Made by a program: the position numbers and the translations under genes. The notes beneath the pieces were generated by a model, which saw nothing but the letters and a program-made list of their open reading frames with translations, was not told the origin of the DNA and did no database searches. A stretch of DNA of 64,000 nt. Source: Acetobacter sicerae. GTDB lineage: Bacteria; Pseudomonadota; Alphaproteobacteria; Acetobacterales; Acetobacteraceae. Location: the NCBI RefSeq assembly GCF_011516765.1, contig NZ_JAAABN010000002.1, forward strand, positions 124,001 through 188,000, in the 5' to 3' direction. Below are positions 1 to 64,000 of the stretch, one piece after another; the stretch's first letter is position 1, and each line of letters opens with the position of its first letter.

Positions 1-2258
1 GCCGAAAGCCGGTTGAGGTCGGTCAGTCCCGCTGCGGCCTGCATACGGGTTGCCCGCAGGAGAATGTGGTCGGGATCGTATTTGAGCAGAACGTCATACA
101 GAAGATCGGTGCTCATGGTCATTTGCCGCCGACTTTTCTCACGACCGGGGAGATTACGGTCAACAAGCCCGGAAATCAGCGCCACTTCGCGAAAGGTGCG
201 CCGCAGCATGGCGCTTTTATCGAGCCATTCCTGCAGGTTGTCGCCCAGCAACTGCTCGCTGAAAAGGTCATCAATATTTTCAGGCGGATGGACCGACCAG
301 CATGCCAGCGCATAGTCATTTGCGACGAAGCCAAGAGGCGCAGCCCCGGTCTGTTCAAGTCTGTTCGTTAAAAGCATTCCCAGAGTCTGATGGGCATTAC
401 GTCCTTCAAAAGCATAACAGATCAGATAATATCTTTTCTTATAGGAAAATGTTTCAATCAGAAGTCCCTCCGGGGCTGGCAGACGGGAATAGCGTTCCTG
501 TTTCTGCAGCCAGTTCTGAACCGTTTCAGGGAGATCAGACCACAGCGAGCGCGTACTCAGAATTGTCAGAACCCGTTTCGCCAGATTGGATGAGATGGAC
601 AGGCGATTGCCGCCATATACAGGCACACGGGGATTCTGCCCTCGACCGGCAGCGACCTGAACATTCGTGTCCTGCATGCCCAGAAATTCAAACAGCCCTC
701 CACCAAGCAGGAACGTGTCACCGGGCAGAAGCGTGGACGCGAAAAACTCGTCTATCTCACCACAGTATTTCCCTTGCCGTGTTCTGACGCGCAGCAACGG
801 AGAGGCGACAATCGTACCGATATTCATGCGATACTGTTTTATGATCTTCTCGTTACGGACCCAGATCTGGCCCAGATCGTTACGAAACAGACGTCGATGC
901 CGGTCATAGGAACGCAGCGCATAACCGCCGTCCTCCACAAACCGGAGAACATCTTCAAAATCCTGAAGCGATAAATTCTGGTAAGGCGCGGAGCGGCGAA
1001 CTTCTTCGTAAAGTTGCTTTGGATCAAACGGTCCCGCACACGCCGTGCCGAGAATATGCTGGGCCAGCACATCAAAGGTGCCTGCCCGTGGCGGCTCGCC
1101 ATCCAGATCGTGTTGCAGAACCGCATCTCTGGCTGCTTCGCACTCAATAACCTCCCAGCGGTTGGCTGGAGCAATCAGGGCGCGTGACGGTTCATCCATG
1201 CGGTGATTGGCACGACCAATGCGCTGGGTAAGCCGCGCCACTTCTTTCGGCGCGCCAACCTGTATGATCTTATCGACATCGCCCCAGTCCAGCCCCAGAT
1301 CGAGGGAAGAAGTCGCAACGACAGCCCGAAGCGCGCTGTTGGCCATGGCCTCTTCAATACGGGCACGGTGCGCCCCATCAAGACTGCCATGGTGAAGCCC
1401 GATTGGCAGATTGTCTGTATTCTCCTTCCACAGAGCCTGAAACAGAAGTTCAGCCTGCGCCCTGCTGTTTACAAAAACGATGGTCAGTCGGGCCTGCTGA
1501 ATGGCTTTCAGAATGGCGCTCGCGCTTCCAAGTCCCATATGACCGGACCAGGGAAAATAGCCGCCGCTATCCGGCATGAGCAGACTGATATCCGGCGCAG
1601 CCCCTTCCTCCGCGATGATGGTCCGCACGTCGGAAGCTTTTCCGGTCGGCGACACCCAGGCGGCCATGGATGCAGGATGCGCCACGGTGGCCGATAACCC
1701 GCAGCATTGCAGCGCCGGCGCCATCGCATACAGGCGCGTGGCGCACAGGGCGAGCTGATCGCCTCTTTTGGTGCCTGCAAGCGCATGAACCTCGTCTATG
1801 ACAAGACGTTTCAGCGATTGAAAATAGGCCGCCGCTTCCGGGTAGGACAGAAGCAAAGCCAGACTTTCCGGTGTGGTCAGCAGGATATGCGGTGGTGTTT
1901 TCTGCTGACGCCGGCGCTGGCTGGCGGAAGTGTCGCCTGTCCGCACCTCAACCCGAACGGGAAGCCCCATTTCAGCAACGGGTCGGGCAAGGCTCTGCGC
2001 GACATTGTTCGAAAGCGCTTTCAGAGGGCTGATATAAAGCGTGTGGAGATGGGGAGAAGGGTCCTTGTCGCCCGCAAGGTCGATCAGGCTTGGAAGAAAG
2101 CCAGCCAGTGTCTTGCCTCCGCCGGTCGGCGCGATGAGCAAAGCTGATACGCCATCCCGCGCCGCCTGGACTGTGGCAAACTGGTGACGGCGGGGCGTCC
2201 ATCCCTGCCGGTCAAACCAGCTCTGGAAGAGCGGAGGAAGTTCTGTGATCATCTTCAT
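1..2258 (-). CDS. Lhr-type ligase-associated ATP-dependent DNA helicase (3' end cut by window edge)
   Basis: The reading frame is open from an ATG at 2258 to the left edge, about 752 codons with no stop, so the C-terminus lies outside the window. It is a superfamily 2 helicase of the Lhr-core type: the N-terminus carries a Walker A motif (APTGGGKT, ending near residue 50), a DEVH box near residue 156, a SAT motif, and a helicase C domain ending in the QRIGRANHR arginine-finger motif. Family members translocate 3'-5' on single-stranded DNA and unwind duplexes. It is divergent, across only 68 bp, from a nuclease and an ATP-dependent ligase, which matches the bacterial Lhr/Exo/Lig repair cluster known from Pseudomonas putida. 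An alternative ATG lies two codons downstream; neither has a strong Shine-Dalgarno sequence. Confidence 0.9.
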   Translation of the reverse strand, partial: MKMITELPPLFQSWFDRQGWTPRRHQFATVQAARDGVSALLIAPTGGGKTLAGFLPSLIDLAGDKDPSPHLHTLYISPLKALSNNVAQSLARPVAEMGLPVRVEVRTGDTSASQRRRQQKTPPHILLTTPESLALLLSYPEAAAYFQSLKRLVIDEVHALAGTKRGDQLALCATRLYAMAPALQCCGLSATVAHPASMAAWVSPTGKASDVRTIIAEEGAAPDISLLMPDSGGYFPWSGHMGLGSASAILKAIQQARLTIVFVNSRAQAELLFQALWKENTDNLPIGLHHGSLDGAHRARIEEAMANSALRAVVATSSLDLGLDWGDVDKIIQVGAPKEVARLTQRIGRANHRMDEPSRALIAPANRWEVIECEAARDAVLQHDLDGEPPRAGTFDVLAQHILGTACAGPFDPKQLYEEVRRSAPYQNLSLQDFEDVLRFVEDGGYALRSYDRHRRLFRNDLGQIWVRNEKIIKQYRMNIGTIVASPLLRVRTRQGKYCGEIDEFFASTLLPGDTFLLGGGLFEFLGMQDTNVQVAAGRGQNPRVPVYGGNRLSISSNLAKRVLTILSTRSLWSDLPETVQNWLQKQERYSRLPAPEGLLIETFSYKKRYYLICYAFEGRNAHQTLGMLLTNRLEQTGAAPLGFVANDYALACWSVHPPENIDDLFSEQLLGDNLQEWLDKSAMLRRTFREVALISGLVDRNLPGREKSRRQMTMSTDLLYDVLLKYDPDHILLRATRMQAAAGLTDLNRLS

Positions 2259-2326
2259 GAGGAACGCACAGGCGTTTCAGGGGTTCTGTAAGAGAGAACA
2301 AATAGTGAGACAACAAAGGGTTGGGC

Positions 2327-3349
2327 ATGGATTGGCTGGAACTGAAACCTGAAGGCCTGTTCTGCAAGCCGGGGAATTTTTATATTGATCCACTCCGTCC
2401 CGTATCCCGTGCGGTCATCACCCATGGCCATTCCGATCATGCCCGCCCCTATCACCAGCACGTCATCGGCACGCCAGAGACACTTGCCATCATGCGTTTG
2501 CGCATGGGCGAAGAGCGGGCAGGCGCCCACCAGCAGGCGCTGACATACGGCGAGTGTGTGACGCAGGACGATGTGCGGCTCTGGCTGGCGCCCGCCGGGC
2601 ATGTGTTGGGAAGCGCTCAGGTGGTCTTGGAGTATCAGGGACAGCGCGCAGTCGTCAGCGGCGATTATAAACGGGCCGCAGACCCGACCTGCCGTCCGTT
2701 CGAAGTTGTTCCCTGCGATCTCTTTGTGACCGAAGCGACATTCGCGCTTCCGGTTTTCCGGCTCCCTGATCCCAGACACGAGATCGCCAAACTGCTCCAT
2801 GACGTCAGGCTGTTTCCAGAACGAACCCATGTCGTGGGGTGTTATGCGCTCGGGAAATGCCAGCGGCTGATCGCCCTGCTGCGGGAGGAAGGCTATCACG
2901 AGCCTCTGTGGCTGCATGGTGCGCTGCTCCCGATGTGTCAGCTCTACGAAAGCTTCGGCGTGCCGCTGGGCATACTCAACTCCGCTACGGTCGCCCGCAA
3001 GGAAGAGCTTCGGGGAGGCATCGTGCTGGCCCCTCCCTCCGCCATTGCCGACCGATGGGCGCGACGGCTCCCCGAGCCGGTGGTGTGTCTGACGTCCGGT
3101 TGGATGCATATCCGACAGCGCGCCAAGGCGCGTGGGGTCGAACTTCCGCTCGTCATCAGTGACCATGCCGACTGGGACGCCCTGCTCGACACCTGTCAGG
3201 CGACGGGCGCGTCCGAAGTCTGGGTCACCCATGGCCGGGAAGACGCCCTGATCCACGCATTGGGACAGATGGGCATCAAGGGTCGTGCGCTCAGACTGGT
3301 GGGATATGAAGAAGAGGACGAAACGTCTTATGGGGAGGCTGCGGCATGA
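2327..3349 (+). CDS. Ligase-associated DNA exonuclease (metallo-beta-lactamase fold)
   Basis: This 340-residue protein belongs to the metallo-beta-lactamase/beta-CASP-like nucleases found next to bacterial ATP-dependent ligases. The metal-binding motif THGHSDH lies at residues 32-38, and the expected downstream pieces follow (GHVLGSAQV, SGDYK, and a late ISDHADW histidine motif). I start at the ATG at 2327 because AAAGGG sits about six bases upstream; a TTG two codons earlier is possible. Its stop overlaps the ligase start in an ATGA junction, so the two are translationally coupled. Together with the divergent helicase it should act in DNA end processing. The nuclease assignment rests on family and context, since this fold also includes RNA-processing enzymes. 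Confidence 0.88.
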   Translation: MDWLELKPEGLFCKPGNFYIDPLRPVSRAVITHGHSDHARPYHQHVIGTPETLAIMRLRMGEERAGAHQQALTYGECVTQDDVRLWLAPAGHVLGSAQVVLEYQGQRAVVSGDYKRAADPTCRPFEVVPCDLFVTEATFALPVFRLPDPRHEIAKLLHDVRLFPERTHVVGCYALGKCQRLIALLREEGYHEPLWLHGALLPMCQLYESFGVPLGILNSATVARKEELRGGIVLAPPSAIADRWARRLPEPVVCLTSGWMHIRQRAKARGVELPLVISDHADWDALLDTCQATGASEVWVTHGREDALIHALGQMGIKGRALRLVGYEEEDETSYGEAAA

Positions 3350-4938
3350 TTGCCTTTGCCGCCCTGCTTGAACGTCTTGCCTTCACCCCATCCCGCAACA
3401 TGAAGATTGCTCTTTTGAAAGAGTATTTCTCGATGGCGTCCGACCCTGACCGTGGCTACGCGCTGGCGGCCATGGCGGGCACTCTCTCCTTCGCGTCGGC
3501 CAAACCCGCGATGTTGCGGGCGCTGGCCATGGAGCGCATTGATCCGCAACTTTTCGCCTGGTCCTACGACTATGTCGGCGATCTGGCGGAAACGGTCGCC
3601 CTGATCTGGCAGGCGGACCAGAACGAATCTTCATATGCCCCACCTACTCTGACGGAAGTGGTGGAGACCCTTCGGGATATTACCAGAACAGAAGTCCCTG
3701 CCGTTATTACAGGGTGGCTGGACAGTTCTCACGTTTCTTCACGCTACGCTCTTCTGAAACTGATCACCGGTTCCCTGCGCGTGGGCGCATCAGCACGTCT
3801 GGCCAAAACCGCGCTTGCCGAAATGGCCAGTCTTACACCCGATGAAATCGAGGAAGTCTGGCACGGCCTGGAAGCGCCTTACACGCCCCTGTTCCACTGG
3901 ATCGAAGGGAAAGGTCCACGGCCCGACCCGAAAGATGCTCCGGTTTTCCGTCCTCCCATGCTGGCTCAGCCACTTGAAGGCGTGGATCTCGCGACTTTTA
4001 CCCCTTCTGAATGGCGTGCGGAATGGAAATGGGACGGCATCCGGGTGCAGCTTGTCGCCACCCCGGACGGAGAACGCGTTTACACCCGTACAGCAGAAGA
4101 TATTGGCAAGGCGTTTCCCGAACTTCTGACTGTCATGAGTGACATTGGCAGTCAGGTTGTTCTTGATGGCGAACTTCTTGTGATTCACGATGATGAGGTC
4201 GCGCCTTTCGCCATCCTGCAGCAGCGCCTCAACCGGAAAGCACCGACTGCCGCCATGCTGCGAGACTATCCGGCGGGTGTCCGGCTTTACGATATTCTGT
4301 TTGAGGATGGAGAAGATCTGCGGTCCCTCCCCTTCGATCTCCGCCGCGCCCGACTGGAAAGCTGGTTTGCACGGGTGCAGCCGCCTCGTATGACGCTTTC
4401 GGAACTGATTCCGTTTTCCGACTTCAGTGAACTGGCTGTCCTGCGAGAGAATGCCAGAAGTGAAGGCATCGAGGGGCTGATGCTGAAAAAAGCTGACAGT
4501 CTCTACGTGCCCGGCCGCCCGCGAGGACCGTGGTGGAAATGGAAGCGCGAACCTCTGACAGTGGATGCTGTCGTCATGTATGCCCAGCGCGGTCACGGCA
4601 AGCGCAGCAGTTTCTACTCGGACTTCACGTTCGGCCTGTGGCGCACTGTTGAAGACCGGCGCGAGCTGGTCCCGATCGGTAAAGCCTATTCCGGATTTAC
4701 TGACGAAGAACTGAAGTTTCTTGATAAATGGGTGCGTGATCACACTGTCGGGCGTTTCGGACCGGTCAGGGAAATCGAGAAAAATCTTGTGCTGGAAATA
4801 GCGTTTGACGCGGCACAGTATTCCAGCAGGCACAAGAGCGGTGTGGCCTTGCGGTTTCCAAGAGTGTCGCGCATCCGGCAGGACAAACCGGCGGATGAGG
4901 CAGATACGCTGGAGGCGTTCGTAACGGCGTTTCTTTGA
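3346..4938 (+). CDS. ATP-dependent DNA ligase (LigB/LigC-like, repair associated)
   Basis: The 530-residue protein has an N-terminal DNA-binding region (about 1-200), a nucleotidyltransferase domain and a C-terminal OB fold. The adenylation motif is KWDG with the lysine at residue 228. LDGELL (motif III-like), EGLMLKK (motif IV) and WWKWKR (motif V) follow in order. This is the stand-alone ATP ligase of alphaproteobacteria, distinct from the essential NAD-dependent LigA. It joins nicks after repair, probably handing over from the coupled exonuclease, whose stop codon it overlaps by four bases. Length and motif order are normal for the family and I see no disruption. Confidence 0.93.
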   Translation: MIAFAALLERLAFTPSRNMKIALLKEYFSMASDPDRGYALAAMAGTLSFASAKPAMLRALAMERIDPQLFAWSYDYVGDLAETVALIWQADQNESSYAPPTLTEVVETLRDITRTEVPAVITGWLDSSHVSSRYALLKLITGSLRVGASARLAKTALAEMASLTPDEIEEVWHGLEAPYTPLFHWIEGKGPRPDPKDAPVFRPPMLAQPLEGVDLATFTPSEWRAEWKWDGIRVQLVATPDGERVYTRTAEDIGKAFPELLTVMSDIGSQVVLDGELLVIHDDEVAPFAILQQRLNRKAPTAAMLRDYPAGVRLYDILFEDGEDLRSLPFDLRRARLESWFARVQPPRMTLSELIPFSDFSELAVLRENARSEGIEGLMLKKADSLYVPGRPRGPWWKWKREPLTVDAVVMYAQRGHGKRSSFYSDFTFGLWRTVEDRRELVPIGKAYSGFTDEELKFLDKWVRDHTVGRFGPVREIEKNLVLEIAFDAAQYSSRHKSGVALRFPRVSRIRQDKPADEADTLEAFVTAFL

Positions 4939-5063
4939 GGAAATGCTGTTGCGACGCCGCGTAGAATAGCGGGCGGTGTGCAGCAAGCGTAGCGCCCGTC
5001 TTCAAACTTATGCAGACTTCCCGATCAATGAGTGACCGGGATTTATGAGCCCAAGAATGGAGA

Positions 5064-5096
5064 AACCCCGGAACAGATGATCTGTCCCGGGGTTTT
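5064..5096 (+). terminator. Rho-independent terminator downstream of the ligase
   Basis: Two 14-base arms (5064-5077 and 5081-5094) pair with one mismatch around a 3-base loop. The second arm runs into TTTTCTTC on the plus strand. It lies 126 bp after the ligase stop and would end the exonuclease-ligase transcript. Confidence 0.8.
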
Positions 5097-5142
5097 CTTC
5101 TCAAGTGTCCACAGCCACGTTCTGGGATGGCTTTCCGTCCAA

Positions 5143-5180
5143 TGGCAGTTCGTCAAAAGAGTTTTTTGACGAACTGCCAA
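5143..5180. repeat. Long inverted repeat between ligase and acnB 3' ends
   Basis: TGGCAGTTCGTCAAAA and its complement flank a very short loop, forming a hairpin of about 15 pairs. It sits just 3' of acnB on the minus strand. There is no clear T-run outside the stem, so a terminator or transcript-stabilising role for acnB is only probable. Confidence 0.55.
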
Positions 5181-5211
5181 TCCCTCAAATCTCAAGGGTC
5201 AGAAGCGGTTT

Positions 5212-8001
5212 TCAGTAATGGACAGATGCGGAATCAATCAGAGGCGCTTTGGGCGGAGCGAATGTGGTCAGATCAATGCCTTCCACGGCCGCCATGTATT
5301 CCTCGTTGCTCGGTGTACGACCCAGGATCGCAGACAGCACCACGACCGGGGTTGAGGCCAGAAGCGATTCACCCTTCTTGGTCCCGGAATCTTCTACGAC
5401 ACGACCTTGGAACAGACGGGTCGACGTCGCCAGAACGGTATCGCCCTTTTCTGCTTTTTCCTGATTGCCCATGCACAGATTGCAGCCCGGACGCTCCAGA
5501 TAGAGGATGTTTTCATACTCGGTGCGCGGAGCATTTTTCGGGTGTGAGTCGTCAAATTCGAAGCCGGAATAACGCTCCAGAATTTCCCAGTCCCCTTCGG
5601 CCTTCAGTTCGTCAATAATATTGTAGGTCGGGGCAGCCACGACGAGCGGAGCATTGAACTCCACCTTCCCTTTTGCCTTCTCAATATTCTTGAGCATCTG
5701 GGCCACGATTTTCATATCGCCCTTATGCACCATGCAGGAGCCCACGAACCCGAGATCCACCTTCTTGGTGCCGCCATAGTAAGAAACCGGGCGGATTGTA
5801 TCGTGGGTATAGCGCTTGGACACATCCTTGTTGTTGACATCGGGATCAGCGATCATGGGTTCATTGATCACGTCGAGATCGACAACAACTTCGGCGAAGT
5901 ATTTCGCGTTGTCGTCCGGAGCAAGCGGGGGATTTTCGCCCGAGCGTATTCCGGCAATCCGTTTGTCAGCCTTGGCGATGAGCCCCTTCAGCGTGCCGGC
6001 GGCATTATCCATGCCTTTGTCGATCATGATCTGGATGCGCGACTTGGCGATTTCGAGCGATTCAATCAGAGCTTCAGCCTGAGAGATGCAGATGGAGGCC
6101 TTGGCCTTCATCTCGGCTGTCCAGTCGGTAAAGGTGAAGGCCTGGTCAGCAAGAAGTGTGCCAATATGCACTTCGATGATGCGGCCCTGAAACACGTTCT
6201 CGCTGCACTGCTTGAGCATCTGCGCCTGTGTCGCATGCACCACGTCACGGAAGTCCATGTGCGGCTGCATCGTGCCCTTGAACGTCACCTTGACCGACTG
6301 CGGGATCGGCATGGTCGCTTCGCCAGTGGCCAGAGCCAGCGCCACGGTGCCTGAGTCGGCGCCGAACGCCACGCCTTTGGACATGCGGGTGTGGCTGTCA
6401 CCACCGATAATGATGTCCCAGTCACTCACGGTGAGGTCGTTCAGAACCTTGTGGATCACGTCCGTCATCGGGGGATAGACCCCCTTCGGATCGCGGGCCG
6501 TGATCAGACCGAAGTCGTTCATGAATTTCATGAGCTTCGGAATGTTCGCCTGCGCCTTCTTGTCCCAGACGGATGCCGTGTGACAGCCCGACTGATACGC
6601 GCCGTCCACCAGTGGCGAAATGACGGTAGCCGCCATCGCCTCAAGCTCCTGCGCGGTCATCAGGCCGGTGGTGTCCTGCGAACCGACGATGTTCACCTGC
6701 ACGCGAACGTCCGATCCTGCATGCAGAACCTTGCCCGGGGTCACGCCGACCGCGTTACGGTTGAAGATTTTCTCGACAGCGGTCAGACCCTGATTGTCGA
6801 TCGTGATCTCTTTGTTCGGCGCGAAAACGGTTGGTGCCGTGATCCCCAGTGTCTGGGCAGCAAATGTCTGGAGCTTCTTGCCGAAAACGATCGCATAAGA
6901 GCTGCCCGCCTTCATGAATTCCAGCTTCTGAGGTGTGAAGGACGCAGCGATATCGGCCAGTTCTTTGCCGTTCGCATCGCGAAGCTTCTTGTTCTTCACA
7001 TCGATATTGAGAATAGTGCCGGTCGCGACCGGGTATTTTTCCTCAAGGATGGGGTTACCATCGCTATTCAGAACCGGCTTGCCATCTGCATCGGTCTTTC
7101 TGACCCAGTTTTTCAGGTTGATGCCGATGCCACCGGTCACGTCAACGGTCGTCGCAAAGATCGGTGAAATGCCATTGGTGCCCGCGACGATCGGGGCGTA
7201 GTTGACGAATGGAACGTAGGGGCTGGCCTGCTTGCCGGTCCAGAGCGCCACGTTGTTCACGCCTGACATACGCGACGAACCGACGCCCATCGTGCCTTTT
7301 TCGGCGATCATCATCACGCGTGCATCGGGGTGCTGCTTCTGCAGCGCGACGATTTCCTGCTGGGCTGCCGGAGAGATCATGCACTGGCCGTGCAACTCGC
7401 GGTCCGAGCGTGAGTGCGCCTGATTGCCCGGCGACAGGAGATCGGTCGAAATATCGCCTTCAGCGGCGATGAAGGTGACGACCTTGATCTCGTCTTCAAC
7501 AGGCGGAAGTTTGGTGAAGAACTCGGCCTTGGCGTAGCTCTCAAGCACGTCCTTGGCGACGGCGTTGCCTGCCTTGTAGGCATCGCGCAGCCGGAACAGG
7601 TCGGCGTCGTAGAGGAAAACCTGTGTTTTCAGCACCTCACCTGCCTGTTTGGCGATCGCGGCGTTATCACCAAGAGCGATGTCGAGCAGAACCTTGACCG
7701 AGGGGCCGCCCTTCATGTGCGACAGCAGTTCAAGCGCGTAGGCGGGCGTGATCTCCGGGACGACCGTTTCGCCCTCGACGATCTTCTTCAGGAAGGCCGC
7801 CTTGACGCCAGCGGCGCTCGTGGTGCCCGGCAATGTGTTGTAAATGAAGAACTTGAGGGCGTCGGCCCGCTCCGCGTTACCCGCATCCTCAATCAATGCG
7901 ATGATGTCACGAACGAGGCCGCCGTCGTCGATCGGCTTGGGTGAAAGCCCCTGACTTTTTCGTTCCTTGATTTCGGTCAGGTAATCTGAGTAGGCGTTCA
8001 T
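5212..8001 (-). CDS. acnB: Aconitate hydratase B / 2-methylisocitrate dehydratase
   Basis: This 929-residue protein is an AcnB-type aconitase: an N-terminal HEAT-like domain, the swivel domain, then the three catalytic domains. It interconverts citrate and isocitrate in the TCA cycle and can serve in the methylcitrate cycle. The [4Fe-4S] ligands are visible as SCMVHKGD near residue 755 and GCNLCMGN near residue 840, and the substrate loop GDSHTRMSKG lies near residue 535. It is longer than the roughly 865 residues of the E. coli enzyme and belongs to the longer AcnB subgroup. The ATG at 8001 has a GGGA element six bases upstream. It stands alone, with its promoter in the gap to its right. Confidence 0.97.
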   Translation of the reverse strand: MNAYSDYLTEIKERKSQGLSPKPIDDGGLVRDIIALIEDAGNAERADALKFFIYNTLPGTTSAAGVKAAFLKKIVEGETVVPEITPAYALELLSHMKGGPSVKVLLDIALGDNAAIAKQAGEVLKTQVFLYDADLFRLRDAYKAGNAVAKDVLESYAKAEFFTKLPPVEDEIKVVTFIAAEGDISTDLLSPGNQAHSRSDRELHGQCMISPAAQQEIVALQKQHPDARVMMIAEKGTMGVGSSRMSGVNNVALWTGKQASPYVPFVNYAPIVAGTNGISPIFATTVDVTGGIGINLKNWVRKTDADGKPVLNSDGNPILEEKYPVATGTILNIDVKNKKLRDANGKELADIAASFTPQKLEFMKAGSSYAIVFGKKLQTFAAQTLGITAPTVFAPNKEITIDNQGLTAVEKIFNRNAVGVTPGKVLHAGSDVRVQVNIVGSQDTTGLMTAQELEAMAATVISPLVDGAYQSGCHTASVWDKKAQANIPKLMKFMNDFGLITARDPKGVYPPMTDVIHKVLNDLTVSDWDIIIGGDSHTRMSKGVAFGADSGTVALALATGEATMPIPQSVKVTFKGTMQPHMDFRDVVHATQAQMLKQCSENVFQGRIIEVHIGTLLADQAFTFTDWTAEMKAKASICISQAEALIESLEIAKSRIQIMIDKGMDNAAGTLKGLIAKADKRIAGIRSGENPPLAPDDNAKYFAEVVVDLDVINEPMIADPDVNNKDVSKRYTHDTIRPVSYYGGTKKVDLGFVGSCMVHKGDMKIVAQMLKNIEKAKGKVEFNAPLVVAAPTYNIIDELKAEGDWEILERYSGFEFDDSHPKNAPRTEYENILYLERPGCNLCMGNQEKAEKGDTVLATSTRLFQGRVVEDSGTKKGESLLASTPVVVLSAILGRTPSNEEYMAAVEGIDLTTFAPPKAPLIDSASVHY

Positions 8002-9009
8002 CGCAATCCCAACGTCATTGAGGTGTGTGGACCTGAAACACGGCCCTTTAAACCAGATATGGCTCAGTCGGCTCAGGGTTCTGTGAGACCCCGGTTACGC
8101 CAACGACTGCCGACTGACAAGGCACGGCAATTTGGCAGGACAGCCCATGAATTCCGCGGTTGTCGCCTGAATTCGGCACTCTGTCTTTTTCTTCAATCGG
8201 AGCCTGAACACCGTCGATTTCACCCCTGCCGTGCTGGTTTGATCTGACCGATGGCGTTGCATTTGTCATTTCAATTTTCCGGTACTGGGGAACGTGTCAG
8301 CTTCTCTGTTCCGTCATTCATCATCAGGGTGCTGTTGGTCATGGACCATTCAGTCATTTCCATGACGCATGGCAGGACATGTATCGAACAGGAAGATGGT
8401 GGCATTCATCATCGCTGTGAGCTTCTGCGGATCAAGGACGGGGAGAAACGGACCGCACGAAGACACAGCTAATGCCTCGCCCTACACGCAGGGACTGATG
8501 ATCGCATGGAGTGGTTGTCGGAACCTTACGGATGAGGTTCCTCATTACGGATTTCAAACAGGTTGATGAATGACTGAGTTAAGTAAGCTCTGGTGAGTTA
8601 ACGAAACTGGGGCAGATTATGACCTGCCTTGTTTTTATTGTGCGGTATCTGTTGATCTTTGGTCATTTATTTGAATGATCGACTTGGGGGGGGGAAGCTC
8701 TGCTACTAGTTTGGAAACTGCAGAAGCAGACAGCAGGTGAGATGGGAAGACATGTCTCATGTTATGCATTAATATGCTCAACTTCGAGGAACTGTTGCAT
8801 ATGCAAGCTTAAGAGGCGTCTCTCCAAATCGGCAGCAGCTTTTTGCCTCATACAAGGCTATGGCTGCCTTGCTTGTACAAGCCGTCCCAGTCCGAACTGC
8901 CCAGCTCGATGAATTAACGAAAAACCTCAAGGTCTCAGGGACTGATTTACCGAACGACGGTCTCAGGCCAAGAAATGCTTGCTCAGATCGGCGTTTGCTA
9001 ACCAGCGAG
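8002..9009. other. About 1 kb without a convincing gene (acnB upstream region and decayed DNA)
   Basis: The first 250 bp must hold the acnB promoter, though I cannot pick out clear boxes. The rest contains only short open frames on both strands (for example 8251-8472 plus and 8778-9047 minus) without a good ribosome binding site or a family I recognise. A run of nine G residues lies at 8686-8694. Codon usage and base composition shift away from the dense flanking genes, suggesting a decayed insertion. Confidence 0.5.
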
Positions 9010-9678
9010 TCAGATCCTTTTATCGAGCCGCCCTTCGATAAAAGCATTTACACATTCATAATGCCAGTTAGTTCGCGTACGAGTGGGAAACTCAATTAAA
9101 TTGCAGCAACGTGCATCGGGCTCGTTTCGAGAATTATAATAGATTGTTTTGGTGCCTCTGAGACCTTTCGTAAGTTTGCAAAACAAGGGCAGGTAATCTT
9201 TGCCCCCAAAAAAAGTGATAGGTTCTTCGGTGTCCGACGGTATGCTCCGAAAATCATCGAAAGGATCGTTTTTACTCCGATATTTAAACGGAGCCGATTT
9301 TTTCACAGATTTGCTGAACGTTATGTCATATTGTGGTGTCAGAAAATCTGCTCGGATCAGTCCCCATCCAGCAGACAAGATGTAGAGTTTCTCGATACCG
9401 ACATAATTTGCGAGGGATACATAGACGGGATTTTCATAGAGTTGATACGCGGGCAATAAGCCTAGAGGGTTGTTCCCCGGCTTTGCATTATACTGAGTGA
9501 GAATGTCACGCCAACTTAGTCCGCTGCTGGAAAAATCATCGGGGCGAGAAAAGGCAATGCCTTCTTCAGACGATGCTTTAGCTGGATCCGCAACGATCAT
9601 AACCTTCGTGCCGTCATCCCTTTTGAGATAGCCAGCATCCTTTCGTTTTCGTGCTGCGCACTGGATGACAGCAATCAT
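9010..9678 (-). CDS. Uncharacterised YaaA/DUF6884-like protein, second gene of a two-gene cassette
   Basis: The 222-residue protein starts MIAVIQCAARK, with a cysteine at position 7 where DUF6884/YaaA-like proteins have their conserved cysteine-lysine entry motif. It continues with LLPAYQLYENP (74-84), which resembles the PA..LY motif of that group. The strongly patterned stretch YILSAGWGLIRADFL (99-113) corresponds to the family's sAkyGl core. A final conserved-looking block is FFGGKDYLPLF (156-166). No catalytic function is established for it. The start codon overlaps the stop of the upstream GIY-YIG-like gene by one base (TAATG), so the two are coupled. I assign only the fold resemblance, and that from memory of sequence patterns. 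Confidence 0.7.
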   Translation of the reverse strand: MIAVIQCAARKRKDAGYLKRDDGTKVMIVADPAKASSEEGIAFSRPDDFSSSGLSWRDILTQYNAKPGNNPLGLLPAYQLYENPVYVSLANYVGIEKLYILSAGWGLIRADFLTPQYDITFSKSVKKSAPFKYRSKNDPFDDFRSIPSDTEEPITFFGGKDYLPLFCKLTKGLRGTKTIYYNSRNEPDARCCNLIEFPTRTRTNWHYECVNAFIEGRLDKRI

Positions 9679-10376
9679 TATTTGACCTTCATGGCGTCTA
9701 CGAGTTCCGATAAACGATCAAGGAAAGCCGGATCGTAGGACTCGTCGACATGATTGTTATTCCAAAGCCCAGATGAACGGACGCGCTCGCGATTGCATCC
9801 ATGTCCTAGCCATTGAGGCGATGGGGGATCGATGGCTTCTTTACCGTAGTTGCTCAGGAGGGCAATTGTATTGCGTTCAACGTAACCGCGTAAATATCTA
9901 CTGTCAGGGCTACCGTCTATGTCGAGCCAGAGAAGCGGCATAGCGCCGATAATATTACTGACCTCACCTTCGAGATCTGTCTCCTGAGCGCGGATATAGG
10001 CAGGAGCATTGGAGCCCAGCCCCCATGTCGCAGATTGAACTCCGCGACGCTCGAGGAACGCAGTGCCGACAAGCAACCGAAATATGGATCCACGGTGATT
10101 TCCACCAGCCACACTAGCTCTGCCACGATGTTGCGAAAGCCGTCCCCATAATTTTGTGCGGGATGTGTCCGTAAGCGCATGTGTACCCACTCTTACGATC
10201 CGGGCTCCACCGTCACGACGATATTCCCCCTGCTCCTGAAAGAAATAAACCCCTCGCTGCGGCCATGACATCTTTCCATTGCATAGCGCCAAGGTTCTTG
10301 TGCCACCCAATTTGGCTTCAAGACGTCCAAGGATCGAGTAGAAAACTTGTAGGTGCGCGAGACGGACAGAGGGCAT
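9678..10376 (-). CDS. Uncharacterised GIY-YIG-like nuclease-fold protein, first gene of a two-gene cassette
   Basis: The 232-residue protein carries the elements of a GIY-YIG nuclease in order: GVYFF at 42-46 (GIY strand), RVGT at 62-65 (YIG strand), WGRLSQHRG at 77-85 with an arginine at 79 and histidine at 83, and a helix VERNTIALLSN with a glutamate at 167 and an asparagine at 176. These match the catalytic Tyr/Arg/Glu/Asn layout of UvrC-type domains. It is followed by the YaaA-like gene in a TAATG junction. The pair sits in the one accessory-looking stretch of the window. A nuclease role, perhaps in defence or nucleic-acid processing, is inference. Confidence 0.7.
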   Translation of the reverse strand: MPSVRLAHLQVFYSILGRLEAKLGGTRTLALCNGKMSWPQRGVYFFQEQGEYRRDGGARIVRVGTHALTDTSRTKLWGRLSQHRGRASVAGGNHRGSIFRLLVGTAFLERRGVQSATWGLGSNAPAYIRAQETDLEGEVSNIIGAMPLLWLDIDGSPDSRYLRGYVERNTIALLSNYGKEAIDPPSPQWLGHGCNRERVRSSGLWNNNHVDESYDPAFLDRLSELVDAMKVK

Positions 10377-10438
10377 ATCAAATATAAAGCCCGTCGGAGC
10401 GATTCGGCTCTACTCCTTTTATCAAGAGGGGCGTAAAA

Positions 10439-10579
10439 ATGGCTAAAGATCAGTGGCTATGCCTCGAGGGCGAATCAAGCAAAAAAGTAATCGTATTAAA
10501 ATTAACATTGCGAAAAGCTCAGAGTGTTCAAGCTTCTGTTAGCTCGTTTTTACAATATTCTCGCTCGTTCCGAGTTTAG
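10439..10579 (+). CDS. Small ORF divergent from the GIY-YIG-like gene (46 residues, hypothetical)
   Basis: An ATG at 10439 is preceded by AGAGGGG with a seven-base spacer, a good Shine-Dalgarno arrangement. The 46-residue product (starting MAKDQWLCLEGESSKK) is basic, has no membrane segment and matches no family I know. Codon usage is AT-rich compared with the flanking operons. It reads away from the two-gene cassette, leaving a 62-bp shared promoter region, so it could be a small regulator or the 5' stump of a decayed gene. Confidence 0.4.
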   Translation: MAKDQWLCLEGESSKKVIVLKLTLRKAQSVQASVSSFLQYSRSFRV

Positions 10580-10843
10580 AACAAAACCATAGTCGATCTG
10601 AGATGAAAAGATTGTCTGCGTCGATAAACGCCGCGTGATTATGTTCGGCTAATCTCTATCTCAAACTTATCTTACCTGAGCTAAGGAGGTCATTCAAAAA
10701 CAGAAAATTTTAATATCAATCTACATTAAAGCAATTCAGAGGAGATGGCTATGTCCGCTTGCAGGAGACGTGCAAACATGCATGTCACAGTTGAGGGCGA
10801 AAGCCGACATACAATCCAAAAACTGTTTCAGACACAAAACTCT
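10580..10843. other. AT-rich spacer, no convincing gene
   Basis: This stretch is clearly AT-richer than its neighbours. It holds a perfect AAGGAGGT at 10683-10690 with no start codon in range. An AGAGGAG at 10738-10744 lies before two ATGs whose frame runs antisense into the MFS gene. I see no structural RNA or repeat. Confidence 0.45.
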
Positions 10844-12241
10844 CTACTTCGTTCCATGCCCGCTCACATTCGCCCCCGCATCCGGCCGCAGTCGCGCGGC
10901 CACCGGCACAGCGATGCAGGTCAGCGCCCCCACGACCAGAAACCCCACCCTGAAATCCGCCGCCACCGCCTGCGGATGGTCCTGAACGGCGCGGGACACC
11001 GTTACGGCCAGCGCGGCCACGCAAATGCCTGCTGAGAGCATCATCTGCTGGAAAGTGGAGTAGAAACTGGTTGCGTTACTCATCCGCTCTTCCGGCAGGT
11101 CGGCATAGGCGATGGAGTTGTAGGCCGAAAACTGGATCGCCTGCACAGCGCCCGACGCCAGTAACACCAGTGTCAGCGTCCAGAGCGGCCAGCCTGGCTG
11201 GAAGCTGGCGATTGCTCCGAAAGCGAGCGCTCCGCCCCACCCCATGGTCATCATCACGGTTCGAAAACCGAAGCGACGGAACAGGCGCGGCACATACAGA
11301 CGTGAGCAGAGCGCCCCGATGGGGGCTGCAAAGACGACCATACCGCTTTGCGCCGGGCTCAGTCCGAAGCCGATCTGCAACATGGCGGGCATCAGGAACG
11401 GAAAAGACCCGGCAGCGAGGCGTGACGCCGCGCCACTCAGGACGGACAGACGGAAAGTGGGAATTTCCATCAACCGGAAATCAAGAACCGGGTTGGGGCA
11501 GCGTTTCATATGACGGAAATAGCCGAGAAACAGGCAGGCTCCGGCAATCAGCAGGACGGCGGAAAGCCAGTAGGGTCTTGCATTGTGGCTGATCATCTCC
11601 GCGCTGAAAGACAGCAGCGCCAGACCGCCGCCAGCCAGTCCCATGCCCGGCCAGTCGAATGGACGGCTCTGCTTTTCCTGCAACTGGGGGACGTGTTTCC
11701 ACGTCAGATAAAGTCCGAGCAGGCCAACGGGGACGTTGATGTAAAAATTCCAGCGCCATGACAGCAGGGTTGTGATGAAGCCGCCCAGCACAGGACCGAG
11801 CATCGGGCCGAGCGTGGCGGGCATCATCATCCATGTCATGGTTTTCAGCAGCTCAGATTTGGCGACGCTTCGCAAAAGCACCAGCCTGCCGACCGGCACC
11901 ATCAATGCGCCCCCTACTCCCTGCAACATGCGTCCGAAGGCCAGCACGGGAAGACTACCCGCCTGCCCGCAGAGGATGGAACAGACAATAAACAGGGTGA
12001 TTGCCGTCATCAGCGTCGTGCGGCTGCCGAAGCGGTCGGCCACCGCGCCGGATGCGGGAATGAAAATAGCCAGCCCGACGATGTAGGAGGTCAACGCTAC
12101 GGAAGCCGCCACCGGATCGACATGCAGGGAGGAAGCGATGGCCGGAAGAGCTGTCGCCAGAATGGTGCCGTCGAGCTGCTCCATAAACAGCAGACTGGAA
12201 ATGGTCAGGGCGATGATCTGCGATCGGCGTAAGGCTGGCAT
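10844..12241 (-). CDS. MFS multidrug exporter, DHA2 (14-TMS) family
   Basis: From the ATG at 12241 the protein has 465 residues with about 14 hydrophobic segments, the layout of EmrB/QacA proton antiporters. Helix 1 carries MEQLDGTILATALP with the aspartate (24) typical of DHA2 exporters. The loop 2-3 motif is ADRFGSRTT, and the motif C region GRMLQGVGGALMVP follows. The substrate cannot be told from sequence. A TTG 12 codons upstream (12277) would extend the frame, and neither start has a strong ribosome binding site. No EmrA-like partner is adjacent, so it probably works alone in the inner membrane. Confidence 0.9.
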   Translation of the reverse strand: MPALRRSQIIALTISSLLFMEQLDGTILATALPAIASSLHVDPVAASVALTSYIVGLAIFIPASGAVADRFGSRTTLMTAITLFIVCSILCGQAGSLPVLAFGRMLQGVGGALMVPVGRLVLLRSVAKSELLKTMTWMMMPATLGPMLGPVLGGFITTLLSWRWNFYINVPVGLLGLYLTWKHVPQLQEKQSRPFDWPGMGLAGGGLALLSFSAEMISHNARPYWLSAVLLIAGACLFLGYFRHMKRCPNPVLDFRLMEIPTFRLSVLSGAASRLAAGSFPFLMPAMLQIGFGLSPAQSGMVVFAAPIGALCSRLYVPRLFRRFGFRTVMMTMGWGGALAFGAIASFQPGWPLWTLTLVLLASGAVQAIQFSAYNSIAYADLPEERMSNATSFYSTFQQMMLSAGICVAALAVTVSRAVQDHPQAVAADFRVGFLVVGALTCIAVPVAARLRPDAGANVSGHGTK

Positions 12242-12469
12242 GTGGGCCACAAAACAGATTTTCCGCTCGGGGCACAATATGTCGCGGGCGGGCTCACGTA
12301 TCCTTGCGAACGCATGGCTTACGGGAGAAACTCATTCACATTGCGCCAAAACCGTTGGCCACAAAAAGCGTTGCATCATCAGTGAGATCGGTTCCAACTG
12401 TACCGACACGAACCGTATTCCGGTTCCGCGTCCCACTGACGCCTCAGGATGTTCGAAAGGAAGACAGAC

Positions 12470-12772
12470 ATGTCAGACGACAAGATCAACACCACGGAAG
12501 AAAAAATTCATGGCGTCGTCGATCAGGCCAAAGGCCACATCAAGGATGCAGCCGGTGGCCTGACGGGTGATATGGGCCTTCAGGCTGACGGCAAGGTCGA
12601 TCAGCTTGCAGGCATCGCCCGCGAGGAATTCGCCGATCTTTATGAAGAAGGCGAGAGCCTGGTGGAGAAGGGCGTGTCCTTCGTCCGTGACAAGCCGCTC
12701 TGTGCGCTGGGCATTGCCGCTGCGGTCGGCACGTTCATCGGCTGGCTGCTGATGCCGCGCCGCAAGGGCTGA
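12470..12772 (+). CDS. CsbD-like stress protein with C-terminal membrane anchor
   Basis: The 100-residue protein starts at an ATG with AAGGAAG six bases upstream. The N-terminal half contains the CsbD pattern (KIHGVVDQAKGHIKDAAG, then GDMGLQADGKVDQLAG). The C-terminal half has an amphipathic stretch followed by ALGIAAAVGTFIGWLLMP and a basic RRKG tail, the membrane anchor typical of ElaB/YqjD/DUF883 proteins. Such proteins accumulate under stress; this one may sit at the inner membrane. It is monocistronic, followed directly by a terminator. Confidence 0.88.
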   Translation: MSDDKINTTEEKIHGVVDQAKGHIKDAAGGLTGDMGLQADGKVDQLAGIAREEFADLYEEGESLVEKGVSFVRDKPLCALGIAAAVGTFIGWLLMPRRKG

Positions 12773-12788
12773 GCCTCACATTCAGGAG

Positions 12789-12820
12789 GGGGATGGGTCT
12801 TCGATCCGTCCCCTTTTTTA
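12789..12820 (+). terminator. Rho-independent terminator after the csbD-like gene
   Basis: GGGGATGG (12789-12796) pairs with CCGTCCCC (12806-12813) with one G-T pair, and six T residues follow. It begins 17 bp after the stop codon and isolates the small gene from rnhB-ccrM. Confidence 0.9.
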
Positions 12821-12821
12821 C

Positions 12822-12958
12822 GACTCGTGAAGAGTCATCCTGTTTTCTCCCCTTGTGGGAGATTTTTTTTGCTCGCGACTCTTGCGCGGTCACGAGAGAA
12901 AATGGTTTTCCTTTATTGCGAATCGTGATTCAAACGACTCGATGATTCATATCGAGTC
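12822..12958. promoter_or_regulatory. Cluster of eight GANTC sites upstream of rnhB-ccrM
   Basis: GANTC, the recognition site of CcrM-type methyltransferases, occurs at 12822, 12832, 12877, 12920, 12927, 12936, 12944 and 12954. Chance predicts about 0.5 in 137 bp. The operon directly downstream encodes the CcrM homologue. In Caulobacter, methylation state of GANTC sites in promoters controls cell-cycle transcription, including that of ccrM, so autoregulation is a reasonable inference. Confidence 0.75.
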
Positions 12959-12962
12959 GTTT
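12932..12962. repeat. Perfect 12-bp inverted repeat built from GANTC sites, just before rnhB
   Basis: AAACGACTCGAT (12932-12943) and ATCGAGTCGTTT (12951-12962) flank a 7-base loop that itself contains GATTC. The structure ends 21 bp before the rnhB ATG, so it could be an operator or a 5'-UTR hairpin. Confidence 0.75.
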
Positions 12963-12983
12963 TGAGGCTTCGGAAAGGGGACC

Positions 12984-13616
12984 ATGCCGGATTTTTTGCT
13001 GGAAACAGAATATGGAGGCCGCGTGGCCGGAGTGGATGAGGCCGGTTGCGGCCCCCTCGCCGGCCCTGTCGTTGCGGCTGCCGTTGTTTTCGGCGCTGGC
13101 GTTCCTGACGATCTGGCTGCGAGCATTGATGACTCCAAGGCGCTGACAACGGCCCGACGTGAGGCCATCGCAGCGCGCCTGCCTGGCGTTCCGGGTATCG
13201 AAATCGGCATTTCCGCCGCCTCGGTCGAAGAAATTCTTCAGCTCAATATCCTGAAGGCAGCGCAGCTCGCCATGGCCCGCGCTGTGGGCAAGCTGCCGTC
13301 CCCTCCCCGCATCGCGCTGGTTGACGGCAACCGCAAGCCGCCACTCGACGTGCCTGTTCGCACGATTGTGGGCGGTGACGGCATCAGCCTGTCCATCGCC
13401 GCCGCCTCGATCCTCGCCAAAGTCACACGCGACAGAATCATGAGCCGTCTGGATGCACGCTGGCCCGGCTATGGCTGGGCGAAGAACGCAGGTTACGGCA
13501 CCGCCGCTCATCGAAACGCCATTACGACACAAGGGTGCACTCCGCACCATCGCCGCGGCTTCGGCACCGTCCGCAAGCAGCTTGAACTCACTCTCGCCAA
13601 CGGAGGCCCTGCATGA
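12984..13616 (+). CDS. rnhB: Ribonuclease HII
   Basis: The 210-residue protein removes ribonucleotides and RNA primers from RNA:DNA hybrids. The RNase HII signature [19 protein letters not shown] lies at residues 14-32 with the catalytic Asp18-Glu19. A third acidic residue is in DDSKALT (from about 49), and VDGN near residue 111 provides another. The ATG follows GGGGACC closely. The 3' end overlaps the next gene in an ATGA junction, so rnhB and the DNA methyltransferase form one operon. Confidence 0.95.
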
Positions 13617-14755
13617 GCGGCGCTATCAAGAACACTTCCGACCTTCCGCTCGACAAGATCCTCTGTGGTGAATGCGTCGATGTCATGCGCAGCCTGCCGA
13701 CGGCCAGCGTCGACTGCATCTTTGCTGATCCGCCATATAACCTTCAGCTTCGTGGTGAACTGCGTCGTCCGGATGACAGTGTGGTGGACGGTGTGGATGA
13801 TGACTGGGACAAGTTCTCGGATCTGGAGGCCTATGACCGCTTCACGCGGGAATGGCTGAGTGAAGCGCGCCGGCTGCTGCACAAGGATGGCACGATCTGG
13901 GTCATCGGCTCGTATCACAATATCTTCCGTCTGGGCGCGATCCTGCAGGATCTCGGCTTCTGGATCCTGAACGACATCGTGTGGCGCAAATCCAATCCGA
14001 TGCCGAACTTCCGGGGCCGCCGCTTCACCAACGCGCATGAGACGATGATCTGGGCTGCCCGCAGTCAGGACAGCAAGTATCGCTTCAACTATCAGGCTAT
14101 GAAGGCTCTGAATGATGACGTTCAGATGCGTTCGGACTGGTATCTGCCGCTCTGCACGGGCAATGAGCGCCTGCGCAACGATCACGGACTGAAGCTGCAT
14201 CCGACGCAGAAGCCGGAAAGCCTGCTTCACCGCGTGCTGCTGGCCTCCACCGCTGAGAACGACGTGGTCCTCGATCCCTTCACCGGAACAGGCACGACTG
14301 CCGCCATGGCGAAGCGCCTCCATCGCCATTTTGTTGGTATCGAGCGTCACCCTGATTACGCCAAAGCCGCAGCGGAACGCGTTGAGCGTGAAGAGCCTCT
14401 GCCGCAGGACGCCGTCGCCACCACGCCGATGAAGCGGGAAGCGCCGCGTGTTCCGTTTGGCAGTCTGGTCGAGCGGAATTTCATCACTGCCGGAACGGTG
14501 GTCTATGACCGCCAGCGCCGCGTGTCCGCCACCGTGACGCCGGACGGCACGCTGGTCAGCGGGACGCAGCGCGGCTCGATCCACAAGCTGGGCGCTCTGC
14601 TGACAAATGCCCCATCCTGCAATGGCTGGACATTCTGGCACTTCGAGCGTGACGATATACTGACGCCGCTTGATGTGCTGCGGTCAGAGAGCCTCGCTGC
14701 CGATGCGGAAGCTGTTGCTCTGGCCAGCGCAGAGGTTCCCATCGCGGCTCAGTGA
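13613..14755 (+). CDS. ccrM: Cell-cycle DNA adenine methyltransferase CcrM (GANTC)
   Basis: The 380-residue protein is a beta-class N6-adenine methyltransferase: the catalytic DPPY (39-42) precedes the SAM-binding FTGTGTT near residue 224. It shows the CcrM-specific C-terminal domain (about 280-380), which contacts DNA. The family methylates the adenine in GANTC and couples chromosome replication to transcription in alphaproteobacteria. It has no cognate restriction gene next to it, as expected for an orphan. The start codon overlaps rnhB, and the leader is unusually rich in its own target sites. Confidence 0.96.
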
Positions 14756-14853
14756 CAGGGGCGGAATGGCCCTTTTACACGCGCTCGGCCTGATCCATCA
14801 GGAATACTGGGCGTATCCGGGATATTTCCCAGCAAAGCAGCTACCCGGTAGAA

Positions 14854-14873
14854 CGCCTGAACAGTTTCAGGCG
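14854..14873. terminator. Hairpin after ccrM (possible terminator)
   Basis: CGCCTGAA pairs with TTCAGGCG around a 4-base loop, 99 bp after the ccrM stop. It has no T-run, so termination is uncertain. Confidence 0.4.
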
Positions 14874-14944
14874 CATATCTGAAATCGAAGTGACAGCCGT
14901 GAGGCTTTGCCGCGCCTGACCAGAGCACAGCATCTCCTTCGATT

Positions 14945-14972
14945 GAAAAAAAGAGGCGTTCCGAAGAACGCC
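14945..14972 (-). terminator. Rho-independent terminator of the ankyrin-repeat gene
   Basis: On the minus strand GGCGTTC-TTCG-GAACGCC is followed by TC and a run of seven T residues. It lies about 32 bp after the stop of the gene to its right. Confidence 0.88.
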
Positions 14973-15004
14973 CCATTCAGTCATTCAATCCACAACAGAC
15001 AGTC

Positions 15005-15628
15005 TCAGCTACCGCCGAAGCCAAGGAAGCCGACCGATGGCTGGGCCTGTCCGCCCGAGGCATCGTAACGCCGGTCAATGATCGACTGTGTTTTGTCGCG
15101 GGCTGCACGACCACCGATGCTCAGGTGACCTGACCCGTTTCTCATGCTCACACCGGAATTCGCCACAGTGCTGGTCGTCACGCCTGCTGAGTCATCAATG
15201 GCGCGCATGGACAGCAGAAAGAACATGATGTCGTTGCGGTTCAGGTCGATGGCCATATCCAGCGGCGTCTGTCCCAGAACATTATGCCCGCTCAGGTCGG
15301 CGCCACGGCTGACAGCTTCCTTGGAAGCGCCGAGGCTTCCCCGGTTGATCGCTTCAAACAGGGCCGCCGTCGGCTCCATGTCGCCGTTGGCGTGACCGGC
15401 CTCATCCTCATTCGACTGTGCGCCCGGCAAGGCCGCAGGAGGCGCCGCCTTACGGGCGTCCCGCTTTGCTTCGGCCTGTTTGGCGGCGTCTTCGGCTTCC
15501 TCCTGATCCGCCTCCTGAGCATGCGCCCAGTGAAACGGTGTCACAGACACCACTCCTGCAAGCAGCAGAAGAGGTATGAGCGCCTGCCGGACAGGCCGGC
15601 GTTTCGTATCAGAACAGAAGCTGTACAT
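15005..15628 (-). CDS. Exported ankyrin-repeat protein
   Basis: The 207-residue product has a classic signal peptide: a basic start (KRRPVRQ), a hydrophobic core ALIPLLLLAGVVSVTPF, and a likely cleavage after AHA. A charged, alanine-rich linker (EADQEEAEDAAKQAEAKRD) follows. One to two ankyrin repeats are visible (LFEAINRGSLGASKEAVSRG, then NVLGQTPLDMAIDLNR). A glycine-rich tail ends in GFLGFGGS. Ankyrin repeats mediate protein binding; the target is unknown. It is monocistronic with its own terminator. Confidence 0.8.
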   Translation of the reverse strand: MYSFCSDTKRRPVRQALIPLLLLAGVVSVTPFHWAHAQEADQEEAEDAAKQAEAKRDARKAAPPAALPGAQSNEDEAGHANGDMEPTAALFEAINRGSLGASKEAVSRGADLSGHNVLGQTPLDMAIDLNRNDIMFFLLSMRAIDDSAGVTTSTVANSGVSMRNGSGHLSIGGRAARDKTQSIIDRRYDASGGQAQPSVGFLGFGGS

Positions 15629-16074
15629 TGTGCGATTGGTACTCCCAGCACCTCATCACTTAGTGAAAAAAACGCTTTTTTGCCAGAGATGACGAATCGG
15701 TATTTTCGTGAAATGCAAAATAATTATCGCGTGGAGTGATCTGATACTAAACGTAGCAAAAACTCTCCGCCCCGTTGCAATATTTCACAATGACGCTCTT
15801 AACGAGAACGATTTGCAATTAGATCACAAAAATTAACAAAATTTCATGTTGATGCATGTTTACGTCTTATACGAAAATATTTCGTATTTTCAGTATGATA
15901 AAATTGAACTCTGACGTGATATGAAAACTTTTTTAAGGGCTGAATGCCACGTTCCTGAATGTTGAAGATGGGCTTTTTGCTGCTATGCAGGCCTCGGGTC
16001 AGACCTCTGCTTAATCGACACGAGCCCTTCAAGAACGCCCCGACAGAACCTGTGGACGGAAATCGACAGAAGTT
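15629..16074. other. 446-bp AT-rich intergenic region upstream of the RND efflux operon
   Basis: No gene is visible. It holds the divergent promoters for the ankyrin gene and the efflux operon, including a perfect palindrome and an AT-rich TATGATAAAAT element at about 15894-15904. Confidence 0.6.
15869..15887. promoter_or_regulatory. Palindromic operator candidate for the efflux operon
   Basis: ATACGAAA-ATA-TTTCGTAT is a perfect 8-3-8 inverted repeat. It lies just upstream of a TATGAT-like -10 element (15894) and about 190 bp before the adaptor gene. This geometry suits a TetR- or MarR-type repressor, but no regulator gene is adjacent. Confidence 0.55.
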
Positions 16075-17331
16075 ATGAGTGAACACAATTCTTCTCCTGC
16101 TCCCTCTCCGTCCTCTTCTCCCCGCCGCCCCTCCCGTTCCCGCCGCTGGATATGGGTCGTTCTTGTTCTGCTGCTGCTCGGCATACTGGCTTACGTTTTT
16201 CTCGGTCATCGGGAGAAAGCCAGCCGACGCGTCGGATCGACAACTGGCGTAGCCCAGCCCGTCACGGTCGAGACCGTCGCTACCGGCGACATGCCCGTCA
16301 TTCTGACTGAACTCGGAACCGTCGTGCCGATCACCAACGTGACGGTCCAGACCCGTGTCGAGGGCTATCTGATGGACGTGAAGTTCACCGAAGGTCAGCA
16401 CGTCAAGAAAGATGATCTGCTCGCGGTCATCGATCCGCGTCCCTACGAGGTCGCTCTCCATCAGTATCAGGGGCAGCTGGCCCAGGATCAGGCGCAGCTT
16501 GAGCGCGCCCGCATCGACAACGCCCGCTATCAGAAGCTGATCAAGCAGGACAGTGTGGCCGCCATGACGGCGCGGGATCAGGAATTCACGGTCAAGCAGC
16601 TTGAAGGCACAGTGAAGGTGGATCAGGCGCTGGTCGACAATCAGAAGCTTCAGCTCGTCTATTGCCACATCACGGCGCCAGTGGACGGTCGTGTCGGCAT
16701 CCGTGCAGTCGACAAGGGGAACTACGTCGCCGCCGGCCAGTCGGGAGGCCTCGCCATCCTGACCCAGATGCAGCCGATCTCCGTGATCTTCACCCTGCCG
16801 CAGGACCAGCTTCCACAGGTTGCCGATCAGCTCCGGGCAGGTCATCCGCTACAGGTCGAGGCCTGGAACAGCTCGAACACACAGAAGATCGCCACCGGCA
16901 GCGTCAGCTCTCTCGACAGCCAGATCGACACGGCCACCGGCACGGTCCGTCTGCGCGCCATTTTCCCGAACGAAGACGAGCATCTGTTCCCGAACCAGTT
17001 CGTGAATGCGCGCCTGCTGGTGACAACGCTGCATGACGCCATCATCGTTCCGTCCAACGCGCTCCAGACCGGTCCGAACGGCCAGTTCGTCTATGTCGTG
17101 AAAGCCGACAACACCGTCGATGTGCGCAATGTCAAACCGGGCATTACGGATGGCACGCGCACAGTGGTGACTGAGGGTCTCAATCCGGGCGATCGCGTTG
17201 TGACTGACGGCACCGACCATCTCCGCGCAGGAGCCGAGGTGAGCATTCCCGCCGACCACCCGGACACGTCCAAGCAGAAGCAGGACGCGCATCCGGCTTC
17301 GTCACACCGTCATCACAACAGCACCAACTGA
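16075..17331 (+). CDS. mdtA: RND efflux periplasmic adaptor (MdtA family)
   Basis: The 418-residue membrane-fusion protein has an N-terminal anchor (residues 24-42, RWIWVVLVLLLLGILAYVF). Then come the lipoyl half-motif (TRVEGYLMDVKFTEGQHVKKDD), an alpha-hairpin of about 60 residues, the second lipoyl half (ITAPVDGRVGIRAVDKGNYV), the beta-barrel and the membrane-proximal domain. It links the inner-membrane pumps to the outer-membrane channel. The C-terminus is histidine-rich (ASSHRHHNSTN). It is the first gene of a four-gene operon; the next starts nine bases after its stop. The Mdt naming follows the two-permease arrangement. Confidence 0.92.
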   Translation: MSEHNSSPAPSPSSSPRRPSRSRRWIWVVLVLLLLGILAYVFLGHREKASRRVGSTTGVAQPVTVETVATGDMPVILTELGTVVPITNVTVQTRVEGYLMDVKFTEGQHVKKDDLLAVIDPRPYEVALHQYQGQLAQDQAQLERARIDNARYQKLIKQDSVAAMTARDQEFTVKQLEGTVKVDQALVDNQKLQLVYCHITAPVDGRVGIRAVDKGNYVAAGQSGGLAILTQMQPISVIFTLPQDQLPQVADQLRAGHPLQVEAWNSSNTQKIATGSVSSLDSQIDTATGTVRLRAIFPNEDEHLFPNQFVNARLLVTTLHDAIIVPSNALQTGPNGQFVYVVKADNTVDVRNVKPGITDGTRTVVTEGLNPGDRVVTDGTDHLRAGAEVSIPADHPDTSKQKQDAHPASSHRHHNSTN

Positions 17332-17340
17332 CGCCAGACC

Positions 17341-20300
17341 GTGAATCCCTCACGCATCTTCATCGAACGGCCTGTCGCCACCACCCTGCTGATGGTGGCG
17401 ATCCTGATCGCCGGTCTTCTGGGTTATCACTTCCTGCCCGTGTCGGCGCTGCCGGAAGTCGAATATCCGACCATCACGGTGCAGACCTTCTATCCGGGCG
17501 CGGGTCCGGACGTGATGGCCACTTCCGTCACAGCGCCGCTGGAAACCCAGTTCGGGCAGATGCCGGGACTGGACCAGATGACTTCCCGCTCCTCTGGCGG
17601 CGCGTCGGTCGTCACGCTCCGCTTCGGGCTGAGCATGTCGATGGATGTGGCCGAACAGGAAGTGCAGGCAGCGATCAATCAGGCCAACTCGCTGCTGCCG
17701 ACCGATCTGCCCGCGCCGCCGACCTACGCCAAGGTCAACCCTGCCGACACTCCCGTCCTGACGCTCGGGATCACCTCGAAAACGATCCCGCTGCCTGAAG
17801 TCGAAGACTATGTGGATACCCGGCTTGAGCAGAAGATCAGCCAGATTTCCGGTGTCGGTCTCGTCTCCCTGTCGGGCGGCAATCGCAAGGCGATCCGGGT
17901 GCGCGTCAACATTCCCAAGCTGACATCCTACGGCCTTGATCTCGACACGCTACGGACCACGATCGGCAATGTGAACGTCAACTCCCCGACCGGCACGTTC
18001 GACGGCGCGCAGCGCGCCTCGACACTGCGTGTGGATGGGCAGATCGCCAGCGCGACGCAGCTTCTGAATCAGGTCATCGCCTATCAGAACAACGGACCGA
18101 TCCGGCTGAAGGATGTCGCCACGGTTGTCGTCGGCGCGGAAAACACCCAGCTCGCCGCCTGGGCCAACACGACTCCCGGCCTTATACTGAGCGTGCAGCG
18201 TCAGCCCGGCGCTAACGTGATCGCGGTGGTGGACAACATCAAGGCGATCCTGCCGAGGCTTCAGGAATCCATGCCACCGGGGATCGACATTGTTCCCCTG
18301 ACAGACCGCACCACCACCATCCGCGCCTCTGTCGCGGATGTGGAGTTCGAGCTGTTTCTGGCGCTGGCGCTGGTCGTCGCGGTGATCTTCGTGTTCCTGC
18401 GCAACGTTCCCGCGACAATCATCCCGAGCCTTTCGGTTCCGCTTTCCATTGTCGGCACCTTCGCCGTCATGGATCTTCTGGGCTTCTCGCTCGACAATCT
18501 CTCGCTCATGTCGCTGACCATCGCCACCGGCTTTGTCGTGGACGACGCCATCGTCATGATCGAGAACATCTCCCGCTACATCGAGCAGGGTGATGACCGG
18601 ATGACCGCTGCCCTGAAGGGCGCGGGCGAGATTGGCTTCACCATCATCTCGCTGACCATCTCGCTGATCGCGGTGCTGATCCCGCTGCTGTTCATGGGCG
18701 ACGTGATCGGCCGTCTGTTCCACGAATTCGCGCTGACGCTGGCCATCACCATCATCCTGTCCGCGGTTGTCTCCCTGACGCTCGTGCCGATGATGTGCGC
18801 CCGGCTGCTGAGCGAGCGCCCTCACGCGGTGGAAGACGCCAAAACATGGTTTCAGCGGTGGTCCGCCCGCATGGAAGTCGCGACCAACCGTCTCATCGCG
18901 GCCTATGACCGGGCGCTGGATGTCGTGCTGGCGCACTCGGGCACCACGCTTCTGGTCTTTGGCGCGACCCTGCTGCTGACCGGCTTTCTGGCCTGGGAAA
19001 TCCCCAAGGGCTTCTTCCCGGTGCAGGATACCGGCGTCATTCAGGGTATTTCCGTCGCTGCTCAGGCCACATCGTTCGATGCGATGAAAACCCATCAGCA
19101 GGAACTGGCCAAGGTCATTCTGCAAGATCCCGATGTGGTCTCCCTGTCCTCCTTTGTGGGTGTGGACGGACAGAACTCGACACTCAATCAGGGCCGTTTC
19201 CTGATCAACCTCAAGCCGCATGACGAACGCAGCGGCTCCGCTCAGGAAGTGGCCGCGCGGCTGGGTGAGGAAACCGCGAACATCGCGGGCATCAGCCTCT
19301 ATCTTCAGCCCGTGCAGGATCTGTCGCTCGACACGACCGTCGCCGCCACGCAGTACCAGTTCCTGCTGGAAAACCCGGACTACAACGAATTCAAGACATG
19401 GGTGCCGAAGCTGGTTGATGCGTTGCGGCAGGAACCGTCCCTGTCAGACGTGACCTCGGACCTTCAGGCGGAAGGGCTGGTCGCCCGTGTGACGCTGGAT
19501 CGCTCCACTGGCGCGCGTTATTCGATCACGCCGCAGACCATCGACAATGTGCTGTATGACTCATTTGGTCAGCGGCAGATCTCGACCATCTACACACAGT
19601 CGAACCAGTATCGCGTGATTCTGGAAGCTGATCCGGCTTTCCAGAAAAACCTTGCCTCGCTCGACCAGCTTTACCTGCCCGGCATCTCCGGCAACTCAGG
19701 CGAGAGCACCTCCGGCCCGACCCGTTCTCCAACGTCCGGCCTTGTGCCGATGGCCACTGTCACGACCATCACGCGTGAGACGGCCCCCCTGCTGATCACG
19801 CATTTCGGTCAGTTCCCGGCCACGACAATCTCCTTCAACGTGTCGGAAGGCTATGCGCTCGGACAGGCGACGGACGCGATCCGGCGTGTCGAAAAGCAGC
19901 TTAAACTCCCTGCGGCTTTCCAGACTTCCTTTCAGGGAACGGCGGCTGCGTTTCAGGGCTCTCTGAGCAATGAGCTGTTCCTTGTCGCGGCGGCGCTGAT
20001 CGCGGTCTATATCGTGCTCGGCATTCTCTATGAGAGTTTCGTGCACCCGGTCACGATCCTGTCCACCCTGCCCTCCGCCGGTATCGGCGCGCTGCTGATG
20101 CTCCGGATTTCCGGCGCGGGACTGGATGTGATGGGAATCATCGGCCTCGTGCTGCTGATCGGTATCGTCAAGAAGAACGCCATCATGATGATCGACTTCG
20201 CGCTGGAAGCGGAGCGTGAGCATGGCATGTCCTCGCTCCAGTCGATCCGGCAGGCCGCGACCCTGCGTTTCCGTCCCATTCTGATGACGACGCTGGCCGC

Positions 20301-20526
20301 CATGCTCGGCGCGCTGCCGATGGTGATTTCCTCCGGCACGGGCTCCGAGCTGCGTCGTCCGCTGGGTCTCGCTATTGTCGGCGGTCTCGCCGTGTCCCAG
20401 CTTCTGACGCTGTTCACCACGCCGGTCATTTACCTCGCGCTCGATACGATGGCGCAGAAATGGAACCGCCGTTTCAGCAATGCGCATGAGCCGCACGGAA
20501 CCCGGCCTGCTGGTGAGCAGGGCTGA
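17341..20526 (+). CDS. mdtB: RND multidrug efflux permease, MdtB-like
   Basis: The 1061-residue inner-membrane pump starts at a GTG. It begins [20 protein letters not shown], the standard HAE1-RND first helix, with two large periplasmic loops and 12 membrane segments overall. The permease core motif [13 protein letters not shown] in TM4 carries the paired aspartates of the proton relay. TM10 contains [14 protein letters not shown]. In MdtABC systems two different RND subunits form a heterotrimer, consistent with the second permease gene that follows after six bases. A small Ser/Thr/Gly-rich insert (about residues 783-800) interrupts the second porter loop. Confidence 0.93.
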
Positions 20527-20532
20527 TCCGGC

Positions 20533-23500
20533 ATGAGTCCATGCCGTCTGTTCATTGAAAGGCCGGTCGCCACCACCCTTCTGACGGTGGCGCTGCTGAT
20601 TGGCGGCATCCTCGGTTATCTCAAGCTGCCGGTTTCCGACCTGCCGAATGTCGATTTTCCCGTCATCATGGTGCAGGGACAGCAGGCGGGCGGCTCGCCG
20701 GAGGAAGTGGCCAGTTCGGTGGCGGCTCCTCTGGAACGTCATCTCGGGCAGATTGCCGGTCTGACTGAAATGACGTCGCAATCGACGCAGAATCAGGTCC
20801 GGATCATGCTCCAGTTCGAGCTGACCCGCGATATCAACGGCGCGGCGCGTGATGTGGAGGCGGCCCTGCAGGCGGCCCGTGCGGACATGCCGTCTTCGCT
20901 GCGGCAGAACCCGAGCTACAGCAAGGCCAACCCCAATGGCGCGCCGGTTCTTGTTCTCGCCCTGACATCCCCGACCCGTACCGCCGCCGTGCTGTATGAC
21001 CTCGCGAGCAATGTGCTCCAGCAGCATCTCTCGCAGGTGCGTGGCGTCGGCATGGTGCAGGTTGCGGGCAGCGCCCTTCCCGCCGTGCGCGTCGAGATGA
21101 ATCCGCTGAAGCTGTTCCAGTATGGCATCGGCTTTGAAGACGTTCGCGCGGCCCTCGCTTCGGCCAACGCCCATACTCCCAAGGGGATTATCGACCAGAA
21201 CGGCCTGCGTTTCACGCTCGACACCAACGATCAGGCCCGCTCGGCGCAGGCCTATCGTGATCTGATCATCGCCTATCGCACCAACAGGCCGGTGCGTCTC
21301 TCTGATGTTGCGGTCATCAGCGATGGCGTGGAAGACATCCGTAACGCCGGTTTCTTCAACCAGCAGCGGGCCGTGATCGGGATCGTATTTCCGCAGGCCG
21401 GGGCCAACGTCATTCACACGATCGACCAGATCAAGGCCATGCTCCCGGCCCTGCGCACCGCTCTGCCTCAGGACGTGTCGCTGCATCTGGCGCTGGACCG
21501 GTCGCTGACCATTCGCGCCTCGCTGGAGGATACCCAGGCCACTCTGGTCATCGGCGTCATTCTTGTTGTGCTGGTGACGCTGGCGTTCCTGCGTTCGCTG
21601 CGGATGACCCTGATCCCGGCCATTGTGGTGCCAACCTCGATCATCGCGACCTTCGGGGTCATGCGTCTGCTGGGCTATTCGCTCGACAACATGTCGCTGA
21701 TGGCCCTGACGGTCTCGACCGGTTTTGTGGTCGATGATGCGATTGTCGTGCTTGAGAACATCGCCCGCCACATCGAAGAAGGTGTGCCGCCAAGAGAAGC
21801 GGCGCTCAGGGGCGCGGAAGAAGTGGCTTTCACGGTCATCTCGATCACCGTCTCGCTGGTCGCGGTGTTTCTGCCGATCCTGCTGCTCGGTGGGCTGGCC
21901 GGGCGTCTGTTCCATGAACTGGCGATGACGGTGTCCATCACCATTGTCATTTCCATGCTTCTGTCCCTGTCTCTCACCCCGATGCTGGCGTCACGCATCC
22001 TCCGTCCGCACAACCACACAGACAGCAACGCCGCCTCCCCGAACTGGTGGCACAGAAGCACGGCGAGACTGGGAGCACTTTTCGGCTCGGCCATTACCGC
22101 TGTGGAAAAGGGGTATGCCCGCACGCTCGACGTCGCATTGCGGCACAACCGGCTTGTCCTGCTCAGTCTTCCCGCGACCATCATTCTGATGGTGGCTGTA
22201 TTTCTGGCGATGCCGAAAGGCTTCTTCCCCACGGAAGACACGGGCATGCTGATGGGCCATCTGATGGGTGACCAGTCGATTTCCTTCACGGCCATGACGC
22301 AGAAAATCGACACGGTCGAGAAGGCTGTCCTTCAGGAAAAGGAAGTGGCCAGCATTGCCGGGTTCCTTGGCGGACGCGGCTCCTCCAATCAGGCCAGCCT
22401 GTTCCTGCAACTCAAGGACAAGAGCGAGCGCGGACCGGCTCCCAACCTGATGCTGCGGATTGCGGGGCGGCTGCATGACCTTGTCGGCGCGCAGTTCTTC
22501 CTGATGGAGCCCGGCGGCGTGCGGGCCGGGGCGCGGCAGGGCAATGCGTCCTACCAGTACACATTGCAGGGTGATTCAGCGACCGAGCTTTATAGCTGGG
22601 CCCCCAAGCTGATGGCGGAACTACGTAAACATCCGGAAATCCTCGATCTTTCCAGCGATGTGCAGCAGGGCGGTTCGGCTATCGTCGCCAAGATAGACCG
22701 TGACACCTCGGCGCGTTTCCAGATCACGCCACAGCTGATCGCCAACACGATCTATGACGCATTCGGGCAGCGCTCCGCCTCCGTCATCTACAACACGCTG
22801 AACCAGTATCGTGTCGTCATGGAGGCGTCGAAGGAGTTCTGGAGCGATCCGAACACCATCCGGCAGGTCTGGGTCGCCACAACGGGTGGCACAGCCGCCG
22901 GTGGAACCGCATCCAACACCATCCGCGTCAGAACGAGCACGAGTGAGGCCAGCACGAGCAGCAGCACGCAGGCGAGCATCAGCAGTCAGAACTTCAAGAA
23001 CCAGATCGCCAACACGCTGGCGGGCGGCGCTTCGGCCTCCACTGGCTCGGCCGTGTCAACCGGACGCGCCTCCATGGTGCCGCTGACTTTCATCACCGAC
23101 ATCACACCGTCGCGGACACCGGTTTCCGTCAATCATGAAGGTCAGTCCGTAGCTTCCACCATCTCCTTCAATCTGGCGAAAGGCGTGGCTCTCAGTCGCG
23201 CCGTGCAGATCATTCAGGATGAGACGGTGGCTCTGCACATGCCGGCCACCATCCACGGCAGTTTTGCGGGTAATGCGGCACAGTTCCAGAAATCGGTCAA
23301 TGACGAGCCGATCCTGATCCTTGCCGCCCTTGTCGCGGTTTATGTCGTTCTGGGCATTCTCTATGAAAGCTATGTGCACCCGCTGACCATTCTCTCCACC
23401 CTGCCCTCTGCCGGTGTCGGCGCGCTGCTGGCGCTCGAACTGTTCGGCGAGGACTTTTCGCTGATCGCCATGATCGGCGTGATCCTGCTGATCGGCATCG

Positions 23501-23850
23501 TCAAGAAGAACGCTATCATGCTGGTGGATTTTGCGATCACCGCCGAACGGGAAAACAATATTCCGCCGTTCGAGGCCATCCGCACCGCCTGTCTTCTCCG
23601 CTTCCGCCCCATCATCATGACTTCACTGGCCGCCGCCCTCGGCGCCCTGCCGCTGGTGTATGGCAACGGGTATGGCGCGGAGATGCGCCGCCCGCTGGGC
23701 ATCGCCATCGTAGGCGGTCTGCTGGTCAGTCAGGCCCTGACCCTCTACACAACCCCGGTTGTCTATCTGACGCTGGATCGCCTCGCGCTACGGTTTAACA
23801 AACGCCGCCGTAATCGCCTGTCCCCCCACGCCAACCCTCAGGACGCCTGA
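20533..23850 (+). CDS. mdtC: RND multidrug efflux permease, MdtC-like, with Ser/Thr-rich insertion
   Basis: The 1105-residue pump is the partner of the preceding permease. It has the same RND hallmarks: [14 protein letters not shown] at the N-terminus, [13 protein letters not shown] in TM4 and [14 protein letters not shown] in TM10. It is roughly 80 residues longer than E. coli MdtC. Most of the excess is a low-complexity Ser/Thr/Gly/Ala-rich stretch at about residues 780-845 (22875-23070), containing runs such as TSTSEASTSSSTQASISS, within the second periplasmic porter loop. The frame is intact on both sides, so this is an in-frame expansion. It lies six bases from both neighbours in the operon. 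Confidence 0.93.
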   Translation: MSPCRLFIERPVATTLLTVALLIGGILGYLKLPVSDLPNVDFPVIMVQGQQAGGSPEEVASSVAAPLERHLGQIAGLTEMTSQSTQNQVRIMLQFELTRDINGAARDVEAALQAARADMPSSLRQNPSYSKANPNGAPVLVLALTSPTRTAAVLYDLASNVLQQHLSQVRGVGMVQVAGSALPAVRVEMNPLKLFQYGIGFEDVRAALASANAHTPKGIIDQNGLRFTLDTNDQARSAQAYRDLIIAYRTNRPVRLSDVAVISDGVEDIRNAGFFNQQRAVIGIVFPQAGANVIHTIDQIKAMLPALRTALPQDVSLHLALDRSLTIRASLEDTQATLVIGVILVVLVTLAFLRSLRMTLIPAIVVPTSIIATFGVMRLLGYSLDNMSLMALTVSTGFVVDDAIVVLENIARHIEEGVPPREAALRGAEEVAFTVISITVSLVAVFLPILLLGGLAGRLFHELAMTVSITIVISMLLSLSLTPMLASRILRPHNHTDSNAASPNWWHRSTARLGALFGSAITAVEKGYARTLDVALRHNRLVLLSLPATIILMVAVFLAMPKGFFPTEDTGMLMGHLMGDQSISFTAMTQKIDTVEKAVLQEKEVASIAGFLGGRGSSNQASLFLQLKDKSERGPAPNLMLRIAGRLHDLVGAQFFLMEPGGVRAGARQGNASYQYTLQGDSATELYSWAPKLMAELRKHPEILDLSSDVQQGGSAIVAKIDRDTSARFQITPQLIANTIYDAFGQRSASVIYNTLNQYRVVMEASKEFWSDPNTIRQVWVATTGGTAAGGTASNTIRVRTSTSEASTSSSTQASISSQNFKNQIANTLAGGASASTGSAVSTGRASMVPLTFITDITPSRTPVSVNHEGQSVASTISFNLAKGVALSRAVQIIQDETVALHMPATIHGSFAGNAAQFQKSVNDEPILILAALVAVYVVLGILYESYVHPLTILSTLPSAGVGALLALELFGEDFSLIAMIGVILLIGIVKKNAIMLVDFAITAERENNIPPFEAIRTACLLRFRPIIMTSLAAALGALPLVYGNGYGAEMRRPLGIAIVGGLLVSQALTLYTTPVVYLTLDRLALRFNKRRRNRLSPHANPQDA

Positions 23851-23856
23851 CGCGGA

Positions 23857-25413
23857 ATGAAGACCCACACCCGCCCCTCCCGCCGTCGTATCGCCCTTCT
23901 GCTGGCGCCGTTCCTGCTGTCCGGCTGCATGGTCGGCCCGGATTACAAGCGCCCCACGGCCATCATCTCTCCCAGGTTCAAGGAGTTGAAGCCCGCCGAG
24001 GGCTGGCAATACGCCAATCCTGCGCTGGCGGCGGCTCCCAAAGGCAGGTGGTGGGAAATCTATAACGATCCCATCCTGAACGGGCTGGAAGAGAAAGTCG
24101 AAATCAACAACCAGAATGTCGTCCAGTATGAAGCGCGGTATCGCAACGCCCGCGCCGCGATCAACGCCATTCGGGCGCAGCTTTACCCGACCCTGAGCGG
24201 CTCGCTGAGCTTCAACCGCAACAGCACCGGGCGCGGCTCCCGTAACGCGTCTTCGGGCGTGCTGGTCAATTACGGCACGGGGGATTCCACCACCACCTAC
24301 ACGCCGTCCAATTCGACAGAAACCACCTATGGCATGGGTCCGACGGCGAGCTGGGATCTGGACCTGTGGGGCGCGATCCGTCGTCAGATTCAGGCGCAGG
24401 TGACGGAAGCACAGGCCAGCGCCGCCGATCTTGCGAACGCCAAACTGTCCTATCAGGCGCAGCTTGCGACGGCCTATTTCAACCTGCGTTATCAGGACAG
24501 TCTGAAAGATCTTCTGCACAGGACCGTTCAGTTTTACGAACATTCCTACCAGATCACGCTGAACCAGTATAACGCGGGCGTTGCCGAACCGACGGCGCTG
24601 CTTCAGGCCCGCACGCAGCTTGAGCAGACCCGCGCTCAGGAAGTGCAGGCCGGGATCGCCCGGGCGCAATATGAACACGCCATCGCCGTGCTGATGGGCG
24701 CAGCTCCTGCTGATCTGACCATAGCACCCGGTCGCCTGCCAGATACCGTCCCTGCCATTCCGGTTTCGGTACCTGCCGATCTGCTGCAACGTCGTCCCGA
24801 CATCGCCGCAGCGGAACGCCGGATGGAGGAATACAACGCCCAGATTGGCGCTGCGATCGCCGCCTTCTATCCGGATGTGAAGCTGACGGCTTCCTACTCC
24901 TACAGCGGTGATCCGGTTGGCGCGCTTGTACAGGTGGCCAACCGGATCTGGTCGCTGGGCGCCGCGGCGACGGAAACCATTTTTGAAGGTGGCGCTCGCA
25001 CGGCCGCCGTTCACGAAGCCAACGCGAATTATGACAGCTATACCGCCGCCTATCGTCAGACGGTCCTGACGGCGTTGCAGGGCACGGAAGATCAGCTTTC
25101 CAACCTGCGTATTCTGTCAGAACAGGCAACCCAGCAGGCGATTGCTCTGGACGCCGCCAACAAGGCCGCCACTGTTGCGATGAATCAGTATCTGGCTGGC
25201 ACGGAGATTTACACCACCGTCATCACGGCGCAGGTCACTGCCCTGTCCAATGCGGAAACGGTGCTGTCGATCCAGCAAAGCCGCATGGTGGATTCCGTGA
25301 GCCTGATCGAAGCGCTGGGCGGTGGCTGGGATGCGTCTTCCCTGCCGAGCAAGGGATCCATGCAGACGGATAACCCGTTCCTTCCCAGCTTTATCCAGAA
25401 GGACAAGAACTGA
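23857..25413 (+). CDS. RND outer-membrane factor lipoprotein (NodT/OprM family)
   Basis: The 518-residue protein has a lipoprotein signal ending in LLSGC (cysteine about residue 24). The OprM-family start MVGPDYKRP and two repeated outer-membrane efflux domains follow. It would form the trimeric outer-membrane channel of the tripartite pump whose adaptor and permeases are encoded directly upstream. WDLDLWGAIRRQIQAQ and LLQRRPDIAAAERRM are characteristic of the family. As last gene of the operon it makes the pump self-contained. Confidence 0.93.
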   Translation: MKTHTRPSRRRIALLLAPFLLSGCMVGPDYKRPTAIISPRFKELKPAEGWQYANPALAAAPKGRWWEIYNDPILNGLEEKVEINNQNVVQYEARYRNARAAINAIRAQLYPTLSGSLSFNRNSTGRGSRNASSGVLVNYGTGDSTTTYTPSNSTETTYGMGPTASWDLDLWGAIRRQIQAQVTEAQASAADLANAKLSYQAQLATAYFNLRYQDSLKDLLHRTVQFYEHSYQITLNQYNAGVAEPTALLQARTQLEQTRAQEVQAGIARAQYEHAIAVLMGAAPADLTIAPGRLPDTVPAIPVSVPADLLQRRPDIAAAERRMEEYNAQIGAAIAAFYPDVKLTASYSYSGDPVGALVQVANRIWSLGAAATETIFEGGARTAAVHEANANYDSYTAAYRQTVLTALQGTEDQLSNLRILSEQATQQAIALDAANKAATVAMNQYLAGTEIYTTVITAQVTALSNAETVLSIQQSRMVDSVSLIEALGGGWDASSLPSKGSMQTDNPFLPSFIQKDKN

Positions 25414-25773
25414 GGGTCACTGGACTTTCCTTCGCGGTGTTACTGAACAGGAACTCAGTGATTTCAGCAGGTTGTGATTCATGAGTTTGCGACAACCTGA
25501 TGAGATCGAGATGGTCTGGACTGAAATCACCCGCGCCGAGTATCGCCCGCCGGGATAACCCTGAGTATGCAAGAGACCTGCGCGATGCGGAATGGGTATT
25601 GATTGCTCCGCTTATGGGCAGAGAATTAGTCAAACTGCTTTTGCAGTCAGACACTAAAACAGCACTTCCGGCGGGTTAGAACTTCCTGCACAAACATCAG
25701 GCAGGACAATGCCTGCCTATAAATGCTGGAAATTCCAGACCGGCAAAGAAGGAGAGTGCTGTCTTCTCCGGAA
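25414..25773. other. 360-bp region between convergent operons, holding IS debris and a hairpin
   Basis: It contains the decayed 5' end of a transposase gene and a small hairpin, AGGCAGG (25699-25705) with CCTGCCT (25712-25718). That hairpin could serve as a weak terminator for the efflux operon. Nothing else is visible. Confidence 0.6.
25511..25620 (+). pseudogene. Remnant of an IS5-like transposase (N-terminus only, frameshifted)
   Basis: The first frame from 25511 reads MVWTEITRAEYRPPG then a stop. The next frame continues RDNPEYARDLRDAEWVLIAPLM from about 25551. Together they match the N-terminus of IS5-family transposases (TR..YRR...YASDLTDAEW..IAPLM). One frameshift separates the parts and no DDE domain follows. 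I do not see terminal inverted repeats. Confidence 0.7.
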
Positions 25774-26424
25774 TTATTGTTTTGGAGCAGGAGGAAGTGT
25801 GCGGATATCTCCGGCGATCTGATCTGCCGCCTGTCCCATCAATGTGCTCAAGGCTCTAACCAGTCCTTCCGTGCCCGCTTCTGCCGGCATTGAAAGGTGG
25901 ATGGACCTGTTGGTCTTTGGCGCATCACTCTCAGCACGATGCACTGAGACCTGCGCATCCATGACGGCGTTTCCGGAAGCATCCCGTGAGAAACGCGTCA
26001 CGACCAGTTCAACAAATGCCTGTGGGTCTGTTGATGTCGCATCATCCTGCACGAAAAAGCTTGTACCAGGCAGACGATGACGCAGATCGTTTGCCAGCAC
26101 ATGGGGAATCTGATCCGAAAGAGGCGCGCTCCACGCATCAGATTTTGCAACATCCAGTTTATAGCTGCTGGCGCTCAGGACGACGCGATCCCGGTCCAGT
26201 GTTTCCGGAATTGTCGGCTTGCGGATTTCAACCAGTGTCGGAGCGGTCAGTCCTGAGAACGATGAAACTGCTGGCACTGCCGATGTCACGGGCTGAAGCG
26301 TATAGAGCGCCGGATCTGACGAACTGCAGGCGGTCAGCGTCACACTGGTGACGGCAAGAAGCACGCCCCCGAATACCGCACGAGAGAAAGACCCAGTGGA
26401 GGCGAGATGATTTTTCTTTTCCAT
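25774..26424 (-). CDS. pqiC: PqiC-like outer-membrane lipoprotein (ABC-transport auxiliary, DUF330)
   Basis: The 216-residue protein has a lipoprotein signal ending in LTAC (about residues 30-33), then YTLQPV, a typical start of the DUF330/PqiC family. It pairs with a PqiB-type MCE protein three bases upstream and a PqiA-type membrane protein before that. Family members anchor PqiB needles to the outer membrane for lipid movement between membranes. Its length and the strand-rich pattern (TLVEIRKPTIPETLDRDRVVLS) fit the family. Confidence 0.85.
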   Translation of the reverse strand: MEKKNHLASTGSFSRAVFGGVLLAVTSVTLTACSSSDPALYTLQPVTSAVPAVSSFSGLTAPTLVEIRKPTIPETLDRDRVVLSASSYKLDVAKSDAWSAPLSDQIPHVLANDLRHRLPGTSFFVQDDATSTDPQAFVELVVTRFSRDASGNAVMDAQVSVHRAESDAPKTNRSIHLSMPAEAGTEGLVRALSTLMGQAADQIAGDIRTLPPAPKQ

Positions 26425-26427
26425 GGA

Positions 26428-28137
26428 TCAGCGTCCCGTGACAATCGAGGAAGGATGGTTGGCCAGGAAGTTGGTCATGAAACGCAGTGAGCGCGCTGTT
26501 TCACCAAGCTGCACGACCATGCTTTGCAGGCTGCGATGGAAGTCTGTGTCGCCGCCATAACTGGCCAGCAGTTTGTTGGCGTTTTTCAGAGTACTATCAA
26601 GCTGTTCGCTCATTTCCGGCAGACGCTTCATCAGAGGCTGCAAGCCCTTGTCGGCGTTGTCGGCAAGATGATGCAGGCTGTTCAGGGAATCCCGCAGATT
26701 TACGAGAGCCTGCTTGACCTCAGGGCTGTTGATACGCTGATCGGCGTGCGCGAGCAGATTGTTCGCATTGTCACCAATCTTGTCCAGCGGCATGGCGGCC
26801 AGCTTGTCAGACACTGTGGACAGCGACTGCATGATCCCGCTGATGCCACCAGCCTGACTTGGGAGGATTAGCGTGTTGCCCTCCATATAGGTTTTGACGT
26901 CCTTGGCGGCCTTGACGAAATCCAGGGAGACGTTGGTTTCACCCGTCAGCATACTGACGCTCGCAGCGGAGGCGCGCATGCCGTTCGCCACCAGAGCCTG
27001 CAGGGTGCTCACCATGGTGTCGCTGTGGATCTGTTCCGGCGACAGGACGCGCTCAGGCTGAATATCCATGGCGACACGCACACGTGCATGACCTGTCGTC
27101 TGATCAATCTGCAGTTTTACATCCGTCACGGAACCGACCTGAATACCGAACATCGAAACCGGACTTCCGACAGTCAGACCGGAGACAGAAGACGACAGAT
27201 ACGTCGCGACCGGAACACGCTCATGATAACCGGCGTTGTCCGCGCTTTCCTTGTCATCATAGAGCTGGAAAATGGTATTGGCCGGCGCTTCCGTCGCCTC
27301 GTCATCATTGCTGGTGCGGTTCAGTGAGAACGCGATACCACCGGAAAAGAGAGCCTGAATGGACTGCATCTGCACCTTCAGACCGCCTGCTCCGAAGCCG
27401 ACCTTCACACCCGACACATTCCAGAAACGCGTGTTGGTATGAAGGTAATGATCATACGGCTCCTTGACGAAGAACTGGATCATCACCGGTCCCACGCCAC
27501 CCGGCGGCAGCGTGTATCCCAACACTTCACCCACATCGACATCGCGGAAGAAGACAGGCGCGCCGGGACCGATCGAGCCTATGGCCGGCGCGACAAGCGT
27601 ATAGGTCCGGCCGGGCTGATCAGACTGGATGCCCGGCGGTGACTCAAGCCCCCTGAATTCGGTCGAGCGCTGCCCTCCTGACGCGCCGGGGTCAAACGCG
27701 ATGTACGCACCTGACAGCAGGGTTTCCAGACCGGTGACACTGGCGCCATTGATGCGCGGACGCACAACCCAGAAACGGGATTTGTCGGTCAGAAGTCCGG
27801 AGGCGCTGGAGTTCATCTGCACGCGGACATCAACGTGATGCATGTCTTTCGACAGCGTGATGGACGACACCGTGCCGAGCGTCACGGCCTTGTTCTTCAC
27901 CTGCGTCTGTCCGCTGGTCAGACCATCTGCGGTATCGAACGTGATCAGGATTTCCGGGCCGCGGTTATACAGACTGCGCCACAACAGGAAACCGGCGATC
28001 AGAACCGATATGATCGGAATGATCCAGATGATGGAAAAGCGCGCCTTGCTGACAGTCGCCTCAGGCAGCCTGCTGTCGCCCTGCTCTTCATTACCGACAG
28101 ATTGTTGGGAAGAAGAATTGTTCTGCTCGGAAGTCAC
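26428..28137 (-). CDS. pqiB: PqiB-like MCE-domain intermembrane transport protein
   Basis: The 569-residue protein has one N-terminal membrane anchor (about residues 32-50, FSIIWIIPIISVLIAGFLLW). Three MCE/MlaD domains follow, starting near residues 55, 175 and 305 (each with the TADGL.. or GSPV.. strand pattern), then a C-terminal coiled coil (about 440-540). PqiB forms a hexameric tube spanning the periplasm for lipid transfer. It starts with a GTG that overlaps the pqiA stop (GTGA), showing translational coupling. The PqiC lipoprotein gene follows after three bases. Confidence 0.9.
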   Translation of the reverse strand: MTSEQNNSSSQQSVGNEEQGDSRLPEATVSKARFSIIWIIPIISVLIAGFLLWRSLYNRGPEILITFDTADGLTSGQTQVKNKAVTLGTVSSITLSKDMHHVDVRVQMNSSASGLLTDKSRFWVVRPRINGASVTGLETLLSGAYIAFDPGASGGQRSTEFRGLESPPGIQSDQPGRTYTLVAPAIGSIGPGAPVFFRDVDVGEVLGYTLPPGGVGPVMIQFFVKEPYDHYLHTNTRFWNVSGVKVGFGAGGLKVQMQSIQALFSGGIAFSLNRTSNDDEATEAPANTIFQLYDDKESADNAGYHERVPVATYLSSSVSGLTVGSPVSMFGIQVGSVTDVKLQIDQTTGHARVRVAMDIQPERVLSPEQIHSDTMVSTLQALVANGMRASAASVSMLTGETNVSLDFVKAAKDVKTYMEGNTLILPSQAGGISGIMQSLSTVSDKLAAMPLDKIGDNANNLLAHADQRINSPEVKQALVNLRDSLNSLHHLADNADKGLQPLMKRLPEMSEQLDSTLKNANKLLASYGGDTDFHRSLQSMVVQLGETARSLRFMTNFLANHPSSIVTGR

Positions 28138-29615
28138 GCTTTTACCGGCTCCATCTTGTCCTGTTCCTCAGGGCTTCGTATCGCAGAAAATTCTGACGAT
28201 TCGTTTCCGGTACGGACATCATCCTCCGGAATCTGACCATTACGGCCCGCAACATCCCACATCAAACGTGGGTCAAAGCAATGCGCTGCAAAAATGGTGA
28301 TCACCACAACGGCTGCGAACGACACCACACCGGCATTGGCCACCACATTAGCCAATGAACTGAAGCGGACGACCGCAACCAGAATGGAAATCATGAAAAC
28401 GTCAATCATCGACCAGCGACCGATGATGTCGATGATCCTGAACAGCTTCGATCGGAACATCAGTTTTTTGGTCGAGCGAAGTTTCGTCGTGACGATCATG
28501 TAGCTCAGCCCGAGAATCTTGGCGACCGGGACTGTAACACTGGCGAACAGAACCAGCAGGGAGAGCGGGATCATGTCGTCCTGCCACAGTTCGATCGCGC
28601 CTTCGATAATGGTGTGCCCCCCACCGCTGCCAACCTTGATGACCGTCATGACGGGGAAAAGATTGGCCGGGAGATAGAAAACGAAAGCTGAAAGCACCAG
28701 CGCAGAGGTGCGGGACAGACTGTTGTTTTTCCGCTTGCAGAGATTGTGGCCACAGCGCGGACACAGCCCGACGCTCCGGGTCTGGGGCACCGGCTCTGGA
28801 AACACGCCGACAAGTCCGCAGGAATGGCAGGACAGCATGTGCTCCGGCGGAGGCATATGTCCGCCAAGATCAGCCATGGTGACCCGATCGACATCCACTT
28901 CGTTGCCGTCAGGAAGCTGAATGACTCCTTCAACCCGACGGCGCTGCCAGATCCGTTCCTGATCGAGCGTCTGATCCGTGGCCGCCATACTGATCATCAG
29001 GGCGGCGATGAGATAGGCTGCCGGGCCCACCTCAACATGCGCCATGTCCACCAGCTTGGTATAGGCCACGAAAATCCCGAGAATATAGACTTCCATCATC
29101 GACCAGGGGCGAAGCTTTTCGTACCACGCCAGAAGATGGGGAGCCCAGTCGGGCAATTCCTCAAAAAAGGCCGCCGTCAGAATCATCCCCATCATCGCAA
29201 TGACGATGCCCGGAGCGAGGATGGTCACAAGACCGACGAGAATACCGACCTCGCCCCAGCCTTCATGGAGCAGTTCCATTGGTCCGGTGAGCAGATCCAC
29301 GGACCGTTCCCGCCCGTAGAGATTCAGCGTCATCAGGGAAGAGGCGAGCGTCGCCAGATAAAGAGCGGCCGATGCAATGCAGAAGGCCAGCGGAGTGGCC
29401 AGCGGCCCTCCCTTGTTGCGTCGTTCCAGCAACTGACCACAGCGCACACATCGGGCGACGGTACCGGGCGCAATCTCCTCCAGTTGCTGAAACTCGCCGC
29501 AACAGGGGCATTCAACCAGATCGTCAACGACTTGAACATGACTGCTGTGAAGCTGTTTACCGCGCGTAAAATTCAGTGCGCTGCGATACAGCCGGGAAGG
29601 TAAGGACGACGCCAT
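28134..29615 (-). CDS. pqiA: PqiA-like integral membrane protein with zinc ribbons
   Basis: The 493-residue protein contains two LetA/PqiA modules, each made of a cysteine ribbon and about four membrane helices. The first ribbon is CPCC...CVRC (about residues 37-61), the second CHSC...CPRC (about 265-290). PqiA works with PqiB in delivering or energising lipid transport across the envelope. The ATG at 29615 has an AAGG element upstream. The operon order pqiABC is the same as in enterobacteria. Intervening helices such as LGIFVAYTKLVDMAHVEVG are recognisable LetA signatures. Confidence 0.9.
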   Translation of the reverse strand: MASSLPSRLYRSALNFTRGKQLHSSHVQVVDDLVECPCCGEFQQLEEIAPGTVARCVRCGQLLERRNKGGPLATPLAFCIASAALYLATLASSLMTLNLYGRERSVDLLTGPMELLHEGWGEVGILVGLVTILAPGIVIAMMGMILTAAFFEELPDWAPHLLAWYEKLRPWSMMEVYILGIFVAYTKLVDMAHVEVGPAAYLIAALMISMAATDQTLDQERIWQRRRVEGVIQLPDGNEVDVDRVTMADLGGHMPPPEHMLSCHSCGLVGVFPEPVPQTRSVGLCPRCGHNLCKRKNNSLSRTSALVLSAFVFYLPANLFPVMTVIKVGSGGGHTIIEGAIELWQDDMIPLSLLVLFASVTVPVAKILGLSYMIVTTKLRSTKKLMFRSKLFRIIDIIGRWSMIDVFMISILVAVVRFSSLANVVANAGVVSFAAVVVITIFAAHCFDPRLMWDVAGRNGQIPEDDVRTGNESSEFSAIRSPEEQDKMEPVKA

Positions 29616-29780
29616 GACAGCCTACCTTAGCGTGAACCGACAGGGGCCGATAGACCGGCAACAAATTCCAGCTATGTGCTGGCGTAGTCCTGCAAAGCCC
29701 GCCTGCCCTTTCCGGAGATAGTCTGGATAGAAAACCTTTCCATTTCCTCTCCGGCTGCACAGAAAGCGAATGAAAACGGA

Positions 29781-31004
29781 TCAGCTTTTCGCCGCAGCCC
29801 CACTACGGGGCGCCACCAGTTTGAACATGGGCCCCGTCAGCATCGTGGAAATCACAGCCAGCATCATGAGCGAGGCAAACGCAAACTCTGAAATCATGCC
29901 CTGCCCAAGCAGGATGGTCGCAGCCACAATTTCCATCAGCCCCTTGCACTGCAACAGGGAACCGATCGCCAGCGCCTGACGCCGGCTCAGGTTGGGAGCG
30001 GGCGGGAACACATACACCGAGGCGATTTTTGCGACGATCGAAATCCCCACAAGACTGAAGGAAGCCACGACTGACGGCCATGTCAGCGCATCACCGTTGA
30101 TATGCAGCCCACTATGACCAAAGAACAGCGGCGCCAGCCAGATCAGAGCAAAGGTCCCCACCTCTTCGATAGGAAGACGACGAACCCAGCTTGGCGGCAT
30201 GATCGCACCGGCAAAATAGGCTCCGATCAGTTCATGCAGGCCAAGCTGTTTACTCGCCCATGAACCGGCGGCCAGATAAACCGGCACCGTCGCCCAGATG
30301 ACCCATGATGGGGGATGTCTGAAATGGCGGGAAGCCCACGATCCGGCGGCTGCCAGCCCCGCGAGCAGACCGACAGCCAGAAATTCCAGCCCGGTCCAGC
30401 CATGCAGGGCGGCGCTTCCCTTCTCCGCGAACTGAAGAATGGCCAGACCAATCCAGAGCGCGGCATCGTCAACGACGGCCAGTTTGAGAGCCAGTTGCCC
30501 AAGCGGGCGCTGAGACGCATCGAGTTCACGCACCACCCCGATCAGAACGGGCAAGGCGCTGACTGCGATACAGAGGCCGATTGAAACGGCTGCTACCCAA
30601 GGCGTGGCATGGGGAGGATGCCAGCCTTTCAGCGGAAGAAAGAATTCATAAGCAAGGATCGAGCCGATAATGAGCGGGCCGCCCAGCGCAACGGCTGCCC
30701 CGCCAAGCAGTCGCCCTACGGATGTCTGGGGAATAGCGTGGGGAGACGTGTCTTCCCCGGGATGCTGCCACATCTCCAGCCCTGCCGTAAACGCCAGAAC
30801 CAGAACAGCTACCCAGCCGATTTCATCGCCGATAGCGGAGGGAATACCCATGTCCGTAACTGGAACATGCAGGACAGCCATCCCCATACCCAAAAGTATA
30901 GGAAGAACAACTATTGGCAATACTTTACCAATAAGCCTCCACAATACCCACGGAACCAGAACAAATATCCCGACATCCGCAATAAGAGCGACAAAACTCT
31001 CCAT
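29781..31004 (-). CDS. Cation/proton antiporter (CPA2-like, Na+/H+ exchanger family)
   Basis: The 407-residue protein has 11 to 13 hydrophobic segments and the Na_H_exchanger layout. ADVGIFVLVPWVLWRLIGKVLPIVVLPILLGM is split over the first two helices. AFTAGLEM matches the L..F..GLE/D motif of KefB/GerN-type proteins. VVDDAALW carries the paired aspartates of the ion-binding site. No TrkA-N regulatory domain is attached, unlike KefB/C. It likely exchanges monovalent cations for protons, useful in an acid-producing organism; the ion is not predictable. It is a single gene, divergent from a glycosyltransferase. Confidence 0.85.
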   Translation of the reverse strand: MESFVALIADVGIFVLVPWVLWRLIGKVLPIVVLPILLGMGMAVLHVPVTDMGIPSAIGDEIGWVAVLVLAFTAGLEMWQHPGEDTSPHAIPQTSVGRLLGGAAVALGGPLIIGSILAYEFFLPLKGWHPPHATPWVAAVSIGLCIAVSALPVLIGVVRELDASQRPLGQLALKLAVVDDAALWIGLAILQFAEKGSAALHGWTGLEFLAVGLLAGLAAAGSWASRHFRHPPSWVIWATVPVYLAAGSWASKQLGLHELIGAYFAGAIMPPSWVRRLPIEEVGTFALIWLAPLFFGHSGLHINGDALTWPSVVASFSLVGISIVAKIASVYVFPPAPNLSRRQALAIGSLLQCKGLMEIVAATILLGQGMISEFAFASLMMLAVISTMLTGPMFKLVAPRSGAAAKS

Positions 31005-31378
31005 TTAATCTCCTTACCCGTCACATCCAATTCCACAGCAATCGTATGCGGAGGCATTATACACTTTTTATATTGAATTTTTCAATTAAAGATACCTAAT
31101 CATGCATATATTTGATCACGAAAAATCTATTGACACATATACAGACACGACTTTTCCATAAAGAAGCCCTTTCTTCCCTCCGCCATTCCGAACAGAAATC
31201 CGATCTTTCCGGCTCTCGCGAATGGTGGCCTCAACCGGTCAGAATTTTCCCGACAGACGCTTTCACCAAACACAGTACGAAAAGAATTTACCGCCCCAGG
31301 ACACGAAAGGCGCAAACTTCACCCCTGTTGCCGCGTCTTGATCATAACCGCTTTGATGGCGGCAAGGATCACGCCCAC
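31005..31378. other. 374-bp AT-rich divergent promoter region with a small palindrome
   Basis: It separates the antiporter from the glycosyltransferase. The sequence ATTGAA-TTT-TTCAAT at 31072-31086 is a perfect 6-3-6 inverted repeat within a strongly AT-rich block. A frame continuous with the glycosyltransferase opens at 31112, but its composition and lack of a ribosome binding site argue against use of that start. Confidence 0.5.
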
Positions 31379-32494
31379 ATGCTTCAGCCTTCCTTTTTCG
31401 CCTCTCCTCACAGGAGTGATCCATTTTTTCAAAGAATGCGTATCGTCGCCATTCCCGCCTGCAACGAAGCCGACCATATCGTTCCCTGCCTTCTGGCTCT
31501 GGCGCGGCAGAACGGCCCTAAACCCCACAAGGTCGTCATCTGGGTCAACAACACTCAGGACGACACCTGTGCTCGTGCGCTCTCCCTGCTTTCCAGCGTG
31601 CCGTTTGACCTGAATGTGGTGACTGTCACCTATCCTCCCGCCCCCGCTCATGCCGGACGCGCCCGCCACGACGCCATGCGGCATGCGGCTCTTGGCGCAC
31701 CGGATGACGCACTCCTGTTCACCACAGACGCCGATGCTGAAGTGGCGCCCGACTGGATGCAGAAAACACTGGAGGCCTTCACGCGCTTCAATGTCGCCGC
31801 CGTGTTCGGAAGAGCGCTTCTTCTCCCCGATGAAGCTCTGAAAATCCCTGCCCATCTGCATCAGGACGACGACAGGGAGCAGGCCTACAGCGCGCTACTT
31901 GAGCAGATCACGGCGAAAATGAATCCCGAGCCGCATGACCCATGGCCACGTCACGCGGAACATTCGGGCGCAAGCATTGCCGTCACACACAGCGCTTGGA
32001 AAGCCGTTGGAGGCATTCCGGAGATCCCGACCGGTGAAGACCGTGCATTCTACCATGCTCTCCGCGACAGCAATTTTCCTGTCCGGCACGCTCCCGACGT
32101 GAAAGTCTATGTTTCGGCACGTTTCGTTGGTCGCGCCAGGGGCGGGATGGCGGAAACACTCGCCCGACGGGTCATCGCTCAGGATGACTATATCGACGAC
32201 GCTCTGGAAACTGTCTCCGCCCGCATGCTGCGTGTGAAGAAATACCTTTCACGACATGAGGTTGGACAGACTTCCAGAATTTTTGCCGACAGCGATGAAA
32301 GTCCGTCTCCCATACTGCGTGCAGAACTTCCCGGGCACCACCGCCGGGCAGAGCGCGTGCTTGCCTTTCTCAATCGGCGCTATAACCCGGTTGCATCATT
32401 GACGCCCCGGTATAACGCAGTCTTTCAAGACGATATGTCCCAGAGCGCTCCCTGTGATCGACTTCCCATGAATGCTCATGACAGGACTGGATAA
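31379..32494 (+). CDS. Glycosyltransferase family 2
   Basis: From the ATG at 31379 the protein has 371 residues. It shows the GT-A fold of family 2: RIVAIPACNEADHIVPCLLAL (residues 20-40), then FTTDADAEVAPDW with the DXD-like metal motif (about residue 117), and a GEDRAFYHAL acceptor-site motif. It transfers an activated sugar to an unknown acceptor. An ATG at 31436 directly before RIVAIPACNE is the main alternative start. Its last 125 bases overlap the convergent methyltransferase gene. Together with the methyltransferase, deacetylase and dehydrogenase it looks like part of one glycoconjugate pathway. Confidence 0.8.
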   Translation: MLQPSFFASPHRSDPFFQRMRIVAIPACNEADHIVPCLLALARQNGPKPHKVVIWVNNTQDDTCARALSLLSSVPFDLNVVTVTYPPAPAHAGRARHDAMRHAALGAPDDALLFTTDADAEVAPDWMQKTLEAFTRFNVAAVFGRALLLPDEALKIPAHLHQDDDREQAYSALLEQITAKMNPEPHDPWPRHAEHSGASIAVTHSAWKAVGGIPEIPTGEDRAFYHALRDSNFPVRHAPDVKVYVSARFVGRARGGMAETLARRVIAQDDYIDDALETVSARMLRVKKYLSRHEVGQTSRIFADSDESPSPILRAELPGHHRRAERVLAFLNRRYNPVASLTPRYNAVFQDDMSQSAPCDRLPMNAHDRTG

Positions 32495-32996
32495 AACAGT
32501 CAGCAGCCTCATCACCGGTGCAGGGCGTGTCAGTCTGTCCTGTCCAGTTCACCAGAAGCAGGACGCCATCTTTCGCCAGACTATCCGTCGCGCATGCCGC
32601 CAGTCGTCGAATATCGTCTTTGCCGAGAAAATAGAGCAGTTCGGACACGATCATCAGGTCACAGCCAGCGGCCTGTGAGGCGGGATACCCATCCGGCAGA
32701 AACGCCCTGATGAAATTGACATTCCCAGTTCCCGCACAGCGTTTTCGCGCCAGATCGAGAGCCGTGGCAGAAGCATCCACCGCCAGAACACGGTCACATC
32801 TCTCACTGAGCCTGCGGGTGCCGACCCCTATCGCGCAGCCCAGTTCCACCGCGAAACAGATGCGGTCTTCCGGGATGCAGGATAGCAGATGGTCCAGCTT
32901 TCTCCGCTCATAAGGAGTGGTTTCAAAATTCCATGGGTCGGGATTGGTGCGAAACAGCGCCTCAAAGATATCCGGCTGCCAGGTTTCTTTTGTCAT
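32370..32996 (-). CDS. SAM-dependent methyltransferase (NodS-like)
   Basis: The 208-residue protein is a class I methyltransferase of the NodS type: PDPWNFETTPYERRKLD (20-36) is the NodS family entry motif. The SAM-binding loop VELGCAIGVGT lies at 50-60, and VLAVDASATALDLAR carries the acidic motif II. NodS N-methylates a deacetylated glucosamine in rhizobial Nod factor synthesis, which parallels the PIG-L deacetylase directly upstream. I start at the ATG at 32996 because it overlaps the PIG-L stop by four bases (ATGA). Confidence 0.85.
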   Translation of the reverse strand: MTKETWQPDIFEALFRTNPDPWNFETTPYERRKLDHLLSCIPEDRICFAVELGCAIGVGTRRLSERCDRVLAVDASATALDLARKRCAGTGNVNFIRAFLPDGYPASQAAGCDLMIVSELLYFLGKDDIRRLAACATDSLAKDGVLLLVNWTGQTDTPCTGDEAADCFIQSCHEHSWEVDHRERSGTYRLERLRYTGASMMQPGYSAD

Positions 32997-33724
32997 GACG
33001 CGATGAAACATTCGTAGGGACACAGCAACCTTTCCAGCAACGCCTCCGGCAGAACGAAACCCTCCGGATCATCGTCAATGACCAGTCCCCGTTGACTCCT
33101 GTGCGCATTGATCGCCGCCCGCTTCACCGCCAGATGAGTGCTGATATCGAGACGTGAACCATGTGGTGGCTTCTCATCAATCAGCGTCTGCTGCGGGAGT
33201 GTAAGACCCCAGACCGGGTAAGCGAGCACTCTCAGAGCGGGACACATGGCCCCAAGCGCCTTGCCCATCAATGAAACAGCCTCGTGATCGCAATGAGGAT
33301 CATGACGCCATGGCACGAGCACATTGATGCAATCATGCGTCTGACAGAGGTTGGCCAATGTCTGCACAACAGCGTCAAACGCTGGCCCTGTCGTCGGGAC
33401 GGCCGTATCACGCAATCTGAGAAAGATGACCCGGTCAGGAGGAAGCCCCAGAAGGCTTAATGCGTCTCGCGCTTCATTCTCTCTGAGATCCCGAAGTCGA
33501 TCGGCAGGCCAGCGACGTGAATTCGGATGGGAGCCAACGCCATCTGACGCAATGACCACGACAGGCGGACGTCCCAGCCTGACGGCTTCGGCTATGAAAC
33601 CGCCACATCCCAGACTTTCATCATCAGGATGTGGCGCTACGACCAGAGAAGTTCCGGGAGCGATCGCGTCCAGATTCCGCAATGGCAGCCGGGCGAGGTC
33701 CGCAAGGAAATCAGCGACTTTCAT
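32993..33724 (-). CDS. PIG-L/LmbE family N-acetylglucosaminyl deacetylase
   Basis: The 243-residue protein carries the PIG-L zinc motif PHPDDESLGCGG (31-42) with His32, Asp34 and Asp35. A later HDPHCDHEAV supplies the third zinc ligand. The family removes acetyl groups from N-acetylglucosaminyl substrates such as glycosyl lipids or mycothiol precursors. It is joined by ATGA overlaps to the acyl-CoA dehydrogenase upstream and the methyltransferase downstream, so the three are one tightly coupled operon. The order deacetylase then N-methyltransferase suggests modification of a freed amino sugar. Confidence 0.88.
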   Translation of the reverse strand: MKVADFLADLARLPLRNLDAIAPGTSLVVAPHPDDESLGCGGFIAEAVRLGRPPVVVIASDGVGSHPNSRRWPADRLRDLRENEARDALSLLGLPPDRVIFLRLRDTAVPTTGPAFDAVVQTLANLCQTHDCINVLVPWRHDPHCDHEAVSLMGKALGAMCPALRVLAYPVWGLTLPQQTLIDEKPPHGSRLDISTHLAVKRAAINAHRSQRGLVIDDDPEGFVLPEALLERLLCPYECFIAS

Positions 33725-34890
33725 GTCCTGTCCTCCGGGAACGGATGCTCCGTAAACCAGCCTGCGGCCTCGGTCAGAGTTTCATCCGGTGCTGGCTGGC
33801 GCAGATAAGTCGCCAGATCCCGCATGACCTGTTCAACAGGGCGTCCTTTAACGAACGCCATCACACCCAGCCCGCGTTGCACCAGCGGGATCAATGCGAG
33901 CGCAGCCTGCTCGACTGCGATGCGGGCAAGATTCACAAGGGCGACCGTTTCCCCCGTCTCAGCGTGGGGGTTGCAGGCCGCCATGGCCGCACGTCTCACC
34001 CACATCGACGCTGTTTCCCGAAGAATCAGCGCTTCGCCAATCCGCACCTGCTGGTGTGGGTTCGATGCACGATCCCGCGCCCGTAACTCTTCCAGCAAAA
34101 GACCGACCAGATGATCCATCCCACCCAGCGCAACTGCCGATCCCCGCCACGCGCCTGCTGAAAACTCGGGCTGACGCAGATAATCACCCGGTTTCCCAAT
34201 GATGTTGTCCGCGGGAACGACAACGCCCGTAAAATCATAGGATCCGGTCCCGCTGCCGCTCATGCCTGTGAGATGGCCGGGTCCCGGCCCCATACGGGCT
34301 TTCTCCCCAACCGGGACGAGCACCATGACCGTATCCTCCTGTTCCGTTCGGGCCGTGATCAATGCCAGACCGACAGCCTGCACAGCACTGGCGAAACCTT
34401 TCTGTCCAGCAAGTCTTATTTCACTGCCGTTCTGCACAAGGGTTACGGCGGGGACACCATCTGTTACCCAAATTCCAGCCAGCGTATCTTGTCGCAGATA
34501 CTCAGCCAGAAGCTGACGTTGATGCGCAGAACCATACAGCGACACCAGACGAACGACGTTGATATGACCTTCCAGACATCGGCCCAAAGCGAGACTGAGC
34601 CGCCCCGCCCGCCTCAGCAGTTCCGAAAGCGCCACCATTCCGGCCGGAGAGTCCGCAAGACCGAGCCCACCATTTTCAACAGGCAGAGTGGCTGAGAGGG
34701 CTCCGATTTCTGCAAGTTTTTGCAGCGACACGGAGGGAAAGTGCTCTTCATTATCAGCAGTTCCGAGATCCCCTTCTTTTTCGACAAACCGGAGAGCATT
34801 ACGAAATTCCGATATACCGTCCTGAAAGGATCGCGTGGGCACAACAGGCATTCCGTCTTCTCCCACCCCGACAAGAAGCTGCCGGGCCAT
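33721..34890 (-). CDS. Acyl-CoA dehydrogenase family protein
   Basis: The 389-residue flavoprotein has the acyl-CoA dehydrogenase layout: an N-terminal helical domain (LQKLAEIGALSATLPVENGGLG), a middle beta domain with GIWVTDG and GMSGSGTGSYDFTGVVVP, and a C-terminal helical domain with RGLGVMAFVKGRPVEQVMRDL. The catalytic base region is not of a form I can assign. It is the first gene of an operon with a PIG-L deacetylase and NodS-like methyltransferase. It may therefore act on an acyl or amino-acid part of a secondary metabolite and not in beta-oxidation. Confidence 0.82.
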   Translation of the reverse strand: MARQLLVGVGEDGMPVVPTRSFQDGISEFRNALRFVEKEGDLGTADNEEHFPSVSLQKLAEIGALSATLPVENGGLGLADSPAGMVALSELLRRAGRLSLALGRCLEGHINVVRLVSLYGSAHQRQLLAEYLRQDTLAGIWVTDGVPAVTLVQNGSEIRLAGQKGFASAVQAVGLALITARTEQEDTVMVLVPVGEKARMGPGPGHLTGMSGSGTGSYDFTGVVVPADNIIGKPGDYLRQPEFSAGAWRGSAVALGGMDHLVGLLLEELRARDRASNPHQQVRIGEALILRETASMWVRRAAMAACNPHAETGETVALVNLARIAVEQAALALIPLVQRGLGVMAFVKGRPVEQVMRDLATYLRQPAPDETLTEAAGWFTEHPFPEDRT

Positions 34891-35113
34891 GAAAGAAACA
34901 AACGCTATGGCTCGTAAGGAGTTTTCGACGCCGATCTAGTTTCGATGATAACACTCAAGGGGAAGAGCACGATTCCAGACACGTCCGTCCTCGTCAGTCG
35001 AGACCAACGGGAGCGGAGCCATGCCGAATCACGGACAGACACACAAAACCACTTCCAGCGACTGCAGGAAGCTGTTTAGAATCAGATTTTGATTGGGAAA
35101 CCGCAAGGTTAAG

Positions 35114-35189
35114 TGGTGCCGGTTAGAGGATTCGAACCCCTGGCCCCATCATTACGAATGACGTGCTCTACCAACTGAGCTAAACCGGC
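35114..35189 (-). tRNA. tRNA-Thr (anticodon CGT)
   Basis: The minus strand reads as a full cloverleaf: acceptor GCCGGTT paired with AACCGGC, D arm GCTCAGTTGGTAGAGC, anticodon stem CGTCA/TGATG with loop TTCGTAA, T arm with GGTTCGAATCC, and an encoded CCA end (35114-35116). The anticodon CGT reads ACG, threonine. Confidence 0.97.
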
Positions 35190-35659
35190 CCGCGTTGCGG
35201 TGGGAGGCTTCTAGCGCAGCTCCATACACAGTGCAAGCCTGTAATAACGAGATGGAAAAATATTTTCGAAGAAAATTCATGTTTTATTTCAAAGAGTTAA
35301 ATTGGATTCAATTCATACCCCTCCCACCTGCCTGAAAAATCTGCCTCCATTAAATTCCAGTACGGGATCCAACCAAGCTCATCGGTCAGCGAGCAGAGCA
35401 CACTCTGCTCATGTATTCACAACCCCGTGAGGAACATGAACAAGCCCCGCATGAGCACTCCCAAGGAAAGCGGAACATGCTGACGGGAAATCTATTTTAT
35501 ATATAAAAATCATTACGTTATTGAAAATCACCATACTTTTTCTGGATGATCACAGTCACGTCTGGAAGCAAAGTCTGCCATGCGACAGAACGGTAGCGAA
35601 GAGCGTCAAGGCAGAGTATCGTCCTGAGACACAGCCTCACAGAATAAGGATGACGTGTC
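35190..35659. other. 470-bp region upstream of pqqA
   Basis: No gene is seen. It includes a perfect 14-bp AT palindrome, TTTTATATATAAAA, at 35495-35508, and a TTGAAA at 35521-35526. The pqqA promoter should lie here, but I cannot place it firmly. Confidence 0.5.
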
Positions 35660-35740
35660 ATGGCATGGAACACACCGAAGATCACCGAAGTGCCTTTGGG
35701 CGCTGAGATCAACAGCTACGTTTGCGGCCAGAAGAAGTAA
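35660..35740 (+). CDS. pqqA: PQQ precursor peptide PqqA
   Basis: This 26-residue peptide is the substrate for PQQ biosynthesis. It reads MAWNTPKITEVPLGAEINSY followed by VCGQKK. The crosslinked pair is Glu16 and Tyr20 in the conserved E-x3-Y motif (EINSY), from which PqqE builds the quinone. AAGGA lies nine bases upstream of the ATG. It is the first gene of the pqq operon, separated from pqqB by two hairpins, which would give pqqA more transcript than the enzymes. Confidence 0.97.
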   Translation: MAWNTPKITEVPLGAEINSYVCGQKK

Positions 35741-35763
35741 GATCCTTTTCGGGATCTTGTTTT
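35739..35763 (+). terminator. Hairpin directly after pqqA
   Basis: AAGATCC (35739-35745) overlaps the pqqA stop and pairs with GGATCTT (35752-35758); GTTTT follows. It looks like an attenuating terminator inside the operon. Confidence 0.7.
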
Positions 35764-35773
35764 CCACAGCCAG

Positions 35774-35808
35774 AAACGCCGCCCGCCTCGCGCTGGCGGC
35801 GTTTTGCA
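35774..35808 (+). terminator. Second hairpin between pqqA and pqqB
   Basis: AAACGCCGCC (35774-35783) pairs perfectly with GGCGGCGTTT (35795-35804) and runs into TTTTGCATTT. It ends about 20 bp before pqqB and should lower pqqBCDE expression relative to pqqA. Confidence 0.8.
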
Positions 35809-35824
35809 TTTACAGACCAGTCTC

Positions 35825-36748
35825 ATGATTGACCTTATTGTTCTCGGCGCCGCCGCCGGCGGTGGTTTCCCACAGTGGAACTCAAACGCGGAAGGCTGCC
35901 GACGCGCCCGATCAGGCGACCCCCTGGCCCCTGCCCGCACTCAGGCTTCCATCGCCATCAGTGGTGATGGTGACGAATGGTTCGTGGTTAACGCCTCACC
36001 CGACCTACGTCAGCAGATCAACCAGACACCAGCCCTTCATCCGAAGACCGGCCTGCGTTCCACACCGATCGCAGGGGTCATTCTGACCGGCGCGGAAGTG
36101 GACACCATCACCGGCCTCCTCACCATGCGTGAACGTCAGCCGTTCGAAATTCTGGCGACACGGCAGGTTCTCGACCAGCTTGACGCCAATCCGATTTTCG
36201 AGGCCGTGAACCGCTCCGTCGTGACACGCAAGGAATTCCCTCTCGACGAGACCATTGCGCTGACAAAGTCGGACGGAACCCCAGCCGGGATCTTCGTGAC
36301 GGCCTTCGCAGTGCCGGGAAAGGTTCCGCTCTACGCTGAAAAGGGCGCCAATCCGGCGGAAATCGTTGAAAACGGTGAAACCGTCGGGCTGGAAATTACC
36401 GATGGCAAGCATCGCGCCCTGTTCATTCCGGGCTGCGCCTGCATGAACGATCGTCTTCGCGCACGTCTGAAAGGCGCGGACCTCGTGCTGTTCGACGGCA
36501 CGCTGTGGGTCGACGATGAAATGGTCAGAGCAGGTCTGGGCGAAAAAACCGGCAAGCGCATGGGCCATATGTCGGTCAACGACACGGACGGCACGATCGC
36601 CGCCTTCCGTGACCTGAATGTGCAGCGCAAAGTTTTCATCCACATCAACAATTCCAACCCCATCCTGCTGGCCGACTCTTCCGAACGCGCCGAGACGGAA
36701 GCCGCCGGATGGGAAGTGTCTTATGACGGCATGAGGATCACCCTATGA
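35825..36748 (+). CDS. pqqB: PqqB, metallo-hydrolase-fold PQQ biosynthesis protein
   Basis: The 307-residue protein begins MIDLIVLGAAAGGGFPQWN, the PqqB signature, so I use the ATG at 35825 and not the in-frame TTG 21 bases upstream. PqqB has a metallo-beta-lactamase fold and acts as a hydroxylase on the tyrosine of the processed precursor. CACMN (in FIPGCACMND) marks the structural zinc or metal region. The stop overlaps pqqC in an ATGA. Confidence 0.95.
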   Translation: MIDLIVLGAAAGGGFPQWNSNAEGCRRARSGDPLAPARTQASIAISGDGDEWFVVNASPDLRQQINQTPALHPKTGLRSTPIAGVILTGAEVDTITGLLTMRERQPFEILATRQVLDQLDANPIFEAVNRSVVTRKEFPLDETIALTKSDGTPAGIFVTAFAVPGKVPLYAEKGANPAEIVENGETVGLEITDGKHRALFIPGCACMNDRLRARLKGADLVLFDGTLWVDDEMVRAGLGEKTGKRMGHMSVNDTDGTIAAFRDLNVQRKVFIHINNSNPILLADSSERAETEAAGWEVSYDGMRITL

Positions 36749-37476
36749 GCGTAGCCCCTCTCTCCCCCGACGAACTGGAAGCGGCGCTGCGCGCTATCGG
36801 CGCCGAGCGTTACCACAACCGGCACCCGTTCCATCGGGCGCTGCATGACGGGAAACTCAACAGGGGGCAGGTTCAGGCATGGGCTCTGAACCGCTACTAC
36901 TATCAGGCGCGTATCCCGGCCAAGGACGCTACCCTGTTGGCCCGTCTGCCAACGGCGGAACTCCGCCGTGAATGGCGACGTCGTATCGAGGATCATGACG
37001 GCGACACCCCGGACACAGGCGGCATTGCCCGCTGGCTGCGTCTGACGGACGGTCTGGGTCTGAACCGTGAGTATGTGGAATCCCTTGAAGGTCTGCTGCC
37101 CGGCACCCATTTCGCTGTGGATGCCTATGTGCATTTCGTCGGGGAAAAGACCATTCTGGAAGCCATCGCCTCCTCTCTCACGGAACTGTTCTCGCCGACC
37201 ATCATCTCGGAACGGGTCGCCGGGATGCTGCGGAACTATGACTTCATCACAGAAGAAACGCTGGCTTACTTCACGCCCCGTCTGACACAGGCCCCCCGCG
37301 ATTCCGATTTCGCGCTTGCCTATGTGAAAGAGCATGCCCGGACCGTGGAACAGCAGAATGCCGTACTCAACGCCCTGAAATTCAAGTGTGGCGTCCTGTG
37401 GTCCATGCTCGACGCGCTGGACTACGCTTATGTCACGCCGGGCAACATTCCGCCGGGCGCGTTCCGGCCTGCATGA
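36745..37476 (+). CDS. pqqC: Pyrroloquinoline-quinone synthase PqqC
   Basis: The 243-residue cofactor-free oxidase performs the last ring closure and eight-electron oxidation to PQQ. It is an all-helical TENA/THI-4-like protein. HNRHPFHRALHDGKL (about 25-39) and RYYYQARIPAKDA (about 51-63) are diagnostic of PqqC and hold active-site His, Tyr and Arg residues. It overlaps pqqB by four bases and pqqD by four. Confidence 0.96.
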   Translation: MSVAPLSPDELEAALRAIGAERYHNRHPFHRALHDGKLNRGQVQAWALNRYYYQARIPAKDATLLARLPTAELRREWRRRIEDHDGDTPDTGGIARWLRLTDGLGLNREYVESLEGLLPGTHFAVDAYVHFVGEKTILEAIASSLTELFSPTIISERVAGMLRNYDFITEETLAYFTPRLTQAPRDSDFALAYVKEHARTVEQQNAVLNALKFKCGVLWSMLDALDYAYVTPGNIPPGAFRPA

Positions 37477-37772
37477 TGACAGCACCCTCTCCCACCCTGT
37501 CAGAAGATCTTGTTCCGGCCTTTGCCCGAGGCACGCGGCTCCAGCATGACAGGGTACGTGACCAGTGGATCGTTCAGGCTCCTGAGCGTGCTTTTCTGGC
37601 TGACCCCATCGCAGCGGAAATCCTGCGGCGGGTGGATGGCGCGACCTCTCTTGAAGCAATCATCAACTCTCTGGCGGGTGCGTTTTCTGCCCCTCGTGAG
37701 GTGATCGCGGGCGATGTTCTGGCCATGGTCGCCTCGCTGGCCGAGCGTCAGGTGCTGATATGGAAGGCATGA
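37473..37772 (+). CDS. pqqD: PQQ peptide chaperone PqqD
   Basis: The 99-residue winged-helix protein binds PqqA and presents it to PqqE. The core reads [21 protein letters not shown], then [18 protein letters not shown], as in PqqD/RRE domains. Two adjacent ATGs (37473 and 37476) are possible; the first overlaps the pqqC stop in an ATGA. It overlaps the start of pqqE by 13 bases. Confidence 0.94.
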
Positions 37773-38869
37773 CCGCTCCACCACCGATGAGCCTGCTGGC
37801 GGAACTGACGCATCGCTGTCCGCTGCAATGCCCCTACTGCTCCAATCCACTGGCTCTGGAACCGAAGAACAACGAACTCTCCACGGAAGAGTGGCTCCGC
37901 GTTCTCGATGAAGCCGCGGCCCTTGGCATCCTTCAGGTCCATTTTTCCGGTGGCGAGCCGATGGCGCGAAAGGATCTGCCTGAGCTTGTGCGCCATGCCG
38001 CCAGGGCCGGTCTCTACAGTAACCTGATCACCTCTGGCGTCCTGATGGACCGTGACAGTCTGGCGCGACTGGCGGATGCCGGGCTCGATCATGTCCAGCT
38101 TTCCTTTCAGGACGCCGACCCGAAGCAGGCCGAGATCATCGGCGGCATGAAAGGCGCGCAGCCCCGCAAGATCGAAGCGGCCCGACTGGTCGTGGAAGAC
38201 GGGATGCCGCTGACCCTGAATTTCGTCATTCATCGTCTGAATGCCGACCGCGTGCCAGCCATGCTGGATATGGCGGAAGAACTTGGCGCGCGTCGCGTTG
38301 AGATCGCTCACACGCAGTATTACGGCTGGGGCCTGAAAAACCGTGCGGCTCTGCTGCCCACGCGCCATCAGCTCGAAGCGACTGAAAAAGCTGTTGCAGA
38401 GGCGCGCGAACGGTTCGGTTCCCGCCTCGCCATCGACTTCGTGACTCCGGATTATTACGCCGACGAGCCCAAGCCCTGCATGGGCGGCTGGGGGCAGCGT
38501 TTTCTCAACATTACCCCATCAGGTCGGGTGCTGCCGTGCCATGCGGCGGAGACCATACCGGGCGTCGCGTTCCCGACGGTGCGGGAAGCCTCCCTGAAGG
38601 ACATCTGGGAAAACTCGAAGCTGTTTCAGATGTTCCGTGGCGTGGACTGGATGCCGGAGCCCTGCCGGTCCTGTGACCGCAAGGAGATCGACTGGGGCGG
38701 CTGTCGCTGTCAGGCGCTTGCTCTGACGGGTCGTGCAGACGCTGCCGATCCTGTCTGCCGCCGGTCTTCTGATCGTGGCGTGGTGGATGCGGCTCTGTCG
38801 GAAATCAATGGAACCGACAGCCGGGCGTCGGAGACCTTTGTCTACCGACGCTACGGTTCAGGCGAATAA
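37760..38869 (+). CDS. pqqE: PqqA peptide cyclase PqqE (radical SAM)
   Basis: The 369-residue radical SAM enzyme forms the carbon-carbon bond between Glu and Tyr of PqqA. The [4Fe-4S] motif is CPLQCPYC (about residues 20-27). FSGGEP provides the GGEP SAM contact. The SPASM domain near the end has the auxiliary-cluster cysteines ([28 protein letters not shown]). No pqqF protease gene follows; in acetic acid bacteria unlinked TldD-type proteases are thought to serve. Confidence 0.96.
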
Positions 38870-38904
38870 CCACTACCGAACTGAACGAAGCTCACTCCGG
38901 CTTG

Positions 38905-38935
38905 AGGCAGAAAGGTTTTTCTCTCTGCCTTTATT
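38905..38935 (+). terminator. Terminator of the pqq operon
   Basis: AGGCAGA (38905-38911) pairs with TCTGCCT (38924-38930), followed by TTATT, 35 bp after the pqqE stop. Confidence 0.7.
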
Positions 38936-38941
38936 GCGTGA

Positions 38942-40207
38942 TCAGCCGTCGTTCTTGGCCCATTCCGGGTGATGCTTGACCGTGATGTCGCGGCCTTTCA
39001 GCATCAGATCCCAGTACACATGCGGGAAGACCTTGGCCTTGAGCATCCAGGCAAAGCTACTGGGCTTGCGCTGGTCATAAGGGAAGCTGGGCGCAGGCTT
39101 TCCACCGTAGAGGAACTCCGCCAGCACCACCTTGCCGTAGCCGACCGTGAGCGGGCAGGCGCCATAGCCATCATAGCTTCCTGTGAGCGGCTTGCCTTCC
39201 AGCGACGCCAGCACATTGGCTACAATAACAGGTGTCTGCGCACGGGCTGCCGCCATGGTCTTGGCGTTGCTTGTGCCGATCACGTCGCCAGCACCGAAAA
39301 CGGTGTCATATTTCGTGTGACGAAGCGTCGAGGGATCAACATCCACCCAGCCGCCGGCTCCGGCAAACGGACTGTTCTTGATGAAGTCTGGCGCACTCTG
39401 CGGCGGCGTTACATGCAGCATGTCGAAGTTGCGCGTTTCACGCGACTTGCTGCCGTCCGGTGCCGTCACGTCGAAAATGGCGACTTTGGCCTCGCCATCC
39501 ACTGCCACAAGATTGTGCTTGTAGTGCAGGTTGATACCATAATAATCGACGGCATACTGGAGAGACGGGCGGTAGTAGGCCACGCCGAACAGAGCGTCGC
39601 CCGCCAGCAGGAAGTCGACTTCCGTGCGGTTGAGGACGCCTTCCTTGCGCCAGAAATCCGAGGCCAGATAGGCAATTTTCTGCGGAGCGCCTGCACATTT
39701 GATCGGCATCGGCGGCTGCGTGAAAAGGGCCTTGCCGCCGTTGAGTGTCTGGATGCAGGTCCAAGTATATTCGACATGCTCCATCGAATAATTGCTGCAC
39801 ACGCCGTTCTTGCCGAGCGTCTCGCTGAGACCTTCGATCCTGTTCCAGTCGAGCTGGAGGCCGGGGCACAGGATCAGGCGGCGATAACCGATGCGCTGAC
39901 CGTCATCCAGCGTGACAATGTGATCATCCGGCTGGAAATACTCTGCCGCAGCCCGCAGCCAGGTCACGTCGGCAGGGATCAGGCCGCCTTCCTGCCGCAG
40001 GGTCTGCTTGAGGGTCATGACCCCTGCCCCCACGAGCGTCCAGCCGGGCTGGTAGGCATGCGTTGTGGCTGGATCAATGATGCCAATGGAGAGAGACGGC
40101 CGTTCACGGCGAAGACGGGCGGCAATGGCGATGCCTGCTGTACCGCCTCCGACAATGAGAATGGTGAACTGTTTGTCAGGCTGAACCGGCGTGGCGACTT
40201 CAGTCAT
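38942..40207 (-). CDS. Sulfide:quinone oxidoreductase-like flavoprotein
   Basis: The 421-residue protein is an FAD-dependent pyridine-nucleotide-disulfide family member of the SQR type. It has an N-terminal Rossmann motif IVGGGTAG (18-25), QPGWTLVGAG, and cysteines at 137, 171 and 351. Cys171 (in PIKCAGAPQKIAYLASDF) and Cys351 (YGACPLTVGYGK) match the redox-active pair of SQR. It would oxidise sulfide and reduce quinone at the inner membrane. The start at 40207 is supported by AAGGAG nine bases upstream; a TTG six codons earlier is less likely. It is convergent to pqqE and stands alone. Confidence 0.85.
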   Translation of the reverse strand: MTEVATPVQPDKQFTILIVGGGTAGIAIAARLRRERPSLSIGIIDPATTHAYQPGWTLVGAGVMTLKQTLRQEGGLIPADVTWLRAAAEYFQPDDHIVTLDDGQRIGYRRLILCPGLQLDWNRIEGLSETLGKNGVCSNYSMEHVEYTWTCIQTLNGGKALFTQPPMPIKCAGAPQKIAYLASDFWRKEGVLNRTEVDFLLAGDALFGVAYYRPSLQYAVDYYGINLHYKHNLVAVDGEAKVAIFDVTAPDGSKSRETRNFDMLHVTPPQSAPDFIKNSPFAGAGGWVDVDPSTLRHTKYDTVFGAGDVIGTSNAKTMAAARAQTPVIVANVLASLEGKPLTGSYDGYGACPLTVGYGKVVLAEFLYGGKPAPSFPYDQRKPSSFAWMLKAKVFPHVYWDLMLKGRDITVKHHPEWAKNDG

Positions 40208-40367
40208 GATCTTCGTCTCCTTCAAAGGAATGCAGTTTCACATCACGTTGGTGTGTAAGCCTGCGCTCAGAGGAGAGTTGCATCAAGGCCTCTCTCTCAT
40301 GAGAGCGCGCATATCCGCATTGGGCATTCAGCACAGCCTTGAAGACCATGTTGAAATGTAGCCAACC

Positions 40368-40394
40368 GCCTGCCGCGCTTCATGGGCGGCAGGC
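40368..40394. terminator. Hairpin after the DUF3297 gene
   Basis: GCCTGCCGC (40368-40376) pairs with GCGGCAGGC (40386-40394). It lies 9 bp after the DUF3297 stop on the minus strand, without a T-run on that side. Confidence 0.5.
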
Positions 40395-40402
40395 TTTAGA
40401 TC

Positions 40403-40651
40403 TCAGGCTTCTTCGTTGCCCTTGATCCAGACCTCGACAGGTCCCTGAAGCTTCATCGTCATCGGTTTGCCACGACGATCAAGCGACTTGCCGACGGCGA
40501 CACGCACCCAGTTCTCGCTGAGGCAGTATTCCTCGACATTGGTCTTTTCGACGCCCTTGAAACGGATACCGATTCCACGGGCAAGCAGCTCTTCGTTGTA
40601 GAATGGGCTTTCCGGATCAACGGACAGACGGTCTGGAAGAGTATCGCTCAT
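40403..40651 (-). CDS. DUF3297 family protein
   Basis: The 82-residue protein (MSDTLPDRLSVDPESPFYNE) matches the small DUF3297 family found in many proteobacteria, typically annotated as conserved hypothetical. It includes the patterned centre RGIGIRFKGVEKTNVEEYC and ends PVEVWIKGNEEA. No function is established. It stands alone between hairpins. Confidence 0.85.
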   Translation of the reverse strand: MSDTLPDRLSVDPESPFYNEELLARGIGIRFKGVEKTNVEEYCLSENWVRVAVGKSLDRRGKPMTMKLQGPVEVWIKGNEEA

Positions 40652-40684
40652 GAAACAAACACCTGTATCGGGTCAGATATGAAA

Positions 40685-40706
40685 CAGGCCATCCGAAGAT
40701 GGCCTG
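40685..40706 (-). terminator. Terminator hairpin after fabF
   Basis: On the minus strand CAGGCCATC-TTCG-GATGGCCTG is a perfect 9-bp stem with a stable UUCG loop, 33 bp after the fabF stop. A short TTTC follows. Confidence 0.7.
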
Positions 40707-40738
40707 CTGAATGATAACCGTTCGGAGTGCGTCTGTGT

Positions 40739-42025
40739 TCAGACGCCGCGGACGATCACACTGGCGTTGGTGCCACCAAAGCCAAAACTGTTTGAGAGCG
40801 CAATATTGACCTTACGCTGCTGCGCTTCGTGCGCCACGCGGTCGATAATGCTTTCCCGTGATGGATTATCAAGGTTGAGCGTCGGCGGAACGACACCGTC
40901 GCGAATGACCAGCATGGAGAACATCGCCTCCACCGCACCAGCCGCGCCCAGAAGATGACCGATCGCTGACTTGGTGGAAGACATCGCCACCTTGCGGCCT
41001 TCATCGCCGAAGAGACGCTCGACCGCATCCAGCTCAAGATCATCCGCCATGGTGGACGTGCCATGCGCATTTACATAGCCGATCTCGCCCGGCGTGATGC
41101 CCGCGCTGCGGACAGCCGCGAACATGGCGCGATACGCCCCTTCATGGCCCTCTGCCGGGGCCGTGATGTGATGCGCGTCACCCGACATGCCGTAACCCAC
41201 GACTTCACCGTAAATCTTGGCGCCACGCTTTTTCGCGTGCTCGTATTCCTCGAGCACAACGATACCGGCGCCCTCGCCCATGACGAAACCGTCACGGTCG
41301 CGATCCCACGGACGGGAAGCCTGCTTCGGGCGATCGTTGAACCCTGTGGACAGGGCACGGGCCGAGCAGAACCCGGCGATGCCGAGCTTGCAGACCGTTG
41401 CCTCAGCGCCACCAGCAATCATCACATCGGCATCGCCGAGCATGATGAGACGCGCGGCGTCACCAATCGCATGAACGCCTGTGGCGCAGGCCGTCACTGC
41501 TGAATGATTCGGCCCCTTGAAACCGTACCGGATCGATACGTTTCCAGACACCAGATTGCCCAGCGCCGACGGGATGAAGAACGGAGAAAGCCGCTTCGCC
41601 CGTCCCTCATAGACCGTAATGGAAGCATCGTAGATCGTCTGCAGACCACCGATGCCGGAACCGATCTGTACGCCTGTGGCGCAGCGATCTTCTTCCGACT
41701 CGGGCTTCCATCCGGAATCCTCGACGGCCTCTGCGGCCGCGATCATTCCCAGATGGATGAAGCGATCCATCTTCTTCTGGTCCTTTACAGGAATCCAGTC
41801 CGAAATGGTGAGTTTACCCTCGGAGGTAGGGCCTTCCGGCACCTCGCCGCCGATATGCGCTGCAAGTTCGCTCGGATCGAACGAGTGAATACGGTCGATA
41901 CCGCTTTCACCCGCGATGAGACGCTTCCAGACGTTCTCGGTGCCAAGCCCGAGAGGCGTTACCATCCCCATACCGGTGACGACCACGCGTCTCCGTCCCA
42001 AATCTGATCCGCCCGACTGCAGCAA
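40739..42025 (-). CDS. fabF: 3-oxoacyl-ACP synthase II (KASII)
   Basis: The 428-residue condensing enzyme elongates acyl-ACP with malonyl-ACP. The catalytic triad is visible: Cys180 in TACATG, His in NAHGTST (about 320) and His in HLLGAAG (about 357). RRRVVVTGMGMVTPLG at 11-26 is the standard N-terminus. It appears to start at a TTG (42025) with AGGGGG nine bases upstream; an internal TTG at 42001 is the alternative. It is the last gene of the fabD-fabG-acpP-fabF cluster. Confidence 0.96.
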   Translation of the reverse strand: MLQSGGSDLGRRRVVVTGMGMVTPLGLGTENVWKRLIAGESGIDRIHSFDPSELAAHIGGEVPEGPTSEGKLTISDWIPVKDQKKMDRFIHLGMIAAAEAVEDSGWKPESEEDRCATGVQIGSGIGGLQTIYDASITVYEGRAKRLSPFFIPSALGNLVSGNVSIRYGFKGPNHSAVTACATGVHAIGDAARLIMLGDADVMIAGGAEATVCKLGIAGFCSARALSTGFNDRPKQASRPWDRDRDGFVMGEGAGIVVLEEYEHAKKRGAKIYGEVVGYGMSGDAHHITAPAEGHEGAYRAMFAAVRSAGITPGEIGYVNAHGTSTMADDLELDAVERLFGDEGRKVAMSSTKSAIGHLLGAAGAVEAMFSMLVIRDGVVPPTLNLDNPSRESIIDRVAHEAQQRKVNIALSNSFGFGGTNASVIVRGV

Positions 42026-42101
42026 GCTCGCTCGCCCCCTGATTTTCAGAACAAAATGGGTCCGCGCACCAACTGCATGGACCCGTCAGATACAGAAAAC
42101 C

Positions 42102-42341
42102 TTAAGCGGCTTTCTGTGCCTCAATGTAATCAATCGCATCCTTGACGGTCGCGATCTTCTCGGCTGCGTCTTCCGGGATCTCTACGTTGAAAGCCTCTTC
42201 AAACGCCATCACCAGTTCGACCGTGTCGAGGCTGTCTGCACCCAGATCGTCGATGAACGACGCGTCCGGTGTCACCTTGCTCTCTTCAACGCCGAGATGC
42301 TCGACAACGATCTTCTTAACCTTATCAGCGATTTCGCTCAT
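42102..42341 (-). CDS. acpP: Acyl carrier protein
   Basis: The 79-residue acidic protein carries the phosphopantetheine attachment serine at position 37 in [11 protein letters not shown]. It tethers growing acyl chains. The ATG at 42341 is the family start; the upstream in-frame extension is not conserved. It sits between fabG and fabF. Confidence 0.98.
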
Positions 42342-42614
42342 CTGTTTCTGCTTCCTGTATGCCCAAGCATTTCGGGCGAATGGTTGGCGCTCACCCCGTC
42401 CCGGCCACAAGCCGGAGCAGGGCATTCGAACGGGGCAACCGAGGTATGCCCAACGAGGCTGCGGGGGCGATTAGCACGGAAATATTCCCGCCGCCAAGCG
42501 GATGCATGAAAAGCATGACGTTTCATGATCGCACCGGGTTCAAAACCAGTCACCTTCCTTAGCTCACGTTTTCGAGAAAAGGTAGTCTCCGCAACGAATT
42601 CCAAGCAATTCGTC

Positions 42615-43358
42615 TTATATCATCGCCATCCCGCCATTGACATGCAATGTCGCGCCGGTGACCCATGCCGCCTCTTCCGACGCCAGATAAACCACGGCGG
42701 ACGCCACATCGTCGGGCGAGCCCATGCGACCCAGCGGGATCGATCCCACCAGCTTCTCCTTCTGCGCATCCGGCAGCACATCCGTCATCGCCGTGGCGAT
42801 AAAGCCCGGCGCAACCACGTTCAGCGTCACTCCACGGGAGCCGGCTTCCTGAGCCAGAGACTTGGTCATACCCACCAGTCCGGCCTTGGCGGCGGCATAG
42901 TTGGCCTGCCCCGCGTTTCCGGTTGTCCCCACTACGGAGGCGATGCTGATGATACGTCCCGCACGCCGACGCAGCATGCCCTTGAGCGCTGCACGGCAGA
43001 GTCGGAACGGTGAGGCGAGATCGACCTCAATCACCCTGGACCAGTCCTCATCCTTCATGCGGATGGCCAGCGTGTCCCGCGTAAGTCCCGCATTATTCAC
43101 GAGAATATCGAGCGGAGCCCCGGCGACTTCCTCTGCGCGGGCCACAAGCTGCTCCGCCGCTGCCGGGTCGGACAGGTCGGCTGCGACGACATGTACACGC
43201 TCTCCGCCCAGAGCCGCCGCCCGTTCAGCCAGAACGGATTCGCGTGTGCCGGACAGAACGACCGTCGCGCCCTGCTGATGAAGCTGGCGGGCGATGGCCT
43301 CGCCGATGCCGCCCGTGGCGCCGGTAACGAGCGCGACCTTGTTGGAAAGACTGAACAT
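42615..43358 (-). CDS. fabG: 3-oxoacyl-ACP reductase
   Basis: The 247-residue short-chain dehydrogenase reduces 3-oxoacyl-ACP with NADPH. It shows TGATGGIG (12-19), NNAG, and the catalytic Ser-Tyr-Lys (SIASVVG, then YAAAK). The ATG at 43358 has AGGA upstream, so the open frame further 5' is not used. The C-terminus (GATLHVNGGMAMI) is typical of FabG. Confidence 0.97.
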   Translation of the reverse strand: MFSLSNKVALVTGATGGIGEAIARQLHQQGATVVLSGTRESVLAERAAALGGERVHVVAADLSDPAAAEQLVARAEEVAGAPLDILVNNAGLTRDTLAIRMKDEDWSRVIEVDLASPFRLCRAALKGMLRRRAGRIISIASVVGTTGNAGQANYAAAKAGLVGMTKSLAQEAGSRGVTLNVVAPGFIATAMTDVLPDAQKEKLVGSIPLGRMGSPDDVASAVVYLASEEAAWVTGATLHVNGGMAMI

Positions 43359-43407
43359 AAATTCCTGTCCTGTTCGAATGGAGTCAGACCGAAGAAGGAA
43401 AAGACCG

Positions 43408-44379
43408 TCAGAGGGTCCGGAGGAAGCTGTCGATGGTGTCGAGCGTGCCGACAGACTCGGTTTTCGCCTCAGGCGCAATCCGGCGAATCAGGCCAGAAAG
43501 CACTTTGCCCGCCCCGAGTTCCACAAAATGATCGATGCCCATGCAGACCATAGCCTCGACACTTTCACGCCAGCGGACCGTGCCGGTCACCTGCCTGACC
43601 AGCAGTTCACGAATCATGTCGGGAGATGTCACTTTCGCCGCTGTCACATTGGCGATGATGGGCACGATGGGAGCTTTCACGTCGGCGCCATCCAGAGCCT
43701 CGGCCATCTCATCGGCGGCCGGGCGCATTAGGGAGCTGTGAAATGGCGCGGAAACCGGCAATTTGACGGCCCGTTTGATGCCTTTCTCCTTGGCGATCAC
43801 AATCGCCCGGTCAATGGCCGCCATCTGGCCGGAAATCACGATCTGACCACCACCATTGTCGTTGGCCACCTCAAGGATCTCACGCTGATCCGGCTGCCCT
43901 TCAACTTTGAGAACGGCAGCCTCCTCGCATACTTCCTGCGCCTGCTCAGGGGTCACGCCGATCAGAGCCGCCATGCCGCCCTCTCCGGCAGGCACAGCGC
44001 GCTGCATCGCACGGCCGCGCAGACGCAGCAGACGCGCTGTTTCAGCAATTCCGAAAGAACGGGCCGCAGCAAGGGCGGAGTATTCACCAAGAGAATGACC
44101 GGCCATCAGCGTCGCTCTGGTGCTGAAATCGACGCCGCCTTCCCGCTCCAGAACCCGGACTACGGCCATCGATACCGCCATCAGCGCAGGCTGCGTGTTT
44201 TCCGTGCTGGTCAGTTCCTCCGCCGGACCTTCAAAAATAATCTTTGAAAGTTTTTCCTCCAGCGCATCATCAACTTCCTGAAAGACTTCCCGCGCTGCCG
44301 GAAACGCATCCGCCAGATCCTGCCCCATGCCAGGAGACTGACTTCCCTGACCCGGAAAAACAAAGGCGTAGACAGACAT
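43408..44379 (-). CDS. fabD: Malonyl-CoA:ACP transacylase
   Basis: The 323-residue enzyme loads malonyl onto ACP. The nucleophile is Ser96 in GHSLGEYS, and the oxyanion-side glutamine lies in FPGQGSQSPGMG (8-19). APFHSSLM holds the catalytic histidine. It begins the fab cluster and is followed by fabG after 49 bp. Confidence 0.96.
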   Translation of the reverse strand: MSVYAFVFPGQGSQSPGMGQDLADAFPAAREVFQEVDDALEEKLSKIIFEGPAEELTSTENTQPALMAVSMAVVRVLEREGGVDFSTRATLMAGHSLGEYSALAAARSFGIAETARLLRLRGRAMQRAVPAGEGGMAALIGVTPEQAQEVCEEAAVLKVEGQPDQREILEVANDNGGGQIVISGQMAAIDRAIVIAKEKGIKRAVKLPVSAPFHSSLMRPAADEMAEALDGADVKAPIVPIIANVTAAKVTSPDMIRELLVRQVTGTVRWRESVEAMVCMGIDHFVELGAGKVLSGLIRRIAPEAKTESVGTLDTIDSFLRTL

Positions 44380-44588
44380 TCAGTAGCTCCTGGACTGATG
44401 ATGACATGAAGTCAGCCCGTCGTCCGGCGGGCCATACGTGCGGAAAAATCCGGCGTTACACAGGGTGATGAAGGGAAAACGTCATGGAATGTCAATGCAG
44501 GGGCCTTTATCGCCTCTGTTAACAAATCGTCATCCCCCCTCCGATATCCTGCTGGAATCTGATTTTTTCTGGAATCGTGAGGACGAAA

Positions 44589-44858
44589 ATGGTTCTGGCA
44601 ACGGATGTTGATGTCAAAGGCACGGACGACGTCTGGCGGCCGATGACTGTGCTGACGGCGCTCTCTATGAGACCTGACGACCGCAAGATACGCAGTTTCC
44701 GGTGCCGCGAATGCAAGGGCCACGTCACTCTGCACCGTCAGTCGAAAGACGGCGAGAAAGAGGCTCATACGCAACACGTTACTCGCTGGACAGGCTGCCC
44801 CCGCAGCGACTGCTACGATGAGCACGGTTTACGTCCGCATCCCAATCCCGCCCTGTAA
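44589..44858 (+). CDS. Small conserved zinc-ribbon-like protein (hypothetical)
   Basis: The 89-residue protein has a likely metal site: FRCRECKGHVTLH (about 37-49), then CPRSDCYDEH. AGGA lies five bases before the ATG. The pattern resembles the N-terminal zinc ribbon of CoiA-like proteins, where cysteines are followed by an H..H..GC segment. The remainder of a CoiA protein is absent. I cannot assign a function. It is divergent from fabD. Confidence 0.65.
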   Translation: MVLATDVDVKGTDDVWRPMTVLTALSMRPDDRKIRSFRCRECKGHVTLHRQSKDGEKEAHTQHVTRWTGCPRSDCYDEHGLRPHPNPAL

Positions 44859-44867
44859 AATCGCGCC

Positions 44868-45362
44868 CTACTGACGAAAGCGCCAGATCAGCACCAGCAG
44901 GACATCCCAGGCCGTCGCCGGATATTCCCGTAGATGCACCCACAGCCGACGTCCACGCGACAGATCGGCGCGCGAAGGCGCAGGTACTGCCACGGTGATC
45001 CAGCCCAGCGCCCGCAGCATGGCGACACAGCGCATCATGTGAAAATCGCTGGTGACGACAGCCACGGGGCCATCATATCCCTGCTCACGCAGCAGCTTCG
45101 TGCAGGCAATGGCGGAATCGCACGTATCAGCCGAGCGATCCTCACGCAGGATGGCTTTTTCCGGCACACCCGCCGACAGCAGCAGATCGGCCATCACATC
45201 CGCTTCGGTGCGCCCTGACTGCGGGACGCCGCCTGTCACAACATACAGACTGTCGCTGTGCCGTGCGCCAAAACCAAGAGCCGCCTGCACACGCGCCAGA
45301 AGAGCCGGGCGCGGTGAACCGTCAGGATACAGAGCGGCACCAAAAACGATAACAGGGAGCAT
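44868..45362 (-). CDS. YdcF/SanA-like DUF218 protein
   Basis: The 164-residue protein has the DUF218 pattern: VIVFGAALYPDGSPRPALLARV at the start, YVVTGGVPQSGRTEADVM in the middle, and a later AVVTSDFHMMRC with the conserved histidine. Members take part in envelope polysaccharide or vancomycin-sensitivity phenotypes but lack a firm activity. The last helix (WDVLLVLIWRF) is hydrophobic and may be membrane-associated. It is preceded by a small gene 9 bp upstream. Confidence 0.85.
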   Translation of the reverse strand: MLPVIVFGAALYPDGSPRPALLARVQAALGFGARHSDSLYVVTGGVPQSGRTEADVMADLLLSAGVPEKAILREDRSADTCDSAIACTKLLREQGYDGPVAVVTSDFHMMRCVAMLRALGWITVAVPAPSRADLSRGRRLWVHLREYPATAWDVLLVLIWRFRQ

Positions 45363-45371
45363 CTCGATTCT

Positions 45372-45668
45372 TCAGGAAAGCGACAGAGAAACCGAAAGCA
45401 GTCCTAAAGGGACCAGCGTCGCTACCGTGGCCCGCCACACGCCTTCGAACTGGGACGCATCAACCCCACGCACCTCCAGCCGGGCAGCGAGATCCGCCAC
45501 CGTATTGCGACCGTCGATCAACGGGAAAATCCCGCGCGCCTGCGGAGGCAACTGCACGGTCACCGTCTCGCTTCCTTCACCCACACTCAACTGATGTGTG
45601 TCGGTCATGGCCATGGCGAGGCGGATACCATCCACGCCATGAAGCTGCGGAACAGCTTTCGGGTTCAT
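45372..45668 (-). CDS. Hypothetical protein, PqqD-like winged-helix appearance
   Basis: From the ATG at 45668 it has 98 residues; a GTG at 45692 or ATG at 45608 are alternatives. The C-terminal half (FPLIDGRNTVADLAARL, then a WRATVATLVPLGLL helix) resembles the small winged-helix domain of PqqD-like and methyltransferase-associated proteins. I do not recognise a named family. It lies between a betaine-type binding protein and ydcF on the same strand, probably cotranscribed. Confidence 0.6.
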   Translation of the reverse strand: MNPKAVPQLHGVDGIRLAMAMTDTHQLSVGEGSETVTVQLPPQARGIFPLIDGRNTVADLAARLEVRGVDASQFEGVWRATVATLVPLGLLSVSLSLS

Positions 45669-45704
45669 GCAATCCGGCGCGACCGACGACACTCCCGACT
45701 CTCC

Positions 45705-46460
45705 TCAGCGAGGCAGAAGCTTGCCGCGCTGCCACTCCTCAGCAGCCTCATCAGCGCTCATGCCCAGATGCCGGACTGCATTGTCGAGGGCGCTGACAAC
45801 CTTGTTGCCGAGCGTCAGTTCGTCCAGTTCATCAATCAGATCGCTGTCCGCCTTTGCACGCGACGCTTTGTTGATCAGCAGACGCGCTTCCAGTTCTGCG
45901 CCCGCCGCGCCTTTCGGATCAGCAAGCGGGCGAAGCGGGATGGAGTGAATGAGATAGCAGGGCGTGAACAGTGGCAGAACGACCGCCTCTCCTGCCTCTA
46001 CCGCAGCCGCGGCTGTCTCGTACGCCTGCTCGTCCGGCTGGGATTCGATGGTGAATCCAGCTTCCGTCAGACGATAGCCCGCCACGACCTGCCGCACGCG
46101 GGAAACAAGGCTTTCCGGTGTGATGAGATTGCGCGCAACGGACGACGCCGCCAGTTCCTCGATTGAGGATAGCCCGGACAGGGAACTCCCCGCGCCTTCC
46201 GAAACAAAGAAACCGAAACTTGGGCGATACAGATTACCCAGCGTTTCCACGGCGGGGGAAAGAAGCCCCTCATCCATTGTCGGCAGCCATGCCGTCGCGA
46301 AAAGATCAATCTCCCCGTCTGCCATCATTTTCGCAAGAGAGGCGTCATCTCCCGCGATGTAATCCGGCTCGATCTCATAAGCCTCCAGAACACGCGCAAC
46401 AGCAGCCGCCACCACGGCGTGCAGAGGAGTGTTCCGATAGGCGAGTGTAAATGCGGTCAT
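45705..46460 (-). CDS. Glycine betaine-type ABC substrate-binding protein (OpuAC/ProX-like)
   Basis: The 251-residue product has the PF04069 layout: an opening strand FTLAYRNTPLHAVVAAAVARVLE, then GEIDLFATAWLP with the substrate-contact tryptophan, and a late WQRGKLLPR. There is no clear signal peptide, unusual for a periplasmic binding protein, so it may be cytoplasmic. The ATG at 46460 is the likely start; a GTG at 46505 would add 15 unhelpful residues. No permease or ATPase genes adjoin it. Confidence 0.72.
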   Translation of the reverse strand: MTAFTLAYRNTPLHAVVAAAVARVLEAYEIEPDYIAGDDASLAKMMADGEIDLFATAWLPTMDEGLLSPAVETLGNLYRPSFGFFVSEGAGSSLSGLSSIEELAASSVARNLITPESLVSRVRQVVAGYRLTEAGFTIESQPDEQAYETAAAAVEAGEAVVLPLFTPCYLIHSIPLRPLADPKGAAGAELEARLLINKASRAKADSDLIDELDELTLGNKVVSALDNAVRHLGMSADEAAEEWQRGKLLPR

Positions 46461-46511
46461 CAGGAAATGTTCTTTTCTGTATCCAGGGAGAAGAGAAGGA
46501 GACACGGGCTG

Positions 46512-46538
46512 AAGGCCCGCCTGTTCACAGCGGGCCTT
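46512..46538 (-). terminator. Terminator hairpin after the M13 peptidase gene
   Basis: AAGGCCCGC pairs with GCGGGCCTT, 18 bp downstream of the peptidase stop on the minus strand. The T-run is short. Confidence 0.65.
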
Positions 46539-46555
46539 TCAGGATCAGTCGCAGA

Positions 46556-48637
46556 CTACCAGATTTTCACCCGCTGGTCCGGCGCAAGATACAGCTTCTG
46601 GTCAGGCTGCACATTCCAGGCCTTGTACCAGGCGTCGATGTTGTGCGCAGGCAGATTGACGCGGGCTGCAGGCGCTGAATGCGGGTCGATCACGGCCAGC
46701 TGTCTGGCGCGGTCTTCACGCACCTTCATCCGCCAGACCTGCGCCCAGCCCAGAAAGACCCGCTGATCCCCGCTCATGCCGTTCAGAACCGGCATATCCT
46801 TGCCATTTAAGGACGCATGATAGGCATCCAGCGCCAGAGTCAGACCACCGAGATCGGCGATGTTCTCGCCCATTGTCAACTTGCCGTTGAGATGCACGCC
46901 CGGAAGCACTTCAAACGCATCATACTGTGCGCCAAGGCGTTCGCCGAGTTTTTCGAAACGGGCGGCGTCTTCCTTGGTCCACCAGTCGCTCAGACGGCCG
47001 TTTTCATCGAACTTGCGGCCTTCATCGTCGAAACTGTGCGTCATTTCGTGCCCGATAACGCCACCAATCGCGCCGTAATTGACGGCGTCATCCGCGTGCG
47101 GATCAAAGAAAGGCGGTTGAAGGATTGAGGCCGGGAATACGACTTCATTGAAGACAGGCTGGTTGTAGGCGTTCACCGTCTGCGGCGTCATATCCCACTC
47201 ATCGCGATCAACCGGCTTGCCGAGATGAGCCAGCCAGTAACGCCACTCAAAGGCGACGGCGCGGGCGGCATTGCCGTACACGTCGCCCGGCGTGACCGTC
47301 AGGTCCGTGTAATCACGGGATTTCCTGGGGTAACCGACCTGAATGTCGAAGTGATCCAGCTTGACCAGTGCGTGCTGCTTTGTGACTTCGGACATCCAGC
47401 TATTGTTCTGGAGCCTGACCCGGAACGCCGCTTTCAGGCGGGTCGTCAGAGCTTCCATCTTGATCTTGCTCTCAGGTGGGAAATACCGGTCGACATAAAT
47501 CTTGCCGATCGCCCAGCCCATCGCATTATCCGTGGCGTCGGTCGCCCGTTTCCAGCGCGCCGCCAGCTTCGGCTGTCCGGCTATGGTCTTGCGATTGAAA
47601 TCATAGGACGCGTTCACAAAGGGAGAAGACAGCGTCGCAGCGGAATTGTTGGCCAGATGAAAAGCCAGCCATGCCTGCAGAACGGGTAGTGGCGCAGCCC
47701 CCAGCAGTTTCGCCTGACCGGTAATCGCGGAAGGCTCACCAACAATAATTCTGGCGGCGTCGGCCTGCTGCACCGTCAGTCCAGCGCCATCCAGCCACGC
47801 GCCCCAATCAAAGCCGGGAGCCTTTTCCGTCAGGCTGGCGACCGTAAACGGATTGTAGGTCTTGTCAGGGTCGCGCAGATCGACACGCGGCCAGTGCACC
47901 GCAGCCAACTGACTTTCCAGCGCCACAATATCCTTCGCACGGGCCTCGGCGTCCTGCCAGCCGACAAGGGTCAGCATTTTCGCGATATAGGCTTCATACG
48001 CCGTCTTCTTCGCGGCGAATTCCGGCTTCAGATAATAGTCCCGGTCGGGCATGCCCAGACCGCCCTGATCCAGCGTGAGTGCAAACCGTGTCGGGTCTTT
48101 GGCATCCGGCTGGATGTACAGGGAGAAAGCGGAAAACTGGAAAGATGTCTGTCCGGTCCCGATCAGATGAGCGAATTCAGCTGGCGTTTTCAGAGCACGG
48201 ATGGCCGCAAGATCGTTCTGAAGCGGCTTCGCTCCCAACGCCTCGACCGCTTTTTCATCCATGAAACTGGTGTAGTAAACTGCCAGCTTCTGCTCTGTCG
48301 TCTGCGGCGCGACAATGTGTTTTCTGGCCAGATCCGCAAGAATGTCGCGCACACGCTTCTGGGACAGATCGCGCAGGGCGTCGAACACGCCGAAAGAGGT
48401 CCTGTCGGCCGGAATATCAATGGCTTTTACGGCCTTGCCATCCGCATAGCCAAAGAAGTCATTGCCCGGCAGGAGTGTCGTATCGCGACCCGCCAGATCA
48501 AATCCCCAGGGCTTGATGGCAGCCCCCTGCCCGGCTGTTGCGGCCATCGCGGATGTGACCAGGCTGGAGGCCAGCATCAGGCCGGAAAGGGAGGAAAGAA
48601 TGGCGGACTGACGGACTTTGTTCTTCAAACGCGACAT
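46556..48637 (-). CDS. M13 family metallopeptidase (neprilysin/PepO-like), secreted
   Basis: From the ATG at 48637 the protein has 693 residues with a signal peptide (MSRLKNKVRQSAILSSLSGL, cleavage after AMA). The zinc motif HEMTH is near residue 530, and ENIADLGGL supplies the third zinc ligand. The M13 N-terminal domain with NDFFGYADGKAV precedes it. It likely degrades peptides in the periplasm. An upstream in-frame start at 48688 lacks a signal-like composition. Confidence 0.9.
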   Translation of the reverse strand: MSRLKNKVRQSAILSSLSGLMLASSLVTSAMAATAGQGAAIKPWGFDLAGRDTTLLPGNDFFGYADGKAVKAIDIPADRTSFGVFDALRDLSQKRVRDILADLARKHIVAPQTTEQKLAVYYTSFMDEKAVEALGAKPLQNDLAAIRALKTPAEFAHLIGTGQTSFQFSAFSLYIQPDAKDPTRFALTLDQGGLGMPDRDYYLKPEFAAKKTAYEAYIAKMLTLVGWQDAEARAKDIVALESQLAAVHWPRVDLRDPDKTYNPFTVASLTEKAPGFDWGAWLDGAGLTVQQADAARIIVGEPSAITGQAKLLGAAPLPVLQAWLAFHLANNSAATLSSPFVNASYDFNRKTIAGQPKLAARWKRATDATDNAMGWAIGKIYVDRYFPPESKIKMEALTTRLKAAFRVRLQNNSWMSEVTKQHALVKLDHFDIQVGYPRKSRDYTDLTVTPGDVYGNAARAVAFEWRYWLAHLGKPVDRDEWDMTPQTVNAYNQPVFNEVVFPASILQPPFFDPHADDAVNYGAIGGVIGHEMTHSFDDEGRKFDENGRLSDWWTKEDAARFEKLGERLGAQYDAFEVLPGVHLNGKLTMGENIADLGGLTLALDAYHASLNGKDMPVLNGMSGDQRVFLGWAQVWRMKVREDRARQLAVIDPHSAPAARVNLPAHNIDAWYKAWNVQPDQKLYLAPDQRVKIW

Positions 48638-48756
48638 GCAGAGACAACACCTTGTGACACAGGAACGATCACCCGTTCCCTGTTTCAACGATCTGTTCCG
48701 GTCATGGTAGGACGCCGACCGGCACCGGTCAAAACCATGCCGTTCCCGGACAGCCG

Positions 48757-49587
48757 CTAGGCGCCGATTGCCACTGCTTCCCGCTCGAAACTACGCTGGC
48801 GACGGCGGATCAGGGCAAACACCAGCCGCGCCGCAAGAGCATGCAGCCGACTGTGTGGCTTGAAACCGATGGTCTTGAAGACCATGCCCGTGACGCGGTC
48901 GATATGCTTCTGACGATAGGATTTGAGCGCGCGCGACATATAACCTGCGATGCAGCGCTTGCGCTCATAGCGCACCGAGGGGGGCTCGTTTGTCGTGTAG
49001 TAGGCGGAAGCGAGTTCGTCGTCCTCGCTCTCCGTAATACGCCCCAGAGCAATCCGGGTGCGGGCCCAGGCACCGAGGCGTTCCCGCTTCAGATAGCGGC
49101 GCATGTGATCGTAAAACAGCTTGAAATGCCGGTATTCATCAGCGGCGATCTGCTTGCAGATGGCTTTCAGAAGAGGCTCATCCGTCGCGTCCGCCAGCGA
49201 TGAATAGAAAGAGGATGTCCCGGTTTCCACCATGCATCGCGCGATCAGCTCGCCGGTGCGGGAGCCGCGAACGGACGATGTCGTGTTCAGGTCAATGTGG
49301 AACGTGTTGCGATAGCGTTCGAACGCCGCAGGATAATCCCATGATGGATCAGCCAGCATGGCCCAGCGGCCCAGCGCATCGCCATGCTGGATTTCCTCAA
49401 GCGCCCAGTTATCGGCCGCTTCCTGAAAATCCGCATCGTCCGCAAAGACGTGATTCAGGTAAACAGCATAATCCACACTGTTACGTTCAACGACAGAGGC
49501 AGCCTTCACAACGGCTACAATGTCCGGATCAACTCTGGATGGCTCGAAACTACCCCAGTCCATCTGGTCGATATGCCAGTGCTTCAT
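48757..49587 (-). CDS. Ferritin-like domain protein
   Basis: The 276-residue protein has a four-helix diiron arrangement: Glu34, EEIQH at 64-68, Glu121 and DEYRH at 150-154. It is longer than a rubrerythrin and ends with a basic helical tail (RRRQRSFEREAVA). Ferritin-like and acyl-ACP desaturase-like enzymes share these motifs; the reaction is unknown. It is monocistronic. Confidence 0.75.
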   Translation of the reverse strand: MKHWHIDQMDWGSFEPSRVDPDIVAVVKAASVVERNSVDYAVYLNHVFADDADFQEAADNWALEEIQHGDALGRWAMLADPSWDYPAAFERYRNTFHIDLNTTSSVRGSRTGELIARCMVETGTSSFYSSLADATDEPLLKAICKQIAADEYRHFKLFYDHMRRYLKRERLGAWARTRIALGRITESEDDELASAYYTTNEPPSVRYERKRCIAGYMSRALKSYRQKHIDRVTGMVFKTIGFKPHSRLHALAARLVFALIRRRQRSFEREAVAIGA

Positions 49588-49710
49588 TGCCTCCCCCCGT
49601 CCTGAATCTATGGCGTCAAACGCTCTCGCCTGCGCCTAAATGCCCATGAGGTCAAGAGAAGACATCGAAAAGAAACGATCCTTTATCCTGCGCAAAAATA
49701 TGGAGCGCCG

Positions 49711-51516
49711 TCAGGAATTATCTCTTGCCGGCATCTTCTTTCGGGAAGCGCCTGCTTTTAATATCGAGGATGGTCCTTTCCCGGCATCCATGCGCTGGGA
49801 TGACAGAGAGGCAGTCCGGGAAATAGGAAAACTTTCCGAGGCTGAGCGATCCTGTGTTCTGGTTACCCGCTTCACCGATGCAAGCAGTTGTTCGGCCGTG
49901 ACGGGCTGCCCGAACAGCCACCCCTGCCCGCACTCCACACCCAGTTCTTTCGCCAGAGCCGCATCCACTTCGGTTTCGATCATTTCCGCCACTGTTCGGC
50001 ATCCCAGTTCGAAGGAGCAGCGGGCGATCGCCCTGATCAGAATCCTGTCCCGCCCACTGCTCATGGCGTTCCGAAAGAAATGGCCATCAATTTTTACAAA
50101 ATCCACGGGAAAGCGGCGAAGATATTCAAAACTCATCGCACCCGCGCCAAAGTCATCCAGACAGATCCTGTGACCACGCTTCACCAGCCACTGAAGAAGC
50201 GTGGTCGCGCCGTCAAAATTGGTGATGCCCCGCGTCTCGGTAATTTCGATAAGCAGACGTGACGGGCTGATCTTCATCTCCGCCGAGTCCAGCAGGTTCA
50301 TCATCTGACTGGCGAATTCAGCGGACTGCACCGAACGTCCGGACACATTCAGCGCGAGCTTGATTTCATTGGGAAGCTTCTGAAGCAGCTTGATGGTCTT
50401 GACGCAGTTCAGCAGGTCAAACGTGTTGATCATGCCGATCTGCTCGGCGATCTGAATGAAATCGCCCGTATTGGCAATTCCCCGGGCAACACCTTCGGCG
50501 AAGCGTGTCAGAACTTCATAATGCTGAATGATCCCGTTCTTCAGCGTCAGAATGGGCTGCAGCACCTGAAAGAACGTCTCGTCATTGATGATGTTGCGGC
50601 AGGATGTCGTAAGCCCCCGGTCGCGGTTATTCGCGGCGGCCAGACAGTCCGGCAGGTTTTCAAACGCTACGTTCTGTCTTGTCGTTTCATCGGCAAATGT
50701 TTCAAGCGCGTAGTTCAGTGCCTTCTCGACTTCCTCATTTTCCATGAGCATCGCATCGAGCGGCAGCTTCTGGACACAGGGGCGGGTCAGCGGAACCTCT
50801 GTCGCCTCGACGATTTTCTCCGCGACAAGATCGGGATCGTCGTCAGCCTTCTGAAAATAGGCAAAAGCGCCATTGCCAAGGCGGGTGACAGCCCCGTTTT
50901 CGCTGCTCAGACGAAGAATCGCCTCGATTTCCGCATAAAACGCCTTACCAAGGGCCGTATCCTGCATGGCGGAGTTTTCCACCGTCTGAGGCAGGGCCAG
51001 CATCACAAGGCTGTACTGCGCCTGTCCGTCTCCTGCTGAAATCAGACGCTGCGCAACACTCAGAAAAGAGGAGCGATCAAGGAAACCGTCCTCAGAGGAG
51101 GACGGAGTAAAACCACGATCCAGAATGGTCGCGGTCACAAGACGCTCTCCAACGCTGCCCGGCATGACCGTCATACCCAGCATGGCGACAGTATTTTCGC
51201 TTTTGCCGCGCAGGAACCGGACAGCCGTACGTCTGACCGGCTTTCCCTGATCGAACGCTTCCACGACCCGTTTCAGAAAGATGCGATCGGACGGAATGAG
51301 CATGTCGAACAGCGACATGTTCCTGACAGCTCGGGCGTTATGACCCGTCAGTTTCTGAATGGCGCCCCCGACATGACGTATTCTGAAGGCGCGATCCACT
51401 TCAAACAGCACATCAGCCGCAGCAAACGCCAGAGCCGCCAGTTGTTCCAGCCTGCGTTCTATGGAAGCGCTGGCTCTATCATTTTCGTGGAGCCCCATCT
51501 GACCCGGCACACTCAT
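49711..51516 (-). CDS. PAS-EAL cyclic-di-GMP phosphodiesterase
   Basis: The 601-residue protein contains an N-terminal PAS domain (about 25-130), a central region resembling a degenerate GGDEF domain, and a C-terminal EAL domain (about 310-560). The EAL metal and catalytic residues are largely present: EVL in place of EAL, ALNVSG, EITE, DDFGAG, KIDG, AEMIE and QGWLFG. It should hydrolyse c-di-GMP, which regulates motility or cellulose in relatives. No membrane segment is seen, so it is probably cytosolic and senses through PAS. Confidence 0.82.
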   Translation of the reverse strand: MSVPGQMGLHENDRASASIERRLEQLAALAFAAADVLFEVDRAFRIRHVGGAIQKLTGHNARAVRNMSLFDMLIPSDRIFLKRVVEAFDQGKPVRRTAVRFLRGKSENTVAMLGMTVMPGSVGERLVTATILDRGFTPSSSEDGFLDRSSFLSVAQRLISAGDGQAQYSLVMLALPQTVENSAMQDTALGKAFYAEIEAILRLSSENGAVTRLGNGAFAYFQKADDDPDLVAEKIVEATEVPLTRPCVQKLPLDAMLMENEEVEKALNYALETFADETTRQNVAFENLPDCLAAANNRDRGLTTSCRNIINDETFFQVLQPILTLKNGIIQHYEVLTRFAEGVARGIANTGDFIQIAEQIGMINTFDLLNCVKTIKLLQKLPNEIKLALNVSGRSVQSAEFASQMMNLLDSAEMKISPSRLLIEITETRGITNFDGATTLLQWLVKRGHRICLDDFGAGAMSFEYLRRFPVDFVKIDGHFFRNAMSSGRDRILIRAIARCSFELGCRTVAEMIETEVDAALAKELGVECGQGWLFGQPVTAEQLLASVKRVTRTQDRSASESFPISRTASLSSQRMDAGKGPSSILKAGASRKKMPARDNS

Positions 51517-51708
51517 CGCAGTTCAGTGCGTAACGATGCCTTACAGAAGATAAAAAGTGCTTAAGCATCCGGCGTATACTCACCCCTGCCTGCGTCGAAG
51601 CGTGCTTTTCTCCGGTTATCCTCCTCCGGGAGTCTTCTGCTCGTTGAAAAAGGAGAGCATTCCGTGCCAGAACGGGTATCCCGCAGATAACAGGAACACC
51701 TTCCGGCC

Positions 51709-52716
51709 ATGGCAGACGGCAGCTCCCTCAGCGCCCTTTCTCCGTCCCAGACGAACGCAGGAACGCCGTTACGGCACGACTGGACACGTGACGAAGTCGA
51801 AACGCTTCTGAATCTTCCTTTTCCCGAACTGCTTTACCGGGCGCAGACCCTGCACCGTCAGTTCTTCGACCCGACGGAAATCCAGATCTCGACGCTTCTG
51901 TCGATCAAGACCGGTGGTTGCCCGGAAGACTGCGCCTATTGCCCGCAGAGCTCACGCCATGACGAGCGGATCAAGGCGGAAAAGCTCATGGCGGTTGACG
52001 GGGTGATCGCGGAAGCCAAGCGGGCCAAGGAAGCTGGCGCGGCCCGCTTCTGCATGGGGGCCGCCTGGCGCTCCCCGAAGGATCACGATCTGGAAACGGT
52101 CTGTTCCATGATTGAAGGCGTGAAGGCGCTCGGTCTCGAAACCTGCGTCACCCTCGGAATGCTGGATGACCGGCAGGCTCACCGCCTCAAGGACGCCGGG
52201 CTGGATTACTACAACCATAACATTGATACGTCGCCGGAATTTTATGGCGAGATCATCTCCACACGCACCTATCAGGATCGTCTCGACACATTGTCGAATG
52301 TCCGTGATGCAGGCATCAACGTATGCTGTGGCGGGATTGTCGGTATGGGTGAAGGCGAATCAGACCGCGCCGGGATGATCGCGTCACTGGCTTCCATGCC
52401 GAAGCATCCCGAGAGCGTGCCGATCAATCTGCTCGTCAAGGTTGCCGGAACACCGCTGCAAACAGCCGAGGAAGTCGATCCGATCGATTTCGTGCGCGTG
52501 ATCGCCGCCGCTCGCATCACGATGCCTTCCAGCCACGTACGCCTCGCGGCCGGACGCGAGAACATGACGGATGAAGCGCAGACCCTGTGCTTCCTGGCCG
52601 GGGCGAATTCGATTTTCTACGGTGAGCGTCTGCTCACGACCCCCAACCCGGCGGCTACACGCGACCGTCAGTTACTCGACCGGCTGGGCATGAGCACCAC
52701 CGTTTCGGCTAAATAA
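51709..52716 (+). CDS. bioB: Biotin synthase
   Basis: The 335-residue radical SAM enzyme inserts sulfur into dethiobiotin. Its cluster motif CPEDCAYC has cysteines at 71, 75 and 78. The [2Fe-2S] region CVTLGMLDD and [20 protein letters not shown] is typical. The ATG lies about 15 bases after AGGA. No other bio genes adjoin it. Confidence 0.97.
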
Positions 52717-52728
52717 CATCCAGATCAA

Positions 52729-52758
52729 CCGGTGCAGGAGGTTTATATCCTGCACCGG
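52729..52758. terminator. Bidirectional hairpin between bioB and the OsmC gene
   Basis: CCGGTGCAGGA and TCCTGCACCGG form a perfect 11-bp stem with an 8-base loop between two convergent genes. It lacks a long T-run. Confidence 0.65.
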
Positions 52759-52766
52759 AACATCTC

Positions 52767-53195
52767 TCAGTTGAGAGTCGCATCCAGAGTAATGTCTGTC
52801 TTGAACAGCTTGGAAACCGGGCAGTTCTCTTTCGCCTTCTCCGCCAGCTTCTGGAATTCCTCCTGACTGACGCCCGGCACGGCGCCTGTAAGCGTCAGGC
52901 TGATCGAGGTGATGGCGAACCCGGCATCCTGCTTGTCCAGAGAGACGACAGCCTTGGTATCGAGCGCTGTCGCTGTATATCCGGCGTCGCCGAGAATAAG
53001 CGAAAGCGCCATCGTGAAGCACGATGCGTGAGCCGCGCCGATCAGCTCCTCAGGATTGGAGCCGGGCTTGCCTTCAAAGCGGGTATTGAAGCCGTAAGGC
53101 TGATCCTTCAACGCGCCACTTTCGGTGGAAATCAGGCCCTTGCCTTCCTTGATGTTCCCTTCCCAGTGGGCCGTGCCATATTTTTTGATCGTCAT
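52767..53195 (-). CDS. osmC: OsmC-type peroxiredoxin (organic hydroperoxide reductase)
   Basis: The 142-residue protein has the two catalytic cysteines of OsmC/Ohr: Cys59 in AHASCF and Cys125 in NCPVSK, plus an arginine at 39 and glutamate at 50. AAGGAG lies nine bases before the ATG at 53195. The pattern SNPEELIGAAHASCFTMALS marks OsmC more than Ohr. It detoxifies organic hydroperoxides. Confidence 0.93.
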   Translation of the reverse strand: MTIKKYGTAHWEGNIKEGKGLISTESGALKDQPYGFNTRFEGKPGSNPEELIGAAHASCFTMALSLILGDAGYTATALDTKAVVSLDKQDAGFAITSISLTLTGAVPGVSQEEFQKLAEKAKENCPVSKLFKTDITLDATLN

Positions 53196-53532
53196 TGCAG
53201 TCGCTCCTTCAGGACAGTCTGCGTTCCGGTCTGGAATCGCCGTGCTCCAGACCATGTGGGAATCAGAACGCCTGAGAGCCAGAGGTGTTTCGCAATGCTC
53301 GCAAAGAGATGATGCAGCAAACCGGGCAAATCATGTGCATACCGGTGACGATGTTTTGGAATTGTACAGGCCTTAGGGGCGACGAACAGTCAGTCCGTGA
53401 TGAAACGCCGAAGAAAACATGGGTCGGGGGAGGCTTTCCTTATGGCTTTGACCGGGCCATTCTCCCGGCCCACAGCCCGACTCAGGCAATGTGTCCCTGA
53501 GGTTTGTCACACGTTATCTACCGGAGAGTGTT
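53196..53532. other. 337-bp divergent promoter region (osmC/mqo)
   Basis: No gene is visible. A small hairpin, CCGGG (53452-53456) with CCCGG (53464-53468), is the only structure seen. Confidence 0.5.
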
Positions 53533-55029
53533 ATGAGTGCTGCAACGACTGAAGTCCGTGCTTCGACGGACGTTCTCCTGATTGGCGGAGGTGTCATGAG
53601 CGCCACGCTCGGCACCTTTCTCAACACGTTGCAGCCAGACTGGACGATCGACATCTTTGAGCGCCTCGACGATGTGGCGCAGGAAAGCTCGAATGCTTGG
53701 AATAACGCCGGAACCGGACACTCGGCTCTCTGCGAGCTGAACTACACTTCCGAAAACGCGGACGGCAGCATCGACATCACCAAGGCGCTGAACGTCAACG
53801 AACAGTTTCAGGTGTCGCGCCAGTTCTGGTCCTACCTTGTCAAGACAGGTCAGATCGCCAATCCACGGGACTTTATAACCCCCGTCGCCCACATGAGTTT
53901 CGTATGGGGCGACAAGAATGTCGACTTTCTGCGTCGTCGTTATGAAGCGCTGAAAGATCACCCGCTTTTCTCCGGCATGCGGTATTCGGAAGACGCCGAG
54001 CAGTTGCGTCAGTGGATTCCGCTGGTGATGAAGAACCGCCCCGCTGGCGAAAAACTGGCGGCGACATGGATCGCCTCCGGAACGGACGTCAATTTCGGCG
54101 CACTGTCGCGTCTTCTGATCAAGGCTCTGAAAGAAAAGCCGGGCGTCGCGCTGCATACAGGACACGAAATCGAGGACATCAAACGCAGTTCTGACGGTCG
54201 GTGGAATGTGCGCGTCAAGGCTCTTCATACAGGCCAGTCACGCACGATCAGCACGCGCTTCCTCTTCATCGGCGCAGGCGGCGCCGCTCTTCCGCTGCTT
54301 CAGAAGACCGGCATCCCGGAAGCGCGCGGCTATGGCGGCTTCCCCGTCAGCGGTCAGTTCCTGCGCTGCAAGAATCCCGATGTCATCGCCGCTCACCGCG
54401 CCAAGGTTTACGGCAAGGCTTCCGTTGGCGCGCCTCCCATGTCGGTGCCGCATCTCGACACCCGCATGATTGACGGTCAGCCAGCCCTGCTGTTCGGGCC
54501 CTATGCCGGGTTCTCGACCCGCTTTCTGAAAAAGGGCTCCCTGCTTGATCTGCCGCGCTCGATCAATGCCGGCAATATCGGAGCCATTCTGGCCGTGGCC
54601 CGCGATAACTGGGCGCTCACCAAATATCTGATCCAGCAGGTTCTCCAGAGCAATTCCGACCGGATGAAAGCGCTCCGAGAGTTCGTGCCTGATGCCCGCG
54701 ATGAGGACTGGGAACTGGTTGTCGCCGGTCAGCGCGTGCAGGTCATCAAGTCTGATGCAAAAAAAGGCGGCGTGCTTCAGTTCGGTACGGAAGTGATCAG
54801 TTCAGCCGATGGATCGGTTGCAGCGCTTCTTGGCGCTTCACCGGGCGCTTCCACGGCGGCCCCGATCATGCTCAATGTGATCCGCAAGTGCTTCGCCGCC
54901 CAGCTTCCGGCATGGGACGCAAAGCTCAAGGAAATGATCCCCTCTTTCGGTCAGAAGCTCTCTGACAACCAGCAGCTTTGCGAGGCGCTCCGCAAGGACA
55001 CAACGGAAGCCCTTCGTCTGGAGGACTGA
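53533..55029 (+). CDS. mqo: Malate:quinone oxidoreductase
   Basis: The 498-residue flavoprotein oxidises malate to oxaloacetate and reduces quinone. The FAD motif [14 protein letters not shown] is at 13-26. [21 protein letters not shown] is diagnostic of Mqo. GGAGAG precedes the ATG at 53533; a further in-frame start at 53491 is unlikely. The acceptor is the membrane quinone pool, so it replaces or supplements NAD-malate dehydrogenase. Confidence 0.97.
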
Positions 55030-55379
55030 GAGCTTCACTGATCCGAGCAGGTGGAAGGGGTTTCCAGCCGGATCAGCACTGTGTCATGACCGCAAAACCC
55101 TGGAAGGAGGCTTTCTGGACAGAGGCATTTCGCCGCTTCAGAAAGTCTCCTTTTCTTTTGCGGCATCGCAATCCCGCAAAAGCAATATTTCAAAACCATC
55201 AAATAAATTCTCAAACAATATAAATCTTTACAATTAATTGTATTTGTATCTTTTTGTAAACAATAGTTTCCGGTCTGCATCAAAACATTAACAGCACGTT
55301 AATTATACTGTCACCTACGCCCTTCTCTTCAAGGCTATCAGCGCAATCGTGAGTCCACACCTGTCACGAAAGCAAAGTG
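55030..55379. other. 350-bp region between mqo and the phospholipase C gene
   Basis: It holds two tandem hairpins after mqo and then a strongly AT-rich promoter region. ATTAAC-AGCAC-GTTAAT (55287-55303) is a 6-5-6 inverted repeat next to a TATACT element at 55304, possibly an operator. No gene is seen. Confidence 0.55.
55106..55159 (+). terminator. Terminator of mqo
   Basis: GGAGGCTTTCTG (55106-55117) pairs with CAGAAAGTCTCC (55139-55150) with one G-T pair, then TTTTCTTTT. A second hairpin, CTTTTGCGG with CCGCAAAAG (55155-55182), overlaps its T-run. Confidence 0.8.
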
Positions 55380-57539
55380 ATGACCGAGACAGATCGTCGT
55401 AATTTTCTCAAGCTTTTGACATCGGGCGCGATGGCGACAACGCTGCAGCAGAGCATCGGCAAGGCCGTTGCGATGCCGGCCAATACCCGCACCCGCTCCA
55501 TTGACGACATCGAACATGTCATCTTCCTTATGCAGGAAAATCGCTCGTTCGATCATTATTTCGGCATGCTGCAGGGTGTCCGGGGCTATAATGATCCCCG
55601 CGCCGTGCGCCTGCCATCCGGCAATACGGTCTGGAGCCAGCCGAACGGCACGGACAAGGTGATGCCGTTCCATCCTGACGCACCGGACATGGGCATGCAG
55701 TTCCTTGCCGATCTGCCCCACGACTGGGCGACGACCCATGAAGCCTGGAACAACGGCAACTGGGATGGCTGGATCCCGGCCAAGACCACGACCTGCATGT
55801 CGCATCTGATGCGGGAAGACGTGCCGTTCCATTACGCTCTGGCCGACGCTTTCACGATCTGTGATTCCTATCACTGCTCGATCATGGGCGCGACCGATCC
55901 CAACCGCTATTACATGTGGACGGGTTATGTCGGAAACGACGGCACGGGCGGCGGTCCGGTGGTCAGTAACGCTGAAGCCGGTTACGGCTGGTCAACCTAC
56001 CCCGAGCGTCTGGAAGCCGCTGGTGTTTCGTGGAAAGTCTATCAGGACATTGGCACCGGCCTGAGCGCCGCCGGCTCATGGGGCTGGACGAGCAACCCTT
56101 ATATCGGAAACTACGGCGATACTTCGCTCCTGTATTTCCACCAGTATCAGAACGCTGCGGACTCCTCGCCGCTGGCCCAGAAAGCCCGTACAGGCACCAA
56201 CACTGCCGTATCCGGCACGCTGTTTGATATTTTCAAGGCTGATGTCAAAGCCGGGACGCTGCCGCAGGTTTCATGGATTGTTGCGCCCGAGGCTTATTCA
56301 GAACACCCGAACTGGCCTTCGAACTACGGAGCCTGGTACATTTCTCAGGTTCTCGACATTCTCACGGACAATCCAGACGTCTGGAGCAAGACCGCCCTGT
56401 TCATCATGTTCGATGAAAATGACGGCTTTTTCGATCACATCGTTCCTCCCTCACCTCCGCCGTCAACGACGCAGGGCAGTTCAACGGTCTCCATAGAAAA
56501 CGAGATCTATCCCGGCTCATCCAGCTATGCCGCTGGTCCTTATGGTTTCGGCCCGCGCGTGCCGATGCTGGTCGTTTCCCCTTGGAGCCGTGGTGGCTGG
56601 GTCAACTCGGAAATGTTCGACCACACGTCGCTTATCCGCTTCCTTGAAGCCCGTTTTGCTCCGCACTATCCGGGCCTGATCGAAACCAACATTTCGCCCT
56701 GGCGTCGTGTGGTCTCCGGTGATCTGACATCGGCGTTCGATTTCGAAAATCCGAATACGCGTGTTGCTCCATTGCCCTCGACAACCAGCTTCGCGCCAGT
56801 CGACGCCAAGAGACACGACAGCTACGTTCCTGCTGTTCCCACAAACCAGAGCGTGCCTGTGCAGGAAAAAGGCGTGCGCCGGGCAAGAGCGTTGCCTTAT
56901 GACCTGCACATCCATTCGACGCCGCACGCAAGTGCCGCAAAAATGGTTCTCGGCTTCCACAATACCGGTGACGCCGGTGTTGCTTTCCATGTCCGCGACG
57001 CCAAAGCGGCCGATGTGGCCCGCTTCTACACGATCGAAGATCACAAGCGCCTAAGTGACACATGGTCTGCTTCGGACTCCGATCGCACCTATGACCTGTC
57101 CGTGCATGGTCCGAACGGTTTCTATCGTCTGTTTCAGGGCACACTGCGTGGGGGTTCGTTTGCTCAGGTCGGCGTCAACAGCCGTTCGGAGCGCTTTGAG
57201 AATGTCCTTCTGATTGATCTGGTCAATCACGCCCACACAAGCGCCCGTCTCCGGATCACCGATGGTTATTCAGGCGAAGTGCTGAGTGGGCGTCATGTTC
57301 TGGAACCCATGGAGTCCCATGTGCTGACAGTCATGACCAGGGAGACAGGCGGCTGGTATGACCTGACGATTGAAGTTGAGGGTGACTCCAGCTTCAAGGT
57401 TCAACTCGCCGGGCATCTGGAAAACGGCTGTGACAGCATCACCGATCCACTTATGGGTGGCGTACCGAACTTCCGCATGAACGAGGGTGACTACCGACCG
57501 CATCGTCCACGGCGTTCGTTCCATCCCTTCGGCGGCTGA
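55380..57539 (+). CDS. plcN: Tat-exported phosphocholine-type phospholipase C
   Basis: The protein, 719 residues from the ATG at 55380 (a GTG directly precedes it), begins with a twin-arginine signal RRNFLKLL (Arg6-Arg7). The phosphoesterase catalytic entry ENRSFDHYFG is at about 53-62, followed by GATDPNRYYMWTG and MFDENDGFFDHIVPP, all marks of PLC-N/PLC-H family enzymes. Two C-terminal beta domains complete the layout. It cleaves phospholipid headgroups outside the cytoplasm, probably for phosphate or lipid turnover. The gene symbol is a family guess. Confidence 0.88.
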   Translation: MTETDRRNFLKLLTSGAMATTLQQSIGKAVAMPANTRTRSIDDIEHVIFLMQENRSFDHYFGMLQGVRGYNDPRAVRLPSGNTVWSQPNGTDKVMPFHPDAPDMGMQFLADLPHDWATTHEAWNNGNWDGWIPAKTTTCMSHLMREDVPFHYALADAFTICDSYHCSIMGATDPNRYYMWTGYVGNDGTGGGPVVSNAEAGYGWSTYPERLEAAGVSWKVYQDIGTGLSAAGSWGWTSNPYIGNYGDTSLLYFHQYQNAADSSPLAQKARTGTNTAVSGTLFDIFKADVKAGTLPQVSWIVAPEAYSEHPNWPSNYGAWYISQVLDILTDNPDVWSKTALFIMFDENDGFFDHIVPPSPPPSTTQGSSTVSIENEIYPGSSSYAAGPYGFGPRVPMLVVSPWSRGGWVNSEMFDHTSLIRFLEARFAPHYPGLIETNISPWRRVVSGDLTSAFDFENPNTRVAPLPSTTSFAPVDAKRHDSYVPAVPTNQSVPVQEKGVRRARALPYDLHIHSTPHASAAKMVLGFHNTGDAGVAFHVRDAKAADVARFYTIEDHKRLSDTWSASDSDRTYDLSVHGPNGFYRLFQGTLRGGSFAQVGVNSRSERFENVLLIDLVNHAHTSARLRITDGYSGEVLSGRHVLEPMESHVLTVMTRETGGWYDLTIEVEGDSSFKVQLAGHLENGCDSITDPLMGGVPNFRMNEGDYRPHRPRRSFHPFGG

Positions 57540-57548
57540 ATAAAGCAG

Positions 57549-57576
57549 GCGGCAGGCGCGTTTTGGTCTGCCGCCA
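57549..57576 (+). terminator. Hairpin after the phospholipase C gene
   Basis: GGCGGCAG and CTGCCGCC pair across a 12-base loop, directly after the stop codon. No clear T-run follows. Confidence 0.5.
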
Positions 57577-57645
57577 TCTTATCCACGCAGCAACAAGGCG
57601 GGGTGACCGGGGCCTCTGTCATCGCATCGGACTTTCTGAAACGAA

Positions 57646-57677
57646 AAATGGCGTCCCGATCGCCCGGAACGCCATTT
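57646..57677 (-). terminator. Terminator of minCDE
   Basis: AAATGGCGT (57646-57654) pairs with ACGCCATTT (57669-57677). On the minus strand the stem ends in TTTTT, 26 bp after minE. Confidence 0.8.
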
Positions 57678-57702
57678 CATCATTCAGTCAGACTGACCAC
57701 AC

Positions 57703-57999
57703 TCACACGGAATGTGTGTCGCCCTTCTTTTCCTTGCCATTCTGCTCAATGCCGGGGACCTCGATGTCGATTTCCAGCATGGAACAGCCTGAACCACGGT
57801 CCAGCTTGACCTGAACCTTGTCCTGATCGACGGCGATGTGTCGGCTGATCACTTCCATGATCTCTTTCTGGAGCTGGACCAGAAGATCGGACTTGCCTTC
57901 GCCAAGGTTGGCACGTTCATGAGCGAGAAGAATCTGCAGCCGGTCGCGCGCCACAGGCGCGGACGACTTGCGGTTGAAAAGGTTTGCGAGAAAGCTCAT
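57703..57999 (-). CDS. minE: Cell division topological specificity factor MinE
   Basis: The 98-residue protein has the MinE N-terminal amphipathic start [22 protein letters not shown] and a topological-specificity C-terminal domain. It stimulates MinD ATPase and sets the pole-to-pole oscillation that keeps MinC off midcell. Its ATG overlaps the minD stop by four bases. The C-terminal tail is unusually charged ([12 protein letters not shown]). Confidence 0.95.
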
Positions 58000-58811
58000 G
58001 CAGCACCCCGCTTGAAGAGCCAGTCAAACAGACCCTTCTTCTCGGTAGGAACGGTGACGTCCACTTTTTCCCCTGTCAGACGACGGACCGCCTCGAAATA
58101 GGCCCGGGCAGGAGCGCTTTCAGGAGCCGCCAGAGTGACAGGCGCACCAAGATTGGAGGAGCGCAGGACATCCTGACTTTCCGGAATGATACCGATCAGC
58201 GGGATCGAAAGGATATCCAGAACGTCATCAACGCTCAGCATTTCTCCGCGAGCGGCACGGGCCGGATCATAACGGGTCAGCAGGAGATGCTTGGGCATCT
58301 TCTCGCCTGCCTTCGCCTTTTCCGTCGTGCTGTCCAGCATACCGATGATACGGTCACTGTCGCGCACGGAAGAGACTTCCGGGTTGGTGACGATCACGGC
58401 CTGATCGGCGTGAGCCATGGCCAGCTGGGCGCCGCGTTCGATACCGGCCGGGCTGTCACAGACCACCCAGTCGAACTTCTCTTTCAGTTCGGCCATGACC
58501 TTGGCCACGCCTTCTTCCGTCAGGGCATCCTTGTCACGGGTCTGGGAAGCCGGAAGCAGCGAGAGCGTATCAAGGCGCTTGTCCTTGATGATCGCCTGAT
58601 TCAGCTTTGCATCGCCCTGAATGACATTCACCAGATCGAAAACGACCCGACGCTCGGCGCCCATCACCAGATCGAGATTCCGCAGGCCAACGTCGAAATC
58701 GACCACAACAACGGACTTGCCCGTCTTTGCAAGCGCCGCGCCGAGGGCAGCGGTGGTGGTGGTCTTACCGACGCCGCCCTTACCGGATGTGACGACGAGA
58801 ACCTGCGCCAT
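57996..58811 (-). CDS. minD: Septum site-determining ATPase MinD
   Basis: The 271-residue protein has the deviant Walker A motif GKGGVGKTT (10-18) with the signature Lys11. [13 protein letters not shown] follows. An amphipathic helix at the C-terminus ([11 protein letters not shown]) targets the membrane. It binds MinC and MinE. It lies between minC and minE. Confidence 0.97.
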
Positions 58812-58924
58812 AAACTGTTCGTCCTTATTGCTATATCGACCCGTTAATTATTGCATCAAATAGGCCGAATGTGTGTCCAAATCAGGGCTCGGGCCCGGAA
58901 ATTAATATTACGCCGGAATACTCT

Positions 58925-59686
58925 TTACGTTAGCGGTTTAAGAGTAAGCACTTCGTCAACAAGCACCGCCTGGGATGGTTTTCCCGTCAGATCTTCCGGC
59001 ATTTCTTCGGCAATCGCATAAAAACCATCAATGGCCAGCAGTTCGGGCTGCATCACCCGGGCGAAGATCCGGGCTTCCGGCCGTCCCACAATCCCCGCGA
59101 TGGCGCGTCCTCTGAGCGCTCCATACACGTGGATCGAACCGCCTGCGGAAACTTCCGCGCCGGATGCGACAGAGCCGAGAATGATCACATCCCCTTCCGC
59201 CCAGACGATGTGCTGACCGGACCGCACCGGCTCTTCCACAATCAGGGCGCCGGGAGTTGGCTCCAGTTCCTCGACGGAATCAAGCGGAATATCTTCCTCC
59301 GCTGTGGACCGGCCGCCACTCAGACCTTCCGGCCAGTTCCACCCGGCGAAAACCTCCTCATCCCGATCCGCGCCTTCAATTCCGATAACGTGGATATTGC
59401 GTTCCTCAAGCGAGGGCAGCAGGTCGGCAAGGCCCGGCGTGTCAAGCGGCACGAGCGTGAGGTCGAGGATAATCGGTTTGCCTGCGAAAAAACCGGCGGA
59501 ACGACTGATCTGGTGATCCAGAGCGACAAGCCAGATATCGAGTGGAGCCTCGGGCGTAAGCACCAGAGCGAGAAAGGAACGACCGCCGGCCCTGATACGC
59601 GGCAGGCTTGCTGGATCGACGGAAGCTGTAGACGACGTCACGATCTGGGGCTCATCCCTGGTCTGGAAAATTGTCCGGCACGCCAC
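58925..59686 (-). CDS. minC: Septum site-determining protein MinC
   Basis: The 253-residue product inhibits FtsZ. It has an N-terminal domain (about 25-115) and a beta-helical C-terminal domain with GDVIILGSVASGAEVSAGGSIHVYGALRGRAIAG split over the repeats, followed by the ARIFARVMQPELLAI signature. The start is uncertain: a GTG at 59686 opens the frame, and a GTG at 59641 is an alternative. It is 113 bp upstream of minD. Confidence 0.93.
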   Translation of the reverse strand: MACRTIFQTRDEPQIVTSSTASVDPASLPRIRAGGRSFLALVLTPEAPLDIWLVALDHQISRSAGFFAGKPIILDLTLVPLDTPGLADLLPSLEERNIHVIGIEGADRDEEVFAGWNWPEGLSGGRSTAEEDIPLDSVEELEPTPGALIVEEPVRSGQHIVWAEGDVIILGSVASGAEVSAGGSIHVYGALRGRAIAGIVGRPEARIFARVMQPELLAIDGFYAIAEEMPEDLTGKPSQAVLVDEVLTLKPLT

Positions 59687-59876
59687 TGCGCGGTCGGTTG
59701 ATAATCATGAGTCCGGTGGTAACACCTCGCCAATCCGCCTGTCGAGGCCGGACATCATCTGTCCTGAACATCCCCGACCATGCGTTTTCTTTCCCTCCCG
59801 CACACGTATGCGCGAACAGTACACACTCACCACACACCTACTGGCGCGTTACGCGAGGATCGCTTAAAGCGGGCAC

Positions 59877-60545
59877 ATGCGAATCCTTCATCATTTTCCC
59901 CTGTCACCCTATTGCCGCAAAGTCCGGCTGACACTGGGTGAAAAACGTCTTCCGTTCGAGCCGCTGACAGAGCGCGTCTGGGAGAGCCGTCCTGAATTCG
60001 CCCGCCTGAACCCGGCGCAGGAGGTGCCGGTTCTGGTGGAGGACAACGGGCTTGTGGTCCCTGATTCGTCGGTGATCTGCGAATATCTGGAAGAAGCCTA
60101 TCCTGACCCGTGCCTGCTTGGCCGGACCCTTGCCGAGCGCGTTGAAGTGCGTCGGCTGGTCGCGTGGTTCGACAGTGTTTTCGCACGCGACGTGACCCGC
60201 AAGCTGCTGGGCGAGAAGGTGTTCAAGCGCCTGAGCGGTCGCGGAAATCCCGACGGCACCGCCCTGCGGGAAGGATATGCCAACATCCGTCCACATCTGG
60301 ATTATATCGGCCAGCTTGCCGAGGCGCGCACATGGCTTGCGGGCGGCACGCTGTCGCTGGCCGACTTCGCCGCCGCAGCACATGTCTCCTGTCTCGACTT
60401 CATCGGCGATATCGACTGGAGCAAGCAGCCCGCAGCCCGCGAGTGGTATGCGCGGGTCAAATCCCGTCCGTGTTTCCGTCCGCTTCTGAACGACCGGGTG
60501 CCCGGCATGAACCCGCCGGACTACTACGCCAATCTGGATTTCTGA
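59877..60545 (+). CDS. Glutathione S-transferase
   Basis: The 222-residue protein has a thioredoxin-like N-terminal domain (MRILHHFPLSPYCRKVRLTL) with the catalytic Ser-Pro-Tyr-Cys region (9-12). PDSSVICEYLEE follows as the glutathione-binding segment. The helical C-terminal domain is complete. It is divergent from minC. Substrates are not predictable. Confidence 0.88.
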   Translation: MRILHHFPLSPYCRKVRLTLGEKRLPFEPLTERVWESRPEFARLNPAQEVPVLVEDNGLVVPDSSVICEYLEEAYPDPCLLGRTLAERVEVRRLVAWFDSVFARDVTRKLLGEKVFKRLSGRGNPDGTALREGYANIRPHLDYIGQLAEARTWLAGGTLSLADFAAAAHVSCLDFIGDIDWSKQPAAREWYARVKSRPCFRPLLNDRVPGMNPPDYYANLDF

Positions 60546-60578
60546 GAGCATAGCCGAAAAGAGAATATCTGTTTGACA

Positions 60579-60599
60579 GTGGAGCGATTTCCGCTCCAC
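60579..60599. terminator. Hairpin between GST and cytosine deaminase genes
   Basis: GTGGAGCG and CGCTCCAC form an 8-bp stem with a 5-base loop between two convergent genes. Confidence 0.6.
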
Positions 60600-60609
60600 C
60601 CGGCTACTT

Positions 60610-61878
60610 TCAGATCCGCGCCAGATCGACTGTCCGCTCCTCAGACAGCGTCAACTGGCTGAGACGCGGCTCTGTCCGGGAAATCACCCGACCATTTCGC
60701 AGCACATACAAACGGCATGGGCGCAGCCGCAACGCATCGAAAACGGAGCAGGCCTGTAGCACCACCAGATCAGCCGGAGTGCCGACTTTCAGTCCGTACG
60801 CGTCCAGACCAAGAATCCCCGCCGCCATATCGGTGACGCTGCTGAAACAGGCCGCCATCTCGCTTTCGCTGGTCATCTGTGCCGCGTGCAGCCCCATGGA
60901 CGCCACCTCCAGCATATCGTGACTGCCTAGCCGGTACCACGGGTCCATCACACAGTCGTGACCGAACCCGACCGGCACGCCCGCACGCAGCAGTTCGGGG
61001 ATGCGCGTGAGCCCCCTGCGTTTCGGATATGTGTCGTAGCGTCCCGACAGGGTCATGTTGATCAGCGGGTTCGAGACAGCGGCCAGACCTGATTCAGCCA
61101 GAAGACCGATCAGCTTGTCGGCATACGCATTGTCCATCGAATGCATCGACGTCAGGTGAGAGCCGGTCACCCTCCCCTGCAACCCATATTTCACCGCACA
61201 GGCCGCCATGGTTTCGATATGACGCGAATTCGGATCATCCGTTTCGTCGCAATGCATATCGATCGGCAGCGCCCGATCCGCCGCCAGCCGGAACAGCGCG
61301 TCGATCGACTCACCGCCCTGTACCGTCGTGCGCTCATAGTGAGGAATGCCGCCGACCAGATCGAGCCCCATGTCCAACGCCCTGACCAGCAGTTCCGCCG
61401 CGTCTTCCATCCGGAAAAAACCGTCCTGCGGAAAGGCCACAAGCTGGATGGTCATCCACGGCTTCAGATCCTCTCGCAGACGCACCAGCGCACGAACCGC
61501 TTTCAGATCAGGATCGCTGATATCGACATGAGACCGGATGGCGAGCGTGCCCTGCGAGATGGTCATCTCACACAGTTTGCGGGCGCGGGCGTAGATATCC
61601 TCTTCAGTCAGATGCGGCTTTGTTTCCTTCCAGATCTGGATGCCTTCCAGAAGAGTGCCGCTCGTGTTGTGACGGATCAGCCCGGCTGTCAGTGTCGTAT
61701 CGAGATGAAAATGGCTGTCCACGAAAGGCGGAGAGACAAGATAGCCTTCCAGATCCAGCGTCTCGACAGCCTCACCTGAAAACCCTGTTTCAATAGCGGC
61801 AATTTTTCCATCGGCGATGGCGATGTCCGCCCGACTGCCATCGGGCAGGACGCCGTTTTTCAGAACCAGATCCATCAT
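60610..61878 (-). CDS. codA: Cytosine deaminase (amidohydrolase)
   Basis: The 422-residue protein matches CodA-type amidohydrolases. Metal ligands and catalytic residues appear as SHFHLDTTL (55-63), HCDETDD, GSHLTSMHSMDN and GHDCVMDPWY. It converts cytosine to uracil and ammonia. The permease that would import the base is directly upstream. Related enzymes act on isoguanine or other pyrimidines, so the substrate is not certain. Confidence 0.88.
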   Translation of the reverse strand: MMDLVLKNGVLPDGSRADIAIADGKIAAIETGFSGEAVETLDLEGYLVSPPFVDSHFHLDTTLTAGLIRHNTSGTLLEGIQIWKETKPHLTEEDIYARARKLCEMTISQGTLAIRSHVDISDPDLKAVRALVRLREDLKPWMTIQLVAFPQDGFFRMEDAAELLVRALDMGLDLVGGIPHYERTTVQGGESIDALFRLAADRALPIDMHCDETDDPNSRHIETMAACAVKYGLQGRVTGSHLTSMHSMDNAYADKLIGLLAESGLAAVSNPLINMTLSGRYDTYPKRRGLTRIPELLRAGVPVGFGHDCVMDPWYRLGSHDMLEVASMGLHAAQMTSESEMAACFSSVTDMAAGILGLDAYGLKVGTPADLVVLQACSVFDALRLRPCRLYVLRNGRVISRTEPRLSQLTLSEERTVDLARI

Positions 61879-61922
61879 GTCAGATTGTACCCGTGTCGAT
61901 CGTCATGAATGTCCTCATCGTA

Positions 61923-63284
61923 TCAGGCGTCCTGAAAACGGGCGACAGACACACGTCGTCCCCGCGCATTCAGCAGCGCTATCTGTCCCAGAGCGGCCAT
62001 GAAGAAGCCGACGAGATAACCGACATCAGCACCGCCGAGCATCGCCGCGACAGGGCCTGTATAGAGAGGTGTCGAAGAGAACAGGCCGATTGTCAAAACC
62101 GTCACGACAACAAACAGCGTTGCGGAAGAGGTCCAGCCGGCGAGTGTTTCCATCCGCAAGGACTTCAACGCGGCCGGACGGCAATACCAGTCCGCCAGCA
62201 CGATCCCGCACCATGGCGCGATCCAGTAAAGGGCGAGAAGCAGGTAATTCTCATAGAGGGACACGAATGTTCCCTCCCCGAGCACGGCGAGAAGATAACC
62301 CATGCTGGCCGTCACCACGGCGCTCAGCATGCGGTTGACATGCACACCACCGGAAATCAGCGCATAGGCGGCGGTATTGTCGTTCGCCGCATTGATCGCA
62401 ATGGAGGAAAACGCCACGGCGGCCAGCGCAACCGGCGCGAAAATTCCTGACCAGTTCTGCAAGGCTGCAATCACCGAACCGGGAGACGGATCACTGATCG
62501 CCGCCCCCGTCAGCAGGCCGAACAGTTCCATGGTGAAGGAGGAAAGGAATGTTCCTCCAAACGTCAGCCAGAAAACACGGGAAGACGGTGTGCCGGGCGG
62601 AACATAGCGCGTATAGTCCGACGCATAGGCCGCCCAGGCCATGTTAAAACTGCTGACCGCACCAATACCGATCATGATATCGGCAAATCGCGGTGCAGCG
62701 GCAGGTGCTGCGCTTGTCTGCCCCGACGACTGGAAAACGGCGATCACACCGACGATCGCAAACGAAACCAGCAGGACCCAGCCGAGATATTTCTCAATCG
62801 CCTGAACGATGTCGTGGCCGCCCATGCTCGCCAGCAACTGCGCGAAAGCAAGGATACCCAGAGCGAGCCAGAACGGCACGGCCAGACCGACCATTTTCAG
62901 CAGCAGGATGAAGGCCAGCGCGGATGGCACATTGTTGACCGCATCCCAGCCGACGCAGTTGGCCCAGTTGATCAGGGAGGGCAGACGCTTCCCGATCCGG
63001 CCGAATGAGAAACGTGACGCTTCCATCTGGGGAAGTCCGGTTTCAGGCCCCATCACGGCACAGAGCGCCACCGGCAGCGAGCCGAGGAGATTGCCGATCA
63101 GCAGCACCCAGAAACCGGTCCAGCCCGGCAATCCGAGCACCACCACCAGCACGCCGATCACCCATGCAGCGGGAGCAAGGTTGGGTGAAAAATGGCTCCA
63201 GAAAACCCGATCCACGCGCGTTGTCCGCAGATGGGTGGGCACACGTTCCAGAACGGCCGCGCTACCGGTTTCCTCAACTTGCAT
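61923..63284 (-). CDS. codB: NCS1 nucleobase permease (CodB-like)
   Basis: From the ATG at 63284 the protein has 453 residues with about 12 membrane segments. FWSHFSPNLAPAAWVIGVLV and GLPQMEASRFSFGRIGKRLP are NCS1/CodB-like helices. A GTG two codons earlier is possible. It imports cytosine or a related base for the deaminase encoded 44 bp downstream. Confidence 0.87.
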   Translation of the reverse strand: MQVEETGSAAVLERVPTHLRTTRVDRVFWSHFSPNLAPAAWVIGVLVVVLGLPGWTGFWVLLIGNLLGSLPVALCAVMGPETGLPQMEASRFSFGRIGKRLPSLINWANCVGWDAVNNVPSALAFILLLKMVGLAVPFWLALGILAFAQLLASMGGHDIVQAIEKYLGWVLLVSFAIVGVIAVFQSSGQTSAAPAAAPRFADIMIGIGAVSSFNMAWAAYASDYTRYVPPGTPSSRVFWLTFGGTFLSSFTMELFGLLTGAAISDPSPGSVIAALQNWSGIFAPVALAAVAFSSIAINAANDNTAAYALISGGVHVNRMLSAVVTASMGYLLAVLGEGTFVSLYENYLLLALYWIAPWCGIVLADWYCRPAALKSLRMETLAGWTSSATLFVVVTVLTIGLFSSTPLYTGPVAAMLGGADVGYLVGFFMAALGQIALLNARGRRVSVARFQDA

Positions 63285-63310
63285 GAGCACATAATCCTGC
63301 TGGAAAGAAT

Positions 63311-64000
63311 TCAGACTTTTTCTGGCTGCGACTGACGATAATCATACGTCTCATCGAACCGCGAGAGGATGTAGTCCCCCGCCTTGATGGGCGGATAGAG
63401 CGGCGGATGGCCCGCATCCTGACAGGACGGCAGCGGGCTGATGACCGTGTCATAATCAGGTCCGAAAAAAAGCGGGATGGAGTAACGTTCTTTTCCGGAC
63501 CTGTTGATGACGCGATGCAGGGTCGAGCAGAACAGATCGTTGGTCCACCGCGCCATCATGTCTCCGACATTGATGACGAAGGTACCGGGAATGGGCGGCG
63601 CTTCCACCCACACGCCAGCCGCGTTCAGCACCTGAAGCGCCGAGTCACCGTTCTGGTTCAGGATGGTGAAGCACTCATAGTCAGAATGCGCGCCAATACC
63701 GATCTGCTTTTCGCTGACGACAACTTCCTGTGGTGGATAACGAAGAATACGCATATGGGCGCAGGGTTTGCGGATCAGCGGGAGGAAATAATCCTCCTCC
63801 AGTTCAAGAGCCAGAGCAAAGGCCCGGAACAGTGTGTGTCCCAGCGCCACGAGACTTCTGTAACAGTCAAGAACCGCCGGTTTGAAACCGGGCGGCTGTT
63901 GAGGCCAGAGATTGGGGCCATACAGCGCCTTGCCCGCCATCACATCCGGATCGCTGGCAGGGATATCGCCCGCAAGATCAAAGGCCTCGTGCAGGTCGCC
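63311..64000 (-). CDS. 2-oxoglutarate/Fe(II) oxygenase, isopenicillin N synthase family (5' end cut)
   Basis: The frame is open to the right edge and ends at 63311, 26 bp before codB. The double-stranded beta-helix motifs are visible: HSDYE (His, Asp), STLHRVIN (second His) and ERYSIPLF (the 2-oxoglutarate Arg-x-Ser). EVVVSEKQIGIGAHSDYEC is typical of the family. It shares an operon with the permease and deaminase, so it may oxidise a nucleobase; this is inference. Confidence 0.87.
   Translation of the reverse strand, partial: GDLHEAFDLAGDIPASDPDVMAGKALYGPNLWPQQPPGFKPAVLDCYRSLVALGHTLFRAFALALELEEDYFLPLIRKPCAHMRILRYPPQEVVVSEKQIGIGAHSDYECFTILNQNGDSALQVLNAAGVWVEAPPIPGTFVINVGDMMARWTNDLFCSTLHRVINRSGKERYSIPLFFGPDYDTVISPLPSCQDAGHPPLYPPIKAGDYILSRFDETYDYRQSQPEKV

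What the first reader, a model, noticed from the sequence alone, without database searches (positions are those of the whole stretch)
9010..10376. Uncharacterised two-gene cassette: GIY-YIG-like nuclease fold plus YaaA/DUF6884-like protein
The first gene shows every GIY-YIG catalytic element in order (GVY, RVGT, Arg79, Glu167, Asn176) and the second shows the cysteine entry and SAGWG core of YaaA/DUF6884-like proteins. They share a TAATG junction and sit in the one accessory-looking stretch of the window, beside decayed DNA. I recall similar pairs annotated as hypothetical in other proteobacteria but know no described function. A nuclease coupled to a nucleic-acid-associated partner would fit a defence or DNA-modification-linked system.
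Basis: partly seen in the sequence, partly recalled or inferred. Interest (0 to 1): 0.75.

Follow-up and report, generated by a model that had tools for sequence, protein, structure and literature searches.

The report
Nuclease with swappable DNA-sensing partner
Two adjacent bacterial genes encode a predicted DNA-cutting enzyme and a partner that resembles a DNA-binding protein family; the pair keeps together across bacteria, swaps partner types, and is likely a phage defence in which the partner would spot unusual bases in viral DNA and the enzyme would cut it.

Summary

New here: A nearly always sits with a YaaA/DUF6884-superfamily gene (75 of 80 loci; no such gene elsewhere in 1.34 Mb of those loci; 0 in 0.52 Mb of control DNA). 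That partner comes in at least three types, on either side or fused, and has apparently been exchanged in evolution. Two same-genus genomes are collinear here but lack the pair. Best reading: a two-part modification-dependent restriction system, with an exchangeable base-flipping sensor and a constant nuclease. Activity and target are untested. Serious rivals: B alters bases itself, or the pair is a phage-borne intergenic nuclease module.

The parts
9678..10376 (-). Gene A: GIY-YIG-like nuclease, 232 aa, PADLOC PDC-M57B, Pfam PF26468 (precomputed for relatives)
   Evidence: AlphaFold2 model pLDDT 91.8, pTM 0.90; VIA-align entries all GIY-YIG; Y44, R62, R79, H83, E167 invariant in 67 of 67
9010..9678 (-). 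Gene B: YaaA/DUF6884-superfamily partner, 222 aa, with CxxxK (C7, K11) and LSAGWG (101-106)
9676..9680 (-). TAATG junction: stop of A overlaps the start of B by one base
   Evidence: sequence printed
9014..9047 (-). Inverted repeat (arms 9014-9026 and 9035-9047) at the 3' end of B, possible transcription terminator
   Evidence: pair I4; terminator role is inference
8296..10855 (.). Variable slot that holds the pair, between acnB (5212-8001) and an MFS gene (10844-12277); two same-genus genomes hold other DNA of about 1.35 and 1.62 kb here
   Evidence: blastn breaks at 8295/8298 and 10854/10856 against L161 and L162; lower GC, 0.46-0.53 against 0.53-0.61 over acnB and MFS. Gene names acnB and MFS are by eye

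Best explanation
The pair is likely a two-component, modification-dependent restriction module: B, predicted to share the YaaA/DUF6884 fold, would flip a non-standard base of invading DNA into a pocket lined by its invariant CxxxK and LSAGWG motifs, and A, predicted to have a GIY-YIG-like nuclease fold, would then cut that DNA. Shown: two intact overlapping genes, conserved pairing, more than one partner type, an accessory slot, and invariant residues at the Tyr, Arg, His and Glu positions. Inferred: that A cuts DNA, that B reads bases, that B recruits or licenses A, and that the target is phage DNA. The specificity is thought to sit in B because the nuclease stays while the partner changes.
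Against: No activity data. VIA-align Z for A is under 6, Foldseek alone had no match with E <= 0.001, and profile-profile comparison of A with small Eco29kI, UvrC and YhbQ sets was not significant (probability 2.8 or less). The YIG tyrosine is missing. B-T3 kinship is weaker than B-T2, and T2-T3 gives only 11.2. QueC adjacency is 1 of 105 loci. 5 of 80 loci have A without a recognised partner. Four haloarchaeal plasmid loci have the DUF6884 gene 1.9-2.1 kb away (3) or 6.1 kb away on the other strand (1). T3 labels are not clearly clustered on the tree (as few changes in 40 of 500 shuffles). Enrichment of defence genes nearby was not measured per gene. Some phage-borne copies sit between head genes, which also suits an intergenic nuclease.
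Confidence: 0.42

Rival explanations
1. B is an enzyme, not only a reader: it excises or chemically alters a base (glycosylase-like or DpdC-like), and A cuts at the altered or abasic site. Defence then works as base-altering enzyme plus nuclease.
For: B keeps an invariant Cys and Lys (C7, K11; 73 of 73), more than a plain reader would need; DpdC of the same superfamily hydrolyses dPreQ0 to dADG; glycosylase-based defence exists (Brig1, Brig3-BapA).
Against: No glycosylase appears among the listed structural rows of B; the best is YaaA. The Brig1 and Brig3 papers place those enzymes with uracil and alkyladenine glycosylases and do not contain the word YaaA in the main text.
Confidence: 0.22
2. 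The pair is a mobile intergenic nuclease module of temperate phages (homing or exclusion endonuclease with a DNA-binding helper), and bacterial copies are domesticated or remnants.
For: GIY-YIG genes between phage structural genes are classic free-standing homing enzymes (recalled). In L172 the pair lies between a capsid gene (Phage_capsid_4) and a cement gene (Phage_cement_2); in L176 A follows terminase gpA; in L079 the pair follows a terminase small subunit.
Against: 13 viral contigs carry A, three of them near-identical; neither protein matches any of 50,697 phage records. The canonical B, commonest in the cellular loci, was found in 1 viral contig. Homing enzymes do not need a conserved superfamily partner (recalled).
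Confidence: 0.14
3. The pair is a DNA-repair module for unusual lesions, unrelated to phages.
For: YfjM was found among interactors of DNA lesions (PMC11701544, passages); loss of yaaA gives a higher mutation rate in E. coli (PMC4834066, passages).
Against: Very patchy: 7 of 385 genomes in the class, 1 of 37 in the genus; in a variable slot. PADLOC lists it as a defence candidate.
Confidence: 0.1
4. Toxin-antitoxin pair: A is a toxic nuclease and B its neutraliser.
For: Two small overlapping genes in an accessory slot.
Against: B and its replacements keep one enzyme-like signature, CxxxK then LS[AG]xxG: 61 of 64 canonical (the other three are broken genes), 20 of 22 T2 and 6 of 6 T3 partners; some pairs are fused into one protein (L052, L069, L076, L177, L180), unusual for an antitoxin.
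Confidence: 0.06

Closest known systems
PDC-M57 (PADLOC-DB 2.0.0 phage-defence candidate)
   Same: A matches PDC-M57B PDLC04714 over residues 5-230 of 232 at E 7.9e-80, and B, next door, matches PDC-M57A at E 6.8e-5.
   Different: The match of B to the PDC-M57A model covers only 52 residues; the best of 73 canonical B proteins reaches 3.8e-8, whereas the short T2 partner of Deinococcus reaches 2.5e-33. The window carries the longer partner type. My searches found no published function.
CMoRE / PD-T4-3 (GIY-YIG type IV enzyme)
   Same: GIY-YIG nuclease joined to a sensor of modified DNA (PMC12923530, abstract and passages).
   Different: CMoRE is one protein with a GIYxY-YIG motif and a sensor domain without known homologues; here the sensor candidate is a separate YaaA/DUF6884 protein and the YIG Tyr is Arg.
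R.Eco29kI family (PF09517)
   Same: Similar size, GIY-YIG fold, and an RLxxH motif in the helix after the second strand.
   Different: Not significant by profile comparison (probability 1.4); Eco29kI is a sequence-specific type II enzyme (recalled).
DpdC / E. coli YaaA / YfjM (DUF328, DUF6884)
   Same: B has the CxxxK and LSAxxG motifs described for DUF6884, a weak DpdC profile match and YaaA as top structural row.
   Different: B is paired with a nuclease; I did not look for DpdA or DpdB genome-wide; chemistry unknown.
Brig3-BapA
   Same: Two-gene operon acting on odd bases of phage DNA (PMC13160076, passages).
   Different: Brig3 is a glycosylase and BapA a glucosyl hydrolase with ASCH-like structure; neither is described as GIY-YIG or YaaA-like in that paper (0 occurrences of either word).

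Membership tests
GIY-YIG nuclease superfamily | GIY-YIG fold (three-stranded sheet with helices) | tested here: inconclusive
GIY-YIG nuclease superfamily | Tyr of GIY, catalytic Arg, metal-binding Glu in order | tested here: met
   Y44, R79, E167 in 67 of 67 rows; also in haloarchaeal relatives at 39-42% identity. Many of the rows were fetched by patterns that include the ERN motif of E167
GIY-YIG nuclease superfamily | Tyr of YIG | tested here: not met
   R62 in 67 of 67. I therefore call A GIY-YIG-like
GIY-YIG nuclease superfamily | Sequence-profile relation | tested here: inconclusive
   No Pfam hit; hhalign probability 2.8 or less against three small sets
DUF6884 (PF21818) | Score above the Pfam cut-off | tested here: not met
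   21.6 bits against a cut-off of 30. Many of the 120 listed relatives bear a precomputed PF21818.4
DUF6884 (PF21818) | CxxxK and LSAxxG motifs | tested here: met
   73 of 73 rows; motifs as described in PMC11701544
YaaA fold | Structural similarity to 5caj | tested here: inconclusive
PDC-M57 (PADLOC) | M57B protein | tested here: met
   E 7.9e-80
PDC-M57 (PADLOC) | M57A protein next to it | tested here: inconclusive
   E 6.8e-5, 21.2 bits, 52 residues; PADLOC's own threshold not known to me
Type IV modification-dependent restriction | Cuts modified but not unmodified DNA | not testable with these tools
   Needs biochemistry
Dpd system | dpdA and dpdB present | not tested
   Not searched for genome-wide

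The most novel reading that the evidence does not exclude
A general restriction architecture in which one constant GIY-YIG-like nuclease is guided by interchangeable YaaA/DUF6884 base-flipping proteins, each reading a different non-standard base such as a 7-deazaguanine, so that swapping the partner re-aims the nuclease at newly modified phage DNA. It would give the YaaA/DUF6884 superfamily a role as exchangeable sensors of modified bases.
Probability: 0.25. Interest if true: 0.8.

Novelty: new variant of a known kind. Interest (0 to 1): 0.52.

Why it matters
The pair is already listed as a phage-defence candidate, but my searches found no described mechanism. The conserved pairing with an exchangeable YaaA/DUF6884 partner turns it into a concrete hypothesis about what the poorly understood YaaA/DUF6884 superfamily does: read odd bases in DNA. 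If right, it adds a modular way to build type IV-like restriction and a source of modification-specific enzymes.

Tried and rejected
Tried without result: Pfam, NCBIfam and PHROGs gave no family for A. PDB sequence search with profiles of A and B gave no convincing relative (best E 0.15 and 0.065, unrelated-looking chains); with two variant partners, one weak YaaA row at E 0.37 behind a RelE chain at 0.025, and none. Foldseek on both models gave no match with E <= 0.001. hhalign of A with Eco29kI, UvrC and YhbQ sets gave no significance. Phage records match neither protein. Plasmid DNA similar to 8250-10900: none. Tandem repeats at the locus: none. Target-site duplications: the few short direct repeats found do not bracket the pair convincingly.

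Defence-island test: the nearest 139 of 140 chosen neighbours matched 102 PADLOC families (partners of A included, such as PDC-M57A in 5 members), the second-nearest 126 matched 263, and 139 of 140 control genes matched 39. One protein alone matched 44 families, so these are not gene counts, and I do not claim enrichment.

Considered and rejected: toxin-antitoxin, and a plain DNA-repair role (see rivals). No homology of A to B was detected (hhalign probability 0.3). The haloarchaeal neighbours DUF6610 and HNH gave no lead.

I did not identify the host species.

Full report
What is there. On the minus strand, gene A (9678-10376, 232 aa) is followed by gene B (9010-9678, 222 aa) with a one-base overlap, TAATG. 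Both are full length. The pair lies in a stretch of lower GC (0.46-0.53 against 0.53-0.61 over the flanking acnB and MFS genes; those two names are by eye). A has no match in the other 60 genomes searched, of which 36 are of the same genus. I fetched the acnB surroundings of 7 same-genus genomes. Two, G032 and G013, align to the window on both sides (87.5-89.2% identity) and break at window 8295/8298 and 10854/10856; between the breaks they hold other DNA of about 1.35 and 1.62 kb. The other five align over acnB only and say nothing about the site. So the pair occupies a slot between acnB and an MFS gene that is variable in the genomes where it can be compared.

Pairing. I fetched the best 80 of 263 loci with A from named species genomes and looked for canonical B, a short, mostly upstream DUF6884 type (T2) and an HTH-YaaA/YaaA type (T3) with profiles. 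Within 1.1 kb of A, 61 have canonical B (a few of them broken or cut short), 7 T2, 4 T3, 3 a fusion with A (L052 with B; L069 and L076 with T2) and 5 none (L009, L034, L047, L071, L072). All 80 partner hits in these loci (1.336 Mb) lie within 1.1 kb of A and none farther; the same profiles find nothing in 0.524 Mb of 27 other genome regions, mostly of the same genus or class. Of the 61, 38 overlap by four bases, 13 overlap otherwise, 9 have a gap of at most 20 bases and 1 a larger one. A caveat: the T2 and T3 profiles were seeded with partners that I had picked beside A (8 and 4 loci), so for those loci adjacency is built in. Beyond the seeds, the profiles found 15 partners within 1.1 kb of A in 14 loci (L003, L075, L083 twice, eight viral T2 loci, L180, L196, L197). 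At least four loci have a broken gene: B in L027, L029 and L050, A in L054; L009 keeps only the start of a B in a longer frame (E 0.021).

In a sample of 385 genomes of the class, A occurs in 7, and canonical B matches in 6; of these B genes, 4 genomes have it next to A, one match is a fragment at a contig end and one is weak and partial. L198 and L200 likewise seem to repeat L026 and L004, so this sample overlaps the 80 loci. The T2-type partners scanned pass the Pfam DUF6884 cut-off of 30 (L074 166.5, L082 159.6, L088 67.0 bits), and the YaaA-like partners of L003, L083 and L180 pass that of YaaA PF03883. Of the four HTH-YaaA partners only L043 was scanned for itself: 19.9 bits against 29.6. 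By profile comparison B matches T2 (probability 92.8) and T3 (84.3), while comparisons with A or Eco29kI give 0.4 or less and T2-T3 gives 11.2.

Partner exchange. On a tree of 101 A proteins, the labels B, T2, T3 and none (partner within 2.5 kb) need 15 changes where 3 would be the least possible. Well-supported branches force at least 4 changes for B, 5 for T2 and 2 for T3, changes to 'none' included; T3 is not clearly clustered (as few changes in 40 of 500 shuffles). The bootstrap had not settled, so counts are rough. In one well-supported group of six rows (98/96), L073 with T3 lies with four B rows and one without a partner. A is more conserved than B (mean distance 0.416 against 0.495 over 58 pairs), and their distances correlate, r 0.654, 0 of 999 permutations as high. 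I infer that the nuclease is the constant part and the partner the variable, probably specificity-giving, part.

Context. Thirteen viral contigs carry A; 10 have a partner, 1 of them canonical B. Of the three others, L178 starts inside A and is near-identical to L170. L172 has the pair between a capsid gene and a cement gene, L176 has A after terminase gpA, and L079, a bacterial contig, has the pair after a terminase small subunit. L177 has a DUF6884-GIY-YIG fusion overlapping QueC and followed by a SIR2-domain gene and a nucleoside deoxyribosyltransferase; L180 has a YaaA-GIY-YIG fusion beside HsdM and HsdS. QueC is the enzyme that makes preQ0 (recalled), the base whose DNA form DpdC acts on; a search with that QueC found no other in the 105 loci, so it is a hint only. 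On plasmids, a Deinococcus copy has DUF6884 157 bases upstream, but four haloarchaeal copies have it 1.9-2.1 kb (three) or 6.1 kb (one) away.

Mechanism. Taken together, the most likely function is a two-part restriction module aimed at DNA with unusual bases. Shown: genes, pairing, more than one partner type, accessory slot, conserved residues. Inferred from fold: DNA cutting by A, base flipping by B. Inferred from context and PADLOC's listing: defence. Untested: activity, target, complex formation. CMoRE shows that a GIY-YIG nuclease joined to a modified-base sensor can protect against T-even phages (PMC12923530, abstract and passages), so the principle has a precedent.

Literature. I searched for PDC-M57, DUF6884 with GIY-YIG, DUF6884 alone, Brig1, GIY-YIG with anti-phage defence or YaaA, PADLOC with phage defence candidate, YaaA/GIY-YIG/phage/operon, DpdC/DUF328 and DUF328/YaaA/base flipping. 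None of the listings shows a paper on this pair; most listed papers I saw as listings only, and the library lacks most subscription papers. The work behind PADLOC's PDC labels was not read.

Noticed in passing
window 8296-10855; L161 12485-13835; L162 11921-13544: The slot between acnB and the MFS gene holds different cargo in three same-genus genomes; in L162 there is a 188-aa OmpA-like ORF (by eye) followed by a 244-aa ORF of unknown role.
   Followed up: partly
window 5212-8001: The N-terminal third of this acnB matches in only 14 of 41 same-genus genomes searched, so the flank itself is unevenly distributed.
   Followed up: no
L177 4701-8701: Viral contig with QueC, a DUF6884-GIY-YIG fusion, a SIR2-domain protein and a nucleoside 2-deoxyribosyltransferase in a row.
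   Followed up: partly
L169-L173, L175, L179: Upstream-type DUF6884 plus A on viral contigs; in L172 it lies between capsid and cement genes, looking like cargo in the late operon.
   Followed up: partly
L026 9152-11676 (apparently the same place as L198): Two copies of canonical B, one on each side of A.
   Followed up: no
L083 9066-11884: A flanked by two different partners: an upstream DUF6884 gene and a downstream YaaA-like gene whose C-terminal stretch weakly resembles RelE/ParE toxins.
   Followed up: no
L080, L082: The upstream DUF6884 partner of L082 also holds DUF7662 and a weak Swt1-like HEPN match, with a close homologue in L080 (by eye); another B homologue, P0236, is fused to PF24698 (DUF7662).
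   Followed up: no
L085, L087: In haloarchaeal plasmids A has an ArdC-like (L087) or DUF955 (L085) gene upstream and an HNH gene on the opposite strand downstream; in L087 DUF6610 lies beyond.
   Followed up: no
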